Virus record (IMG/VR): IMGVR_UViG_3300011269_000008
Span: 1-43,831 of that record
DNA length: 43,831 nucleotides
Direction: 5' to 3' (one strand)
Origin: a virus
Below are positions 1 through 43,831 of the stretch, piece by piece. Each line of letters opens with the position of its first letter. Within the stretch, counting starts at the first letter, position 1. Both the position numbers and the translations under genes were made by a program. Under the pieces are notes generated by a model. It was not told where the DNA came from and did not search any database. It saw only the letters and a list, made by a program, of their open reading frames with translations.

Positions 1-9
1 AAGCGGGCG
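1..9. repeat. 9-bp terminal overlap (left copy)
   Basis: The first nine bases AAGCGGGCG are identical to the last nine of the window (43823-43831). The tail-collar gene reads through the junction in frame. Collapsing the overlap gives the standard family N-terminus, so this is most simply the overlap of a closed circular or circularly permuted sequence. A cohesive end inside a tail gene far from the terminase would be unusual. Confidence 0.8.
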
Positions 10-40
10 TCTTTGACCAGATATAGAGACCTTGAGTCAT
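1..40 (-). CDS. Tail-collar / tail fibre protein, 5' end (continues at 43831)
   Basis: This is the start of the gene that enters the window again at 43831 and stops at 42855. The ATG is at 38-40, directly after the TAA of the preceding gene, with a GAGGAAAG ribosome-binding site upstream. The first codons read MTQGLYIWSKT. With the 9-bp end overlap collapsed they run on into PASNSNADSSINWAEGQ, the usual N-terminus of phage tail-collar proteins. The joined protein would be 335 aa. If the ends were joined without collapsing the overlap the frame is still kept, with three extra residues. Confidence 0.85.
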   Translation of the reverse strand, partial: MTQGLYIWSKTPA

Positions 41-286
41 TTAGACTTTCCTCGGAAAGATCGGAGCCATGTTCACGCGCGGACGCCACGCCGGCAGGAG
101 CGAAAGTTGCTGCGGCTGCAAGGAGGCGAGGACGGATTCCAAATAACCGTCATCGCCTCCCGCGGCCTGCCCAGCCTGCGGGGACTGGGCGGGGGAACCT
201 GGGAATGATCCCGTTCCGCCAGCCGTATAAGTCGGCGCCTGTGGAACTTGTTGAGGCCATGTGGGCTGCGGTTGCGCTTTACCCAT
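41..286 (-). CDS. Small Pro/Gln-rich virion-cluster protein
   Basis: An 81-aa unknown protein. Its ATG overlaps the end of the transglycosylase gene (ATGGGTAA), and its TAA is directly followed by the ATG of the tail-collar gene, so it is locked into the late operon. The N-terminal half is rich in Pro, Gln and Gly. The middle has a short amphipathic stretch (DDGYLESVLASLQPQQ) and the end is basic (AWRPRVNMAPIFPRK). No signal peptide or membrane segment is seen. A small structural or assembly role is inferred from position only. Confidence 0.7.
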   Translation of the reverse strand: MGKAQPQPTWPQQVPQAPTYTAGGTGSFPGSPAQSPQAGQAAGGDDGYLESVLASLQPQQLSLLPAWRPRVNMAPIFPRKV

Positions 287-854
287 GCCGTTCGCCCCGA
301 AAGGGGCCGTCAGGATTGGCCGCAGCCGTCCTGACACCTCCTTCAACTTTCTGTCGCCACAGGTCCAGGAATTGACGGCCGGTCACATTATCGACATTAC
401 CGAACTGCGATCGCATATCCGAAGGAATGTTTCCCCAAATGGCTTGCTTGGCCCATCCTTCGCCTTTGTGACGGCCCTCTGCCGTGCCGGCCATGTTCTG
501 CCAAGCGGGTGCATCCGGATTTGCGTTCTGCGCCGTGAAGCCGCCGACTCCTTGCTGATGCGCGAAGTAAAGTTCGGCAGCCGTGGGAGGCCGTCCTAGT
601 TGCTTCTCAAGCTGGTTTGATCTATCTTTAAGAAGTGCCAGCCCCGCCTCAAGACTATCGCCGCCATATTTCGCGCGTTCATCAGGCCCCATTTGCAAGA
701 GGCCCGTGTAAGTGCCGCTTGGCGTCGCCTCGTTTGGATTGCCGCCGCTTTCGATCTGAATAATGCGCGGGAGGGCCGCGGCGATATCGTCGCTCAGACC
801 GGCGTCATGTGCAGCGCTTTTGATTTGATCGAGAAAGGAAGGATCGAATTCCAT
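279..854 (-). CDS. Lytic transglycosylase-like peptidoglycan hydrolase
   Basis: The 191-aa protein has an SLT/lysozyme-like fold. The likely catalytic Glu35 sits in IIQIESGGNP, followed by the G-L-L-Q-M motif near residue 52. No signal peptide is present when translation starts at MEFDPSF (854), which has GGAG upstream; a start at 905 would add 17 residues but lacks a clear RBS. It lies between ejection-type proteins and tail fibre genes and no other endolysin is visible. It may therefore be a virion-carried hydrolase that opens the wall during DNA entry, the lysis enzyme, or both. The start codon shares the CATG palindrome with the opposite-strand ORF at 853. Confidence 0.85.
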   Translation of the reverse strand: MEFDPSFLDQIKSAAHDAGLSDDIAAALPRIIQIESGGNPNEATPSGTYTGLLQMGPDERAKYGGDSLEAGLALLKDRSNQLEKQLGRPPTAAELYFAHQQGVGGFTAQNANPDAPAWQNMAGTAEGRHKGEGWAKQAIWGNIPSDMRSQFGNVDNVTGRQFLDLWRQKVEGGVRTAAANPDGPFRGERHG

Positions 855-1020
855 GTGGGCAACGCTCCAATTGTTGATTATATTCGCCGTGATGGGCAGC
901 AACATCCATTGGCAATGGACGCCTAATAAATATCTGGCAGCATTGGTTGGAACGGGTGTCGCTTGGCTCGTAACGAAACTTCTATCGAAGCCGCAAACTC
1001 CCGAGGATGCCGCTTCTTAG
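853..1020 (+). CDS. Small two-helix membrane protein, holin-like (opposite strand)
   Basis: A 55-aa ORF on the plus strand inside an otherwise minus-strand operon. It starts MWATLQLLIIFAVMGSN, a hydrophobic helix, followed by WQWTPNKYL, a second hydrophobic segment (AALVGTGVAWLVTKLL) and a charged tail ending TPEDAAS. AAGGAAGGA lies upstream at RBS distance. It fills a 127-nt minus-strand gap that is abnormally large for this operon and lies beside the transglycosylase. Size, topology and location suggest a small holin or pinholin, but no family is identified. The opposite-strand reading of the same segment looks random. Confidence 0.55.
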   Translation: MWATLQLLIIFAVMGSNIHWQWTPNKYLAALVGTGVAWLVTKLLSKPQTPEDAAS

Positions 1021-2559
1021 TAATTGCAGCATATTGTTCTGTTGGTTCAATGGCATGGCCGCTTGATTACCGAGATAGCCTTGGACGGGTCGCGACATCA
1101 AAGCCCGACCCGCCATTCCGGGCGCCAACATTCCGGGGAGCGCACCAGCAAGGCCGCCAGCCGTATGCCCTGCCAATCCGCCCAAGGTCTGCATGAATAC
1201 CCGCGGCCCGGTGCCAGATTGCGGGAGCGGCTTCATGATGGCCTCGCCGGCTCTGGCGAGGTCCGCCAAATCGCCCTGGCCTCGCGCATAGGCTCTGCGG
1301 TTTTGGCCAACGGTAGCTGTTCTCAATTGAGAAGGCGATATCAATCCCTCTGCCGTCGCCGCTCCAGGTCCAGTCGCCGCCTTTTCCAGAACCAGCAGAT
1401 TGCGATATTGATCGCGGGCCGTGCGCCAGGCCGCTACGTCGGCCATATTGCCAGAGCGGTTAATGCTGCGCTCCATTGCATCATGCAGGCTTTCGCGAAT
1501 ATCGCGTAGGGCGCCGCTCAATTGAGGGTCTGCCGCGGCACCGCGAGCTTGCCTCGCCAGTCTGGAAGACAGGGCGTTGAATTGCTGCCCCGTGATGTTG
1601 CTGCCCATGCCGCGGATGTCAGTGATTGTGTCGGCGACCACCGGTGCGCGTTGGCTGGGACTTACAAGGCCGTTATAGTCGCGTTCGGCGGCTCCCAGAT
1701 CGGTTCCCAATTGTCGGTCCACATTCAATGTATTGCGAGTCGCAAGTGTATCGAACTGATTGCCGATGCGCGTGAAGGCCTGATCGATCACCGCGGGCGT
1801 CGCTCTGTTGGCAGTCTCGCCTGCACGTGCCAGCGCTGCCGCCGTGAACTGTTCGCCCTGACGGGCCTGCACAGCTGCGGCCCGGCCGCCGGCCCCAGGC
1901 ATGTCTCCGAGCGCGCTTTCTGCCCATTGCAGCGGTCGGCTTCCAGTCGCCTGTCCGGCCGTAAGATCGACGCCCTCCTGTCTGAGCGTATTGGCAAGAG
2001 CCGTCCTTTCAGCAGATGCTGGCAATGGAGTGACGGCGCGAGCAGCCGCAGGGGCGGCAAATCTTGCCGCCCCAAGGCCACCAGCCAATCGCGCCCAAGG
2101 CTCTGCTTCCGTTCCTTTTGTGAGTTGGCTAGCCGTTTCAGCGCCCGCGGCAGGAATCGCCACGCGATTTGCTAGCCTCGCAGCTAGGCTCTCGGGGCCG
2201 CCGAGAACGGCAGGTAGGAACTCGCCGGCCGTCTGTGCATATTCGCCGGCCGTCGTCTTGGGCTGATAGAGCTGGCCCGTAAGGCTTTCAAGCCGCTGCG
2301 TCAAGTCTCCGGAACCAGGTAGAAACTGCGCATTGGGATTATTTGCCCGCTGAAGACCAAGCCGATCGAAAGAAGCCTGAATGAGCCGCATGGCATCACC
2401 CGGAAGACCGGCGAGGCCGACGCCGCCCTTGACGACGCCAATGCCTGCGGACTTCGCAATGTCAGCCGTGATTTCCCCACCGGAAGGTGTAGGCGCAGCG
2501 CGAAATTCGGCCCATGGATCGCTCGCAGGCGCGCGAAAATCAGCCCATTCATCAGCCAT
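982..2559 (-). CDS. Putative internal virion / DNA ejection protein
   Basis: 525 aa, Ala/Gly-rich. The N-terminus carries a repeated D-x-W-A-(D/E)-F-R motif (DEWADFRAP, SDPWAEFRAA). Next comes a long Ala-rich helical region, and a Gly/Ala-rich C-terminus with amphipathic or hydrophobic stretches (LGGLAGHTAGGLAGALPGML). P22-type phages place similar low-complexity helical proteins (gp7, gp16, gp20) after the tail genes and eject them with the DNA. I infer the role from position and composition. Its ATG overlaps the preceding TGA (TGATG). Confidence 0.6.
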   Translation of the reverse strand: MADEWADFRAPASDPWAEFRAAPTPSGGEITADIAKSAGIGVVKGGVGLAGLPGDAMRLIQASFDRLGLQRANNPNAQFLPGSGDLTQRLESLTGQLYQPKTTAGEYAQTAGEFLPAVLGGPESLAARLANRVAIPAAGAETASQLTKGTEAEPWARLAGGLGAARFAAPAAARAVTPLPASAERTALANTLRQEGVDLTAGQATGSRPLQWAESALGDMPGAGGRAAAVQARQGEQFTAAALARAGETANRATPAVIDQAFTRIGNQFDTLATRNTLNVDRQLGTDLGAAERDYNGLVSPSQRAPVVADTITDIRGMGSNITGQQFNALSSRLARQARGAAADPQLSGALRDIRESLHDAMERSINRSGNMADVAAWRTARDQYRNLLVLEKAATGPGAATAEGLISPSQLRTATVGQNRRAYARGQGDLADLARAGEAIMKPLPQSGTGPRVFMQTLGGLAGHTAGGLAGALPGMLAPGMAGRALMSRPVQGYLGNQAAMPLNQQNNMLQLLRSGILGSLRLR

Positions 2560-4109
2560 CAGGGCACGACTCCAGGCGAACCATCGGGAAGAACGATCTT
2601 CGTGCCCTTCGGTAGTTTACGAGCTTCAGCCGGCGAGGCAACGCGGACTGGCCCCGTGTCGGCCGATGAAGCCGCTTGTCTAGCGGCGAATGTGCCCCCG
2701 GCGATTCGTCCCATGATGTTTTGTTCTTTTGGACCAAAGAGTGAAAGCGGATCAGTCGGGCCGCCGTACGCGCGATCCTTCGCCAAAGCCACATTCTCAA
2801 CGCGCCCCATCATGAGGGATCTTGCTTCATCGAGCGCCGCCCTGATTTTCGTCGGGCCATTGTTAAAATCCAGCTTATCCAGCCAATATTGTTTCGAGGA
2901 CTCAGCTCCGCCCCTGCCAGAAAGCAAGCGCTCCAGTTCTCCGGAAATACCTTTCTTCACGATGTCCCAATGCCCCTTCGCGTCCTGAAAAGCCTGATCA
3001 CCCATTTGATCCCGAACGTAGCTTTTCGCTGGATTAAGAACGTTTAGAGTATCGGTCGGCGCAAGTGCTCCTTTTTCCAGAGCGCCTAATTGATCATAGG
3101 CGTCCCCGAGGTGCTTAACGACGGTGCCCGCGGACTGAAGCTGACCGCCATAAGCCGCGGGATTTTTGGTATCTCCCATCCCTTGCGCAAAGGTCTTGCG
3201 CTCCAGAAGCTGCGTTTCATCGAAATTAGGATCGATGATATGCGCGTAATCCATCAGGATCGAGCGCGCCTGAGAGTTTCGCCCCAGATTTGTTGGGATC
3301 GCACCAGATTTAAGAATGCTTGAGACGTAGTTCCGCCAGCCGGCCGGAATTTCGTTAAGCAATTGATCTTGCGTCGCACCACCCGCACGAAGCGTATTGA
3401 TTTTCGCTGCAAGCTGGTCCGGATTGGGCGCCCCGCCGCCGGAGGCGCCGGGAATGGGAAGCGGCGTCAACGTACCTCTGTTCTCATTATATTCGGCAAA
3501 GCTTTTCGCGCCTGTAAGCGGGTCGGTACCCGTTTCCTGTAATTTCTTCTTCGGCTGAATTTGCTGAGCAATCCAAAGTTCCTGCGCTTTCGGACTTTGA
3601 GCAATGACCGCTGCTTGGGCAGGATCGCCGCCAGCTTTGACAATTTGTTGAAATATGGCCTGCTGCTGCCGCATCTGCTGACCATATGGATCTGTGCGCT
3701 GGCCTGACATCAAACCGCCTAACAGATTTCCGAGCGCCCCTGCTGGCGATCCAGAGCTGAGCGCACCAAACACACCAGCGCCAAGCCGATCGCCAACGCC
3801 GCCGGCAAACTTTCCGAGGCCGCCGATAAGATTGCCCAGATCGGGGCCGGATGAAGATTGTTGCGGCATGCCTGCCGGAGCACCCTGCGGAGCGGCTTGC
3901 GGCGCGCCCGCTTGTTCATCAACCGGTGTATAGGGAATGCGCGGTCCCGTCGCCGCTCCCATGGCTCCAGGAGGGGTCCATCCTTGCGGCGCGCCCCCGC
4001 CGCCCTGTTGACCGGGGCGCAGTTCATCCATCAGGCGATTATAAAAGGCAAGAATGCCGTTATTGTCGCCGCCATTATATGCAGAGAAGGCGTCATCAAG
4101 GATGCCCAT
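2559..4109 (-). CDS. Putative internal virion / DNA ejection protein
   Basis: 516 aa. The first 150 residues are Gly/Pro/Gln-rich with a glycine-zipper-like hydrophobic stretch (LGNLIGGLGKFAGGVGDRLGAGVFGAL) that could insert in a membrane. The middle is helical. The C-terminus ends in a compact strand-rich motif (RVASPAEARKLPKGTKIVLPDG) that I recognise from the ends of several phage structural proteins. It is coupled to both neighbours by one-base overlaps (TAATG, TGATG). Ejectosome membership is inferred from neighbours. Confidence 0.6.
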   Translation of the reverse strand: MGILDDAFSAYNGGDNNGILAFYNRLMDELRPGQQGGGGAPQGWTPPGAMGAATGPRIPYTPVDEQAGAPQAAPQGAPAGMPQQSSSGPDLGNLIGGLGKFAGGVGDRLGAGVFGALSSGSPAGALGNLLGGLMSGQRTDPYGQQMRQQQAIFQQIVKAGGDPAQAAVIAQSPKAQELWIAQQIQPKKKLQETGTDPLTGAKSFAEYNENRGTLTPLPIPGASGGGAPNPDQLAAKINTLRAGGATQDQLLNEIPAGWRNYVSSILKSGAIPTNLGRNSQARSILMDYAHIIDPNFDETQLLERKTFAQGMGDTKNPAAYGGQLQSAGTVVKHLGDAYDQLGALEKGALAPTDTLNVLNPAKSYVRDQMGDQAFQDAKGHWDIVKKGISGELERLLSGRGGAESSKQYWLDKLDFNNGPTKIRAALDEARSLMMGRVENVALAKDRAYGGPTDPLSLFGPKEQNIMGRIAGGTFAARQAASSADTGPVRVASPAEARKLPKGTKIVLPDGSPGVVP

Positions 4110-5056
4110 TACAGTAGCGCCATTGCTGCCAGTTCATCGCCGCCCGCGCCAGCGGCCGCACCGCCGCCCGCGCCAGCCCCGCCGCCCATACTGAACATGC
4201 TCCCCATACCGCCACCACCACCACCACCGCCGAATAGCTTGCCGATACCGCCCGCAATCGTCGCGAACTGCTGAGCGCCGGACATTTGCTGCGTGCCACT
4301 CGCCGTTGAGTTGGATTGCCCACCAAGACCTGCGATCGGAACGAGGAGCTGTGCGAGTTGACCTATGTTCGAAATGGGAAGCCCGCGTCTCTGTGCCTCG
4401 ATCAGGAGCTGATGCACCGGCCCATAGTTCCCCGCTTGCAATGCCTGGACAGCGGCGTCTATTCCAACGCCTTGATTACCGAGGCCGGTCTGATTCATTT
4501 GACCGAGGATGCCGGCCGTGGTGTTGCCCGCGTTATAGAGATTTCCTGCCGCGTTGAGACCTTGCGTCTGGGCATTGAGCAGCGTCGGTGCTTCGCCCTG
4601 CGCGATGCCACGCGCGAGCGCTTGCTGATTTATCCCTGAAAGATCGCGGCCGGCACCTGCAAACTGCGAATTGATCGAATTGCTCGTGTCATTCCGGATC
4701 GTATCGAGCATCGCTCGAAGCGCCGGATTCTGCGATGGATCGCCGATGTTCTGCGCCCACGGCGCAAGCTGGTTCTGATAGGTCGAGAGCGCATTCGAGA
4801 CGTTCCCGGCCTGCGCATTGGCCCCGCCGCCGTTGAGCAGATTGGACGCATAGCCGGCGATCTGGCCCGCATATGGATTGCCGCCCGCGGCATTGGCCGA
4901 CAACTGGTTGAAAGCATTGGTCTCAGTCGGCGTTATCCCCGTATTACCCATCTGGCCTTGAATCTGGCTGATGATATCTTGGAGACCGCCCTGCGTCGGT
5001 GCCCAGGGCTGGGTGGTCGTCTGTTGTTGCTGCTGGGAAGAGGATTGACCGCCCAT
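4109..5056 (-). CDS. Gln/Gly-rich virion protein, probable ejection or tail assembly protein
   Basis: 315 aa. It begins MGGQSSSQQQQQTTTQPW, which resembles the start of the next upstream gene product (MGGESSGQPSSITSQPW). The middle is Asn/Gln/Ala-rich and helical. It ends in a glycine-zipper segment (IAGGIGKLFGGGGGGGGMG) and a small Gly/Ala tail. Sequences of this kind occur in podovirus genomes next to ejection proteins; no enzymatic motif is seen. Confidence 0.55.
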   Translation of the reverse strand: MGGQSSSQQQQQTTTQPWAPTQGGLQDIISQIQGQMGNTGITPTETNAFNQLSANAAGGNPYAGQIAGYASNLLNGGGANAQAGNVSNALSTYQNQLAPWAQNIGDPSQNPALRAMLDTIRNDTSNSINSQFAGAGRDLSGINQQALARGIAQGEAPTLLNAQTQGLNAAGNLYNAGNTTAGILGQMNQTGLGNQGVGIDAAVQALQAGNYGPVHQLLIEAQRRGLPISNIGQLAQLLVPIAGLGGQSNSTASGTQQMSGAQQFATIAGGIGKLFGGGGGGGGMGSMFSMGGGAGAGGGAAAGAGGDELAAMALL

Positions 5057-5060
5057 TGTT

Positions 5061-5519
5061 TCACCTATTGAAGAATCTGCTCAAAAGCGATTGAAGTTGC
5101 GGATTCTGGCTCAAAAACATTTGAAGTTGCGGAGTGCCGAACGTTGCTGGCTGCTGGGCCGGCGGAGACAATTGGCTAAGCAACGAACTTCCCATCATCC
5201 CCGGCATTCCGATGCCAGCCGGAGGATTTGGAGGAGATGAAATTTGACCGCCGAACAATGGACTGCCGGACATTCCCGACATTCCGACATCGGCGGGGGG
5301 ATTAGGAGGGGGCGAAACCGCGCCGCCGAGCAGCGGCGTTCCCGATGCGCCTAAGCCAGCCGGAGGATAGGGATTAGGAGGAGGCGAGACTGAACCGCCA
5401 AGCAGCGGGCCACTAGTTCCCGGCATTCCTAAACCAGCGGACAGATTTGGCGGCAGGCCACCGGCTAGCCATGGCTGAGAGGTTATCGAGGAGGGCTGGC
5501 CGGAGGATTCGCCGCCCAT
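5061..5519 (-). CDS. Pro/Gly-rich repeat virion protein
   Basis: 152 aa, built largely of about four imperfect ~25-residue repeats around S-P-P-P-N-P-P-A followed by G-M-x-G-x-x-G-x-x-L. The C-terminus (LQMFLSQNPQLQSLLSRFF) is an amphipathic helix. The N-terminal MGGxSS...QPW motif is shared with the next gene. A flexible structural or adaptor role is likely but unproven. It sits between a 56-aa conserved phage protein and the Gln/Gly-rich protein with gaps of 4 nt. Confidence 0.65.
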   Translation of the reverse strand: MGGESSGQPSSITSQPWLAGGLPPNLSAGLGMPGTSGPLLGGSVSPPPNPYPPAGLGASGTPLLGGAVSPPPNPPADVGMSGMSGSPLFGGQISSPPNPPAGIGMPGMMGSSLLSQLSPPAQQPATFGTPQLQMFLSQNPQLQSLLSRFFNR

Positions 5520-5523
5520 TGCC

Positions 5524-5694
5524 TTAGAACTTCTTCAGAGTTTCAGCGAGACGCGCGCGCTTGCCGAGAATGCCGCCGGAGCTGGCGGCCTTCGATAAGG
5601 TCTTGGTTGGGATTTTCTTGCCCTGCGGAACGCCGAGTTCCTTATGGAGCGCGCCCGGATGTTTGATGGCACCCTTGATCCAATTCTTTGCCAT
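5524..5694 (-). CDS. Small conserved basic phage protein
   Basis: 56 aa, MAKNWIKGAIKHPGALHKELG, followed by P-Q-G-K-K-I-P and a Lys/Arg-rich end (KRARLAETLKKF). This short type is common in tailed phages, usually near structural genes; its function is unknown to me. AAGGAA precedes the ATG, which lies inside the 3' end of the acetyltransferase-like gene (53-nt overlap). A longer in-frame ORF reaching 5868 is probably not used, because it would overlap that gene almost entirely. Confidence 0.75.
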   Translation of the reverse strand: MAKNWIKGAIKHPGALHKELGVPQGKKIPTKTLSKAASSGGILGKRARLAETLKKF

Positions 5695-6100
5695 TGCCGA
5701 GTTCCTTTTCCAGAACGAGTGCTTTTGTCCGATAGTCTTTGAGGATTCTTGACCAGCCCGGGCGGCCAAGAATGCGAGATATCGTGCAGCCTTCGGCGAT
5801 GAAGTGATCTTCAAGGCCCGATCGCAGATGACCAAACTTTTCCCATCCGGATCCCGCATGAGCGACAATCGTGCCGATCTTGCTGCCGTTTTCTTCCGTT
5901 AGTTGGGTAACGGCTGCGGCGACGATCTTCTGTCCGTCCCAGGCGATCCAAAGCAGCATTGAGCCGGAGAGCACCTTCGCCTCGACGGTAGCGAAGTCAG
6001 TGAGGCCCATTGCTAGGGCGGCCCGGATTAGGTCCGCGGCATGGGGCCAGATTTGCGGAACGAGACTCGGAGAAACGCAATAGCCTTCGATATCAGACAA
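5642..6100 (-). CDS. GNAT-like acetyltransferase-fold protein
   Basis: 152 aa with a TTG start that overlaps the fibre gene end by 8 nt. The order of elements fits a small GNAT fold found in phage late operons: an N-terminal helix pair (PQIWPHAADLIRAAL), then LLWIAWDGQKIVAAAVTQL (strands 2-4), KIGTIVAHAG, and ISRILGRPGWSRILKDYRTKALVLEKEL (last helix and strand). The substrate is unknown. A role in modifying a virion or host protein is conceivable. Confidence 0.65.
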   Translation of the reverse strand: MSDIEGYCVSPSLVPQIWPHAADLIRAALAMGLTDFATVEAKVLSGSMLLWIAWDGQKIVAAAVTQLTEENGSKIGTIVAHAGSGWEKFGHLRSGLEDHFIAEGCTISRILGRPGWSRILKDYRTKALVLEKELGNGKELDQGCHQTSGRAP

Positions 6101-7025
6101 GGCTCACGGTCTTTGTCACGCCATTGATACGTATTTTCAGACCGGTATTCGTATTGCTTTCGAGCCATATATCTCCATCGACAGGAGACGTTGGAGGACC
6201 GCCCACGGCAAGACGAATCGACGACTTAGCAGAAGTAGCCGCCCCCACATTGGTTATCGTGGAAACAGACACCGAGGTGCCGAGCGCAGAAAGCGCGGAG
6301 ATGGCTAGGTTCTGGCCAAGCAGATTGACCAATGTAACCGTTCCGGTGCCATCGAGCAAAAATCCATTAGTCTTGATGGCCGCGGTTCCGAAAGCCGCAT
6401 TGCTGAAATCAATTCCGAATGGGGCAGTGATGGCGCCCCCAGCATTGCCGGTTTCGATCAGCGACCCCTGGTATGGTTGCGCCAGGCCGGCATTGTTGAA
6501 CCGGATGACTCTCGAATAAATGCCGCCAGCACCAAGACTGTCAAAATTGATACCCAAGACATTATTGTTGCCAGCCGCTCCAGTCGTGCCGCCGGCATTG
6601 ACCGCAAGGCCCCATGCCTGTTGGCCTGAAATGCCGTTCGCAACACCAAAATCCAGCTCCACGGTCTGAGCAAAAGCGCCCGCTGCGCCAGTGTAACCGA
6701 CAAAGTTGCCGCCCCATGCGCGAGAACTGGCGCCGAGTGCTCGGGCCTGGCCGAATATTGCAACTGTATTGCGTGTTCCGGTATTATCCGCCCATGATGA
6801 AATCTGGAAGATGTTCCCAGAACCGCTATCGGCATAACTGCCGCCGACCGCAATCGTCTGGGTAACTGGAGTTGTTTGCGTAGGAGGCGCGGCAGGATCA
6901 GCGCCTTTGGCAGAGATTAGGACTTGTTCCTTAAGAATTGCATATTGATTGACCAGATTGGAGAGCTTGACTTTATCAAGCATATCACCAGGCGTTGCAT
7001 AAATGGCCGGAAGCTGCACCGTCAT
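6093..7025 (-). CDS. Putative tail fibre / tailspike-type protein
   Basis: 310 aa, rich in Gly, Ala, Asn and Ser, with strand-forming stretches and few charged residues, as in beta-structured fibres. The N-terminal 40 residues (YATPGDMLDKVKLSNLVNQ) are helical and could attach it to the tail. The C-terminus (PPTSPVDGDIWLESNT, then a short strand and turn) matches a short module often seen at fibre ends. It is coupled to the gp10-like gene by ATGA. Host-range function is inferred. Confidence 0.6.
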   Translation of the reverse strand: MTVQLPAIYATPGDMLDKVKLSNLVNQYAILKEQVLISAKGADPAAPPTQTTPVTQTIAVGGSYADSGSGNIFQISSWADNTGTRNTVAIFGQARALGASSRAWGGNFVGYTGAAGAFAQTVELDFGVANGISGQQAWGLAVNAGGTTGAAGNNNVLGINFDSLGAGGIYSRVIRFNNAGLAQPYQGSLIETGNAGGAITAPFGIDFSNAAFGTAAIKTNGFLLDGTGTVTLVNLLGQNLAISALSALGTSVSVSTITNVGAATSAKSSIRLAVGGPPTSPVDGDIWLESNTNTGLKIRINGVTKTVSLV

Positions 7026-8500
7026 GGGCGTCCACCGCTGCCTGTCAGATGAGGCTCAATGCCTTTGGCGAAGGTCCATGCAGTGCCGGCCGGAATGCGC
7101 AGGCGCGCCCTCACGAACCGCGTGTCGCGACGAATATTAACGACTCCGTACGAATCGACGTTCTTTTCTGAAGAGACCGTCGGATTATCGCTTTGCTTCG
7201 CCCGATAGACGATTGTCCCCGTCGAGTTCGGTGCGTCTGTGATCGGCCGGAAGCCACGCACGAAAATGCCACCTGGACGCTGTTCCAGACTTTCCCGGCT
7301 ATGTTCTGGCGTGTCGATCTTGGCTTCCAGGTTCTGGCCGCTGAAGAAGCCGAGCGTATGCGTGCTATCGAACATCGCCAACTCCGGGGTGCCGGCGATA
7401 GCGAAACTGTCCAGCGAAGGACCGAGGGCATCGATCGAAGAGGAAATCGCGTCCAGCCCTTCGAGCGTCATACCCGGTCGCCCAAGCGAGCCAAGGAACT
7501 CACCGCTAATCGAGAGAGGCATCCAACGGTCAAGCGTCCAGTCGTAGCAAAGAATCTTATCCCACAGGTTAGCGGCGCCGGAGACTGACTTGTAGGCCCA
7601 GAATACGCGGCTGGAGCGCGGATCAGAAGCGCCCATAAAGAGTTGGAGATTGCCCGTGTCGAGGTCTGCGAGAAAGGTACGGTCGACTCGCTCTTTTCCG
7701 ATCGGGGTTAGCTGACCAGATGCGTCGATCATCTGGAAGCCGGCCGTCGAATAGAAGAACTGCCGTCCCGCCGCCTTGATCAATGAGCCCGCCGAATACA
7801 TGCCTACATCTTCGGCGATGCGCTGAATCTGGAACACTGCGGCGGAGCCCGGCATGAACGTCATGCGGCGTACCGTCGTATCCTGATAGATGTTGCCGAA
7901 TTCACCGCCACCTACGCCGCGAACAATGCCGCCATCGGGCAAATCCTGGAAATCTGAGCTATTAACCCCGGAAGTCCACTGCGTCACATCATTGAGGCCG
8001 GACCATTGTACGCGATAAGGGCTCGTCACGAGGCCAGAGAGAACGATGAAACGGCCCACTACGGACATATAGCGCGCCTGCGGAGGTGAACCAGCAAGAT
8101 CAGCAAAGGCGCTCGACGAGGTCAGGTCGAAGACCTGCGGCACCGTATTCGCCTGGACCGCAATCACGAAATTATTGAATTGGACGAATTCCCAATTGTC
8201 AGTAGATGTGAGGGCCGAATACGAACCTGCGGCTTTGCTGACATCGGTCCACGCCAGCGTCGCATTATTGAGATTGTAGAGCTTCGTCGAAGTCGCCGCA
8301 AAAATAGAAACGCTGCCATCGGTCTTGAGCGCCTTAAAGAAGCCGCGGCATTGGCCGGCAAGTGCTTGACTGTAGCCGGCGAAGGCCTTCATCGGTCCAT
8401 AGCCGTCGCCGCGCGACAGCACATTCAAGAGGAAAGAGCTGTAAGGCGACGCATAGTCGGCGACATCGGGACGATATTCGGAATAGGGGAAGATCGTCAT
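7022..8500 (-). CDS. Tail hub / packaged-DNA stabilisation protein (P22 gp10-like)
   Basis: 492 aa, close to P22 gp10 in length. Repeated beta-propeller-like blades are suggested by FFKALKTDGSVSIFAATSTKLYNL, VVGRFIVLSGL, VQWSGLNDVTQW, FFYSTAGFQMID and WDKILCYDWTLDRWM. It begins MTIFPYSEYRPDVADY, typical of this class. In podoviruses this protein closes the portal channel and holds the tailspike or fibre. The assignment is by composition and synteny (between adaptor and fibre genes). Confidence 0.6.
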   Translation of the reverse strand: MTIFPYSEYRPDVADYASPYSSFLLNVLSRGDGYGPMKAFAGYSQALAGQCRGFFKALKTDGSVSIFAATSTKLYNLNNATLAWTDVSKAAGSYSALTSTDNWEFVQFNNFVIAVQANTVPQVFDLTSSSAFADLAGSPPQARYMSVVGRFIVLSGLVTSPYRVQWSGLNDVTQWTSGVNSSDFQDLPDGGIVRGVGGGEFGNIYQDTTVRRMTFMPGSAAVFQIQRIAEDVGMYSAGSLIKAAGRQFFYSTAGFQMIDASGQLTPIGKERVDRTFLADLDTGNLQLFMGASDPRSSRVFWAYKSVSGAANLWDKILCYDWTLDRWMPLSISGEFLGSLGRPGMTLEGLDAISSSIDALGPSLDSFAIAGTPELAMFDSTHTLGFFSGQNLEAKIDTPEHSRESLEQRPGGIFVRGFRPITDAPNSTGTIVYRAKQSDNPTVSSEKNVDSYGVVNIRRDTRFVRARLRIPAGTAWTFAKGIEPHLTGSGGRP

Positions 8501-9331
8501 CTACCGGCTCTGACCGCGAAGGATATCTAGCCAAGAAAGAGGAGCGGCTTGGCTTTCCTGTAATTGCAAATCTGCTTCCGGAGAGGATTTGACCAAGCGG
8601 CCGGATAACGTCCATTTATAATCAGGCGGAATCGGAGGAAGACCCGTCGATTTTTTAGCTCCTATTTGTTCAAGCCATTTATCCATTTCTTCGCGCTGCG
8701 AACGATTTGTCGCCCACTTTTCTTGAAGACGATTTCTTAGACCGGACATTCCCATTCCGACAGGTCTGCCGCCCGTTAATCCAGAAGGTTTCAAGTTTTC
8801 AGTTACGAGCGTATCAGGATAGTTGTATCCTGCATTCTGATATTGTCCCGTTTTCCTGGCGATGTTCAATGCTTCTTCGCGATTCACAAAGTTCCCCGCT
8901 GAAGTAGTGAAGCCTTCTTCTATATTGTTAACGGCTTGCTTGTATTTGTCGTAGGGATATATGTTGCGAAGATTATCGAGCGCGTCACCATGGTTCACCC
9001 CTTCAAAGACATCCTTTCCTGCCCTAATGGCGGGCGCCTTGATCTTAAGCGTTCCCGCCATCCCAGCAAAATTGCTTGCCTGATCTATATTCTTGGCGAG
9101 AATATCTGGATTCTGCGCCAACTCTCTTAGATAGTCTTTTGGCTCTGTTCCGGGAAGATGAACAGGACTGTAATCGGCCTGCAGATGCGTTTCGTAGAAC
9201 TGCCGCAGCCAGTCCAGCACCGATTGAGCGGGGTTCGGCTGCTCGGGTTGATGCGTCATTGATTGGATTTCTTCCGGAGCCAGCCACGGCGCCGTTTGAT
9301 TTGGCCATTGCGTCGGATTGAATCCGCTCAC
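8501..9331 (-). CDS. Unknown protein inserted in the tail module (possible moron)
   Basis: 276 aa, GTG start in a GTGA overlap with the upstream adaptor gene; its TAG is directly followed by the hub gene ATG. The second half carries EGFTTSAGNFVNREEALNIARKTGQ-type sequence, which I recognise from proteins of other phages but cannot assign to a function, and KPSGLTGGRP. Base composition is more AT-rich than both neighbours. The Pro-rich first 40 residues look disordered. It may be a later insertion between two conserved tail genes. Confidence 0.65.
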   Translation of the reverse strand: MSGFNPTQWPNQTAPWLAPEEIQSMTHQPEQPNPAQSVLDWLRQFYETHLQADYSPVHLPGTEPKDYLRELAQNPDILAKNIDQASNFAGMAGTLKIKAPAIRAGKDVFEGVNHGDALDNLRNIYPYDKYKQAVNNIEEGFTTSAGNFVNREEALNIARKTGQYQNAGYNYPDTLVTENLKPSGLTGGRPVGMGMSGLRNRLQEKWATNRSQREEMDKWLEQIGAKKSTGLPPIPPDYKWTLSGRLVKSSPEADLQLQESQAAPLSWLDILRGQSR

Positions 9332-9927
9332 GGCGTCGGCCCCATTGTCCGCATCGACATATTGGTCCGCTCGTTGAAGTCATTGATGAGGATGTCCTGC
9401 ATTCCTTCATCCGCCAGCGTTTTCCACACCGAAAGCTTTTCGGCATCGATATTGAAACCCTGGGCCTCGGCGAGCGAGCCATAGAGGTAGATATCGGGGG
9501 CGACTGTCCAAAGCCAATTTAGCGCGGTAGAAAGCGCTGCCGTCTTACCGCGATAGACGATTTCCAATGCGGTATCGTCGGCAGGAGCTACTTTGATATT
9601 GCCGGCTTCGATCGTGAACACATCCGGAATGCCCGCCGACCCGACCGGATGATTGGCTTGCATGAAGCCCGGATGAACGTAATCGAGTTCCTGCCGCGGA
9701 TTGCCCGTCCAGGTGACGCGCCGCATTCCGAGGAAATCTGCCGGCAGCGGGCCGGAGGCGCTCGTCATGGTCACGGAAGCCACAACCTCAGTCGGCCGTA
9801 TATTAAGCTTGCGGGCGATCTTGGCTTCGAACAGTGTGATAAAATCCGGGATATTCGCCGTAAGCTCATCGCGAGCGAGCCAGTTGGCGACCTGGGTCTG
9901 GAGGTCGGAATAGGTGATGAAAGGCAT
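9328..9927 (-). CDS. Head-to-tail adaptor-like protein
   Basis: 199 aa. It begins with ITYSDLQTQVANWLARDEL, then a helical segment with FEAKIARKLNIRPTE, a beta segment with PADFLGMRRVTW, and AADE-type helices at the end. This layout (helix-rich N-terminus, central strands with P-x-D-F-L) is typical of the small adaptor or head completion proteins next to the gp10-like hub in podoviruses. Its position between virion genes supports this. Confidence 0.6.
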   Translation of the reverse strand: MPFITYSDLQTQVANWLARDELTANIPDFITLFEAKIARKLNIRPTEVVASVTMTSASGPLPADFLGMRRVTWTGNPRQELDYVHPGFMQANHPVGSAGIPDVFTIEAGNIKVAPADDTALEIVYRGKTAALSTALNWLWTVAPDIYLYGSLAEAQGFNIDAEKLSVWKTLADEGMQDILINDFNERTNMSMRTMGPTP

Positions 9928-10224
9928 CTACCGCGTCCTCAAGAATAGCCAATCATGATCGCGAATCTTCTTCACCATCAGCGCCGTGAATTCCTTGGAG
10001 GGATATTTCAGCGATGTATTGCCGCGCGCATGCTCGGCATAAAGCCATTGCAGGATCACCGTATTGGGGATTTCTGCAATGGGCTGGCCCCAATCCGACT
10101 TGTGGGGGTCGGATTGCGAACGCTTGTTGGCCTCGACGATGCCTTCGCAATCCTGCGTGGTGATGGCATGGATTTTGCGCTCGCTTTCATCGAGGATGAG
10201 ATTGGTTTCCTGCCAGCCGTCCAT
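9928..10224 (-). CDS. Conserved small late-operon protein
   Basis: 98 aa, acidic N-terminus, mostly helical. It contains IAEIPNTVILQWLYAEHARG, and the C-terminus resembles a short phage family ending in K-x-x-x-D-x-x-(Y/W)-x-(F/W)-L-R. I know these from the same location next to adaptor proteins but not their function. The TAG abuts the ATG of the adaptor gene. Confidence 0.65.
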   Translation of the reverse strand: MDGWQETNLILDESERKIHAITTQDCEGIVEANKRSQSDPHKSDWGQPIAEIPNTVILQWLYAEHARGNTSLKYPSKEFTALMVKKIRDHDWLFLRTR

Positions 10225-10227
10225 GGC

Positions 10228-10542
10228 TTACGAAAGCTCAGTAATTGAGAGATTATTTCCGGCGACGGCCGTTCCATCTTGGATTACTGCTATTTTCTGC
10301 CCGGGATTGACGGCGATGAATTCGATCCATTGGTACGGAAGAAAGGGACTCGTCGCGACGGCTGTTGGCGTGCCATCTCCGATTAAGATACGGCACCCTA
10401 GGTTAGTCGTGGTAAGCGCGCCACTCGCGCAAATACGAATCCAATAGGTCTGCGTCCCAAACGCTGTCGAAGCGGCAGAAGCCGCGCCGATTGCCACTTG
10501 CTGCGCCGCCCCTTGATGATAGACATCATGAAAAAGCGCCAT
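10228..10542 (-). CDS. Small beta-rich structural protein
   Basis: 104 aa, low in charge, rich in Ala, Thr, Gly and Ile. It starts MALFHDVYHQGAAQQVAIG and has alternating hydrophobic strands (YWIRICASGALTTTNLGCRILIG; WIEFIAVNPGQKIAVIQDG). A decoration or head-surface protein is plausible. It is linked by TAATG to the upstream gene. Confidence 0.55.
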   Translation of the reverse strand: MALFHDVYHQGAAQQVAIGAASAASTAFGTQTYWIRICASGALTTTNLGCRILIGDGTPTAVATSPFLPYQWIEFIAVNPGQKIAVIQDGTAVAGNNLSITELS

Positions 10543-10751
10543 TAGCGGCTCCTCGGAAGTTTGCCGCTTCCCTTGTCGCCAAGCTGGCCAAGATCGCCGC
10601 GGTTAGCTATGGGCTCTGTAAGGCCGAAACGGTCTTGCCGGCGCGGCTCTCGGCGATGGCCATAGTCATCCACGGAAGTGTCGCGCGTCGTCAAGGCCTC
10701 GCCCTTCGCGCCCCTCGTGCCGCTGTATGGGCCACCTTTGAATTTGCCCAT
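10542..10751 (-). CDS. Small basic late-operon protein
   Basis: 69 aa, Gly/Arg/Asp-rich (GKFKGGPYSGTRGAKGEAL; RREPRRQDRFG) and probably disordered. It is kept as a gene because it begins one base after the TGA of the decoration-like gene and ends in a TAATG overlap with the next. No function can be assigned. Confidence 0.5.
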   Translation of the reverse strand: MGKFKGGPYSGTRGAKGEALTTRDTSVDDYGHRREPRRQDRFGLTEPIANRGDLGQLGDKGSGKLPRSR

Positions 10752-10752
10752 T

Positions 10753-11139
10753 TCAAATGCTCCGTGCGCGGATGAGAACGGTCACAACGGCATTGGCACC
10801 ATTCGTGAGGCCAGCGCCGAGCACGATCTTGATCGTGTCGCCTTCGGTGACGGCCTGGCGGGCAGACAGGCTGACGCCCTGGAACGCTGATGTGCCGGAT
10901 GACTGGCCGACAACCGCGGACGTGCAGGCGACCGTCGCGCCGGCCACGTTATTGACCGTGAAGGTGAGCGTCGCCGGACCGGCGGTTATCGCTGTGCCGT
11001 CGATCGCCACGATATAGACGCCGAGAATTTCGCCACGCGTGGGACAGCCCACGGCGATGGTAAATCCGGCGGTAATGGTGGCCGCGGAACCCACCGTAAG
11101 TGGGATATCAAAATCGCGGGTATTGACGGGAAGAGCCAT
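10753..11139 (-). CDS. Putative head decoration protein
   Basis: 128 aa, almost free of charged residues, with Thr/Ala/Val/Gly-rich strands. It begins MALPVNTRDFDIPLTVGSAA and ends VVTVLIRARS. It is the first gene after the major capsid gene, where small capsid-decorating proteins commonly lie. The fold is inferred from composition. Confidence 0.55.
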   Translation of the reverse strand: MALPVNTRDFDIPLTVGSAATITAGFTIAVGCPTRGEILGVYIVAIDGTAITAGPATLTFTVNNVAGATVACTSAVVGQSSGTSAFQGVSLSARQAVTEGDTIKIVLGAGLTNGANAVVTVLIRARSI

Positions 11140-11196
11140 GGCATTCTCCGAACGAAAGGGAGGGCAGGCGCGGCGATAGCCGTTTGCTCACGCAAG

Positions 11197-11225
11197 GGCC
11201 CCTCTCTCCACAGCGGAAGAGAGCC
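11197..11225 (-). terminator. Hairpin after the capsid gene, possible attenuator
   Basis: In the 111-nt gap between the capsid gene and the decoration gene the transcript can fold CTCTCTTCC against GGAGAGAG, with flanking GGC/GCC. The loop is 5 nt and one base is bulged. No U-tract follows, so it is a weak terminator at best. It could lower expression downstream of the capsid or stabilise the capsid mRNA. Confidence 0.35.
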
Positions 11226-11250
11226 TTCAATACGTCGCGCCTGTATCGGA

Positions 11251-12204
11251 TTACGAAGTGGTGAGATCGAAGACGCCGCCGGAGGCCGCTTCGTTGCGAG
11301 CTACCAGCGCATATTCGCTCAAGATCATCTTGTTATCCGCGTCGCCGACCTTTGCGAGCGGCGTGGAGACCATCTTGCGGCCGGTGAGAAACGCGAGCGC
11401 CCAAAGATCCATCTGGAGCACGAGGACATCCCGCGCCCGGCTGAAGCGGTTGGGCACGATATCGAGCAGCCCGAAGTCGCTGTCATAGAGAACCACGGAA
11501 GCCGTGATCTTTTTCGCCCGCGTATCTTCGGTTGGCGTCGCGCGGCCGGTGAAGGTCGAGAATACCTGCTTATTGAAGGCACCCGTCATGATCGTGTCGG
11601 GCTTGCCGCCGGCCGTCCAAGCCGATTGAAGGACGCCTTTCAGCAAGATTTCCGAGAACGCCCGTTGCGTGCCGTCGGTTCGGGTCGCCGCGCCATCCGC
11701 AGTTGCCGGATTGGCCCCGGTTGCACCGAAAACGCCGTTGGTCTTGATCCAGGAGAGAACGGTCGCTGTAAGACGGGCCGTAGCATCGGCGCCCGCATTC
11801 TTTGCGACATTGGTCCCCGTGATGATGAACTCCATGTCGCGCTTCAGTTCCATGCCCTTGAGCATTTCCTGATACGACATTTCATCACCGCGGCCGGCGC
11901 GGTTGACTTCGCGGTTGGTGCCCGTCACTGACGGGAACTTGCCCGAAATCTGGCAGATATTACCGCGGCGCACAGTCGGCGTGGCCGCAACTTGCGTCAC
12001 ATCGCCGCCTTCGAGCTGGGCATTGGCGGCGGCGGCCGCGAGGGACTGCAACTGCCATTCGTGGTTCACCGCCGTGGCGGTTTCACGCTCGATACCGCTC
12101 TGAAAGGGAACGTCGGTCGGATCGATGCGGTAGATTTCGTCACTCAAGTCTTCGCGCAGGCCTATCGTTTCATAGGTCGCAAACGCGCCGGTATGGAGTG
12201 CCAT
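11251..12204 (-). CDS. Major capsid protein (DUF5309 / SU10-like)
   Basis: 317 aa. It starts MALHTGAFATYETIGLREDL, then SDEIYRIDPTDVPFQSGI, AVNHEWQLQSL and AAANAQLEGGD, and ends ASGGVFDLTTS. These are characteristic of the SU10-type capsid family (DUF5309, HK97-like fold). Internal hallmarks are ISGKFPSVTGTNREVNRAGRGDEM, FIITGTNVAKN and LLDIVPNRFSRARD. Length is normal for the family. It is followed by a hairpin gap and preceded by the scaffold-like gene. Confidence 0.92.
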   Translation of the reverse strand: MALHTGAFATYETIGLREDLSDEIYRIDPTDVPFQSGIERETATAVNHEWQLQSLAAAAANAQLEGGDVTQVAATPTVRRGNICQISGKFPSVTGTNREVNRAGRGDEMSYQEMLKGMELKRDMEFIITGTNVAKNAGADATARLTATVLSWIKTNGVFGATGANPATADGAATRTDGTQRAFSEILLKGVLQSAWTAGGKPDTIMTGAFNKQVFSTFTGRATPTEDTRAKKITASVVLYDSDFGLLDIVPNRFSRARDVLVLQMDLWALAFLTGRKMVSTPLAKVGDADNKMILSEYALVARNEAASGGVFDLTTS

Positions 12205-12213
12205 GATTTGCCT

Positions 12214-13308
12214 CTAACGAGAGGCGGCTTTACGCCTTTCCGTCCGCAGCTCTGCTGCGAGCTCGATGGCGCGAGTGCCTCTCGCTTTCGAAAGTTGGGT
12301 TTCAAGGGATTTGATGACCTGAGCGTTCGCCCCGCTCGGAGCAGATGCAACGCCAGGCCGTTGAACCGGAGGAAGTCCTCTTGTCGCAGCCCTTTTCAGG
12401 CCATTGGCCTTTTCGGCTGCCAGGACACGCGATTCGACTGCGGCTTTGATCAGAAGCTGCACGCGATGGTCCCGCAGGCTCAAACTGCCCTGCCCGTTCC
12501 ATGCGCGTGCCAATTCTTCCGGTTTGAAGCCTAAGTCGATCAGCGCATCGCGAGCGCCTTTTTGCAGTTTCTCGGCTTTTGCCTTGTCCTGAAAGTCGGG
12601 GACTTGCTCGGCAAAGAGCTTGTCCTCGTCCTCTGCATATCTCGCAAACTGGCTTTGTTGTTCGGATGCCTGGCGTTGGACAGCTACCGTTATTTCCTGC
12701 TGGACCGCGGCGACCTGCTTCTGGTGTGCGTCCCAGCGGATATAACGGGGCCAATCTTCGACAGACATTTTCTGGACATCCGCCATCGTGCGGATGTCCG
12801 CGAACTCGCCGGCAAGCGTTGATTGCAGAGAATTCAACAACAGCGGCAACGCCGTTTCGTACTGCCTTCGAACTTCCTCAGTTTGCTGTTCCTTGGCCGT
12901 AATGGCCTTGGTTTTTTCAGCATATTCGTTTTGACGAGTGCGAAACTCCCGGTCCCTTTCCTGTTCGCGATTGGCAAGATATTCCTGCGTCTCGCGAGGC
13001 AAGGCCTTGAACCGTTCCTTTTCGTCCTTCGTCCAACTCCGCGGCGGATCGACGGGAGCCAGTTCCTCAGCGGGAGCCTCGGTTTCTGGGGCATCGTCTA
13101 CTGCGGGTTCGCCGGGGGCCTGATCATCAGGGGCGGCGTCGCCTTGCGGAGGCGAATTTGGGATTTCGGCCGCATCCTGCGATGTGCCTTCAGCGGCCTT
13201 GCGGCGCTTCTCGCTCAGCTCGGCAGCAATATCAGCCAGCGACGTGCTGCCGTTTACGGCATGCGGCGGCGGGATTATAGGAGCCGGGATTGCGGAAATT
13301 TCGGGCAT
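12214..13308 (-). CDS. Scaffolding protein-like
   Basis: 364 aa, highly charged. An Ala/Pro/Glu-rich disordered N-terminal third is followed by WTKDEKERFKALPRETQEYLANREQ and long coiled-coil helices with many Gln and Glu (residues about 120-230). A basic C-terminal helix-turn-helix ends RTERRKAASR. Its place directly before the capsid gene and its coiled-coil composition are typical of podovirus scaffolds. The TGATG overlap couples it to the previous gene. Confidence 0.75.
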   Translation of the reverse strand: MPEISAIPAPIIPPPHAVNGSTSLADIAAELSEKRRKAAEGTSQDAAEIPNSPPQGDAAPDDQAPGEPAVDDAPETEAPAEELAPVDPPRSWTKDEKERFKALPRETQEYLANREQERDREFRTRQNEYAEKTKAITAKEQQTEEVRRQYETALPLLLNSLQSTLAGEFADIRTMADVQKMSVEDWPRYIRWDAHQKQVAAVQQEITVAVQRQASEQQSQFARYAEDEDKLFAEQVPDFQDKAKAEKLQKGARDALIDLGFKPEELARAWNGQGSLSLRDHRVQLLIKAAVESRVLAAEKANGLKRAATRGLPPVQRPGVASAPSGANAQVIKSLETQLSKARGTRAIELAAELRTERRKAASR

Positions 13309-13604
13309 CAGGAGGTGAACTCTCTGTTATCGCGCTGTTGAGCGACGATCAATTCATCGAGATCGCGTTTCGCGAGCTTTCCATCGGAAATGACCTTCTG
13401 CAAAACGGCTCGGAAGAGCACAACGCCTTGCAGGCCATGCCACATCAGCTCGCGCCCCGATGTGTCACGAGGGTCAGTCGCGATCCAATTCCGCATGAAT
13501 GCCTGCCCGACCGCGTCGAGGCATTCTTTATGCAGTTCGTCCTCAAGCAGCGCCTTGGCGCGGGCGGCTCGATGCATTTTCGCATAAGTCGGATCTTCGC
13601 TCAT
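13308..13604 (-). CDS. Conserved phage protein, unknown
   Basis: 98 aa, helical and charged. Sequence such as DEALHKEC-like ELHKECLDAVGQAFMRNW and RELMWHGLQGVVLFRAVL is seen. It has an excellent AAAGGAG upstream and an ATGA overlap with the 50-aa gene before it. It lies between the Trp-repeat protein and the scaffold. Function unknown. Confidence 0.7.
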   Translation of the reverse strand: MSEDPTYAKMHRAARAKALLEDELHKECLDAVGQAFMRNWIATDPRDTSGRELMWHGLQGVVLFRAVLQKVISDGKLAKRDLDELIVAQQRDNREFTS

Positions 13605-13753
13605 GCTACTCCTTTGGCTTCGTCATGCCGCCGCACAATCAAACGCCACAATTCGAGTTCTTCCAATTCCGGTTCGCCGGCCCGATGCCGCCGCCAATTC
13701 TCGGCGCGGGCTTCAAGTTCAAGGGGCGTAAGGAGTTCCTGTCCCGGGATCAA
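13601..13753 (-). CDS. 50-aa charged protein with TTG start
   Basis: An open frame of exactly 50 codons. It starts with TTG in a TTGA overlap with the preceding stop and ends in an ATGA overlap with the next gene. The product is strongly helical and charged: IPGQELLTPLELEARAENW, then RRHRAGEPELEELELW and a basic end. No independent RBS is seen, so translation would depend on coupling. The perfect fit between two stop/start overlaps is the main support. Confidence 0.6.
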   Translation of the reverse strand: MIPGQELLTPLELEARAENWRRHRAGEPELEELELWRLIVRRHDEAKGVA

Positions 13754-15462
13754 TTGAAAAACAGAAGCATTTCGGCCTCTTCCTCTTCGAGTTCTTCGAG
13801 AATCAGTTCGGCGTAGCGAACTATCGCTGTCGTTTGAGCCATCACGGCGGCTCTTGTTTTTGATGCCTCCATAGCCGCCGATGCAGCCTGAAGGCGCTCA
13901 ATTACGGGATCGACAAGACTCGCGACTTCACTTTCCTCGGGGGTAAGCCAAAGCGCGTCTATAATGCCATGTGCCGCGGTCGCGGCCTTAACGAGCAATC
14001 TGCGCTGTTCAGCTTTGGACTTCTCAGCTTTGGCGAGAAGCGCGGCCTCAATAGCTTCCAGTTCCTCGATGCGCTCGCGGTGACGCTTGCGCGTGTAGCT
14101 GATGACATAGCCGGCGCCGCCAGGGCCTTGCGTCGGAGGCGTGGCATCGACGCCGACCCACAGAGCCGACCCGAGGCCCTCAGCGCTCAGAGCTCCTTGT
14201 GTGGCGCCTGATGAGCCTATCCAAGGCGCATCCGCAATGCCGGCCGACGACCAAAGGCTTGCTGCCGTTGCAGCGCCCGTCCAAGGGACGGCTCCTATGC
14301 CACTGGCAGACCAGATACCAGAGAAGATTGAAGCTCCGGTCCAGATAGCATCGTTGGCGGTTCCTGCGCTGCTCCAGACGCCGGAAGCGATGGATATCCC
14401 GATACCAACCCAAGTTGCAGCGCCAGTGCCTGCTGATGACCAGACGCCATCAAGGACTCCTGTGCCGACCCAGCTTGCCGCACCGCTTCCGGAACTCGAC
14501 CATGTGGCCGCGGCGGTCGAGGCTCCAATCCAAATTGCGTCATTGGCAATTCCAGCGCTTGACCAGGCCGCCGCCCCAATAGCCGCGCCAGTCCAGTTCG
14601 CACCGCCGCTGCCGACCGCGCTCCAAGTGCCAGCATTTATAACACCTCCGGTTAGTATCTGCGGGAATGGAAGCCGAAGCCCGAAGGGCGGAACTTTGCT
14701 TCTTAAAGGCACTTGCCCTAATGCGGGCGTTCTCTGCGTCGATTGCGCATCGACTGGGATACCTACCCAAGGCGCATTCGAAGTGCCGGTGCTGGACCAA
14801 GTGCCCGAGATAATTGTTGCGGCCGCCGGCAAATTCGTAACGAGAGCGACTCGGAACGGGCTCACGCCGGATAGGGATTTACCAATAAATTCCGGCCTGA
14901 ATAAAATTGGCCTTTGCAGCGGAGCGGCACCAGAAACCGCCGCCGTGATAATAACCTTCTCTAAAAAGAAGGCTTGATTTGCATTAAGTATGCTTAGGCC
15001 AGATGGCGTCGTCTGCGAGGAAGAATCGGCAGCCCCGCCATCTCCGTAGAGAGCGGCCCCGGTGACGGTCGCGGTTGCTACCGCGCCCCCATTAGTGCTC
15101 AAAACATGAAACGCACAGGTATATTTTTTGGTGTTGTTAAAGTTCTGCGCCAGCGTGAAGATATCTGACGTAACTTCGCCACCAGGCGAGCTATCGACGC
15201 CAGAAGCGCCGCCAAACTTTACTTGAACCTGATCGCCGGCAAAATTTGGGTCCGTGGCGCCGCTTTGACCGAACCAGACGCTTGTCATTGCACCCGTGAC
15301 GGTGCCCTGCGCAGTTCCCCATCGAAAAACCAACTGACACTGAGCGCCGGACGCAGCGGACAACAGCGCTGTTGCTAAGACCTGTCTGTAATTTATGTTT
15401 CCGTTGGTGTCACCGTCATCAGTTCCGGTGAGCGGAGTCGCTTGGTCATAAACAGTAGTCAT
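13750..15462 (-). CDS. Trp-repeat structural protein with C-terminal coiled coil
   Basis: 570 aa. Residues 1-210 form a beta-rich head domain. Residues about 218-236 and 278-440 hold roughly nine imperfect 20-22-residue repeats of the type (G/A)-x-W-S-S-x-G-x-x-x-x-x-x-W-x-G-A. Residues about 455-570 are a charged helical tail with coiled-coil character, ending in an acidic ELEEEEAE run. A virion surface or fibre-like role is likely from the genome position between portal and scaffold. The opposite strand shows a 278-codon open frame that is only a shadow of the repeats. Confidence 0.75.
   Translation of the reverse strand: MTTVYDQATPLTGTDDGDTNGNINYRQVLATALLSAASGAQCQLVFRWGTAQGTVTGAMTSVWFGQSGATDPNFAGDQVQVKFGGASGVDSSPGGEVTSDIFTLAQNFNNTKKYTCAFHVLSTNGGAVATATVTGAALYGDGGAADSSSQTTPSGLSILNANQAFFLEKVIITAAVSGAAPLQRPILFRPEFIGKSLSGVSPFRVALVTNLPAAATIISGTWSSTGTSNAPWVGIPVDAQSTQRTPALGQVPLRSKVPPFGLRLPFPQILTGGVINAGTWSAVGSGGANWTGAAIGAAAWSSAGIANDAIWIGASTAAATWSSSGSGAASWVGTGVLDGVWSSAGTGAATWVGIGISIASGVWSSAGTANDAIWTGASIFSGIWSASGIGAVPWTGAATAASLWSSAGIADAPWIGSSGATQGALSAEGLGSALWVGVDATPPTQGPGGAGYVISYTRKRHRERIEELEAIEAALLAKAEKSKAEQRRLLVKAATAAHGIIDALWLTPEESEVASLVDPVIERLQAASAAMEASKTRAAVMAQTTAIVRYAELILEELEEEEAEMLLFFN
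14143..14631 (-). repeat. Tandem repeats coding for W-S-S-x-G ... W-x-G units
   Basis: About eight consecutive repeats of 60-66 bp encode the Trp repeats of the surrounding gene, with one more isolated unit near 14755-14805. Repeats differ at many third positions, so the peptide pattern rather than the DNA is conserved. Confidence 0.75.
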
Positions 15463-15653
15463 CGCGTCGCACTGACGAGGGCAACCACGTTCAGCGGAAC
15501 TTCACCGTGCCCAATCCTGTAAGTTGTTACAGCGGAAATTGTATCCGCAATGGCAGTCGCCTGGTCCGGGAATTCCCCGTCAGCTACGCCCCATAGTACC
15601 TGTTTGGCCACGCCCCCATCGGTATAATTTACGGCGATAAGATATCCAGCCAT
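15459..15653 (-). CDS. Small late-operon protein
   Basis: 64 aa, beginning MAGYLIAVNYTDGGVAKQV, then a strand-rich sequence with GHGEVPLNVVALV. It has an ATGA overlap with the Trp-repeat gene. Probably a small structural protein; unknown otherwise. Confidence 0.6.
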   Translation of the reverse strand: MAGYLIAVNYTDGGVAKQVLWGVADGEFPDQATAIADTISAVTTYRIGHGEVPLNVVALVSATR

Positions 15654-15661
15654 AGGTCATA

Positions 15662-16222
15662 TCAGTTCAGCGCCGTGACTTCCATGTCGTGGACCTGCAT
15701 CGTTTCGGCCGTCGAGCCGGAGCGCTTGGCTTGCACACTGATGATCTTGGCTGCAGTCAGATCGCAGGCTCCCGATACGACGGCGGCTGAATCGGGGATG
15801 AGCATTGGAGCCAAAGTCGATGCAATAAGGCCAACATTGAAGAGCGTCATGCCCGTGCAGAAAAGAGTGCCGGTCGCGCCGATCGAGCGGCAATGAACAA
15901 ACACCTCGCACATCCATGACAGGTTTGTTTTGCTGGCGGTAAGAGCGGTGGCGACAGATGAGGCAAGCAGCGTGCCATTTGCGGCCGTGCCATCTCCATA
16001 GTAGATATCAAATACCAAATTGCCGGGAGTTGCAGCCGTCGTCATGCGGCCGAATAGACGGATTTTCAATTTCTTCCCGATTCGAGCAAAATATTGGCCG
16101 CCGAGAACTGGAAAATTGGCGGCCGGATAAAGCGCTAAATCGGTAGTCAAAAGTGTGACAGCGGTGATATCCGTCCCGATGAAGGGTTCCCGTATATCGT
16201 TATAGAAAAGGCCGTCAGCCAT
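15662..16222 (-). CDS. Beta-rich structural protein
   Basis: 186 aa, beginning MADGLFYNDIREPFIGTD. It has a hydrophobic beta pattern (FARIGKKLKIRLFGRMTTA; GNLVFDIYYGDGTAANGTLLAS) and ends QVHDMEVTALN. The layout is like small capsid- or tail-associated beta-sandwich proteins of podoviruses. Its ATG lies in an 8-nt overlap with the upstream gene. Confidence 0.6.
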   Translation of the reverse strand: MADGLFYNDIREPFIGTDITAVTLLTTDLALYPAANFPVLGGQYFARIGKKLKIRLFGRMTTAATPGNLVFDIYYGDGTAANGTLLASSVATALTASKTNLSWMCEVFVHCRSIGATGTLFCTGMTLFNVGLIASTLAPMLIPDSAAVVSGACDLTAAKIISVQAKRSGSTAETMQVHDMEVTALN

Positions 16223-16412
16223 TGGCGCGCTCCGTTCGGTAAGCCGCCATCATGCGTTCTTTGATGGCATTTGGATCAGTGATCCCTGCGTCACGGCAAG
16301 CTTGCGCGGCGCCGGCCATCGCGGCCTCAAGCCGCCGCGAAAGAGGCCGATCTAGATGACCTTTGGCATCTTTGGCAGCAACAGAGGCAAACGAAGCTTC
16401 GACGATTGGCAT
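16215..16412 (-). CDS. Small helical late-operon protein
   Basis: 65 aa, helical: RPLSRRLEAAMAGAAQACR, then DAGITDPNAIKERMMAAYR. It has TAATG coupling with the upstream gene and an ATGGCTGA overlap with the next. Function unknown. Confidence 0.65.
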   Translation of the reverse strand: MPIVEASFASVAAKDAKGHLDRPLSRRLEAAMAGAAQACRDAGITDPNAIKERMMAAYRTERANG

Positions 16413-16858
16413 TAATCCTCCGTAATCGTGCTAGCGGTTGTAAGACGCGGCGTGACGCCAGTGCTAACTGAGATGTTCGGGGTTACCGTCCCGCTGTACA
16501 TCAATCTATTGGCACCTGATGTGGATACACCTGCGCCGGCGTGTGTGATTGTCGCCGTGCCGCCTGTGCAAGCCGGAAAATCGATATTGGCGACTGGACT
16601 GGCTTGTGTGGGAGCCGACCCCGAGACAGTCCAGCCAGCTCCAGATCGCGCGACGGCCACGCGAGCATAACTCGTATATGTCGTTTCACTTGTGCCTTGG
16701 TTTCCGGTCTCACCGGGGTCGGCCGTATGGAGACTTACAAAGATGCTGCCCGCGGCAGTGCTTCCCCGCACTCCAGTCGCATCGCCAAGATTGGCAATGT
16801 TGGTATTATTGAACAAAAGCAGGAGAAGATCGTTCTCGAACGCATCTGATTTGCTCAT
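16412..16858 (-). CDS. Phage structural protein, beta-sandwich type
   Basis: 148 aa. It starts MSKSDAFENDLLLLLFNNTN and contains FVSLHTADPGETGNQGTSE and TYTSYARVAVAR, a combination found in a widespread family of small phage tail or head-associated proteins. Function is not established to my knowledge. It follows the portal gene through an ATGA overlap. Confidence 0.7.
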   Translation of the reverse strand: MSKSDAFENDLLLLLFNNTNIANLGDATGVRGSTAAGSIFVSLHTADPGETGNQGTSETTYTSYARVAVARSGAGWTVSGSAPTQASPVANIDFPACTGGTATITHAGAGVSTSGANRLMYSGTVTPNISVSTGVTPRLTTASTITED

Positions 16859-18723
16859 TTCACCACTTCCAATGGCCTGACGCCCATTAGTTTGCCTGTC
16901 TTCGGATCACGTACAGCCTCACGCGGAGCCGCCAAGGTCTTGAGCAATGCAGTATGTTGATCGCCGATTTTAGCGACATGCTCAGCCAACGCTTTGATTC
17001 CGGCATGCGTGACGGAGCTTTCCTGTTGCTTGGCGCCTGTGTCGGCCTGTTGCTGGGCATGCGATTGCGCCGACTCGTGCGCCTGCATTCCCATCTCAGC
17101 GAGCTTGTATTGATGCTCGCGTTCTGACTGCACGATCTTGAGATTTGCTTCGATGATCTTCAGCTCGCGCTCAAGCTGGAATTTCTTCTCGGCCAAGGCG
17201 GCTTCAGCGGTGTTCTTGGCGGCCTGGTGCTGCGTGTCGATCGTCATCTTTTGCTGATCGAGCTGCGCTTTCTGCGCATTGGCTTGCTGTTCGCCTTGCT
17301 GCTTGATCAGCTCGACCTGAAGCTTGGGATCAGGCTTTTGCTGCGCTGCCTGGGCCTGCTGTTGAGCGATTTGCTGTGCCTGTGGTGAATCGGGATCAGT
17401 AAAATAAGTGTCCGGATCACGGATTTTCATGGCCCGCAGGCCAAGCTTGGCAGCGTTGTAGACGTTCTTCTTCTGGACCACATCGATCATGCCGCCAGCC
17501 AGCATTTGTTGCTGCCACATGCCGATCGTCTGCGCGTTTGCCAGCTCCTGTTGCTGACCGCCGCCCCCGAGGCCGACATTGACGGTCATGGCCTCGCGCT
17601 TCTTCCAATCACGGGGATCTACTTCGATCCATTCCTTGCCTTGAGGCATCATGCCGGGCTTTTTCTGATGCTTCCGGATCACGCCGTGGAGCAGGATGAA
17701 CATGTCCTTGATGCCGGTCTCGGCGAAGATGCGGGCGATCAGCTTGGTCTTTGCCGCTGCGGCCGAGTATTGCTGAGCCGCAACAGTCGCTGTCTGGTTT
17801 TGAAGGACTGTCGGATCAACTCCTTGGCCAATTCGTGTAACGCCTGTTCGCCATTCGCGTTCAGAATCGACGTATTGCAGGACTGGCAAAAGCTCTCCGG
17901 CGATTGGGGGCATTTGTGTCCAATCCAATCCGCCTGGTTGCCGAACCCGAACTGGCGCGCCTGGTCGGCTAACCAGCAAGTCGTCGAGCGTGTTTTCGTT
18001 GGCATGCTGTTCCGATATAACCGGCCGCGGATTGACCGCGAGATAGGTATTATCAAGCAATCCGCGCACCAGCGCCGTCTTGATGCGCTGAATGTCCATC
18101 ACGAGGTCGGCGATCGAGCGGCCGAAAAAGCGATGCGTCACGATCACCGGCGTCATGGAGGCAAACGGAATCATATCGATCTGGATGATCTGGTCTTCGC
18201 CCTTGCGCCGCAGGATTTGGCCTTCGCCGCCTCCTGTTGTCACGCGGTAGAGCCGCGGTTTGCCGTCGCCCTCATAATCCATGCGGACGTAATGTTCGGT
18301 AATCGCCACGGGCCTGGAGGCATCATCCGCCTCTGTCTGTGACAGGCCGGTTTCCTCGTCGACGGTATCGCGGGCAAGCTGCTCGGTCTGATTGGTGATG
18401 ACCCGCGTCGGTAGCGAGGCGATCTGAGTTTCGTCCCAGCCTTCCGCGACCATCTCGCCTGCAATGCGCAGCACCTCATGGAAGCAATAGCCGCAATCGG
18501 GAATAGAGCGGGCGACGCGTTGAATGCCGAATTCTTCGGGCGGCACCGGGGCTACCTTGGCGCAGCCGTACTTGCGCCGAGTGACGACAGTTACGTCGTG
18601 GAACTTCGGGGTCGGGGGAATCAAAGCATTTTGCGCACCCATTTGCTGGCCAGCTAGACCCGGCATGGCGCTCTGTGCTTGTCCCGGCTGCATTGGAGGA
18701 GGAGCATAAGCAGTATTACTCAT
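16855..18723 (-). CDS. Portal protein, C-terminal part (P22 type)
   Basis: 622 aa. After a Pro/Gln-rich start come KYGCAKVAPVPPEEFGIQR, SIPDCGYCFHEV, a stem-clip region with MDIQRIKTALVRGLLDNTYL and QPGGLDWTQMPP, and a very long Gln-rich coiled coil (about residues 440-580) matching the barrel helix of P22-like portals. The expected N-terminal wing/stem part is encoded by the separate upstream ORF. The two ORFs overlap by ATGA, and GGAGTGGG serves as RBS for this one. Together they total 814 residues. Confidence 0.85.
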   Translation of the reverse strand: MSNTAYAPPPMQPGQAQSAMPGLAGQQMGAQNALIPPTPKFHDVTVVTRRKYGCAKVAPVPPEEFGIQRVARSIPDCGYCFHEVLRIAGEMVAEGWDETQIASLPTRVITNQTEQLARDTVDEETGLSQTEADDASRPVAITEHYVRMDYEGDGKPRLYRVTTGGGEGQILRRKGEDQIIQIDMIPFASMTPVIVTHRFFGRSIADLVMDIQRIKTALVRGLLDNTYLAVNPRPVISEQHANENTLDDLLVSRPGAPVRVRQPGGLDWTQMPPIAGELLPVLQYVDSEREWRTGVTRIGQGVDPTVLQNQTATVAAQQYSAAAAKTKLIARIFAETGIKDMFILLHGVIRKHQKKPGMMPQGKEWIEVDPRDWKKREAMTVNVGLGGGGQQQELANAQTIGMWQQQMLAGGMIDVVQKKNVYNAAKLGLRAMKIRDPDTYFTDPDSPQAQQIAQQQAQAAQQKPDPKLQVELIKQQGEQQANAQKAQLDQQKMTIDTQHQAAKNTAEAALAEKKFQLERELKIIEANLKIVQSEREHQYKLAEMGMQAHESAQSHAQQQADTGAKQQESSVTHAGIKALAEHVAKIGDQHTALLKTLAAPREAVRDPKTGKLMGVRPLEVVK

Positions 18724-19298
18724 CCCACTCCACTCGCCGCCTCTTGCTGTTCATCCGGTGTCCCGCCCGGATAATCCTTCACTGTATGCTCGACGATCTC
18801 GACTTCCTCATCATGGAGCAGGAACGCAAGCTGATCGTCCGTCAGATCGTAATAGGTCTCGCGCTCCTCGCGGTCTTCCTCATCCCAGAAGACCTTGACA
18901 ATTCCATTCTTCTGAAGGAGCGCATCTTTGATGAACGAGTAAAGAACCATAAAACCAGGGTTGAGCTGAGTAAAAACATGATTGACATAATCGGATTCCT
19001 GCTCGGCAGCCTGCACATCCTGCGGTCCGGTTGGCATGAACTTGACGACATCTTCGCCGCCGAAAAAGATTTCCATGAGCGGCGGCATCAAGCCTTCGAC
19101 TGTATCCGATACGTCAGTCGAGACAGCGCGCGAACGGCCTTCCAGGCTCGGCATGTCGGTCTGCATGCGGCCATTGTAATAATCCATCGCCTTGCTGCGC
19201 TCGGTCGAGAGCTTGCTGGCAGAGATCGCAGCTAAACAATCAGCCTTGTGCGCCGTGATGATGGCCTGGACGGATTGAGTGCCGAGCTTCTTAGCCAT
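18720..19298 (-). CDS. Portal protein, N-terminal part (separate ORF)
   Basis: 192 aa. DYYNGRMQTDMPSLEGRS, SDTVEGLMPPLMEIFFGGED, EQESDYVNHVFTQLNPGF and LQKNGIVKVFWDEED are the standard opening of P22-type portals, which are normally one chain. The frame ends in TGA within GGATGAG; the next portal segment starts at the overlapping ATG. This could be a genuine split made by termination-reinitiation, a decoded frameshift, or a sequence error. The conserved sequence continues cleanly on both sides. Confidence 0.85.
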   Translation of the reverse strand: MAKKLGTQSVQAIITAHKADCLAAISASKLSTERSKAMDYYNGRMQTDMPSLEGRSRAVSTDVSDTVEGLMPPLMEIFFGGEDVVKFMPTGPQDVQAAEQESDYVNHVFTQLNPGFMVLYSFIKDALLQKNGIVKVFWDEEDREERETYYDLTDDQLAFLLHDEEVEIVEHTVKDYPGGTPDEQQEAASGVG

Positions 19299-19392
19299 AG
19301 ATCACGCCGCCGCAACGAAACATGGCAATGTGCGCCTGATAATCGCCCTCCAACATTCGAATTGCCCACCACCGATATAAATCGCTTTTCAT
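19291..19392 (-). CDS. 33-aa small protein between terL and portal
   Basis: Reads MKSDLYRWWAIRMLEGDY, then QAHIAMFRCGGVIYG. The ATG overlaps the upstream stop (AAATGA) and the stop lies in ATGGCTAA, shared with the portal start. It thus exactly fills the only apparent gap between terL and portal. Aromatic-rich N-terminus; function unknown. Confidence 0.65.
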   Translation of the reverse strand: MKSDLYRWWAIRMLEGDYQAHIAMFRCGGVIYG

Positions 19393-19577
19393 TTGCGTTT
19401 CGGGGCTCGCATTCGCAGGACTCCTTGGGGCTTTGACTTAGCCGGCGATTTGGCGCGCCGGGGAAGCTTCATCCCTTTGCTGGCGGCGTTCCACTCGTCC
19501 ACATTGACGCCCTGCGCCTCAAGCTTCGCCCGGTTCTCATTGAAATACTCTTCTTGGACGCGGGATTTATAGGGCAT
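19389..19577 (-). CDS. Small basic protein downstream of terL
   Basis: 62 aa, MPYKSRVQEEYFNENRAKL, with a strongly basic C-terminus (LPRRAKSPAKSKPQG, ending APKRK). ATG overlaps the terL stop (TGATG). A nucleic-acid-binding accessory to packaging is possible but not shown. Confidence 0.65.
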   Translation of the reverse strand: MPYKSRVQEEYFNENRAKLEAQGVNVDEWNAASKGMKLPRRAKSPAKSKPQGVLRMRAPKRK

Positions 19578-20875
19578 CAAGCATATCCCACCTTCGGCAA
19601 ATTGAGCGCTCGATTGAAGCTTTTAGTTCGCGATGGCTCTTCATAGCAGATGCACATCAAACCTAAAGCGTCAGCACAATGTGAGGACCAGTCATGGTCC
19701 GGCCCCAAGCCAATGTTCCGCTTTTCGTCGCGTTTCTCATGATAGTAGATCAATGCTTCACGGCCGCCGCCTGTGGTGGCCTCGTTAAATTGGCAGCGTG
19801 GAAGTAGGCGCCGCGCAGCCTCAACGCGCATTGACGTAGCGCCTTTACCCTGATTGGGAACAGGAGGAGGGCAGTCAAAGCCAGCGTCACGGAAATGGTC
19901 AACATATTGCTTCCCTGTAATGTTGTTGGCATTCACGCCATCATGCGGAAGCCGAACGATTGCTCGCTGATAGCCTTTCTGACGGAGCCAGTTGACATGC
20001 GTCGCAAGCGTCTGGCCGATCGACTCGTAATAGTCGAGGAGCCAGATTTCCTGCCCAACAAATTGCGCAATCCAGATAACGAAAGCATCCGCGGTCGCGC
20101 CGCTGCCGCCGATATCCACGAAGGCCCAAAGAGGGAGTAACGGGTCTTCGCGAAGCTGCCTGATCCGGCCCTGATCGCGCGCTTTTGACATCTCATGCGC
20201 GAAGTAGGCACCGCGAATCGCGGCCTCAAACGAGCATTCGAATTCTTGCGCGAATTGATCTTTGGTAAGCTCAGACTCCGCAGCCGCCAGCTCCGCGGGC
20301 CGCAGAATTCCGGTTTGAGAAGCCTTCAGAACAAGACTGAACCAACCTGGGTCGCGCTGAGCCTGCTCATGGATACGATGGAAATCGTTGTGCCCCTTCG
20401 GGGTGCCGATGAAAACGGCCCAACCACCTCGATCTGCGAGAGCGGGCCGGATGACCTCCGGATAGAGCCGCGGATGCATGTCAGCATATTCATCGAGCAC
20501 GACGCCATCGAGGTAGATGCCGCGCAAGGCATCAGGGTTATCTGCGCCATACAGCCTGACTTGTCCACCATTAGGATAATCAACTCTGAGTTCGGAGACC
20601 GAGACGACGGCGCCGAGCGGCAAGACAGGTGCCGCGGCGGCGGCCAAATAGTCCCACACTACTGACTTCGCCTGGCCTCGATACGGCGCTATGTAGGCAA
20701 ATCGTGGTCTAACCAGCTTACTTGAAAGGGCGCCTCGCTGGAGATCGTGGACGCAGGCAACGGTCTTTCCGGCTCTGCGGTGGGCGACGATGCAGGCGAA
20801 GCGCTCAGCTCTAGCGTGGAAGCCGCGGAATTGTGCCCGTGGCGCATAGTCGATGGCAATTCTTCGAGCTTCCAT
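19577..20875 (-). CDS. terL: Terminase large subunit
   Basis: 432 aa. Walker A HRRAGKT at residues 32-38, Walker B VVLDEYAD at 125-132 with catalytic Glu129, and the coupling motif IGTPKG near 156 mark the packaging ATPase. The C-terminal nuclease shows FVDIGG with Asp254, HDGVNANN near 311 and HDWSSHCADALG near 394-405. It cuts and pumps DNA into the prohead through the portal. The N-terminus is already close to Walker A, so the start is firm. Its first 187 nt lie inside the terS frame. Confidence 0.95.
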   Translation of the reverse strand: MEARRIAIDYAPRAQFRGFHARAERFACIVAHRRAGKTVACVHDLQRGALSSKLVRPRFAYIAPYRGQAKSVVWDYLAAAAAPVLPLGAVVSVSELRVDYPNGGQVRLYGADNPDALRGIYLDGVVLDEYADMHPRLYPEVIRPALADRGGWAVFIGTPKGHNDFHRIHEQAQRDPGWFSLVLKASQTGILRPAELAAAESELTKDQFAQEFECSFEAAIRGAYFAHEMSKARDQGRIRQLREDPLLPLWAFVDIGGSGATADAFVIWIAQFVGQEIWLLDYYESIGQTLATHVNWLRQKGYQRAIVRLPHDGVNANNITGKQYVDHFRDAGFDCPPPVPNQGKGATSMRVEAARRLLPRCQFNEATTGGGREALIYYHEKRDEKRNIGLGPDHDWSSHCADALGLMCICYEEPSRTKSFNRALNLPKVGYA

Positions 20876-21258
20876 GCGAATTCAACGGGACCTTCGCCAT
20901 CCTGGCCGGCAATGCCGAGCGTCTGGGGAACTAGTGCGCCGGGCGTCATCTTGGCAAGCAGATTGAGCGCAGCAATCTTGTCGCTCGCCTTGACATCGGA
21001 CGGAGCGATCTCGACGCCTGCGACTTCCGCCGTCTTGCGCTTGATCCAAGCCACATCGACAGTGACAAGATCGGCCTCTGTAGTTTGAAGTTCCGTCACG
21101 CGCTCGCGGATGGCAGGATGATGGGACAACCGGCGGGCATTGGCCTTGAAGGATGTGCCATTCGGATAGCCGGCCTCGCGCGCTGCCTCTTCCGGAGACT
21201 TCAGAGAGGCGAGGAGCTGAGCGACCTTTTCGTGCTTGGGATTGCGAATAAGCGGCAT
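20689..21258 (-). CDS. terS: Terminase small subunit
   Basis: 189 aa. Residues about 10-60 form a helix-turn-helix of the terminase small-subunit type (KVAQLLASLKSPEEAAREAGYP, then ANARRLSHHPAIRERV), followed by DVAWIKRKTAEVAG and a helical oligomerisation part (ASDKIAALNLLAKM). The last ~62 residues are Ser/Pro/Glu-rich and read in the DNA that also encodes the start of terL. It would recognise the packaging site and recruit TerL. No strong RBS precedes the ATG; the leader holds the GANTC cluster. Confidence 0.85.
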   Translation of the reverse strand: MPLIRNPKHEKVAQLLASLKSPEEAAREAGYPNGTSFKANARRLSHHPAIRERVTELQTTEADLVTVDVAWIKRKTAEVAGVEIAPSDVKASDKIAALNLLAKMTPGALVPQTLGIAGQDGEGPVEFAWKLEELPSTMRHGHNSAASTLELSASPASSPTAEPERPLPASTISSEAPFQVSWLDHDLPT

Positions 21259-21264
21259 GATCTT

Positions 21265-21312
21265 GAGTCGATACGAGTCCTTTTGGACTCATTCCTGCAC
21301 GGTTATGGACTC
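21265..21312 (-). promoter_or_regulatory. Helically phased GANTC cluster upstream of terS
   Basis: Four GANTC sites start at 21265, 21275, 21286 and 21308, that is 10, 11 and 22 bp apart, on one face of the helix. Two of them form a dyad, GAGTCC-TTTT-GGACTC (21275-21290). GANTC is the CcrM methylation site of alphaproteobacteria, and GcrA activates sigma70 promoters carrying methylated GANTC. This gap is the only non-coding DNA of any size between the control genes and the late operon. No clear -35/-10 pair is seen, as expected if an activator is needed. Function is inferred. Confidence 0.55.
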
Positions 21313-21368
21313 AGAACAGATCATTTCGCATTCCTTGGGCTGGCCTGGACGCGCCGCGCAAAGCCGAT

Positions 21369-21896
21369 CTACGATTGAGCGGCTACGAATTGATCGGGCG
21401 AGAACATGGCAGGGACTTTACGTCCCAAGACCGACAATAGTAATTCAACGCTTTCGCCGTCGTCAAGGTCCCCGACGCGAGCAAAGTAGCCAGCGAAGGG
21501 TCCCTTGTTGATGAATACCTCGCTTCCGGGCTGGAAGCGAGGTGGAGCGCCTTTGCTATCATGCGGACTCATCAAGGAAATTTCCGTTCGGCGGATTTCT
21601 TCGTAAACGCCCTCTGGAAGCGTCGCATAGCCGTTTCCATTCTGCATTAGGCTGTGCGTTGTGCGGACACCGGGGCAGGTTTCGAGCCGCCGCCAGCCTT
21701 GAGCGATTGGCGAATCAACAAAAAGATAGCCTGGAAACATCGACTTGACGCGCCTCACGTATCGATTACGGCCCCAATAGACACGCTTTGGGCAGCGGGG
21801 ATTGTAGATGAGATAGCCACGATCACGGAGGGCTTCGGCCGTTTCAAGATCGCGCCGCGTATCTTCTGTCAGTGCGATGTGCCAGCGCTCGACCAT
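21369..21896 (-). CDS. NusG/RfaH-like transcription elongation factor
   Basis: 175 aa. The NGN domain covers about residues 4-105 (RWHIALTEDTRRDLETAEAL; KRVYWGRNRYVRRVKSMFPG; YLFVDSP). The KOW domain covers about 121-172 (FQPGSEVFINKGPFAGYFAR, then VELLLSVLGRKVPAMFSPDQF). It would bind the RNA polymerase clamp. It is the last gene before terS, so a processive antiterminator for the roughly 21-kb late operon is likely, as RfaH and other specialised NusG paralogs do for long operons. Confidence 0.9.
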   Translation of the reverse strand: MVERWHIALTEDTRRDLETAEALRDRGYLIYNPRCPKRVYWGRNRYVRRVKSMFPGYLFVDSPIAQGWRRLETCPGVRTTHSLMQNGNGYATLPEGVYEEIRRTEISLMSPHDSKGAPPRFQPGSEVFINKGPFAGYFARVGDLDDGESVELLLSVLGRKVPAMFSPDQFVAAQS

Positions 21897-21899
21897 GGT

Positions 21900-22679
21900 T
21901 CACCCATATTTCATGAAATCTTCTTCGTCTCCGGGCTTCATGAGGGTATCGGAAGGCGGGCCGGTGGATTGCTTGGGCGGGTAGAGCGTTTCAAAATACC
22001 AGCCGCGATGGCGCTTGCCGTTGAGTTCGACGTGACCGATGAGCAGCGGCGAATGTCCATGACGGACCCAGGCTTTCCAAGGTTCTGAGCCTTCGATTAC
22101 GGGAAGGCGCTTGGATTTTCTTGCTTGCTCGGCAGCTCTCAGCCTTTCGATTTGCTCAGTGCGAGCCTTCGGATCGAAATTATCCACAGGAGGACACGGC
22201 ACCCTACCCTCTTGCTGAGACTCTTCTGGTTCTAATCCTGATGGTTCAGGCTCTATATGCGGGGTGCAAACAGTTGCATGTGGTCCATGTGAAGCTGTTT
22301 GCACATGGAGTTCCGAATCCTCACCATGTGCAGGATTTGCATATGGTTCATCTATGTCGTCGATGAAGTCGCGGATGACGCCTTGGGCGCTGATCCAGGA
22401 CGCGGAAGGCCGGTCAAACATAATCCAGTAATGATTGGTCCTGTGCCGCCCGTCCTTGCCGCGCATGCTATGCTTCATGACATAGCCATTGCGGACGAGG
22501 CTGGCGATATAAGTGATCACCGATCGCTCGGAAAGGCAGACGGCGTCAGCTACCGTGGCTATGCCGGGCCAGCATTCCCCGGTATCCGGGTTCGCGCGCT
22601 CGCAAAGCGCCACGAGCACAAACTTCGGGACAACCGGAAGTTTCTGTTTGATGGCCCAGGCTACGGCTTGGAAGGACAT
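21900..22679 (-). CDS. HTH replication-type protein
   Basis: 259 aa. Residues 1-90 form a winged helix-turn-helix (VPKFVLVALCERANPDTGECWPG; TVADAVCLSERSVITYIASL; VRNGYVMKHSM; HYWIMF) of the kind found in phage replication initiators and plasmid Rep-like proteins. The middle is disordered and acidic (EPEPSGLEPEESQQEG). The C-terminus (EPWKAWVRHGHSP, then GKRHRGWYFETLYPP) is a small basic domain. Origin binding and helicase loading are possible; no ATPase motif is present. Confidence 0.7.
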   Translation of the reverse strand: MSFQAVAWAIKQKLPVVPKFVLVALCERANPDTGECWPGIATVADAVCLSERSVITYIASLVRNGYVMKHSMRGKDGRHRTNHYWIMFDRPSASWISAQGVIRDFIDDIDEPYANPAHGEDSELHVQTASHGPHATVCTPHIEPEPSGLEPEESQQEGRVPCPPVDNFDPKARTEQIERLRAAEQARKSKRLPVIEGSEPWKAWVRHGHSPLLIGHVELNGKRHRGWYFETLYPPKQSTGPPSDTLMKPGDEEDFMKYG

Positions 22680-22682
22680 TTG

Positions 22683-23243
22683 TCATTCCGCCGCAAGCGG
22701 CCTCGCGATATGGCCGCATTCCATCCAGAATGCCATTTGCGTGAGAGAAGAGCGCGGGCGCCCTTTGAGGAGTTCCCGTGCCTGCCACACGTTAAACGGA
22801 TCGCTTAATGCCTCCTCCGCTTCGGCAGTTTCATCCGCGGCCCTCGCCTCGGCCCTGCATTTTTGCGCCAGGAGCCTCTGATCGTCGGCGTACATCATGC
22901 CGCGCTCGACAAGCCTGCCGTCAGACAATTTTATTAATTCCTCCGGAACAACTTCCTTTATGGCGCAGTTCCGCAGCAGAGTATTTCTTAGCTGCGGCCT
23001 CTTACGAGTCGCTTCAACAAACTTGGCAACAGCCTTTCCGGCCGCGCTTTCGCGGCGATCGGACTCGGACGGCAGTGGAGCAAGCAGATCAACTTGCTGT
23101 ACGGATAGTTTTTCGGCAAGACGATGCGCCCATTTGTGACCATCGTATTCTGGACGATCAGCACCGGGAATGCGCGCCTCCTCTAGAGCTTGTTCAGCAA
23201 GCCTAAATAGCTCAGGCGTCATCTCAAGCTTTGACTTTGCCAT
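22683..23243 (-). CDS. Unknown helical control-region protein
   Basis: 186 aa, beginning MAKSKLEMTPELFRLAEQAL. It is mostly helical and charged (QKCRAEARAADETAEAEEAL) and ends QMAFWMECGHIARPLAAE. It overlaps the ParB-like gene end by 20 nt and lies 3 nt before the HTH replication-type gene. I do not recognise a domain. A DNA-associated role is suggested only by neighbours. Confidence 0.65.
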   Translation of the reverse strand: MAKSKLEMTPELFRLAEQALEEARIPGADRPEYDGHKWAHRLAEKLSVQQVDLLAPLPSESDRRESAAGKAVAKFVEATRKRPQLRNTLLRNCAIKEVVPEELIKLSDGRLVERGMMYADDQRLLAQKCRAEARAADETAEAEEALSDPFNVWQARELLKGRPRSSLTQMAFWMECGHIARPLAAE

Positions 23244-24042
23244 TAACAATCTCCGTTAGCTCGCCGAGAACAATCTCTGCCAATTCTCGATCGCCATCCG
23301 GCAACACGTATGGTTTGCCGAGTTCGCGACCGTGGGCGATGATCCCAAGCTGATTGGAAATATCATGCCAAAGACTTTTGCCAGCTTCGTCTGCTTGCTT
23401 CAGGCGATGCGCGCGTTCCTCTTGACGTTTTTCATTCGCGGCACATCCCTCTGACAAGCTCATGCGCTCATCGTCAACGAAGTCGGCAAGGTCTGGCGCC
23501 TCCAATCGGAGCCGATCTAAGCGCGCTTCAGTTCCTATCGAGCGTTGTTGCTCGCTCTTAATCTGCTCCAACGCCTTATCAAGCGGGATGCGATCGGCGA
23601 GCACATCTTCGGCAAGGACTGAGGAATGGCGCAGGACCGCGCGCGCATCGGCGAGACGCTGTTTGCTGAACTCTTTCCCAGTCCCGTTTCTGGACTGGGA
23701 ATGCATACCGCGCTTTGCTTCTGGATAGAGCATCGCTAAGGCCATTGCCTTCTGGCCTTTCTTGAGATCGCGGCGCTCCAAATTTACATCGGCAATGAAA
23801 GCCAAAACATCATCGTTGCTGCCCTCAAACAGCGTAAAAGTCGGCTCAACGCCCGCAACCTCACACGCTCGCAATCGATTGCGACCGTCGATCAGTTCGC
23901 GTTCAATCTCGCCGTCTTGGTTCGGTACCTCACGAACAACAAGCGGAAAACGTAGGCCATTCGCTTTGATGCTTTCAGCAAGGCTTGCGAGGCTATCGTC
24001 AGCCACCATCGGAAAGATGTCGGCTGCGGGATGAACTCTCAT
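23224..24042 (-). CDS. ParB-like protein
   Basis: 272 aa from the ATG in an ATGA overlap with gcrA (a longer frame to 24111 is unlikely). ParB/Srx-type domain: HPAADIFPMVADDSLASLAE, then IKANGLRFPLVV and the signature LIDGRNRLRACEVAG, followed by FIADVNLERRDLKKGQKAMA and an HTH-like helical part. Phage ParB-like proteins act in partition, as nucleases or as regulators. No ParA is present in the genome, so simple plasmid-style partition is not supported by the sequence alone. Confidence 0.85.
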   Translation of the reverse strand: MRVHPAADIFPMVADDSLASLAESIKANGLRFPLVVREVPNQDGEIERELIDGRNRLRACEVAGVEPTFTLFEGSNDDVLAFIADVNLERRDLKKGQKAMALAMLYPEAKRGMHSQSRNGTGKEFSKQRLADARAVLRHSSVLAEDVLADRIPLDKALEQIKSEQQRSIGTEARLDRLRLEAPDLADFVDDERMSLSEGCAANEKRQEERAHRLKQADEAGKSLWHDISNQLGIIAHGRELGKPYVLPDGDRELAEIVLGELTEIVNGKVKA

Positions 24043-24521
24043 GCCGCCTCCGTCGCCCTTCGCTCGCTTGGCGTCCCGCTTCCATAGGCCATCCGCGCGT
24101 GATGCGGACACCAGGGATATCCCTTCGCCCCGCAGAACAGATGATCGTCAAAGCCTTTACGATCGTTGACAGGCCAATGGCATTGATCGCGCGCGAGGTC
24201 CAATAAGGGAATGCCTTTGCCGAGGATAAATTCTTTTTGGTCCGAGGTGAGGGGCGGGCCGGACCATTTTCCCCGGACAAATGGATTGAATGCGCTTTGG
24301 AGCGACTCGGCCGAAGACTGCCGGGATCGCGGTCGTGCTTTCGGCTGTCCAAGCACGCGCAAACCAAGCCGATTCAATCGTCCAATGACGGCGTCCCGGC
24401 TTATAAAACGATCCGCCTCAGCCGATATGATGTCGGATATTTTGCTCGCGGTAAAACGCGCCGCCTGTAATTGCTTTACGCGGTCGGTCCAATGCCCTTT
24501 CCAGAATTTCTGATCGCTCAT
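24039..24521 (-). CDS. gcrA: GcrA-family cell-cycle regulator
   Basis: 160 aa. The N-terminal HTH (HWTDRVKQLQAARFTASKIS, then SRDAVIGRLNRLGL) matches the GcrA DNA-binding domain. The C-terminus has LLDLARDQCHWPVND, DDHLFCGAKGYPWCPHHARMA with Cys114, Cys130, Cys138 and paired His, the sigma70-binding part of GcrA. Cellular GcrA works with CcrM-methylated GANTC sites to drive cell-cycle genes. The phage copy is flanked by ATGA overlaps on both sides, in the block just before the late operon. It could redirect host polymerase to phage promoters. Confidence 0.92.
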   Translation of the reverse strand: MSDQKFWKGHWTDRVKQLQAARFTASKISDIISAEADRFISRDAVIGRLNRLGLRVLGQPKARPRSRQSSAESLQSAFNPFVRGKWSGPPLTSDQKEFILGKGIPLLDLARDQCHWPVNDRKGFDDHLFCGAKGYPWCPHHARMAYGSGTPSERRATEAA

Positions 24522-24697
24522 GCGGCCTCTCTTTCGGGATCAGCCGGCATGATTGAGCCGCAAGAGCCAAAGCCTTGGCATATGAGGCTGCCGCGATCGC
24601 TTGTGATGCGTAAAAGCCCTTGGCGGCACAGCGGACACCAGCTCGCGCGCTGTGGCGGTTCCTCGACGAAATTGAACCATTGGCCATTCATCGTCAT
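24518..24697 (-). CDS. Small zinc-ribbon protein
   Basis: 59 aa. Two cysteine pairs, WCPLCRQGLL and LICQGFGSCGS, separated by a short hairpin, form a probable zinc ribbon. The N-terminus is MTMNGQWFNFVEEPPQ. ATGA overlaps link it to the winged-helix gene before and gcrA after. Such ribbons often contact RNA polymerase or nucleic acid; the partner is unknown. Confidence 0.7.
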   Translation of the reverse strand: MTMNGQWFNFVEEPPQRASWCPLCRQGLLRITSDRGSLICQGFGSCGSIMPADPEREAA

Positions 24698-25098
24698 AGT
24701 GGCCCCTCCCACTTCTGAGGCAGGAGAGGCCGATCGCTTTCAGTAACGCAAGAGTTTCGCTCTCTCCGTTCGATCGCATCACCTTCCTTTCGGTTGATAG
24801 GCTCAGCCCAATATCGCTTGTGCCACCAATATGGCTGACCATTGGCGCAAAGCATTAAACCGAGACGGGCAAATCTTGGCTTCAACTGGCAGAATCCCAC
24901 GTCGATTGTGTTTCCCACAGGCCCGCCGTCCTCGCGATCATCATAGAGAAGATCGAAAAGTGCACCTTTTGTCATCGGACCGGCCAAAATAAGCGCGCAT
25001 GCAAGCTGAAACTGCGCTGGAGGAAATTCAATGACAACCCCGTTGCGATAGATCATTCGCCGCGGTCTATCGATGATGATATCGTGCCAGCGGATCAT
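24694..25098 (-). CDS. Winged-helix DNA-binding protein (OmpR/PhoB effector type)
   Basis: 134 aa from the ATG in the ATGA overlap. The stretch IIIDRPRRMIYRNGVVIEFP, AQFQLACALILAGPMTKG, DREDGGPVGNTIDVGFCQLK, RFARLGLMLCANGQPYWW follows the strand/helix order of response-regulator output domains (Trans_reg_C), without a receiver domain. The last 40 residues are polar. A transcription factor acting with GcrA and the NusG-like protein is plausible. Confidence 0.75.
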   Translation of the reverse strand: MIRWHDIIIDRPRRMIYRNGVVIEFPPAQFQLACALILAGPMTKGALFDLLYDDREDGGPVGNTIDVGFCQLKPRFARLGLMLCANGQPYWWHKRYWAEPINRKEGDAIERRERNSCVTESDRPLLPQKWEGPL

Positions 25099-25316
25099 CT
25101 CGGCACCGGCATTGCGCGCCCGCAGGCGCATTCGATCCAACACATCCACACATGGAGCTCGCCATCGCAATGCGTCCAAGTGTTAGGCGGGACAGGTATC
25201 CATCCATCTTTGAGAGCCCGGTCGGCCTTATGAATCGGAATGCGGTGATAGAGGCCGCCGCGAAGGCTTCCGTCGGGATAGCGGGGGAAGATGGCGAAGG
25301 GGTCATTTGAGCGCAT
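25095..25316 (-). CDS. Small unknown protein with CxC motif
   Basis: 73 aa, MRSNDPFAIFPRYPDGSLRG, then YHRIPIHKADRALKDGW, TWTHCDGELHVWMCWIECAC, ending GRAMPVPR. The cysteines could bind a metal. It overlaps the previous gene by 14 nt and the winged-helix gene by ATGA. Function unknown. Confidence 0.65.
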   Translation of the reverse strand: MRSNDPFAIFPRYPDGSLRGGLYHRIPIHKADRALKDGWIPVPPNTWTHCDGELHVWMCWIECACGRAMPVPR

Positions 25317-25476
25317 CGATTTCATCCGCCGTCGCCGAATCAAGCCTCGCCTCGATTTGTTCCTGGACGTGCTGAGCGTGGCCATCGTGATAAACCCCGA
25401 GGGCCTTTGCGATCAGCCGCAGGAGGTCGAGTTGTGCGAAATGGGCTTGGAGAATCAGCTTTTCGGTGTCGGTCAT
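25303..25476 (-). CDS. Small helical unknown protein
   Basis: 57 aa, MTDTEKLILQAHFAQLDLLR, then LIAKALGVYHDGHAQHVQEQ and an acidic C-terminus. Start chosen at the ATGA overlap with the Pro-rich gene rather than the longer Ala-rich extension. Heptad-like Leu spacing suggests a helical dimer. Function unknown. Confidence 0.65.
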   Translation of the reverse strand: MTDTEKLILQAHFAQLDLLRLIAKALGVYHDGHAQHVQEQIEARLDSATADEIDALK

Positions 25477-25649
25477 CTGTAGTAATCCCGAGGAGGATAC
25501 GGACGTGGTGGTGGCGGCGGCTCCGGCTGCGGCCGGGGCTGTGGACGCGGTTCCGGCCGGGGCGGTCGCGGTGGCCACCGGATTGGCGGCGGGTACTGCG
25601 CAACAATAAACCCGGTCAATAGATTGAGGAGAGAGCGCCTAGTGATCAC
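25473..25649 (-). CDS. Small membrane-anchored Pro-rich protein
   Basis: 58 aa, GTG start in a GTGA overlap with the PAPS-reductase-like gene. N-terminus MITRRSLLNLLTGFIVAQY has a basic pair and a hydrophobic core, like an uncleaved signal anchor. The remainder is a Pro/Arg repeat (PPRPPRPEPRPQPRPQPEPP) ending PPRDYYR. There is no lipobox. A periplasm-spanning Pro-rich tail recalls some spanin-type proteins, but the location in the control block argues against confidence. Confidence 0.55.
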   Translation of the reverse strand: MITRRSLLNLLTGFIVAQYPPPIRWPPRPPRPEPRPQPRPQPEPPPPPRPYPPRDYYR

Positions 25650-26392
25650 GCGGCCATCTCCCCGGCGGCGATTTGGCAAAGGAAATCGCAGGCCGGAACG
25701 ATTGGATTTGTCGTCGGCCAGTCTGCGGGGATTTCATCAATGAACACTCGCTGCCCTCGAATTCTGGTGAGTCGGGCGCCGATCTCTCGTGCATAAGCGG
25801 CTGTGCGATCAAAGTTGTCAGGAAACCGCTGGCGGTATAGCGCCCAATAGGAGGGGCTGGTAGCCTTTACGCAGCCCGTCTGGAGGCAGTTGGCATTCGG
25901 GAAACCCATTTCGTACGAGCGCGGCAGATTGATCCCCCAGCTTTCCACAATCGCGAGGCATGCCGCTTTTGTTAGTTTGGCCTCAATCAATGGCGCTAGC
26001 ACCATTAGTTCCGGATAATTGTTCTTGAAACGATGGGAGCGCTCAACGTCAAGTTTGTCTGCCGTGTAACCGAAAACATGAAGATCGGTTGGCTTCTGGA
26101 AGGCTAGGCGAGGCGCGAGTTTCATTTCGACAGTACAGACTGCTCCATAAATGCCAGCCATGTAATGGCGTTTTTGCCAGACATCCCAAACGCTGTCATA
26201 TTTTTCAGATTTCAGGATCGTGACGGAGCGGTTCAGAAACCGCATCACATCGGCCTCAAAACGATAATTGTCCGGGTCTTCATTGTTGGTTTCGCAGCGA
26301 GCAATGATGGCCTCGGGATCGCGGCGAAGCATAAGCCTCGCCGCAACCGCGCTGGCAGCGCCAGTAGACCACCAGATGATCGTACGACTCAT
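25646..26392 (-). CDS. PAPS reductase-like ATP pyrophosphatase family protein
   Basis: 248 aa. The N-terminal WWSTGAASAVAARLML corresponds to the PP-loop that binds ATP in PAPS reductase/DndC-like enzymes, followed by IIARCETNNEDPDNYRFEAD. Later hallmarks are YGAVCTVEMKLAPRLAFQ, HVFGYTADKLD, and the Cys motif NANCLQTGCVKATSPSYWAL. Phage members are common but their substrates are mostly unknown; nucleic-acid sulfur or other modification is speculation. ATGA overlap with the upstream HTH gene. Confidence 0.8.
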   Translation of the reverse strand: MSRTIIWWSTGAASAVAARLMLRRDPEAIIARCETNNEDPDNYRFEADVMRFLNRSVTILKSEKYDSVWDVWQKRHYMAGIYGAVCTVEMKLAPRLAFQKPTDLHVFGYTADKLDVERSHRFKNNYPELMVLAPLIEAKLTKAACLAIVESWGINLPRSYEMGFPNANCLQTGCVKATSPSYWALYRQRFPDNFDRTAAYAREIGARLTRIRGQRVFIDEIPADWPTTNPIVPACDFLCQIAAGEMAA

Positions 26393-26748
26393 TTCAGCGC
26401 ATCCTTTCGAGCCAGCTTGCGAAGACGCGCGCGCGCCTCTTCCAGGAGAGTTTCCACCTCATCCATTTCATTCGGATCAAGAGTGAGATCGAACTGGATG
26501 GCGAGGTTTCGTTCGTTTTCAAGCCGGGCACGTTCAGCCTCTATTGTTGAGATGCGTAAACGATTGATTTGGATAGCCAAAGCCGCGCTTACGGTTTTGA
26601 CGCGAAGGCGGATAATGTTTTCGACGGTTCCCAGGGAAACCCCGAGCGAGCGCGCAATATCGAGCCGCGCCACGAACTGATTGCTGCCAGCGTTGCGTTT
26701 GATCCGCTCGATACCGAGCAGCGATTGCCGCATTTTCTCTATGACCAT
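26389..26748 (-). CDS. HTH-containing regulator-like protein, first gene of control operon
   Basis: 119 aa from MVIEKMRQSLLGIERIKRN; a start at 26760 would add four residues. Residues about 25-50 (VARLDIARSLGVSLGTVENI) look like a helix-turn-helix, followed by a long charged coiled coil (STIEAERARLENERNLAIQF; LEEARARLRKLARKDAL). As the first gene after the intergenic region with the 10-bp inverted repeat it may autoregulate the operon. Confidence 0.65.
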   Translation of the reverse strand: MVIEKMRQSLLGIERIKRNAGSNQFVARLDIARSLGVSLGTVENIIRLRVKTVSAALAIQINRLRISTIEAERARLENERNLAIQFDLTLDPNEMDEVETLLEEARARLRKLARKDALK

Positions 26749-26752
26749 GCAA

Positions 26753-26783
26753 TTCTCCATAGCTAGCCTCTGCCTATGGAGAA
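26753..26783. promoter_or_regulatory. Perfect 10-bp inverted repeat at the control-operon start
   Basis: TTCTCCATAG (26753-26762) and CTATGGAGAA (26774-26783) are exact inverted copies separated by 11 bp. They lie immediately upstream of, or at, the first codons of the minus-strand control operon. It is a candidate operator for the HTH protein encoded next to it, or an mRNA hairpin covering the translation start. Confidence 0.5.
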
Positions 26784-26988
26784 CGGCGACGGAAACGAGT
26801 TTCGAGAGAGTGAGTGGCGGCGTCTCCTACATTTGCTCGGTGCGCGGCGCCAACCGCGATTGGGCATGGTGATCGATCTTGATGAAATGAGGAAAAAGCG
26901 GGCGGCCGCCAATTGCCAAGCCAGTCGCCCGCAAGGTTCCGGCCCTGTTTGGAGGAAGAGGGAAGCCGGACCGGGTTCAGATGAGTGA
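26776..26988 (+). CDS. Doubtful 70-aa ORF
   Basis: Open frame MENGDGNEFRESEWRRLLHL, then GMVIDLDEMRKKRAAA and a low-complexity end. Its ATG lies in the inverted repeat, no ribosome-binding site precedes it, and its end runs into the structured repeat region. Listed because the stretch has no other gene; it may be non-coding. Confidence 0.25.
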   Translation: MENGDGNEFRESEWRRLLHLLGARRQPRLGMVIDLDEMRKKRAAANCQASRPQGSGPVWRKREAGPGSDE

Positions 26989-27336
26989 CGGCGGCAGCGA
27001 CATGGGTTCGCGAGGCCGTCAACCTCACCCATGCCGTGGGAGCTTGACGAGGCTCCTGCCGCCGCCGTCGATCAGCCTTTGAGCAGATTAGCTCTCCATA
27101 GGCTGAACGGAAATGAGTGACGGCGGCAGACTGTTGGTTCGGTGACCAATGTCCGCGGACTCCGCGAGGCTGCCGCCGTCGATCAGCCGATGCCCCAGCG
27201 GGTCCATATCCCCGGTGCCCATCGGCTGAACTGGAAAGGGTGACGGCGGCAGCGCGCCGGGGAGGCGTTCGGTGCTGCCGCCGTCTTCCAGCCGATGCGG
27301 GACCCTCCAGCACGGGGGATTCATCGGCCGAACAGG
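26984..27336. repeat. Three tandem copies of a two-hairpin module, non-coding
   Basis: Each ~125-bp module has stem A (GACGGCGGCAG ... CTGCCGCCGTC, 11 bp) enclosing further small hairpins with a TTCG in the loop region, then stem B (for example CAGCCGATG ... CATCGGCTG, 9 bp, second copy). Stem A begins near 26986, 27119 and 27242; stem B lies near 27074-27106, 27184-27229 and 27289-27331. Loop sequences differ while stems are kept, as in structured RNA or a cruciform-type origin. No continuous conserved frame crosses it. It lies between divergent transcription units. Confidence 0.7.
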
Positions 27337-27352
27337 TTGTGGTGGGTTGTGC

Positions 27353-27386
27353 TTGCGGAATTTTAACAACCGTTGCGGTAATTTTA
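27353..27386. repeat. Direct repeat TTGCGG(T)AATTTTA upstream of 27416
   Basis: Two near-identical copies, at 27353-27365 and 27373-27386, are 20 bp apart (about two helical turns). A TTGACA-like hexamer (27389-27394) follows. They may be operator or iteron-like sites for the plus-strand gene at 27416 or for replication initiation. Confidence 0.4.
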
Positions 27387-27415
27387 CTTGACAGTTGCAG
27401 AGAGGAAACAGAATT

Positions 27416-27757
27416 ATGACAAAGGAGGCCACCCGAAAGCCACGATTTAGATACGGAACCGTCAGACGTGTGGCGGGGGGAGGAATTGCCGTGGATTTTA
27501 TCGAGGAGTTTACCGATCTGGGCGCGCCCGAGTATGCTGTCACCGGCGTCGCCAGCATCGAACGCATCAGCGCCGGCCAAGTGAGGATCACCAAGTATAC
27601 GCGTCGCAAGGATGGAAATTTCGTCACGCACCATGAGGTCTGGGATTATCAGGCATGGCAACGCGCCTTGGCGCCTTATGAGGAAGCGATGCGAATAATC
27701 GGACGCATGGGGGCGCCTGACGGACCGAATCAGGATCGAAGGCGCGAAAGGCATTGA
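27416..27757 (+). CDS. Unknown phage protein
   Basis: 113 aa from MTKEATRKPRFRYGTVRRV, preceded by AGAGGAAAC. Strand-rich middle (GGGIAVDFIEEFTDLGAPEY; VRITKYTRRKDGNFVTHHEV; WDYQAWQRALAPYEEAM). No domain recognised. It stands alone on the plus strand and runs convergently into the Cro-like gene with a 2-nt gap. Confidence 0.65.
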   Translation: MTKEATRKPRFRYGTVRRVAGGGIAVDFIEEFTDLGAPEYAVTGVASIERISAGQVRITKYTRRKDGNFVTHHEVWDYQAWQRALAPYEEAMRIIGRMGAPDGPNQDRRRERH

Positions 27758-27759
27758 AG

Positions 27760-27978
27760 TCATTCTGCGGCCTCCCGTGCATGCAGGTGCATCAGAAATT
27801 CCGCAGTAATGCCTTCAATCTCGCGCTCTGCCGCGGCCTCAATGATCTTCGGCCAATAATCGACATGGATTGAGCGATTGCGCTTCATCTCGCTCGCCGT
27901 GGACGGCCGCTTCCCGATGATCTTCGAAAAGGCCGTCACGCCTCCGAAGGCATCGATCAGTTCGGGCACCGTGTTCAT
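27760..27978 (-). CDS. Cro/YdaS-like repressor
   Basis: 72 aa, MNTVPELIDAFGGVTAFSKI, then IGKRPSTASEMKRNRSIHVD and YWPKIIEAAAEREIEG. This is the YdaS/Cro-type helix-turn-helix in which helices 2-3 (VTAFSKIIG, PSTASEMKR) bind DNA. It is divergent from the CI-like gene across a shared operator region, and its own promoter holds an ATCTACAGAA-type site between -35 and -10. Confidence 0.85.
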   Translation of the reverse strand: MNTVPELIDAFGGVTAFSKIIGKRPSTASEMKRNRSIHVDYWPKIIEAAAEREIEGITAEFLMHLHAREAAE

Positions 27979-27985
27979 GCTCGGC

Positions 27986-28036
27986 AATCTACAGAATAGC
28001 TGTAGAGATTGTCAACAGGACTTCTGTACGTAGAAT
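27986..28036. promoter_or_regulatory. Back-to-back immunity promoters with shared -35 and operators
   Basis: Minus promoter: TTGACA (28015-28010), 18-bp spacer, TAGATT (27991-27986), driving the Cro-like gene. Plus promoter: TTGTCA (28009-28014), 16-bp spacer, TAGAAT (28031-28036), driving the CI-like gene. The two -35 elements overlap. The operator ATCTACAGAA ... CTGTAG (27987-28005) lies inside the minus promoter, and a half-site TTCTGTA inside the plus one. The predicted plus start is about 7-10 nt before the ATG at 28052, so the repressor mRNA may be nearly leaderless. Confidence 0.7.
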
Positions 28037-28051
28037 GTACATAATTTATGT

Positions 28052-28378
28052 ATGGGCGAGAGCAACGACAGGCTGAAACAGGCGCGTAAGTCAGCTGGCC
28101 ATAAATCGGCCCGCAGCGCGGCGCTGAAATTCAAATGGGCGCCCTCTACCTATTCGAGCCATGAGAACGGACAGACGCCGGTTCCAATCGATGCCGCTTT
28201 TGAATATGGAAAAGCATTTAAAACTGCCGCCATCTGGATTCTGCATGGAGTCGGCCCGCGCGAGGACAGCATCGACCAAATGCTGAAAGACGAGCCCACG
28301 GAAGTGTGGGACCAGGTGCGCGAACACGCCGCTTCAGTGATGAAACTTCGTCGCCGACTTTCATCTAAATCCCTCTAG
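28052..28378 (+). CDS. XRE-family CI-like repressor
   Basis: 108 aa. N-terminal HTH_XRE: ESNDRLKQARKSAGHKSARS, AALKFKWAPSTYSSHENGQ, then PVPIDAAFEYGKAFKTAAIW and ILHGVGP, typical of short phage repressors. The C-terminal helix could dimerise. It has no LexA-type peptidase domain, so RecA-driven self-cleavage is not expected. No Shine-Dalgarno sequence precedes the ATG, consistent with a leaderless message. Confidence 0.85.
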   Translation: MGESNDRLKQARKSAGHKSARSAALKFKWAPSTYSSHENGQTPVPIDAAFEYGKAFKTAAIWILHGVGPREDSIDQMLKDEPTEVWDQVREHAASVMKLRRRLSSKSL

Positions 28379-28439
28379 CCGCCTCATCTGACAATTTGCC
28401 GCACCTCTCGTCGGCGCGGACAATACATTTTTTCTGTTG

Positions 28440-28484
28440 ATCTACAGAATTGCTGTTGACAGATTTTCTGTAGATGCATATTGT
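28440..28484 (+). promoter_or_regulatory. Early plus-strand promoter with perfect operator dyad
   Basis: TTGACA (28456-28461), 17-bp spacer, TATTGT (28479-28484) forms a strong sigma70 promoter for the long plus-strand operon starting at 28512. ATCTACAGAA (28440-28449) and TTCTGTAGAT (28466-28475) are exact inverted copies. The second lies between -35 and -10, so repressor binding would block the promoter. The same sequence occurs at 27987-27996 in the switch. Confidence 0.8.
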
Positions 28485-28511
28485 CTCTCCATCGAAACGG
28501 GAGACACCAGC

Positions 28512-28784
28512 ATGACCACTCAGAGCCTCAACCGAGAACTGGTCACGGAAATCGTCGCCGGCCTCAACACGCAGGGCAAACGAAGGGAGCTCCGCTCCAC
28601 CACTCAGAGCCTGAGGACCGAAGAAGAGATGTCCTGGGACCTCAACCCCGAAGCTTACAGGGCCTTCGTCCGCCATTTCGACAGAGGCAAGCTCCGCAAG
28701 GACCTCACCGAAGCCGAGAAAGCCGAAGCGCTGCGCATCGGCCGGATCGAGTTCAAGTCAGCCGGCGCGGTGAGGAAGCGGTAG
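28512..28784 (+). CDS. First early-operon protein, unknown
   Basis: 90 aa from MTTQSLNRELVTEIVAGLNT, preceded by GGGAGA. Charged and helical, with WDLNPEAYRAFVRHFDRGKL and an ending EFKSAGAVRKR that resembles the end of the next gene product (EFKSADATRKR). It is the gene most directly under the operator-controlled promoter. Function unknown. Confidence 0.7.
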   Translation: MTTQSLNRELVTEIVAGLNTQGKRRELRSTTQSLRTEEEMSWDLNPEAYRAFVRHFDRGKLRKDLTEAEKAEALRIGRIEFKSAGAVRKR

Positions 28785-28794
28785 GAGCAGCAAA

Positions 28795-28998
28795 ATGGAC
28801 ACCACCATCGCCGGCCGCCCTGTGCGCCTCACGACAGTCCGCGCCCGCGTCAAGGAAGGCTGGCGCTTCTACAACGCGATGATCATCCGGTTCCTCGACA
28901 ACAACGAAACGTACACCATGGGCGCGGCGCAATTCGCGAAGTGGTCAACGAAGCTGGAACGCGAGTTCAAGTCAGCCGACGCAACACGGAAGCGCTAA
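28795..28998 (+). CDS. Small early protein
   Basis: 67 aa, MDTTIAGRPVRLTTVRARVK, then EGWRFYNAMIIRFLDNN and EFKSADATRKR. GGAGCAGCAAA precedes the ATG. The shared C-terminal motif with the upstream product suggests a partial duplication. Function unknown. Confidence 0.65.
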   Translation: MDTTIAGRPVRLTTVRARVKEGWRFYNAMIIRFLDNNETYTMGAAQFAKWSTKLEREFKSADATRKR

Positions 28999-29028
28999 CC
29001 CACCTATTCACCAACGGGAGAAACCAGC

Positions 29029-29187
29029 ATGTCTAAGACTCGCACTTACCGACCTCGCCCAACCCGAATCATCATCCGCATTCGGCGAGACCACAAAAGG
29101 AGCATCACTGCTTTGGCTTTGGTCAATGGCGTGAGCTTCAACGCGCAGTTGATCGCGATGGCGCTTGAGCAGGCAAGGCTTGGATGA
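29029..29187 (+). CDS. Small ribbon-helix-helix-like protein
   Basis: 52 aa, basic. A strand-like RIIIRIRRDHKRSITALALV followed by NGVSFNAQLIAMALEQARLG fits the Arc/MetJ ribbon-helix-helix pattern. Its leader ACGGGAGAAACCAGCATG is nearly identical to that of the gene at 28512. A small DNA-binding regulator is likely. Confidence 0.6.
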   Translation: MSKTRTYRPRPTRIIIRIRRDHKRSITALALVNGVSFNAQLIAMALEQARLG

Positions 29188-29193
29188 TCGGGA

Positions 29194-29445
29194 ATGGCTA
29201 GGCCGCTCACGCGCCGCTACTCCATGACACATCCTTATATCGTGGAACGCCATGATCAGGAAGACGGCTCGATCACCTACGAAATCTGGGATTATCGGCC
29301 AGATACATACCGCCGCCTTTGTTCGCTCAATGAATGGAACGACGGCGGCGCAGAAGACGATGAAGAGCACGAACTAAGCACAGCTAAGGACGATGCCGAG
29401 CTGATCGTTCGCGCCCTCAATCTCATGAACGGCGGACTGCCATGA
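29194..29445 (+). CDS. Small acidic early protein
   Basis: 83 aa (73 if translation starts at 29224). THPYIVERHDQEDGSITYEI, then WDYRPDTYRRLCSLNEW, an acidic stretch, and ELIVRALNLMNGGLP. The phrase I-x-Y-E-I-W-D-Y recalls HEVWDYQAW of the gene at 27416. Start uncertain because neither ATG has a well-placed RBS. Confidence 0.6.
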   Translation: MARPLTRRYSMTHPYIVERHDQEDGSITYEIWDYRPDTYRRLCSLNEWNDGGAEDDEEHELSTAKDDAELIVRALNLMNGGLP

Positions 29446-29849
29446 TAACCCAGCTCATCATTGCTTTGGTCCTTATAGCCGCATGGATTTTCATGGGCTG
29501 GGCTACCGGACGGCTTTTCAATATTCGCTGGCGAGCGCTGTTTTTTATCGGCGCCGCTCTCGCCGCCTCAGCCGCGCTGCCGAGCGCCGCAGATGCGCGC
29601 CATAGGCATCACCATGCCCACCGCCACCACCACCTCGCCCCACAAGCGCGAGCCCAAGCAACCCTATCCCACGCGGCGCCCGCTGATCGCTTAATGACTC
29701 ATTCCGAGGCTAAAGCCCTCCTGCACTCAGTCGATGCAGAGCTGGCCCCGGCGATTCTCATTAACCTCGATTTGGACTTTGCCAAGGCTTGTTTGATGGC
29801 TTACGGGCTGAAGCGATTGGAGGAAATGAAGCGGGAGGCGGAGCGATGA
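29442..29849 (+). CDS. Membrane protein with His-rich stretch
   Basis: 135 aa. Two N-terminal hydrophobic segments (ITQLIIALVLIAAWIFMGWA and ALFFIGAALAASAALPSAA) are followed by a His run (RHRHHHAHRHHHLAP) and a helical C-terminal part with DLDFAKACLMAYGLKRLEEM. Metal binding by the His stretch is possible. ATGA overlaps on both sides. Confidence 0.65.
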   Translation: MITQLIIALVLIAAWIFMGWATGRLFNIRWRALFFIGAALAASAALPSAADARHRHHHAHRHHHLAPQARAQATLSHAAPADRLMTHSEAKALLHSVDAELAPAILINLDLDFAKACLMAYGLKRLEEMKREAER

Positions 29850-30256
29850 CTTCCGCCCGCGAGCGTGAAGCCGTTTGGGAACGTGCTGCGGCCGAAGGCA
29901 ACGGCCACGTGTTCTGCAATCTCTGCGGGGGCGAGGTCTTCCCAGGCGACGATTGGGACGCTTCCCACGCGCCAATTCCAAAGACATTAGGCGGGACTGT
30001 GATCGCAGTTGGCCATCACCGCTGCAACATCAAGGATAACGTCGAGTACGTCACGCCAACGGCAGCCCGCGTCCGCCGCAAGCATCGCTGGCACACTGGC
30101 GTCACCGGCCCCGGCCTGACCGAAGATGCGATGCCCGCCGGCCGCCGCAGCGGTGTGTCCAAGACGATCAAAGGCAAAGTCGTTCCGCGCCTTACGCGGG
30201 CGCAGAAACATCGCCAAACAATGGCGGCGCTTTGGCCGCATGGAAGGCCGGAATGA
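29846..30256 (+). CDS. HNH endonuclease
   Basis: 136 aa from the ATG in the ATGA overlap. FCNLCGGEVFPGDDWDASHA (zinc pair and D-x-D-x-x-H motif), then IPKTLGGTVIAVGHHRCNIK gives the beta-beta-alpha metal finger with His57/His58 and Cys60. The basic C-terminus (RVRRKHRWHTG; KTIKGKVVPRLTRAQKHRQ) would bind DNA. Many phages keep an HNH enzyme beside terL; here it is an early gene, so a recombination or host-DNA role may be more likely. Confidence 0.85.
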   Translation: MTSAREREAVWERAAAEGNGHVFCNLCGGEVFPGDDWDASHAPIPKTLGGTVIAVGHHRCNIKDNVEYVTPTAARVRRKHRWHTGVTGPGLTEDAMPAGRRSGVSKTIKGKVVPRLTRAQKHRQTMAALWPHGRPE

Positions 30257-30426
30257 AAGACATCACCGCCGATCTCCTCGCCGCCCTCAAGCATCTGAGC
30301 AGCGCAGTGGAGCTGATCGACAATCATCATCCCCAACCGAGAGAGCATGATGACGATTGTGAAATCTGCGTCGCTCTTTTCGAATCGCATGAGGCGATCG
30401 CGAAAGCGGAGGGCCACTCCTCATGA
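30253..30426 (+). CDS. Small early protein with His/Cys cluster
   Basis: 57 aa, MKDITADLLAALKHLSSAVE, LIDNHHPQPREHDDDCEICV, then ALFESHEAIAKAEG. The H-H...H...C-x-x-C spacing could bind zinc. ATGA overlaps on both sides. Function unknown. Confidence 0.65.
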   Translation: MKDITADLLAALKHLSSAVELIDNHHPQPREHDDDCEICVALFESHEAIAKAEGHSS

Positions 30427-30677
30427 CCGTCGGCTTTGCCCCTCCCACGCCCCTCTACGAATACATCCGCATTGTGGAAATGCGGTTAGGCCATCCGCTT
30501 ACCGCAGAGGAAAAAGAATGGGCTGCGATTTCCAACCTGGGAGACATCAAAGCTTCGCGCTTTGCCGGATGGCTTGCTCTTTCAGCTTCTTCTCCGCTGC
30601 TTTCCCCCTACCCCCGGCGCGAGAAGGAAAACCCCCTCCCGGAGCCCCACCCAGGCAACCGGGAGGGGGACATTTAG
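30423..30677 (+). CDS. Small early protein
   Basis: 84 aa. TPLYEYIRIVEMRLGHPLTA, EEKEWAAISNLGDIKASRFA, then a Pro-rich C-terminus (SPYPRREKENPLPEPHPG). ATGA overlap upstream. No domain recognised. Confidence 0.6.
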   Translation: MTVGFAPPTPLYEYIRIVEMRLGHPLTAEEKEWAAISNLGDIKASRFAGWLALSASSPLLSPYPRREKENPLPEPHPGNREGDI

Positions 30678-30691
30678 AGGAGATTGAATAA

Positions 30692-30985
30692 ATGATGTCT
30701 GAGCGCTTGTCGAAGATCGAACTGCCGAGCGGATTGCCGGACGTACCGATACCGGATTTGCCAGATTGGCGCTCGCTGTCTCGCGATCTGACGGCAGCGC
30801 TTGAGCAGCGCAATGTGGAAAACGAAAGCCTCCGCGCGCTCAATGCGGAGCTGCTTACAACCGCAAAGCAATATCTAAGCAGGCTGGAAACGCTCTGCGG
30901 TTGCGCCGAAAGCAGCGGATGCAAGGATGCGGCACGCCGGGCGGCGCTTAAAGACCTCATCGCAAGAGCGGAGACCGCCTCATGA
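30692..30985 (+). CDS. Small early protein, coiled-coil
   Basis: 97 aa, preceded by GAGGAGATTG. LSKIELPSGLPDVPIPDLPD, then a helix (LSRDLTAALEQRNVENESLR, ALNAELLTTAKQYL) and a Cys-containing turn (LCGCAESSGC). A coiled-coil dimer is likely. Function unknown. Confidence 0.65.
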   Translation: MMSERLSKIELPSGLPDVPIPDLPDWRSLSRDLTAALEQRNVENESLRALNAELLTTAKQYLSRLETLCGCAESSGCKDAARRAALKDLIARAETAS

Positions 30986-31302
30986 GCACCGCCACCGCCG
31001 ATATGCTTTCCATCGACCGCCATACATCTCTCTATGGGCCGCCGCGAACGGATTCGGCGCCGGCTGATCCGATCGACAAAATCGTAGCTGATTTTCACGC
31101 TGGAATTGCCAGAGATTATGCCTGGGCTATCGCAAAGCGATATAATCGCCTCGACGACATCGCGACTTTCGTCCGTTCTCTCACTTATGGAGAGATGATG
31201 GACCTGGCCGCCGCACTTTGGAAGATGCGGCCGGAAGGCAAAGAGGTCACAGAGCAAGAATTGCCGGGGATGTGGCATAGATGGAGCACTAATCGTGAGT
31301 GA
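30982..31302 (+). CDS. Small early protein
   Basis: 106 aa. MSTATADMLSIDRHTSLYGP, IDKIVADFHAGIARDYAWAI, RLDDIATFVRSLTYGEMMDL, ending GMWHRWSTNRE. Helical and acidic. ATGA overlap upstream and an 8-nt overlap downstream. Function unknown. Confidence 0.65.
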   Translation: MSTATADMLSIDRHTSLYGPPRTDSAPADPIDKIVADFHAGIARDYAWAIAKRYNRLDDIATFVRSLTYGEMMDLAAALWKMRPEGKEVTEQELPGMWHRWSTNRE

Positions 31303-31672
31303 AACTCTCCTATCCCGCCTCCAATCCGCCACCGGCCCAAGCCGCGAGCTTGATCGCGCCATAGCAGAATCGCTTGGCTATCAGGTCGAGGTAATCCGCG
31401 TTCCTGATGACCATCCTATTTTCAAGCCCGGCGGCGGCCTCGAATTCATGGTGAAGGACGGTCAGCGGACAGCTATTCCGCCATGGACCGAATCCATCGA
31501 CGCGGCGCTGACGCTAATGCCGGAAGGTTTCTATTGGGACGTATCGTCAAATCCTAATGGCTTCTTGGCTGAGGTATGGGCAACGACCGTATTTGATGGT
31601 CATTCCAAAGCCACTCCCGCCATCGCTCTTCTTATCGCAATCGAGCGGGCACAAGAGGACAGAAAGCTATGA
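31295..31672 (+). CDS. Phage ABA-sandwich-like protein
   Basis: 125 aa with GTG start. SRELDRAIAESLGYQVEVIR, then IPPWTESIDAALTLMPEGFY, WDVSSNPNGFLAEVWATT and TPAIALLIAIERAQED match the phage ABA-sandwich family (a small alpha-beta-alpha domain with D-A-A-L-x-L-x-P). Family function is unknown. Confidence 0.75.
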   Translation: MSETLLSRLQSATGPSRELDRAIAESLGYQVEVIRVPDDHPIFKPGGGLEFMVKDGQRTAIPPWTESIDAALTLMPEGFYWDVSSNPNGFLAEVWATTVFDGHSKATPAIALLIAIERAQEDRKL

Positions 31673-31875
31673 CCGACTCCACCGCAATGCGGAAATATAC
31701 TCTGATCCAGCCCGTCGTGGATGAAGACTTTCCCGACGCGCACAACGTGTTCTTGCAAGTGACGAACCAGCGCTTTTGCGTCACGCAGCATGGCTGCGAA
31801 ACCAAGGAAGAGGCCGAGTGGTGCCGTGATCAGCTCTGTATCGCGCTGGCGAAGATCGTGGGGGATAGCAAATGA
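31669..31875 (+). CDS. Small early protein
   Basis: 68 aa, MTDSTAMRKYTLIQPVVDED, HNVFLQVTNQRFCVTQHGCE, then TKEEAEWCRDQLCIALAKIV. A beta-beta-alpha layout with several Cys is visible. ATGA overlaps on both sides. Function unknown. Confidence 0.65.
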   Translation: MTDSTAMRKYTLIQPVVDEDFPDAHNVFLQVTNQRFCVTQHGCETKEEAEWCRDQLCIALAKIVGDSK

Positions 31876-32249
31876 CGACGGCGCAGGACGTGATCGCAAG
31901 CGATGCTCTTCTTTGCGCAATCGAGGACGCAAAAGAGCAGGCAGCTTATGCATCCAGCGGCAATTTATGGGAACATGATTTTCTTTCGTTCCTTGTTTCT
32001 GCCCCCGATTCCGTCCGCCTGGAACTGGCAGCGCTGCTCAATCCGTGGCGGCCGATAGAGACAGCGCCGAAGGATGGGACTTGGATTATTGCATGCGGAC
32101 CCAGCGGTATATGGGCGAAAATTTCATGGGGCAGAAATCGCCACGGCGATATGGCGTGGTGCTCTCCGACATTCTGGTGGCAAGAAGAAGAGAAAAAATT
32201 CAGTCACTGGCAGCTACTTCCCGCCCCGCCATCGGAGGACAAGACATGA
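31872..32249 (+). CDS. DUF551-type protein
   Basis: 125 aa. The C-terminal half, NPWRPIETAPKDGTWIIACG ... MAWCSPTFWW ... FSHWQLLPAPP, is the DUF551 signature found in many phage early regions. The N-terminal half is a separate helical segment (ALLCAIEDAKEQAAYASSG). Function unknown. Confidence 0.75.
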   Translation: MTTAQDVIASDALLCAIEDAKEQAAYASSGNLWEHDFLSFLVSAPDSVRLELAALLNPWRPIETAPKDGTWIIACGPSGIWAKISWGRNRHGDMAWCSPTFWWQEEEKKFSHWQLLPAPPSEDKT

Positions 32250-32458
32250 GCGTAGGTATTATCTCTGAAAGAGAAAGCTTCCTTGTCCCTCGCGCCCAGT
32301 ACGAAGCGCTGATGGCAGCGGCGAAGCTATTCCTGCGAGGATACCCAAGCGCGACTGAGGACAACACTGATCCTAAGTGCAACTGCTATAGCTGCAAATG
32401 CGAACGCGCTGCTGTCGCCCTTCGCGCCGCCGGCATACAGATAGAGAAGCAGCCATGA
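32246..32458 (+). CDS. Small early protein with CxC-x-x-CxC motif
   Basis: 70 aa, MSVGIISERESFLVPRAQYE, ALMAAAKLFLRGYP, then KCNCYSCKCERAAVALRAA. Closely spaced cysteines suggest metal binding. The phrase PRxQYEA also occurs in the unrelated minus-strand gene at 36979-37155 (PRVQYEAA). ATGA overlaps on both sides. Confidence 0.65.
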   Translation: MSVGIISERESFLVPRAQYEALMAAAKLFLRGYPSATEDNTDPKCNCYSCKCERAAVALRAAGIQIEKQP

Positions 32459-32730
32459 TCACCGATAAAATGGTCGAACTGGCGCTTGTCGAGTGGCGCA
32501 AGATCATCCGCTTGCAGCTGGTGGCTTCGATCGAGGACCCCGACGAAATCCAGACGTGCCGTATTATACCGCGCACTGAAGCGCCAGCTATGCGCGCCGC
32601 CCTCGAAGCCGCCCTCAGCGGGAAGGAGAACAAAGACACCGTTCTGGTCGCTCCACCTGATTCCGATCCAGGATGGCATGATGTAGTTGACACGATCCGT
32701 CCCACCGGGAAGAACCACCCCAATGACTGA
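32455..32730 (+). CDS. Small early protein
   Basis: 91 aa, MITDKMVELALVEWRKIIRL, QLVASIEDPDEIQTCRIIPR, TEAPAMRAALEAALSGKENK. Helical; the segment M-R-A-A-L-E-A-A-L is a module common in small phage early proteins. ATGA overlap upstream, 8-nt overlap downstream. Confidence 0.65.
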   Translation: MITDKMVELALVEWRKIIRLQLVASIEDPDEIQTCRIIPRTEAPAMRAALEAALSGKENKDTVLVAPPDSDPGWHDVVDTIRPTGKNHPND

Positions 32731-32944
32731 CATCACCACTATAATTCACGGCAAGCAGCGCCAAGCTATCGAGGCTATGATCGAAATCTTTGGTGACGAC
32801 ACCGAAACAATACTCAATGCACTGCACGAGATGGCCGCCAGAATCGCGATTGCGTCAGAAGTGAGTCCGGAAGATTTCACTGCTAGCGTGAAGCATCATT
32901 GGGACTTCTTGGCAAATGCTATCAACAGGACTACCACACAATGA
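32723..32944 (+). CDS. Small early protein
   Basis: 73 aa, MTDITTIIHGKQRQAIEAMI, EIFGDDTETILNALHEMAAR, then a helical end with ASVKHHWDFLANAI. Acidic and helical. Coupled to both neighbours by start/stop overlaps. Function unknown. Confidence 0.65.
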   Translation: MTDITTIIHGKQRQAIEAMIEIFGDDTETILNALHEMAARIAIASEVSPEDFTASVKHHWDFLANAINRTTTQ

Positions 32945-33855
32945 CTAACATCACCGCGCTTGCGCAAGAGATTGTAAAATTTCACGAGGACATCGACTCT
33001 GGCGCAGACATTCCAGTGCATATCTACAAAATGGCGCGCGACGCCCTCTTTCGCCTCACCGCTTCATCGCTGCCGGAAGATTGCATTGCACAAGCCACAA
33101 AACTCCTTCGCGAGCGCATCCCACTTGTTCTGAAATTCGAAAGCGGAGCGGCCTATGCAATCATGGTCGGCGTTGAAGACTTGGCGCGTGATGTACTTGC
33201 GCTTGCTTCACCGGCTCCGCCGCTGCCGGAGGACATCGCGGGGCTGATCATCGGGCTTGAAGCGCGCGCGCACGAACGCGCGCGTAAAAACTCTATGGTG
33301 GCGGTTGAACAATTACTCGAATGGCAAGCCGCCGCCGCCCTCCGCACGCTGACGCAGCGTGTTCATGAATTGGAAGAAATCTTTCGCGTTCCGCTGCCCA
33401 TGGAAATAAATGCTCTGGCGATGATCATCGATCGCCATCTTGGCAATGATTCGGTGATCACATTGCCACGAGCTGATGCCGGAGCATTACTCGCTGCCCT
33501 CCGCACCCTTGCGCAGAAGAACGAAAAACTCAAGGCGCTCGTCACGACATATTTTGAAGCCGACGTGATCGGCGAAATGAATTCAGAAGCCGACGCCATC
33601 GCAGCGCTAGTGCGAGATCAGCCTCCGATTACCGACAAGGCCGTCCGAACGGAGACGATCGAGGAATGTTTGGAAACATTGGTCAATCAAGGCTTCCCAG
33701 AGGAAGGCCGCGTTTGCAAATCCATCCGCGCTCTCGCTCATGCTTCGACAAGCGCTGGGCAGGATGAGCGAACAGAATCAGACCCTGATCTTCCGACCGC
33801 GGAAGACGTGCGGGGAGTCCTGAAGCCTGAGAGCAAGACTGAGTCAGAGGAATGA
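32941..33855 (+). CDS. Large mosaic early protein, unknown
   Basis: 304 aa, the largest protein of the early operon and almost all helical. Recurrent segments such as LRTLTQRVHELEEIFRVP, GALLAALRTLAQKNEKLKAL and EDIAGLIIGLEARAHERA suggest duplication of small early modules. The Ser/Glu-rich tail (ESKTESEE) is disordered. No catalytic motif is seen. Start chosen at the ATGA overlap. Confidence 0.65.
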   Translation: MTNITALAQEIVKFHEDIDSGADIPVHIYKMARDALFRLTASSLPEDCIAQATKLLRERIPLVLKFESGAAYAIMVGVEDLARDVLALASPAPPLPEDIAGLIIGLEARAHERARKNSMVAVEQLLEWQAAAALRTLTQRVHELEEIFRVPLPMEINALAMIIDRHLGNDSVITLPRADAGALLAALRTLAQKNEKLKALVTTYFEADVIGEMNSEADAIAALVRDQPPITDKAVRTETIEECLETLVNQGFPEEGRVCKSIRALAHASTSAGQDERTESDPDLPTAEDVRGVLKPESKTESEE

Positions 33856-33965
33856 GCAGACTATGCATCGAATGGTTCTGGCTTAAAACCAGAATTCGAG
33901 TCTGGATTTGGAATCACATCAAACGTCATTGGTATGCTTGGCGCTATCCTGGGTCAGAGGAATGA
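33852..33965 (+). CDS. 37-aa Trp-rich basic peptide
   Basis: Reads MSRLCIEWFWLKTRIRVWIW, then NHIKRHWYAWRYPGSEE, with six Trp and many Arg/His. It exactly fills the space between two genes with ATGA overlaps at both ends, and its start and the next gene's start sit in the same duplicated leader (GTCAGAGGAATGAGC). It could be membrane-active or bind nucleic acid; no homolog is known to me. Confidence 0.6.
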   Translation: MSRLCIEWFWLKTRIRVWIWNHIKRHWYAWRYPGSEE

Positions 33966-34255
33966 GCGAACCCGTCGCCCGTACCGTCAAGGATTTCTGC
34001 CGCACCTATGGTGTCAGCAAGAGCAGCGTCTATCGAGAAATAGCGGCTGGGCGGCTCCAAGTTGTTAAGTACGGAGTCACGACCCTAATCCTAGAAGAAA
34101 GCGCAAAAGCTTGGTTTCTCAGCCTGGTTCTTACGTCTACGTCCGCGGGCGCGTCTACGTCTACGTCTACGCCTAATGCTGGGATTGGCAGGGATGCGCC
34201 GGGACGGCTGGGGAAAGCAAAACAGAAAATATCACATGCTTGTAAGAAGTTATGA
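33962..34255 (+). CDS. Excisionase/AlpA-like HTH protein
   Basis: 97 aa. TVKDFCRTYGVSKSSVYREI, AAGRLQVVKYGVTTLILEES is the HTH_17/excisionase pattern (winged HTH binding direct repeats). The C-terminus has a Thr-Ser run from an ACGTCT hexamer repeat (34131-34176) and a basic end. No integrase is visible, so it may be a transcription factor or a remnant. Confidence 0.75.
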   Translation: MSEPVARTVKDFCRTYGVSKSSVYREIAAGRLQVVKYGVTTLILEESAKAWFLSLVLTSTSAGASTSTSTPNAGIGRDAPGRLGKAKQKISHACKKL

Positions 34256-34409
34256 TCCCTCTGGGGTCAGCTGGGGTCCGTCGGGGAAAGCAGCTTGGCG
34301 GAAGGGGTGGCCGCCATGTTGTATTGAATTCATTTGATAATTTTCAATTTCTGAAATTCAGTCTACGTCTGTATCTACGTCACCGCGCCGTAATCAGCTC
34401 TATTCCGCC
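34256..34409. other. Convergent intergenic region
   Basis: Non-coding gap between the end of the plus early operon and the minus gene at 34410. It contains the palindrome AATTTC-t-GAAATT (34346-34358) and another copy of the ACGTCT-like stretch near 34361-34380. No classic U-tract terminator is visible, although readthrough of both operons would collide here. Confidence 0.4.
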
Positions 34410-34751
34410 TCATCTCGCTCTTTTTGGCACCACCTGTTCGATCTTCTGTTCTTGCTGCTTGATATCGAGCCTGTTGGCGCGAACCTCGTGCTCAAGATCG
34501 GATAAGCGCATCGTCAAGGTCTCGATTCTAAGATCACGAAGTTGGAAATCACGCCGGGCGTCGTCGCCGCGGTAACGGTCGGTCATCGTGAAATTGACGG
34601 TATTAGTGAGAACTTTGACATCGGTCTGAAGCGTACCGACGGCCTGAAGGAGCCACGCCACAAGCCCCATGGTTCCGAGCATGGCGCTGCGGCCGACGAT
34701 CGTGAATAGAGCGCTGGAGGCAACTTTTTCAGCGACGTCTTGGCCGGTCAT
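34410..34751 (-). CDS. Membrane/coiled-coil protein, holin- or spanin-like
   Basis: 113 aa. One transmembrane helix about residues 22-42 (AMLGTMGLVAWLLQAVGTLQ), then TDRYRGDDARRDFQLRDLRI and a heptad-rich helix (ETLTMRLSDLEHEVRANRLD). Proteins of this layout are common in alphaproteobacterial phages near lysis or accessory genes. GAGG lies before the ATG. A role in lysis (holin or inner-membrane spanin) is a reasonable guess only. Confidence 0.6.
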   Translation of the reverse strand: MTGQDVAEKVASSALFTIVGRSAMLGTMGLVAWLLQAVGTLQTDVKVLTNTVNFTMTDRYRGDDARRDFQLRDLRIETLTMRLSDLEHEVRANRLDIKQQEQKIEQVVPKRAR

Positions 34752-35136
34752 TCATTGCCTCGATCGCGTTTAATTGTGGCGGACGACTGTCACATAGATG
34801 AACAATGTGAAAATCGTTGTCGTTTCGTTGCGAGTCAGAATGTCGCGGCAAATGGCTCTATTTTACTAACTGATTCGCGAGACTCATCTATTTCTGTTCT
34901 CACATTCTATTTCAAAACAGAACGAATACGGAATATATACTTCGCATCATCTTTCGCCGCCAAGTAATATGCAATATATTGGGCGCGTGTCGGAGGATGG
35001 GTTTCGGACATGCACCATCGATCGAAGCCATCCGAAACATGATGGACCGCGGTACACTCAGAGAGCTCCCCGAGTAAGCCCCGTCCTCCGACTACCCTTA
35101 TGTAAGGGAATCGCAGTCGGCGGCTTGTGGAATGCA
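34752..35136. other. Structured, partly AT-rich non-coding region
   Basis: No convincing gene. It holds three GANTC sites (34832, 34872, 34881). It also holds nested inverted repeats: GTCGGAGGA/TCCTCCGAC (34989-34997, 35084-35092) enclosing GTTTCGGA/TCCGAAAC (35001-35008, 35031-35038), then CCCTTA-tg-TAAGGG (35095-35108). GTCGGCGGCT occurs near 35121, a partial copy of the six-copy repeat. A 34-codon minus frame (35011-34907, MSETHPPTRAQYIAYYLAAK) could be a tiny gene but has no RBS. Confidence 0.5.
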
Positions 35137-35391
35137 CTAGAGCAATCGTATGTCGCGATGAAGCGACAGCTCGCATCCTTCCCCCATACAAACGCCGTTT
35201 GCCATGAGTCGGAATTTGGCTTTGCCACCACAGCCGCACCGACATTTGAGATAGTGGCCGCCACGGGCGTCTTGCGGCTCGACGTAGAGACGATGGCGCA
35301 AAATCGAGCCATGTTGGCCCCAGGCTTCCGTTCCGCCTTCCATGGCGGCTTTTAGGGCGGCCGGGGATAGCTCATTAAGTTTCATTGGCAT
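35137..35391 (-). CDS. Small zinc-ribbon-like accessory protein
   Basis: 84 aa; MKLNELSPAALKAAMEGGTE may be the true N-terminus two codons in. YLKCRCGCGGKAKFRLMANG, then VCMGEGCELSLHRDIRLL has C-x-C-x-C and C-x-x-x-x-C clusters suggesting a metal site. It is the last gene of the minus array, just after repeat copy A. Confidence 0.55.
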   Translation of the reverse strand: MPMKLNELSPAALKAAMEGGTEAWGQHGSILRHRLYVEPQDARGGHYLKCRCGCGGKAKFRLMANGVCMGEGCELSLHRDIRLL

Positions 35392-35403
35392 CACACTGCG
35401 ATA

Positions 35404-35446
35404 AGTCGGCGGCTCGCTGCCAAGCCTACCTCACGGAAGGCTTAAG
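35404..35446 (-). repeat. Intergenic hairpin repeat, copy A
   Basis: Plus-strand core GTCGGCGGCTCGCTGCCAAG followed by CCTACC and TCACGGAAGGCTT. On the transcribed minus strand it can fold AAGCCT ... AGGCTT and GGC-agcga-GCC. It lies between the stop of the gene at 35442 and the start at 35391. Confidence 0.85.
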
Positions 35447-35693
35447 AAGCGACCCGCAAGATGAATTGCCCTCTATGCCACCGGCCGTTTGCTGGAATTG
35501 GTAAATCCTGCCATGCGATGACGGTCGCCATTTCAGGCTCTCCGTTGTTAAGCCAACGTCGCCTCTGGTGATCGAAGGCGCGAATGCCAACCCATGTCAT
35601 TCCATCTTGCAAGAGCGTGACCAGCTTTCGCGCGTCGCCTTCTGAAACATTGCTACTGTAATCCCATCCATCGGATTGCGCAGTCATTATCAT
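35442..35693 (-). CDS. Small accessory protein
   Basis: 83 aa (81 from the second ATG). AQSDGWDYSSNVSEGDARKL, VTLLQDGMTWVGIRAFDHQR, PEMATVIAWQDLPIPANGRW; looks like a small beta-rich domain. Flanked by repeat copies A and B. Function unknown. Confidence 0.6.
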   Translation of the reverse strand: MIMTAQSDGWDYSSNVSEGDARKLVTLLQDGMTWVGIRAFDHQRRRWLNNGEPEMATVIAWQDLPIPANGRWHRGQFILRVAS

Positions 35694-35702
35694 CTCGCAG
35701 TC

Positions 35703-35740
35703 AGTCGGCGGCTCGCTGCCAAGCCTACCTCACGGTGGCC
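35703..35740 (-). repeat. Intergenic hairpin repeat, copy B
   Basis: Same invariant core as copy A, with CACGGTGGCC at the variable end. The last codons and TAG of the upstream gene product (ending TVR) lie inside the repeat. Confidence 0.85.
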
Positions 35741-36003
35741 GCGACATCATGAGAGGATTCGGCTTTCTCTAGAGGGCGAAACTTGCGATGATCGAAAGAC
35801 CATTCGGCTTCATCGTCGTCGTTCCAAATGATCGACGGATTTGGCAATTCCGCCAGCCTGATGCCGTAGCCCTCGATATGCGGCTCTCTGTGAATTGAGG
35901 CGACGGTATAGATTTCCCCCTTCTTAGGACGTAACGGCACATAAGGCAGGCAATCTGCTCGTATCGTCTCGTCAATACACACGACCTTCTGTCCGATGCG
36001 CAC
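35725..36003 (-). CDS. Small accessory protein, SH3-like layout
   Basis: 92 aa, GTG start with GGAG upstream. MRIGQKVVCIDETIRADCLP, YVPLRPKKGEIYTVASIHRE, GYGIRLAELPNPSIIWND, FDHRKFRPLEKAES follows a pattern of five short strands that I have seen in phage proteins binding nothing known. Its stop lies in repeat copy B, its start follows copy C. Confidence 0.65.
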   Translation of the reverse strand: MRIGQKVVCIDETIRADCLPYVPLRPKKGEIYTVASIHREPHIEGYGIRLAELPNPSIIWNDDDEAEWSFDHRKFRPLEKAESSHDVAATVR

Positions 36004-36033
36004 TTGTTTCTCCAGTTCTCGTTAAATGAACGA

Positions 36034-36072
36034 GGTCGGCGGCTCGCTGCCAAGCCTACCCCACAGGAGGCT
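36034..36072 (-). repeat. Intergenic hairpin repeat, copy C
   Basis: Invariant core present; the variable end is CCCACAGGAGGCT. It is extended by an extra hairpin TCTCA ... TGAGA (to about 36092) that is also found beside copy F. Confidence 0.85.
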
Positions 36073-36466
36073 CGCTCTCACCACGAGGATGAGAAGAGCA
36101 TGGACCGGCATTCCAACGGCATTCCGCCTGTTTTTCCTTTGATGGCGGCAGACCAGAACCCGGATCACAGCCACATTGCGGAACCCGTTCGAACGGCAGA
36201 TTGCATTCTCGAAGGCGCGCCTGCCTGACGGTAGGCTCATTCTTCAGAACTATTCTGACAACGCCACGGCATGGTTTGTTTTTCCGATCGGCGCGGCGAA
36301 CGATGCCACAGCTCTTGCAGCATTCCCATTGCAACCAATCCAGTTTGAACCACTCGTGCGTTTCGTCGTCTGTCATGACCCCTGAGTCTCGCGTCTTGCC
36401 GCCCCGTAAAAGCCGCAAGCAGGCATGATGGATTTCTCCAACCGTCGGGGTTCCGAGTGCTTTCAC
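36056..36466 (-). CDS. Cys-rich accessory protein
   Basis: 136 aa with GTG start, or 106 aa from the ATG at 36376. WECCKSCGIVRRADRKNKPC is a probable zinc knuckle; further Cys lie in VPQCGCDPG and AECRWNAGPCSS. It ends GESEPPVG with the stop in repeat copy C, and follows copy D. Function unknown. Confidence 0.55.
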   Translation of the reverse strand: MKALGTPTVGEIHHACLRLLRGGKTRDSGVMTDDETHEWFKLDWLQWECCKSCGIVRRADRKNKPCRGVVRIVLKNEPTVRQARLRECNLPFERVPQCGCDPGSGLPPSKEKQAECRWNAGPCSSHPRGESEPPVG

Positions 36467-36478
36467 ACCGCGAGATTC

Positions 36479-36517
36479 AGTCGGCGGCTCGCTGCCAAGC
36501 CTACCTCACGGAAGGCT
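36479..36517 (-). repeat. Intergenic hairpin repeat, copy D
   Basis: Invariant core with CTCACGGAAGGCT at the variable end. The stop of the gene at 36516 lies at its edge. Confidence 0.85.
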
Positions 36518-36758
36518 ACCGGCTTTTCTCTAGCCCTTCGAAGCTGGCACCGTGGAAACCAAGCGCCGTTTCGTAGGTATCCTTGGTTTCACCTTGATAG
36601 CTCACGGCCGCAACGATAGATGCCCATTCGGACGGCGGAATCTCGCGCTGCCATTCGACTTCATCGGTCCTGCCATGTTTGGTCTGTGTCAGCTCGACTG
36701 TTCCATCATTAAGGCGACGAAAATATAGACCATCTGACCAGTGAAAGCCGTCTCTCAT
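36516..36758 (-). CDS. Small accessory protein
   Basis: 80 aa from the ATG in the ATGA overlap (GGAG upstream). MRDGFHWSDGLYFRRLNDGT, VELTQTKHGRTDEVEWQREI, PPSEWASIVAAVSYQGETK. Strand-rich start then a helix. Function unknown. Confidence 0.65.
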   Translation of the reverse strand: MRDGFHWSDGLYFRRLNDGTVELTQTKHGRTDEVEWQREIPPSEWASIVAAVSYQGETKDTYETALGFHGASFEGLEKSR

Positions 36759-36943
36759 AGATCGCTCCATTTTCCTGAGTTTGTCGCATGCTCGCCATAG
36801 CTATCACCGCATTTTGGGCAGCACCAATACCTGCCGCGTAATTCAAGAAGCGGACGCGGATCATCGCCGCCCCACGACTGGCAGTTAAGCTTGACGCAGA
36901 CTTCGGTAGGGCAGCAACCCTGATCTTCACAATCGTCGTCCAT
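36755..36943 (-). CDS. Small zinc-binding accessory protein
   Basis: 62 aa. MDDDCEDQGCCPTEVCVKLN, CQSWGGDDPRPLLELRGRYW, CCPKCGDSYGEHATNSG. Several C-x-x-C-type pairs indicate a zinc-binding fold. AAAGGACAAAGG precedes the ATG, right after repeat copy E. It is the only pair in the array (with the next gene) not separated by a repeat. Confidence 0.65.
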   Translation of the reverse strand: MDDDCEDQGCCPTEVCVKLNCQSWGGDDPRPLLELRGRYWCCPKCGDSYGEHATNSGKWSDL

Positions 36944-36957
36944 CCTTTGTCCTTTCA

Positions 36958-36998
36958 CTCGGCGGCTCGCTGCCAAGCCTACCTCACGGGAGGCTTAA
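36958..36998 (-). repeat. Intergenic hairpin repeat, copy E
   Basis: Invariant core with CTCACGGGAGGCTTAAGG at the variable end. On the minus strand AAGCCT-cccgtgaggt-AGGCTT is a perfect 6-bp stem. The last codons PPVR and TAG of the upstream gene are inside it. Confidence 0.85.
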
Positions 36999-37155
36999 GG
37001 AACGTAAGGGCTGAGCCGACATGCCACCCGATTTTTGTCAATGGACCAGCATCGTGACCCCGCTCTTCAAGAATTTCCTCACAAATTTTAAGCTGCCTGA
37101 CTGCCGCTTCATACTGGACGCGAGGGATAGTGACGGTGTCTGCATTCAAGCTCAT
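36979..37155 (-). CDS. Small accessory protein, first of the repeat array
   Basis: 58 aa. MSLNADTVTIPRVQYEAAVR, QLKICEEILEERGHDAGPLT, KIGWHVGSALTFLKPPVR. An AGGAGG ribosome-binding site lies 6 nt before the ATG. Helical. PRVQYEA is a motif also seen in a small early protein at 32246. The stop is inside repeat copy E; the start follows copy F. Confidence 0.7.
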   Translation of the reverse strand: MSLNADTVTIPRVQYEAAVRQLKICEEILEERGHDAGPLTKIGWHVGSALTFLKPPVR

Positions 37156-37171
37156 GTGGTCCTCCTGTCAA

Positions 37172-37210
37172 AGTCGGCGGCTCGCTGCCAAGCCTACCTT
37201 ACGGAAGGCT
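37172..37210 (-). repeat. Intergenic hairpin repeat, copy F
   Basis: Invariant core with CTTACGGAAGGCT at the variable end, followed by the extra hairpin CTCTCA ... TGAGAG (37213-37234). This is the copy farthest upstream on the transcribed minus strand. A partial inverted copy (GCGAGCCGCC) lies near 37247. Confidence 0.85.
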
Positions 37211-37683
37211 CACTCTCACCACAGCGGATGAGAGCTCACATCTAAGCGAGCCGCCTAGCTTGGCGCCCCTGCCTCATTGTGAGGCCGCCTCTGTGAGCCG
37301 CGGTGGGCACGTCCACGCTTACCCGACGGATGCAGGAAGACGTGTGTGTTCGCGGCCCGGGACACGGGGCATCAACAAAGGCCAAGGCGCCCGTATATGT
37401 GCACATAGACAAGCCTGATGACGTATATCTACTCATATACATCGCCCCGGCTTGCCGGAGGGCCATCCGATATCGGCAGGAGGTGGGAGCGCTGACGAGG
37501 CGCTCCCTACGCCGATAACGACGACCCCTACTATAGGACTCATATCCTGGACACCATTGTCAGGAACGCCTAGCTTTAGCTTCTCGCGGGCCGGGCGCTA
37601 CTCCGGCTTGGCGCTCGTGTCAGAGGGCGCAACTCTGAATGCCTTCCACGCCACCGCGAGAAGAGCCCCCGGCACGCCGGAGG
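37211..37683. other. Hairpin-dense non-coding region
   Basis: No convincing gene in 470 bp. Exact inverted repeats include GCCTCA-ttg-TGAGGC (37271-37285), the palindrome TATGTGCACATA (~37395-37406), GTATAT-ctactc-ATATAC (37423-37440), and CCGGC-tt-GCCGG (37447-37458). TATCGGC/GCCGATA encloses GGGAGCGC/GCGCTCCC (37471-37518). CTTCTCGCGG/CCGCGAGAAG (37580-37589, 37654-37663) encloses GCCGG/CCGGC and CAGAG/CTCTG stems. A hairpin at 37666-37685 directly follows the stop of the gene at 37684 and may end that transcript. Candidate structured RNA or replication origin. Confidence 0.55.
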
Positions 37684-37872
37684 CTAAGATTCAGGAATCA
37701 GATGATTCCACTTCACCGTTCCAAACGTGCCGTCGTCCCATGTCATGAAGGCATCACCATCATGCATGAATTCATCGGCGACGCCGCGGCGACCATCGGT
37801 CATATAGACCACACGATCGCCGGCTTTCATACCGCAGGCGCCAGATTTATTGGGGAGCACATGGGGGTGCAT
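37684..37872 (-). CDS. Small SH3-like accessory protein
   Basis: 62 aa from 37872, or 48 aa from the ATG at 37830. MKAGDRVVYMTDGRRGVADE, FMHDGDAFMTWDDGTFGTVK, WNHLIPES is a compact five-strand pattern (K-x-G-D-x-V...W-D-D-G). It starts 4 nt after the outer-membrane protein gene. Function unknown. Confidence 0.65.
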   Translation of the reverse strand: MHPHVLPNKSGACGMKAGDRVVYMTDGRRGVADEFMHDGDAFMTWDDGTFGTVKWNHLIPES

Positions 37873-37876
37873 TCGA

Positions 37877-38668
37877 TCAATTCCCGATCGGTAGACTGAT
37901 GCCGACCCCCGCCATCAGCCGCTGCTCGTTCTTTGCCGCCATCGTATTGGCGAACAGCGGAACCGATTGCGTCGGCGTAAACGTCTGGTTGAAGAAAATA
38001 TAGTCATACTCGACGCGAACCGAAACATTCGGAGAGACAGCGAATCGAGCTTGTGCGCCGGTCAGGAGGCCGTTCTTCCATTGATTGCCGCAGAGATTTT
38101 CACCTGTGACGAGGTCCATGGCGCAAAGATCGACATTGCGCTGTGCGGCGCCGACGACGCCAAGCAGCATCATGTTCTGAGCGAAGCCAGCCGGTACCGT
38201 GATTGGGACGGGCCAATTTGCCGGCTGCGCAGCTCCCGGGACATAGCCGGTGATCTGCGAGATCGTGATACCTGCCAGCGCCTTCTCGGCGAAGAACCAT
38301 GAGTTCTTGGCTTGCCCAAGACAGGGCATGATGCCGATGCAGCCGACGGAAGCCCGCGTGAAGTCATAGTTCGCCTCCGCCTCCACCCCAATCGACAGAG
38401 GGCCAATGCTACTCAGATAGCCGGCGCCACCGCCAACCATGGCTCCGGCAGGCCAAAGCTTTGGGGTGCCCGTGGCTACACCAGGCAAAGCAATATCGTT
38501 CTGTACATCGGTAATGCCCGCGCCGCCATGGATAAAGAGATAGAAAGGGCTGGGGACCGGAGCGATGGCGGATTTCAGTGGGGGCCTCGCGGGAAGATCG
38601 GCGGCGATGACCGGGATTGTCCCGGCCATTGCCGCAAGAGCGGCGAGAGAGAGGATGAGGCGATTCAT
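37877..38668 (-). CDS. Omp25/Omp31-like outer-membrane beta-barrel protein
   Basis: 263 aa. Signal peptide MNRLILSLAALAAMAGTIPV ending at IAA, then mature DLPARPPLKSAIAPVPSPFY. Alternating strands (FYLFIHGGAGITDV; SIGVEAEANYDF; ARFAVSPNVSVRVEYDYIFF) and a C-terminal RLMAGVGISLPIGN resemble the small 8-strand barrels abundant in Rhizobiales. In a phage this is a moron that could mask or replace a receptor, or alter the lysogen surface. It sits in the accessory minus operon beside the Acb2-like gene. Confidence 0.85.
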   Translation of the reverse strand: MNRLILSLAALAAMAGTIPVIAADLPARPPLKSAIAPVPSPFYLFIHGGAGITDVQNDIALPGVATGTPKLWPAGAMVGGGAGYLSSIGPLSIGVEAEANYDFTRASVGCIGIMPCLGQAKNSWFFAEKALAGITISQITGYVPGAAQPANWPVPITVPAGFAQNMMLLGVVGAAQRNVDLCAMDLVTGENLCGNQWKNGLLTGAQARFAVSPNVSVRVEYDYIFFNQTFTPTQSVPLFANTMAAKNEQRLMAGVGISLPIGN

Positions 38669-38680
38669 TGGGTTACTCCT

Positions 38681-38902
38681 TTACGCGGTTGCGGCCTTGA
38701 CGGCCCACATAGCGGCTTCCTCGTAGGAGGTCTGCGCCAATTTCCAGAGGCGTTCGGTCTCGCCCGTCATGGGCGGCCGATCGACCTTGTTGGGTTCGTT
38801 GCAAAGATTGATCAGCTCGGCCGATTTCTGCTTGATCTGATCGACGGGGCCATTGGCACTCGGATCGAATTTCGTTCGGACGCGATCTTCACCAATTGAC
38901 AT
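38681..38902 (-). CDS. Acb2/Tad1-like hairpin protein (possible cyclic-nucleotide sponge)
   Basis: 73 aa, preceded by AGGAG. Helix 1 (VDQIKQKSAELINLCNE), Pro-rich turn, and helix 2 (GETERLWKLAQTSYEEAAMW, ending AVKAATA) match the Acb2/Tad1 hairpin family (DUF7681). Studied members bind CBASS cyclic nucleotides or Thoeris signal molecules and block host defence. The L-A-x-T-x-x-E-E-A-x-M-W-A-V-K-A signature is well kept. Its ligand cannot be read from sequence. Confidence 0.7.
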   Translation of the reverse strand: MSIGEDRVRTKFDPSANGPVDQIKQKSAELINLCNEPNKVDRPPMTGETERLWKLAQTSYEEAAMWAVKAATA

Positions 38903-38932
38903 GATTTCTCCTATCCTGACTCTGATGAAATA

Positions 38933-39172
38933 TCACTGCGGCCATGGTTCGCTTGTCTCTACCGGGACACAGTTTTGAGGCTTGCGGCCGTAAGTGAGCG
39001 GCAGCCATTTGCGGGCGTTGGCGCGCTCTCTACGTACATCGCGACGGATTAGAAATACGCATACGGGACAGCCCATCGATTTGCCGCCACCTTGGGGTTC
39101 ATGGGACAAATTATGGATCAGGCAGGTAGCGGGACGCGCGGCGCGCTGGGCCGCAGTCTCAAGGACGGGCAT
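38933..39172 (-). CDS. Small Cys/His protein
   Basis: 79 aa. RPATCLIHNLSHEPQGGGKS, MGCPVCVFLIRRDVRRERAN, WLPLTYGRKPQNCVPV. C-x-x-H and C-P-x-C pairs suggest zinc binding. It overlaps the 55-aa gene upstream by 14 nt and has no own RBS. Function unknown. Confidence 0.5.
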   Translation of the reverse strand: MPVLETAAQRAARPATCLIHNLSHEPQGGGKSMGCPVCVFLIRRDVRRERANARKWLPLTYGRKPQNCVPVETSEPWPQ

Positions 39173-39326
39173 ATTGGGCCAGCAATTTCGCCAAGAACTC
39201 GATCACCTCAAGTATTTCATGATGGTATTCACGTAATTCACGCAGATGCAGCCTGCGGCGGCGAAATATGCGATCATATCCCTTCAATTCACGATTGGCA
39301 GCGCGCTCGGCGGCAAGAGGCTTCAT
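39159..39326 (-). CDS. 55-aa basic helical protein
   Basis: MKPLAAERAANRELKGYDRI, FRRRRLHLRELREYHHEILE, VIEFLAKLLAQYARP: one long charged helix, coiled-coil-like. The ATG begins immediately after the U-tract of the terminator at 39329-39366, leaving no room for an RBS. Translation would need readthrough or a leaderless start, so confidence is moderate. Confidence 0.45.
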   Translation of the reverse strand: MKPLAAERAANRELKGYDRIFRRRRLHLRELREYHHEILEVIEFLAKLLAQYARP

Positions 39327-39328
39327 AT

Positions 39329-39366
39329 AAAAAGGGCCGCCCGAGAGATCGATTCCCGGACGGCCC
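39329..39366 (-). terminator. Rho-independent terminator (minus strand)
   Basis: On the minus strand GGGCCGTCCG pairs with CGGGCGGCCC (10 bp, one G-U) around a 13-nt loop and is followed by TTTTTATAT. This is the clearest intrinsic terminator in the window. It ends the RHH operon that starts near 40122; the ATG of the next ORF follows directly. Confidence 0.8.
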
Positions 39367-39408
39367 GATAGTCAAAGGGACGGGACCGTTATGCGGATAC
39401 AGAGGGCA

Positions 39409-39555
39409 TCACCTCGCTTTCGAAGGGTTTTCCTTGTTCGCCTTAGCCTCCAAGGCGCGGAGAGCGCGAAGAACAGTAGCTCCCGGCTTTTCATCGTCTT
39501 CGCGTAGCCGCTGCAATAGCTTCACCATTTCGATGCGCTCTTCGGTATGGCTCAT
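39409..39555 (-). CDS. 48-aa helical protein
   Basis: MSHTEERIEMVKLLQRLRED, DEKPGATVLRALRALEAKAN, KENPSKAR. ATGA overlap with the preceding gene (GKKR stop). Strongly helical and charged. It is the last gene before the terminator. Function unknown. Confidence 0.6.
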   Translation of the reverse strand: MSHTEERIEMVKLLQRLREDDEKPGATVLRALRALEAKANKENPSKAR

Positions 39556-39599
39556 CGCTTCTTCCCCAACGAGTCACTTTGCCGCGGCTTTAGCGCCTG
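39547..39599. repeat. 53-bp duplicated gene junction, copy 1
   Basis: ATGGCTCATC ... GAGTCACTTTGCCGCGGCTT ... GCGCCTG is repeated at 39920-39972 with four mismatches. It covers the coding end (QALKPRQSDSxGKKR), the stop and the next start (MSH) of two different gene pairs. Confidence 0.85.
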
Positions 39600-39728
39600 T
39601 CGTGCCTTTGCCATTGCGTCAATATAAGCGCGCCAGCCAGCCTTAAGCCCGGCCTCGTATCCCTTTTCCTTCGCTTCAAATTGTATCAAGGCGTCATAAG
39701 GATGCGGCGGTTCCATCTGCGAACCCAT
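39552..39728 (-). CDS. Small accessory protein
   Basis: 58 aa from MGSQMEPPHPYDALIQFEAK, EKGYEAGLKAGWRAYIDAMA, KARQALKPRQSDSLGKKR. The C-terminal 15 residues are nearly the same as those of the RHH protein at 39925. GGAAG lies at RBS distance; the start could also be four codons downstream. Function unknown. Confidence 0.6.
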   Translation of the reverse strand: MGSQMEPPHPYDALIQFEAKEKGYEAGLKAGWRAYIDAMAKARQALKPRQSDSLGKKR

Positions 39729-39928
39729 TCGTATTGCTTCCACGAAAGATCTTCGGCGCTTCGAAGAATGCGCGCGCACCGCGAGCAGCTATCTACTGAA
39801 ATCATCCACGATCGCTTACGTGAAGTCGGGCCATTGCGCTCCCGTTGCGGAACATGCCAGCATAATTCTTCATCGAGGCCTTCGGGCGCGCAATACCATT
39901 GCGACCATGCTGCATCGGGATGGCTCAT
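39686..39928 (-). CDS. Small Cys-containing accessory protein
   Basis: 80 aa. MSHPDAAWSQWYCAPEGLDE, ELCWHVPQRERNG, SWMISVDSCSRCARILRSAE, ending WVRRWNRRILMTP. The SCSRC pair may bind metal. ATGA overlap with the RHH gene; 43-nt overlap with the next gene. Function unknown. Confidence 0.55.
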   Translation of the reverse strand: MSHPDAAWSQWYCAPEGLDEELCWHVPQRERNGPTSRKRSWMISVDSCSRCARILRSAEDLSWKQYEWVRRWNRRILMTP

Positions 39929-39972
39929 CTTTTCTTCCCCGATGAGTCACTTTGCCGCGGCTTTAGCGCCTG
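39920..39972. repeat. 53-bp duplicated gene junction, copy 2
   Basis: Second copy of the junction at 39547-39599, four mismatches. Spacing 373 bp. Arrangement implies duplication of a gene end plus start rather than of whole genes. Confidence 0.85.
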
Positions 39973-40122
39973 ATCGACGAGACGGCGGATGGCTTCAGCT
40001 CTATTTGGCAAATCAGGCTGTTTGCGCCGCCATTCGTCTATGGCGTCGAGCGGTGCATCCTGCAAACGGACATAGACAGGCGTACCCGTCTGGGATGATC
40101 GAGGCTTTTTCTCTGATTTCAT
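39925..40122 (-). CDS. Ribbon-helix-helix regulator
   Basis: 65 aa from MKSEKKPRSSQTGTPVYVRL, QDAPLDAIDEWRRKQPDLPN, RAEAIRRLVDQALKPRQ. Strand (TPVYVRL) plus two helices (ALDAIDEWRRK-type and RAEAIRRLVDQAL) is the RHH fold. It is divergent from the plus operon at 40197, with an inverted repeat between them, so it probably represses both. Confidence 0.8.
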   Translation of the reverse strand: MKSEKKPRSSQTGTPVYVRLQDAPLDAIDEWRRKQPDLPNRAEAIRRLVDQALKPRQSDSSGKKR

Positions 40123-40133
40123 GATTGCGTGAC

Positions 40134-40167
40134 TTGACGATTGCATATCGCCGTGCTATCACGTCAA
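40134..40167 (+). promoter_or_regulatory. Divergent promoter/operator for the RHH regulator
   Basis: TTGACG (40134-40139), 17-bp spacer and TATCAC (40157-40162) form a moderate sigma70 promoter to the plus side. TTGACG and CGTCAA (40162-40167) are exact inverted copies that flank the spacer, a good candidate RHH operator. An outer TGATTG ... CAATCA pair extends the symmetry. Confidence 0.55.
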
Positions 40168-40196
40168 TCAGGATGAAGCAAGAGGAACCCAGCGAG

Positions 40197-40406
40197 ATGA
40201 CCGACACTTCACAATACATCGAATGGTCCGACCAGACCGCAGCGATCGTCCGCGCATCCGGCGCCGACACGGTCATAACCGGCGAGGAAATCCGACAAGG
40301 GCCTATCAATTACCTCGACGAACCTCGCCAGAATTTCGATGACGGTATTACGCCTATCCAGGCGGCAGATGAGATTATTCGCCGCATCGAGATGCTGAAC
40401 CGCTGA
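40197..40406 (+). CDS. Small acidic protein
   Basis: 69 aa, MTDTSQYIEWSDQTAAIVRA, SGADTVITGEEIRQGPINYL, then DDGITPIQAADEIIRRIEML. The leader GCAAGAGGAACCCAGC before the ATG is repeated before the next gene. In-frame starts at 40125 and 40173 lack spacing for an RBS. Function unknown. Confidence 0.65.
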   Translation: MTDTSQYIEWSDQTAAIVRASGADTVITGEEIRQGPINYLDEPRQNFDDGITPIQAADEIIRRIEMLNR

Positions 40407-40427
40407 TTAGCAAGAGGAACCCAGCCG

Positions 40428-40511
40428 ATGACCAAAGTCGATCGTATCTACTGGACGATCTACCTGACGTTCGCGTGGATGGTTCCGGTTTTGCTTACGG
40501 CGGCGGTTTGA
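40428..40511 (+). CDS. 27-aa membrane peptide
   Basis: MTKVDRIYWTIYLTFAWMVP, then VLLTAAV: a single aromatic-rich transmembrane helix. It carries the same duplicated leader (AGCAAGAGGAACCCAGC) as the previous gene, which supports translation. Function unknown. Confidence 0.5.
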   Translation: MTKVDRIYWTIYLTFAWMVPVLLTAAV

Positions 40512-40561
40512 TCGCTCTTCCTACCGCTCACGGGCGGCAGCGACGGCGACCAGCCGAAAGC

Positions 40562-40595
40562 GGACCAAGGGGAACTGCCAGGTTCCCCAAGGTCC
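40562..40595 (+). terminator. Strong intergenic hairpin
   Basis: GGACC-aa-GGGGAAC ... GTTCCCC-aa-GGTCC: 12 paired bases with a 2x2 internal loop and a 6-nt loop. No U-tract follows, so it may be an mRNA-stability or processing element rather than a terminator. Confidence 0.45.
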
Positions 40596-40621
40596 TTACT
40601 CGAACCAAAGTGGAGCACCAC

Positions 40622-40996
40622 ATGGTCCAAGCTAATAATCCCAATAACACGATTCCCTTCCCCATTTCCAGCCGCGTCCGCAGCGTTTGCATCACGCCGC
40701 CATGCCAGCAGGCCCATCGCGATTTGATGGCGTCCCTGTCGCAGCTAACGCCTCACAACATCGTTGGCCATGAGGCCGACCGCTTCGACGTTCTGGAGCG
40801 GGCGGATCACCTGAAGGCCGTCCTGGGGGTCGTTGACGCCTATGTCACGGTCATCTTCGGGGATACCAAGGATTACACCCCGGTCTTTCTTGGCGACGAT
40901 ACCGGCTATCTCAGAGACGCCGCTTCCGAGATCAATGGGGCCTTCATGGCCGCCTGCGACCGGATGCTTGATGCTCAGATGGAAGCGGCTGAATAG
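40622..40996 (+). CDS. Unknown accessory protein
   Basis: 124 aa from MVQANNPNNTIPFPISSRVR, preceded by GTGGAGC. RSVCITPPCQQAHRDLMASL, HEADRFDVLERADHLKAVLG, VVDAYVTVIFGDTKDYTPVF, then a helical C-terminus. No domain recognised. Confidence 0.65.
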   Translation: MVQANNPNNTIPFPISSRVRSVCITPPCQQAHRDLMASLSQLTPHNIVGHEADRFDVLERADHLKAVLGVVDAYVTVIFGDTKDYTPVFLGDDTGYLRDAASEINGAFMAACDRMLDAQMEAAE

Positions 40997-40998
40997 CC

Positions 40999-41103
40999 TT
41001 GCTCGCTCTGGCCTTACGAGCGGGGGCGGTGATCAGCGTCATCGCCCTCGGAACCGGAGTCTCGATTATGTGGCTTCTGAAGTTTTCACATTTGCCTTTC
41101 TGA
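40999..41103 (+). CDS. Possible 34-aa membrane peptide (TTG start)
   Basis: Open frame LLALALRAGAVISVIALGTG, VSIMWLLKFSHLPF, very hydrophobic. GGAAGCGG lies upstream at a long distance. The TTG start and lack of other support make this tentative; the stretch has no other gene. Confidence 0.35.
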   Translation: MLALALRAGAVISVIALGTGVSIMWLLKFSHLPF

Positions 41104-41115
41104 GAGGAGACTAAC

Positions 41116-41286
41116 ATGGATTTCGGCAGACAGCCAAAGCCGGTAATGGTCGTGATCATGGGGGAACCAGAAGACGTGGATTACTGGAAGCGCGAACTCA
41201 GCCGTAGGGCTGAATTCAAAGGCGACATGGTGCAGAGCGGAACTACAGGCGTTTTTACCATCTACCCACGCGCCGTGAACGATTGA
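41116..41286 (+). CDS. 56-aa unknown protein
   Basis: MDFGRQPKPVMVVIMGEPED, VDYWKRELSRRAEFKGDMVQ, SGTTGVFTIYPRAVND. GAGAGGAG precedes the ATG. Short alpha/beta pattern. Function unknown. Confidence 0.65.
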   Translation: MDFGRQPKPVMVVIMGEPEDVDYWKRELSRRAEFKGDMVQSGTTGVFTIYPRAVND

Positions 41287-41296
41287 GGACTAACCC

Positions 41297-41845
41297 ATGA
41301 AAATCACCATCGCCTCAATCCAGACCGGCCCCAAATTGAGCATCGTGCAAACGACCGGCGGTCAGAAGTTCGGTGTCTGGTCTGATAAGCTTGGACAGCT
41401 GGGCCTCAAGGGCGGCGGCGCCACCTTCGAGGTCGAAACACAACCCTGGAAGGACAAGACCCTTATCATCAAGGCGACGCCGGTTGCTGGCACATCCACC
41501 ACTTCACTTACCCCCGCAAACGGGGGAGGGTCGAATGGGGGCAAGATCTACGCTGATCCCGAGCAGATGTGGGTCCGAGAACATTTGAGCGCCTTCATCA
41601 AAGCCGGCGAAGTCAAATATGATAAGCAACAGCTCTGGGAGGCCACCAACATGCTGCGGGCGCTGTGGCTGCATACGTTTGGGCCGTCCGGGACGCTTGA
41701 TGCCAACACTGCTCTATCCCGCCCCACGGCCTCGCAGCGCGCCTTGATAGAGCGAGACGTGCGGCGGCAGACTCCAGCATCCGGTGCCTTCTTCGCATCG
41801 CAGGCCGGCGCCATCGACGAGCTGCCGGAACATTCGGCAGCTTAG
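41297..41845 (+). CDS. OB-fold-like protein
   Basis: 182 aa. Residues 1-62 (KITIASIQTGPKLSIVQTTG; GQKFGVWSDKLGQLGLKGGG; ATFEVETQPWKDKTLIIKAT) have the strand order of a small OB fold; a Gly/Asn/Ser linker follows, then a helical C-terminal part (EQMWVREHLSAFIKAGEV; WEATNMLRALWLHTFGPSG). A single-strand-binding or accessory DNA protein is plausible; no classic SSB tail is present. Confidence 0.6.
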   Translation: MKITIASIQTGPKLSIVQTTGGQKFGVWSDKLGQLGLKGGGATFEVETQPWKDKTLIIKATPVAGTSTTSLTPANGGGSNGGKIYADPEQMWVREHLSAFIKAGEVKYDKQQLWEATNMLRALWLHTFGPSGTLDANTALSRPTASQRALIERDVRRQTPASGAFFASQAGAIDELPEHSAA

Positions 41846-41871
41846 CATTTGGAAACAACGGAGTAAGAGAG

Positions 41872-42066
41872 ATGACCAAGGCATTACTCAAAAAGATCGC
41901 AGACGCCGCCCGCAGTGAGCGCTTTTACACCACTGCTGACATCGAAGGCGATATCAAAGTGTTACGGGAAAACGACCTGATCGATATTTATGACATGTAC
42001 GACGATGGACGGATACGGTGGACGCTGACTGCGAAAGGCCGCGAACATTTGGAAGCAGCGGATTGA
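41872..42066 (+). CDS. Small winged-helix-like protein
   Basis: 64 aa, MTKALLKKIADAARSERFYT, TADIEGDIKVLRENDLIDIY, DDGRIRWTLTAKGREHLEAA. Helices followed by a two-strand wing (IRWTLTAKG) suggest a wHTH domain. Possible regulator. Confidence 0.6.
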   Translation: MTKALLKKIADAARSERFYTTADIEGDIKVLRENDLIDIYDMYDDGRIRWTLTAKGREHLEAAD

Positions 42067-42076
42067 TCCGGAAAGC

Positions 42077-42110
42077 GGGCCGCCAAGGTGGTGAAGCACT
42101 TCGGCGGCCC
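42077..42110 (+). terminator. GC-rich hairpin between small genes
   Basis: GGGCCGCC pairs exactly with GGCGGCCC around an 18-nt loop, between the stop at 42066 and the start at 42145. No U-tract; could pause or stabilise the transcript. Confidence 0.4.
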
Positions 42111-42144
42111 TAACCACCGCAACTCTAACCCGAGAGAGTCACAC

Positions 42145-42339
42145 ATGGCTGATCGTACAATGACCCTAACCGTTGCTCATCTCAATGCCTTAGCCGATCG
42201 GCTTTACAATCGCGGTAAAAGCCTGATCTATCACGCCGGCGAGAGCGGCGACTTGCTTATGGCCGCGCGCGTCATCCGCCATTATGCGGCGGAATATAGC
42301 TCGCGGGCCAGTTCGATCACGATCCCGGCAGCCGATTGA
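42145..42339 (+). CDS. Small helical protein
   Basis: 64 aa from MADRTMTLTVAHLNALADRL, YNRGKSLIYHAGESGDLLMA, ARVIRHYAAEYSSRASS. GAGAGAG precedes the ATG. Function unknown. Confidence 0.65.
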   Translation: MADRTMTLTVAHLNALADRLYNRGKSLIYHAGESGDLLMAARVIRHYAAEYSSRASSITIPAAD

Positions 42340-42353
42340 AAGGAATTACCCAA

Positions 42354-42521
42354 ATGGGCGACATTCTTGAGCGGATGGAGCGCTGGCTATCGCTTGCTAA
42401 CCCGATCCCCAATGACTTCGATGGGCGCCAGGAACTAATCCAAGACATTACGGAATCTGTTGAGGAAATCAAACGTTTGCGATCGCTGTGCAGAAAGCAC
42501 GATCACGAGCCCGGCGGCTGA
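42354..42521 (+). CDS. Small helical protein
   Basis: 55 aa from MGDILERMERWLSLANPIPN, DFDGRQELIQDITESVEEIK, RLRSLCRKHDHEPGG. AAAGGAATT lies at RBS distance from this ATG, better than from the upstream in-frame start at 42336. Function unknown. Confidence 0.65.
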   Translation: MGDILERMERWLSLANPIPNDFDGRQELIQDITESVEEIKRLRSLCRKHDHEPGG

Positions 42522-42580
42522 TTGACAAGGCTACCACTTTCGCGCGATATTCCTCCGTTTCAACCGACGGGGGAACTTTC

Positions 42581-42850
42581 ATGCGAAGCTTTTCATTCTT
42601 GGCCTCGCTCATGCTTTTGAGCGGCTGCGTTACGCAAAACGGAAATTACGTGCGCGCAGACGGCCCCTCCGATCCCGCTCGCATGCAGCTCGTCATGGCG
42701 CAATGTCGCGGGGCGGGGGCAAGGGCTGTTGTTGATTATGTAACTGGAGAAGGCCCAATTCCTTGGCTCGTTGGGACTGCAACAAGAGCTTCGAAAGAAG
42801 AAACGATCACCAACGCTTGCATGGCTCGAAGCGGTTATCTGGCGCAGTGA
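42581..42850 (+). CDS. Lipoprotein, possible superinfection-exclusion factor
   Basis: 89 aa. MRSFSFLASLMLLSGCVTQN has a lipobox (L-L-S-G-C) with Cys16 as the acylated residue, followed by a small periplasmic part (DPARMQLVMAQCRGAGARAV) with two more Cys. GACGGGGGAAC precedes the ATG. It converges on the tail-collar gene with 4 nt between the stops. Phage lipoproteins of this size can block receptors (T5 Llp, Cor type) or be outer spanins; which applies is not known. Confidence 0.75.
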   Translation: MRSFSFLASLMLLSGCVTQNGNYVRADGPSDPARMQLVMAQCRGAGARAVVDYVTGEGPIPWLVGTATRASKEETITNACMARSGYLAQ

Positions 42851-42854
42851 ACAC

Positions 42855-43831
42855 TCAAACTCCCGCGAAAATAATCTTGTTCATCATAATAGTGGGCTGA
42901 AGCCAAGCCATCGCATTGCTGCTACCGGAATTGGCGTTTGTGCCCGTCGGCGTGCCCGCGCTAGCAGCCCCTGTATTGGTTGAACCGGAATTCACGAATG
43001 GAGCAAGACTGGAGCCACCAGAATATTGAGCGCCAAAAGCGCCGGTAAAAGCATGAACATGTCCAGGCATTGCGTCGCCCGTAAATGTATGTGAATGCTG
43101 GTTCATTTCAGCATTGCTCTGCACATGCGTGGATGAACCGCCCGTTGATCCGAGCGTCGCTCCCGTAATCGTTCCATTATCCGTGACGACCGAACTTATG
43201 CGTCCGGCGGCGCTGCCGCCCATATCGTCCTTGCCGGCCGCGATTCGTCCTCGGCAATCCGGCACGTTGAAAGTCGTCGAGCCATCCCCCACTCCAAAAG
43301 CCGTGCCGAGCACCGTAAAAAGCGCCGCATAGCTAGTCCGCGATACCGCCTGGCCGAAGCAGAGGAGCCAAAGCAGCGGGGCTGATGTGCCCGCAAAATC
43401 CATCGTGGCGCCGACCGGCGTTGCTGCCGAACCGAAACCTCCAGAAATAATAAAAGCCGGAATCGCATTGTCATATGTGACATCCCAGATCGAATTGGCC
43501 TGAATGCCACCGACCGTCGCGGCAACGCCCTGAGCGACCTGGAGCGCCTTGGCGCCAAGCCCATCGACATTGAGCGTCGCAGAACCGCCGCTGCCCGTAT
43601 GGAATCGCAACTTAAGTCTTTGGCCGCTCAAATGTGCCAGCGTATCAAAGATTTGATTAGTCGAAATTGTATAGGCCACTCCGCTGCCAGCTGTCAGCAG
43701 CGAACCTGACTGATCGGCGAGCGCTTCGGCTATCCTCGCCATCATGGCCCGCGTCGAATCATTCACCGATGATGGCGCTTGGCCTTCAGCCCAATTGATC
43801 GACGAATCCGCATTGGAGTTCGAAGCGGGCG
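42855..43831 (-). CDS. Tail-collar / tail fibre protein, main part (5' end at 1-40)
   Basis: The N-terminal anchor SSINWAEGQAPSSVNDSTRA is followed by beta-rich repeats. The tail-collar domain then contains GATMDFAGTSAPLLWLLCFG, TVLGTAFGVGDGSTTFNVPD and CRGRIAAGKDDMGG. A His-rich tip has QHSHTFTGDAMPGHVHAF, possibly metal-binding, and the end is MAWLQPTIMMNKIIFAG. An in-window start (GTG at 43766) is only an internal codon; the real ATG is at 38-40 across the junction. The protein mediates host contact at the tail. Confidence 0.9.
   Translation of the reverse strand, partial: PASNSNADSSINWAEGQAPSSVNDSTRAMMARIAEALADQSGSLLTAGSGVAYTISTNQIFDTLAHLSGQRLKLRFHTGSGGSATLNVDGLGAKALQVAQGVAATVGGIQANSIWDVTYDNAIPAFIISGGFGSAATPVGATMDFAGTSAPLLWLLCFGQAVSRTSYAALFTVLGTAFGVGDGSTTFNVPDCRGRIAAGKDDMGGSAAGRISSVVTDNGTITGATLGSTGGSSTHVQSNAEMNQHSHTFTGDAMPGHVHAFTGAFGAQYSGGSSLAPFVNSGSTNTGAASAGTPTGTNANSGSSNAMAWLQPTIMMNKIIFAGV
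43823..43831. repeat. 9-bp terminal overlap (right copy)
   Basis: AAGCGGGCG, identical to positions 1-9. See the left copy; it marks the arbitrary cut of a closed sequence inside the tail-collar gene. Confidence 0.8.

Follow-up and report, generated by a model that had tools for sequence, protein, structure and literature searches.

Four GANTC sites lie close together in the leader of the late operon of the phage DNA analysed here (the window, the whole stretch of 43,831 nucleotides), which raises the question of what reads them. In alphaproteobacteria, GANTC is methylated by CcrM. The original prediction placed the sites at 21265, 21275, 21286 and 21308 in the gap before terS, with two of them forming the dyad GAGTCC-TTTT-GGACTC, and took them for a late promoter gated by GcrA. 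The positions were verified in the sequence, as were the dyad (21275-21290) and the gap, which spans 110 bp (21259-21368) from the stop codon of a NusG-like gene to the terS ATG at 21258.

The array and its setting in the late operon

The features of the window needed below are as follows (L003, L042 and L179 are related phage loci):

21265..21313, minus strand: phased GANTC array, defined by sequence; the four sites and their spacings are identical in L179
21308..21312, no strand assigned: GANTC site 1 in late-operon order; the homology between the window and L179 starts at the T before it (21313)
21286..21290, no strand assigned: GANTC site 2 in late-operon order, one half of the dyad 21275-21290
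21275..21279, no strand assigned: GANTC site 3 in late-operon order, second half of the dyad GAGTCC-TTTT-GGACTC (21275-21290, plus strand)
21265..21269, no strand assigned: GANTC site 4 in late-operon order, closest to the terS start codon
20689..21258, minus strand: terS, 189 aa (phrog_51, 3.4e-8; Pfam Terminase_2 under the cut-off)
19577..20875, minus strand: terL, terminase large subunit (phrog_2, 2.2e-40)
21347..21357, minus strand: GCGGCGCGTCC, a candidate site for loading the NusG-like protein, kept in the window, L042, L003 and L179
21369..21896, minus strand: NusG-like transcription antiterminator, directly 5' of the gap (Pfam NusG, 5.5e-5; phrog_6386, 7e-10)
21900..22679, minus strand: O-like replication initiation protein, part of a shared upstream module (phrog_391, 6e-17; 36% identity to L003)
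24039..24521, minus strand: phage GcrA, 160 aa (Pfam GcrA, 2.5e-16; full-length alignment to 7ye1, E 1.6e-6)

The late operon lies on the minus strand in the order GcrA (24521-24039), ParB-like gene (24111-23224), an unnamed gene, O-like gene (22679-21900), NusG-like gene (21896-21369), the 110-bp gap, terS (21258-20689) and terL (20875-19577). On the sense strand, the array reads TGAGTCC-(16)-TGAGTCC-AAAA-GGACTC-GTATC-GACTC, with start-to-start spacings of 22, 11 and 10 bp in the late-operon direction (minus strand). Its end is separated by 6 bp from the terS ATG, and the gap sequence closes with TCTGAGTCCATAACCGTGCAGGAATGAGTCCAAAAGGACTCGTATCGACTCAAGATC-ATG. The terS and terL reading frames overlap by 187 nt (20689-20875, minus strand).

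A genome-wide count against shuffled sequence revealed that GANTC is depleted in the window, with 124 sites observed compared to 220 expected from dinucleotide shuffles and 209 from a second-order Markov estimate. By the latter measure, the window had a ratio of observed to expected sites of 0.59, and seven related loci ranged from 0.34 to 0.70. GANTC thus appears to be generally avoided outside the array, which forms the tightest group of four GANTC sites of the whole window. The clustering as such, proposed as a sign of function, was only moderately unusual when the window was considered alone (four sites within 43 bp in 43.8 kb, P ~0.03 under uniform placement), so that the case rests on the relatives.

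Recurrence of the array and its inheritance with TerS

Related loci were collected with a search for the NusG-like protein and an alignment search, which yielded L003 plus some 79 other phage loci. All compared loci are metagenomic phage records without known hosts, and the evidence is wholly comparative. Across these loci, the spacings of GASTC-GASTC pairs showed a peak at exactly 10 bp (8 pairs). Five pair-holding phages place their pairs after the NusG-like gene at the terS start, with spacings of 10 and 10 bp (L003), 10 bp (L082), 10 bp (L101), 10 and 22 bp (L120) and 22, 11 and 10 bp (window); L082, L101 and L120 were first spotted through these pairs. Searches based on TerS, and thus blind to the motif, added L179, whose TerS is 75% identical to that of the window over residues 1-128 and whose array is spaced 22, 11 and 10 bp, and L228 (10 bp), and a TerS profile led to L140 (GAATC twice, 11 bp). 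L003, L082, L101, L120, L140 and L228 encode divergent TerS proteins of the same kind and carry two to three sites at the terS start. In the window and these seven other phages, the array lies in or adjoins terS, with 2-4 boxes per phage located just 5' of, or overlapping, the start of the gene. In L003 and L101, the terS start codon is situated inside the last box.

A GANTC pair spaced 10 or 11 bp was found at eight of nine terS starts in the related set and in 0.7% of random 92-bp windows from the same loci (P ~5e-17, a value inflated by the fact that part of the loci had been chosen by such pairs). When only loci not chosen in this way were counted, three of four terS starts carried the pair (P ~1e-6). 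The suspicion that the sites are not accidental was therefore borne out by their recurrence at the terS starts of relatives, and the comparison of the gap in related phages showed that the helical phasing is kept. This conservation is the strong evidence for the array.

The reach of the array was limited. Among 75 relatives retrieved with the TerS sequence, a pair was present only in the nearest types (L082/L227, L228 and L140/L229), and L180, the nearest relative but one (TerS 44% identical), has only two GANTC sites, 24 bp apart. A search of viral contigs for TGAGTC triples returned 18 stretches, with L003 as the sole known array carrier among them. No TerS relatives were found in bacterial genomes, and a bacterial search for the NusG-like protein gave 40 loci, partly alphaproteobacterial, none of which had an array beside a related TerS. 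The array was also absent from the known phages phiLM21, Pam5, RcXuper and vB_RpoS-V10, whose TerS proteins are distant. The TerS of L003, used as a query, matched itself alone, and an alignment of five TerS sequences was too divergent for scanning. A link of the array to TerL was considered and rejected: among the TerL relatives L004-L039, the only GASTC pair at 9-12 bp was that of L029 (11 bp). GANTC groups are present in a few of these relatives; the group in L022, L023 and L027, an unrelated phage, consists mostly of GAATC and GATTC and is located 5' of a gene start before terL (L022:2035-2124, L027:1361-1450).

The array was found to be inherited together with the DNA-binding domain of TerS. 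Over its first 604 bases, which hold the end of nusG and the next small gene, L179 shares 78% identity with L003. Similarity to the window sets in at base 636, the T of its first TGAGTC, and runs at 76% identity to about residue 110 of TerS. The boxes are identical in the L179 and window arrays while the spacers diverge, and the two have no conserved DNA 5' of the first box. These alignments mark L179 as a natural chimera, whose TerL belongs to a different type in its N-terminal part. L003 and L179 thus have a common upstream module, unlike TerS proteins and unlike array layouts (22/11/10 in L179, as in the window), indicating that the layout goes with TerS. When the presence of the array was mapped onto a TerS tree, three changes were needed compared to 7.5 after shuffling, and 0 of 500 shuffles gave a value as low; several rows of this tree sit on long branches and L003 was placed outside the array clade. 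The TerS proteins of L003, L101 and L120 are very divergent.

GcrA showed no such association. No GcrA match was found in the records L101 (43 kb) and L140 (57 kb), which both carry the array, or in L180, and the matches in L082 and L120 were weak or interrupted. Conversely, good GcrA proteins are encoded by L042, L085 and L141, each with another TerS and without the array. On this sequence comparison, the array follows the TerS lineage and GcrA does not predict it. The NusG-like gene, which is far commoner than the array among the loci, does not on its own predict it either. It does precede terS in every array carrier except L228, whose contig begins 532 bp before terS, and the link to TerS is to this extent confounded with the NusG-like module.

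Possible readers of the array

We lean towards the view that the array is the element by which TerS recognizes phage DNA, i.e. a packaging-initiation site of the pac or cosB type. The gene at 20689-21258 has the properties of a small terminase: its product matches the small terminase of Pam5 (21di; phmmer, E 1.5e-10) and is predicted to contain an N-terminal helix-turn-helix domain (about residues 6-50), the putative reader of the array. In the AlphaFold model, this part forms a three-helix DNA-binding domain (pLDDT 88-98, and 96-98 over residues 11-60), whose top Foldseek match was the DNA-binding domain of SF6 TerS (4zc3; TMt 0.79, prob 0.99, E 0.37). The C-terminal tail of the protein was predicted with low confidence and is unmatched in L179; it may have arisen by recombination where terS and terL join. 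With the TGAGTC/GAKTC boxes recurring on one face of the helix at intervals of roughly one or two turns, neighbouring helix-turn-helix domains of a TerS ring could each touch one box. Repeats phased at 10 bp, whatever their sequence, were not enriched at the terS genes of other TerS relatives, and phased repeats are thus not a general feature of TerS.

Two known packaging sites offer models. The pac of SPP1 contains direct repeats and overlaps promoters, a ribosome-binding site and the codons for the TerS DNA-binding domain (PMC6316719, PMC4737164). The predicted DNA-binding domain of the window TerS has a fold similar to that of its SPP1/SF6 counterparts, whereas the repeats of SPP1, unlike the GANTC boxes of the window, have not been described as sites of methylation. 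The isolated SF6 domain shows hardly any sequence preference in binding pac DNA (PMC4737164), which counts against a simple box-by-box reading by TerS. As a second model, P1 pac resembles the array in having multiple short repeats at or in the small terminase gene, each of them a site of host adenine methylation. The P1 hexamers are arranged in two groups over about 161 bp, together with an IHF site. There are seven of them (TGATCA/G, recognized by Dam), all inside pacA, and cutting has been proposed to depend on methylation (PMC10028697); the phages compared here differ in having 2-4 GANTC boxes over ~20-50 bp at the terS start.

Whether methylation contributes to packaging at the array is a further question. 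Since all boxes are GANTC, and hence adenine-methylation sites, the array would receive its marks from the host's CcrM or from a phage-encoded GANTC methyltransferase. By analogy with alphaproteobacteria, we infer that GANTC is methylated in the host of the window. TerS binding or terminase cutting may then hinge on whether GANTC is fully methylated, hemimethylated or unmethylated. Two array carriers, L003 (1425-2261) and L082 (1164-2363), encode NPPF-type DNA methyltransferases alongside GcrA or a weak GcrA-like match. In a genome search, these enzymes were 50-52% identical to phiLM21_p027, which is reported to be GANTC-specific (PMC5537653). No homologue of phiLM21_p027 was found in the window or the other array carriers searched, and the window lacks a PF01555 methylase or other recognized DNA methyltransferase, so that in its case the host CcrM would have to act. 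The Sinorhizobium phage phiLM21 itself is similar in combining a NusG-like antiterminator, a distant TerS homologue and a GANTC-specific methyltransferase, and different in having no GANTC within 300 bp 5' of its terS. Methylation-gated packaging is thus possible; the full P1-like version, in which the phased CcrM sites would be the packaging-initiation site and TerS would sense the methylation of replicated DNA, is put forward only tentatively. If true, it would give a function to the GANTC methyltransferases often encoded by these phages and provide a second, independent case of a mode of packaging known from P1 and Dam. Phage-encoded GANTC methyltransferases and GcrA proteins recur among alphaproteobacterial phages. 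The array, a conserved set of CcrM sites at a putative packaging start, offers a concrete, testable target and, as a packaging site, would serve as a sequence handle for such sites in metagenomic phages.

An alternative, which we regard as unlikely, is that the array has no role in packaging and serves as the operator of an unnamed late regulator of the phage, or of TerS acting as an autorepressor at its own translation start. The boxes occur in both orientations and in variable number, as in operators, and they occupy the position of the ribosome-binding site, without a clear Shine-Dalgarno sequence between them and the ATG. However, the window contains no second phased cluster, as a regulon would, and no candidate regulator common to all array carriers was found beyond TerS and the NusG-like protein.

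The view of the original prediction, in which methylated GANTC sites let GcrA (of phage or host) and sigma70 RNA polymerase switch on the terS operon, tying the virion genes to replication or the cell cycle, is doubtful. The phage does encode its own full-length and apparently intact GcrA within the same operon, with DNA-binding and sigma-interacting parts that align to Caulobacter GcrA (7ye1). GcrA binds promoters with methylated GANTC (PMC3667746), and a GcrA-dependent prophage operon of Brevundimonas includes terminase and portal genes (PMC7987155). Moreover, YGAKTC fits 22 of 25 array sites compared to a background of 62% (P 0.004). However, YGAKTCK fits just four of the 25, against a background of 32%, as the boxes favour TGAGTCC and avoid the 3' base of this Caulobacter activation motif (PMC7987155); Brevundimonas GcrA can dispense with the motif extension (PMC7987155). 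Also against the claim are the uncoupling of array and GcrA across records noted above (arrays without a match in L101 and L140, GcrA without an array in L042, L085 and L141), which concerns phage GcrA only, the start codons inside the last box in L003 and L101, and the lack of conservation upstream of the first box in the window and L179. No consensus sigma70 promoter was found in the gap; a single sigma70-like match nearby falls within the 3' end of nusG, and such matches were no commoner than in shuffled sequence. Inspection of the window and L179 by eye for a conserved -10/-35 pair was likewise negative, a procedure that weak promoters might escape. The GcrA/CcrM promoters of Caulobacter and Brevundimonas are similar in that GANTC lies near a gene start and GcrA is present, but they have one or two sites instead of the window's four phased ones, and the array comes without promoter elements, YGAKTCK or a tie to GcrA. 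GcrA-gated late transcription is therefore poorly supported. As SPP1 pac overlaps promoters, one site can be a packaging site and a promoter.

LoaP makes use of a leader hairpin. The dyad might correspondingly fold, in the late leader RNA, into a hairpin (GAGUCC-AAAA-GGACUC) for loading of the NusG-like antiterminator; its stem of six base pairs is found in the window and L179, and the NusG-like gene is directly 5'. This candidate was rejected as very improbable: the hairpin is kept in these two phages only, with direct repeats and no hairpin in L003, L101, L120, L082, L228 and L140, the predicted fold of the window leader is no more stable than that of shuffled sequences (z -1.3), the element is absent from NusG-like phages with another TerS, and the gap holds a better candidate for a NusG site. 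Chance or a by-product of coding, for which the P value of the window alone (~0.03) leaves some room, is hardly credible in view of the conserved boxes among diverging spacers in L179 and the recurrence of GANTC pairs at terS starts.

The NusG-like gene, an ops-like element and upstream repeats

The sequence GCGGCGCGTCC lies shortly 3' of the stop codon of the NusG-like gene, in surroundings that otherwise differ between the loci. Its copies outside the window are found at ~5888-5898 in L042, ~6573-6583 in L003 and ~87-97 (plus strand) in L179. Further NusG-like loci carry the ops sequence of RfaH, GGCGGTAGC(G/A)T, close to the gene or directly behind it: 14 ops matches were counted in 3.18 Mb, 13 of them in NusG-like loci, and eight of these 13 lay in sense orientation from -12 to +311 relative to the gene end. 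Canonical copies near or 3' of NusG-like genes were noted in L088, L106, L114, L193, L199, L200 and L202. GCGGCGCGTCC and the ops sites are possible recruitment sites of RfaH-like phage antiterminators. This suggests, as a lead, that an ops-like site hands late transcription over to the NusG-like protein, which would make a GcrA promoter partly dispensable.

Repeats of alternating orientation (TGAGTGACGGCGGCAG and GCTGCCGCCGTCGATCA) are located at 26964-27304 of the window, 5' of the GcrA-O-NusG operon, with copies of each ~105-130 bp apart. A 329-aa open reading frame (26774-27763) that extends over them is probably not a gene. The CCGCCGTCACTC repeats of L042 and L085 resemble those of the window, which possibly represent an operator or origin array.

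Follow-up and report, generated by a model that had tools for sequence, protein, structure and literature searches.

Known systems and the present locus

Arbiol et al. (2010) are said to have described, in T4-type phages, units termed PeSL, each of which joins an early promoter to a terminator-like stem-loop. In PeSL cassettes the repeated stem-loops reportedly lie between small non-essential genes and are thought to drive modular shuffling by recombination. The repeats analysed here likewise bound exchangeable small-gene cassettes, but each is a piece of a three-way-junction RNA. They lie in a stretch of 43,831 nucleotides, referred to as the window, from a virus record (IMGVR_UViG_3300011269_000008) that belongs to a phage of a soil bacterium. 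No sigma-70-like promoter was found between 34900 and 38000 with an E. coli-type consensus, and the sole terminator-like site in this promoter/terminator scan was a seventh hairpin read on the other strand.

The SAS and ESAS of cluster K mycobacteriophages are single-orientation repeats just upstream of small genes of different families, and ESAS adds inverted repeats (PMC3203893, in the sections consulted). A sequence-only reading of the present locus had likened its repeats to SAS. The likeness stands for placement, as all six copies have one orientation and begin 11-32 nt upstream of a predicted minus-strand start (ORF list); it fails for sequence and structure. The SAS sequence is GGGATAGGAGCCC, the consulted sections of PMC3203893 describe no three-way junction for SAS or ESAS, and the complete element of the window type is also associated with the stop codon upstream of it. 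This 13-mer has two whole-window matches with 2 mismatches (1.08 expected), none at the repeats, and identity with SAS was dropped on that ground.

Bacterial REPs, among them Br-REP1 and Br-REP2 of Bradyrhizobium, are palindromes of 3' UTRs, and REPs are described as stabilising the upstream mRNA and as affecting translation if located within 15 nt of a stop codon (PMC5082802, as excerpted); the present palindromes also occupy 3' UTRs. Other small structured RNAs of phages and operons act in cis on transcription. The put RNA of HK022, about 70 nt with two stem-loops near early promoters, works without a protein (PMC9378689), while LoaP binds an RNA hairpin, the dfn hairpin being a single UNCG hairpin in leaders (PMC12691694), both according to the portions of these papers used here. 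The present element differs from both in being a three-way junction with a GNRA hairpin, positioned between genes.

Repeat copies and cassette genes

The complete element of about 80 nt consists of an outer stem of variable sequence (P1), a conserved hairpin (hp1) and a GNRA-loop hairpin (hp2). The region of the repeats includes the following features:

35137-35394, minus strand: cassette gene A, 85 aa, phrog_28528 (function not assigned)
35405-35443, minus strand: repeat copy 1, hp2 and 3' strand of P1, between genes B and A
35442-35693, minus strand: cassette gene B, 83 aa, without family
35704-35740, minus strand: repeat copy 2, hp2 with a shorter arm and 3' strand of P1, between genes C and B; supplies the stop codon of C (after VR)
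35725-36003, minus strand: cassette gene C, 92 aa, without family
36035-36095, minus strand: repeat copy 3, hp1, hp2 and 3' strand of P1, without the 5' strand of P1; its TAG is the stop of gene D; 32.3 bits with covariance model R1
36056-36466, minus strand: cassette gene D, 136 aa, two cassettes fused
36219-36237, minus strand: seventh, degenerate copy, hp2 part only, inside gene D at codons 77-83 (EPTVRQA); 2 mismatches, stop TAG changed to CAG
36480-36518, minus strand: repeat copy 4, hp2 and 3' strand of P1, between genes E and D
36516-36770, minus strand: cassette gene E, 84 aa, overlaps F
36755-36943, minus strand: cassette gene F, 62 aa
36958-36996, minus strand: repeat copy 5, hp2 and 3' strand of P1, between genes G and F; supplies the stop codon of G (after PPVR)
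36979-37155, minus strand: cassette gene G, 58 aa, its PPVR end inside copy 5
37173-37210, minus strand: repeat copy 6, 3' half of complete element no. 1

The six copies begin within 1 nt of the positions given in the sequence-only reading (35405, 35704, 36035, 36480, 36958 and 37173), and the perfect core of about 25 bp that it reported was recovered as the minus-strand 25-mer GGTAGGCTTGGCAGCGAGCCGCCGA, with 0 mismatches in 6/6 copies. With up to 1 mismatch, the 12-mer TCGGCGGCTCGC has 8 matches in the window against 1.18 expected; with up to 3, the 19-mer AGCCTACCGTGAGGTAGGC has 7 against 0.01. The seventh, degenerate copy inside gene D was absent from the earlier list.

Stop codons had been placed in or at the edge of the repeat, and they are there: genes C and G end in VR and gene D in PPVG, the stop being the TAG of GGTAGG in the repeat. 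The description of the copies as always lying between small minus-strand genes needs amending. All six precede a minus-strand ORF, but copy 6 has a noncoding stretch upstream, without a directly adjoining gene, and its conservation continues there as part of a larger element; between genes E and F the repeat is absent. The reported hairpin is real, but it is only one arm of the three-way-junction RNA, and the variable end of the repeat forms the 5' arm of a hairpin.

A three-way-junction RNA

Two complete elements are present in the window:

37176-37255, minus strand: complete element no. 1, P1 GGCGGCTCGCT/AGCGAGCCGCC, hp1, and hp2 with a GTAA loop; its 3' half is copy 6
11165-11243, minus strand: complete element no. 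2, between the capsid gene and the next ORF; R1 52.9 bits, fold z -2.26

Element no. 1, one of the 10 sequences from which R1 was built, is matched by that model at 37178-37253 (78.3 bits), with P1 reaching 2 bp further outward, and its fold has a z of -5.35. Element no. 2 was outside the training set of R1, the model that detected it. Its sequence is unlike that of no. 1, and in its hp1 an A-U pair is replaced by U-A, a compensatory change; the stop codon of the capsid gene is 7 nt upstream and the next ORF starts at 11139. The covariance model found the same RNA in unrelated phage contigs.

Covariation analysis, which the sequence-only reading had suggested, gave 0.753 for 18 members against 0.182 in shuffled alignments and at most 0.132 in slid controls, with both sides changed in 18/23 pairs, and 0.766 against 0.200 shuffled in a hand-registered alignment (n=10); these pair counts lean towards structure because the analyst picked the P1 register for the first alignment so that it would pair, and the second was fitted to the resulting model. 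The stem sequences are almost wholly different among members while pairing is preserved, and hp1 with the AGUG junction is conserved in sequence beyond pairing. All seven full elements that were folded have z between -2.3 and -5.7. The sense orientation is indicated as the RNA strand by 18 G.U versus 7 A.C cells (p 0.043); by visual judgement, four of the seven A.C cells represent a single conserved C.A of the outer stem, and leaving these four out gives p 0.0015.

The window has no Rfam 15 match at gathering score, and positions 37100-37800 together with eight element-bearing viral loci gave chance-level matches only, at E up to 10 and 5. The three-way-junction RNA of phages is thus previously uncatalogued, in the sense of having no Rfam 15 match. 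The short copies may have lost its RNA function, because the junction cannot form in them.

Occurrence in phages and bacterial chromosomes

In 12/16 phage cases, the end of a sense ORF (60 aa or longer) falls at -25 to +5 nt relative to P1; for the opposite strand the figure is 3/16, and for 4000 random positions it is 8.3% (p 1.4e-10 for 12/16 against random). Covariation, covariance-model matches and gene context together show the repeats to be 3' pieces of an intercistronic, sense-strand RNA located behind stop codons in many unrelated phages. In L045 the element is inside a long ORF of spurious look.

With the core as sole query, 11 viral contigs contained GGCTTGGCAGCGAGCCG, and the repeat fits in L001, L002 and L012 only; one scan of genome contigs found the core at 12 loci, all lacking the GTGA hairpin. 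Named phages and plasmids, searched with the element by blastn, gave no matches or chance-level ones only. The hp1 pattern occurred in 33 contigs, of which 11 (L052, L054, L057, L060, L061, L063, L066-L068, L070 and L071), most apparently coding, were dropped by eye for lacking the junction. L048, L058, L059, L064 and L069 duplicate elements already counted, and L044 and L047 retain the junction in part only. A block, CTAAAGCTAGGC, matched L027 in unrelated coding sequence and was set aside.

In bacteria, 13 of the 397 genomes analysed from a single order were matched by R1 (E up to 0.01). L105 is the one clear member among these loci; those of G143, G298, G121 and G200 are chromosomal palindromes that score 24-29 bits and have a comparable hairpin-GTGA-hairpin appearance, and the rest are coding or other sequence. 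Searching by pattern in 398 genomes of the phylum yielded 3 non-members, and model R2 found G143 alone in 385 genomes of the class. The genus of G242, probably Bradyrhizobium to judge from exact Br-REP1 copies in two genomes and a portal relative, has a match at E <= 0.01 in 24/265 genomes. Five of these 24 (L134-L138) share tmRNA-spacer sequence, and the L134 element is inside the tmRNA spacer according to Rfam, the one such case in six bacterial loci scanned and the only one of the five for which this assignment was run. Five others (L145-L149) were rejected for low score and a coding look. An element also occurs behind a tRNA gene, and one genome has two near-identical copies. Some chromosomal copies sit between convergent genes, which weakens a strict sense-mRNA role.

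Exchange and fusion of cassettes

The proposal that the repeats form a recombination module for small genes, with cassettes that differ while the repeats stay, is supported by a second phage lineage. In L001/L002, L026, L044/L047 and L012, different cassettes stand between the same repeats. Over 600 nt, the left flanks of L002, L026 and L044 are 73-88% common and the right flanks 60-67%; between the anchors lie 495, 680 and 1128 nt, respectively, where the genes differ and the repeat marks the right-hand border (L012 was left out of this comparison owing to a wrong left anchor).

The two lineages share a cassette gene. Residues 85-135 of gene D are 67% identical (51 aa) to a stand-alone cassette gene of L044/L047; both gene D and its L044 counterpart have repeats on either side, and their neighbours differ. 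The seventh copy is at the fusion point, where the stop codon is read through as CAG. Gene D is a fusion of two cassettes through a read-through repeat. The third copy of L044 has its hairpin loop inverted (TCAC), which suggests a strand-switch event. The shuffling idea is well supported by the different genes between the same repeats together with the fusion across a repeat: comparison shows exchange of cassettes, and in one case fusion, at repeat joints in the window phage and in an unrelated second lineage. For the window phage itself, no swap of genes was observed in any closer relative, and no recombinase was identified in the part of the window ORFs scanned. Genes B and C were each found in 0/126 genomes of the host-like genus; among phage records gene C had no homologue and gene D weak partial matches only.

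Proposed role and alternatives

We think it reasonably likely that the repeats represent 3' pieces of an intercistronic RNA, reused as cassette joints, and that the parent RNA is operon punctuation. The latter would fold once the upstream gene is finished, would protect the upstream mRNA from 3' decay or mark a processing site, and would set that gene apart from the next translation start. Its nearly identical 3' piece now serves as the joint between small-gene cassettes in two unrelated phage lineages, exchange most likely proceeding by ordinary homologous recombination or template switching over about 30 bp of identity. RNA processing or protein binding at the repeats is possible. If this proposal is correct, an RNA structure with very strong covariation, missing from Rfam 15, would be added; phage biologists could use the element to locate exchangeable small-gene cassettes, which richly supply anti-host genes; and gene D would be a rare case of a cassette fusion legible from the lost stop codon in the joint. 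More speculatively, and with rather low probability, the element could be a portable punctuation module common to phages and hosts, placed at the ends of functional RNA units (stop codons, a tRNA gene, the excised spacer of permuted pre-tmRNA in some host species) and directing a cut or end there, with phages reusing its conserved 3' strand for gene swaps.

Alternatively, the RNA could be a put/nut-like or LoaP-hairpin-like loading site that renders a phage RfaH/NusG-like protein, or RNA polymerase itself, resistant to termination along the long operons. A candidate, speculative partner is encoded in the window:

21369-21896, minus strand: NusG/RfaH-like protein, 175 aa; PF02357 24.1 bits (cut-off 22.2)

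Its best PDB match with alignment A4 is RfaH (8.8e-21), and its best NCBIfam match is TIGR01955 (RfaH), below the cut-off of that family. Sequence conservation of hp1 and the AGUG junction beyond pairing agrees with this reading, and put and the LoaP-bound hairpin are precedents (PMC9378689 and PMC12691694, in the portions used above). Among contigs of at least 30 kb, an RfaH-like gene is present in 4/9 with the element (window, L043, L053 and L069) and in 1/8 without it, but this co-occurrence is not significant (Fisher p 0.29), and 5/9 element-bearing contigs lack such a gene even by a dedicated profile. Moreover, put and the LoaP hairpin are situated in leaders near promoters, whereas the present element is between genes deep in operons. 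We regard antitermination as doubtful.

Less probable still is REP- or MITE-like mobile DNA, a palindrome spreading behind genes with an incidental RNA fold. The scatter at gene ends and behind a tRNA gene, the two near-identical copies in one genome and the loop inversion in L044 agree with mobility. Against it, each of six host-like genomes has 1-2 matches at E <= 0.01, compared with about 200 sites for Br-REP1 (PMC5082802, as excerpted); the stems differ almost completely in sequence with pairing kept; and the sense orientation prevails (12/16 vs 3/16). The consensus palindromes of Br-REP1 and Br-REP2 have no window match at up to 3 mismatches, and with the high chromosomal copy number lacking too, Br-REP membership was dropped.

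It is very improbable that the repeat is a coding remnant kept as protein (PPVR and stop, or VRQAWQRAAD) at convergent C-termini: it does form the C-terminus of three cassette genes and is read through by the L001 gene, but genes B and E end ahead of the conserved part, full elements elsewhere are behind stop codons, and the identity is at DNA level with noncoding flanks included, noncoding copies in themselves contradicting this reading. The attC core, GTTRRRY, is inside no repeat copy from 35678 on (two matches in 3076 bases, at 36021 and 36884; copy 1 was inspected visually), and attC identity was dropped for lack of it. Integron-like cassettes, which a small-gene array with a palindromic repeat behind each gene and the report of phage integrons (PMC9892861) might suggest, are accordingly scarcely credible.

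Sequence upstream of element no. 1

A further conserved feature is located upstream:

37567-37690, minus strand: upstream module common to L012 and L044 (blastn blocks), with terminal hairpin AGCCTCCGGC.., closing stem TTCTCGCGG../..CCGCGAGAAG and block CTAAAGCTAGG

The stretch between this module and element no. 1 (37256-37566) is window-specific, and the fold of 37171-37690 has a z of -5.70.

Repeat copies in the window

The sequence-only reading had described a six-copy hairpin repeat at 35404, 35703, 36034, 36479, 36958 and 37172, separating small genes, and both these positions and the conserved core of about 25 bp (25 identical bases in all six copies) were confirmed. The hairpin itself is real, but it is only part of a larger three-way-junction RNA that consists of an outer stem (P1) and two hairpins (hp1 and hp2). 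The window, a virus record of 43,831 bases, contains two complete elements, a third that is truncated at its 5' end, four short pieces from the 3' side and a single degenerate hairpin. The principal features are:

35405-37210, minus strand: the six repeat copies, each upstream of a small gene in the cassette array A-G
37176-37255, minus strand: complete element, the 3' half of which is repeat copy 6
11165-11243: second complete element
36219-36237: seventh match of the hairpin pattern, within gene D

In repeat copy 3 both hairpins survive along with the 3' strand of P1; the remaining four copies have only hp2 and that strand. A 19-base hairpin pattern allowing at most 3 mismatches has 7 matches in the window (0.01 expected). 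As proposed from the sequence, a small minus-strand ORF starts 11-32 nt downstream of each of the six main copies, and the repeat can donate a stop codon: genes C, D and G end at the TAG of the piece. Of the seven genes A-G, only gene A has a family, a PHROG whose function is unknown; PHROG and Pfam gave none for the other six. The same right-hand region also contains two 58-base direct repeats (39542-39599 and 39915-39972; 91% identical).

Identification and structure of the element

The core was scanned against 2.9 million viral contigs and was found in L001/L002, L012 and later L026, which are otherwise almost unlike the window. The stretch held in common extends upstream of copy 6 into a noncoding region with a fold z of -5.70. 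Scans with a block from this region, CATCCGCYRTGGTGAGAG, and then with a looser pattern both yielded more contigs in which the architecture is kept with different letters. In these, hp1 is CTCATCC-5 nt-GGTGAG followed by AGTG, and the hp2 loop is GTGA, GTAA or GCGA. Among the 33 contigs from the looser scan, the structure was judged by eye to be present in 20, partial in 2 (L044/L047) and absent in 11. In four contigs (L046, L049, L050 and L053) P1 extends outward beyond a conserved internal motif (GGCG/CACC) and reaches 18-24 bp, which suggests a subfamily with a longer stem. A long, highly structured noncoding stretch (37256-37690, minus strand) lies 5' of the complete element at 37176-37255, and the window has only the ends of this stretch in common with L012 and L044.

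With ten members in register (alignment A2), 95.7% of the cells are paired, double-sided changes occur in 17 of 23 pairs, and the covariation score is 0.766 compared with 0.200 after shuffling. The covariance model R1 recovered its own ten members and eight more (E < 1e-9), among them the window element at 11165-11243 (52.9 bits). The resulting 18-member alignment is 96.1% paired, with double changes in 18 of 23 pairs and a covariation of 0.753, compared with 0.182 shuffled and 0.075-0.132 slid; both alignments are biased towards structure, since the first register was set by hand and the second was fitted to the first. Each of the nine P1 pairs occurs as 2-5 standard pair types. Counted in sense orientation, G.U cells number 18 and A.C cells 7, as expected of an RNA read on that strand. 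In the 18-member alignment, hp1 and the AGUG joint are conserved beyond the needs of pairing, suggesting that something recognises them. Rfam 15 gave no match for the whole window at gathering score, chance-level matches only for 37100-37800 (E <= 10), and no family on the element at any of eight viral loci that carry it (E <= 5). No description of this RNA was found in the literature searched, which took in few subscription papers.

Position relative to genes

In 12 of 16 phage cases (the L040 tandem pair counted once), an ORF of 60 aa or more on the same strand terminates between -25 and +5 nt from P1, compared with 3 of 16 on the opposite strand and 332 of 4000 random positions. Downstream ATGs mostly lie 4-44 nt 3' of P1. 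The flanking genes are unrelated in kind, as judged by length and sequence: the window element at 11165-11243 is flanked by a major head protein gene, and others by ORFs of 522 aa (tentatively read as a terminase), 1737 aa and 674 aa.

Cassette exchange and fusion

Judged by their flanks, L002, L026 and L044/L047 (the last two being the same) represent a single phage lineage, with identities of 73-88% over 600 nt on the left and 60-67% over 600 nt on the right; L012 was placed in it by blastn. The suggestion that the repeat shuffles small genes is supported in that different cassettes lie between shared flanks and repeats. The right border in all members is the repeat 3' end or its decayed version.

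Content between the shared flanks in the lineage
L001/L002: gene ending in a read-through copy; second copy
L026: noncoding RNA and element with insertion in hp2, nothing else
L012: upstream RNA module, element with hp2 insertion, two genes
L044: module, partial element, gene D homologue, another gene; three repeat pieces

The window has a different backbone from this lineage; the two have in common the element, the upstream module and the second half of gene D, which matches the L044 gene at 67% over 51 aa. Codons 77-83 of gene D (EPTVRQA) are a repeat hairpin in which TAG has become CAG; the first L001 copy shows exactly this change (...ETPVRQAWQRAAD...). Homology to the stand-alone L044 gene begins a few residues later. 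Because of this changed stop codon and the nearby start of homology, gene D is best read as two cassettes joined through loss of the stop codon of their joint. One L044 hairpin has an inverted loop, AAGCCTACC TCAC GGTAGGCTT, the outcome expected if strands had switched across the palindrome. On the other strand of the window, at 31669-31875 (plus strand), where no repeat was seen by eye, lies a gene whose protein is 76% identical over 66 aa to that of a cassette gene of L012.

The joints work like the PeSL cassettes of T4-type phages; a scan of 34900-38000 for the promoter of such cassettes, made with an E. coli-type consensus, showed no sigma-70-like site. The likeness to the start-associated sequences of mycobacteriophages, raised in the sequence-only reading, holds for placement and not for sequence (PMC3203893).

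Possible function

An RNA-like fold is conserved in intergenic places, and cassettes are exchanged and fused at its 3' pieces; we infer that the fold acts on mRNA. By starting a few nucleotides past a stop codon, a compact junction could hinder 3' exonucleases, prevent Rho from reaching the gap that is not translated, define where the RNA is cleaved, or keep the translation of two genes apart. The first of these is plausible in light of REPs, which are reported to have effects when no more than 15 nt from a stop codon (PMC5082802). The window also encodes an RfaH-like NusG paralogue (21369-21896, minus strand). Such a gene occurs in 4 of 9 contigs of at least 30 kb with the element and 1 of 8 without (p 0.29); the co-occurrence is a lead, not evidence. 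Similar NusG/RfaH-like proteins are found in the contigs of L043, L053 and L069.

Hosts and bacterial copies

Among portal proteins, the one nearest to the window's comes from Bradyrhizobium phage ppBeUSDA76-2 (45% identity), a phage without the element. In a host-like genus, probably Bradyrhizobium, that shares its order with Brucella, the covariance model R2 matched 24 of 265 genomes at E <= 0.01, with 1-2 matches per genome at this threshold in the six genomes re-searched. Low-scoring matches in five genomes look coding, and five others (L134-L138) have one common sequence. In L134 this sequence sits in the spacer of the tmRNA gene, which is permuted; the spacer runs from the acceptor end to where the coding piece starts at its 5' side. 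Across L134-L138 the pre-tmRNA spacer scores 33-43 bits against the phage element model and has the same three-way junction and a GNRA hairpin. In L130 the element begins 12 nt 3' of a tRNA gene, and in L105, L127 and their relatives it has a presumably transporter-like gene on one side and, on the other, the 3' end of a gene in opposite orientation that we take to resemble rlmE. Elsewhere, matches were obtained in 13 of 397 genomes of the order (one clear member), no true member was found by pattern scan in 398 genomes of the phylum, and the sole match among 385 genomes of the class was a palindrome-bearing genome; since few candidates were scored per genome, absence outside the host-like genus is weak evidence. 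Ten loci (L107, L109, L110, L115 and L118-L123) carry chromosomal palindromic repeats, CCCTCTCCCC...GGGAGAGGG TGGCCCTCGC GTGA GCGAGGG, which have a hairpin-GTGA-hairpin look and match the model weakly.
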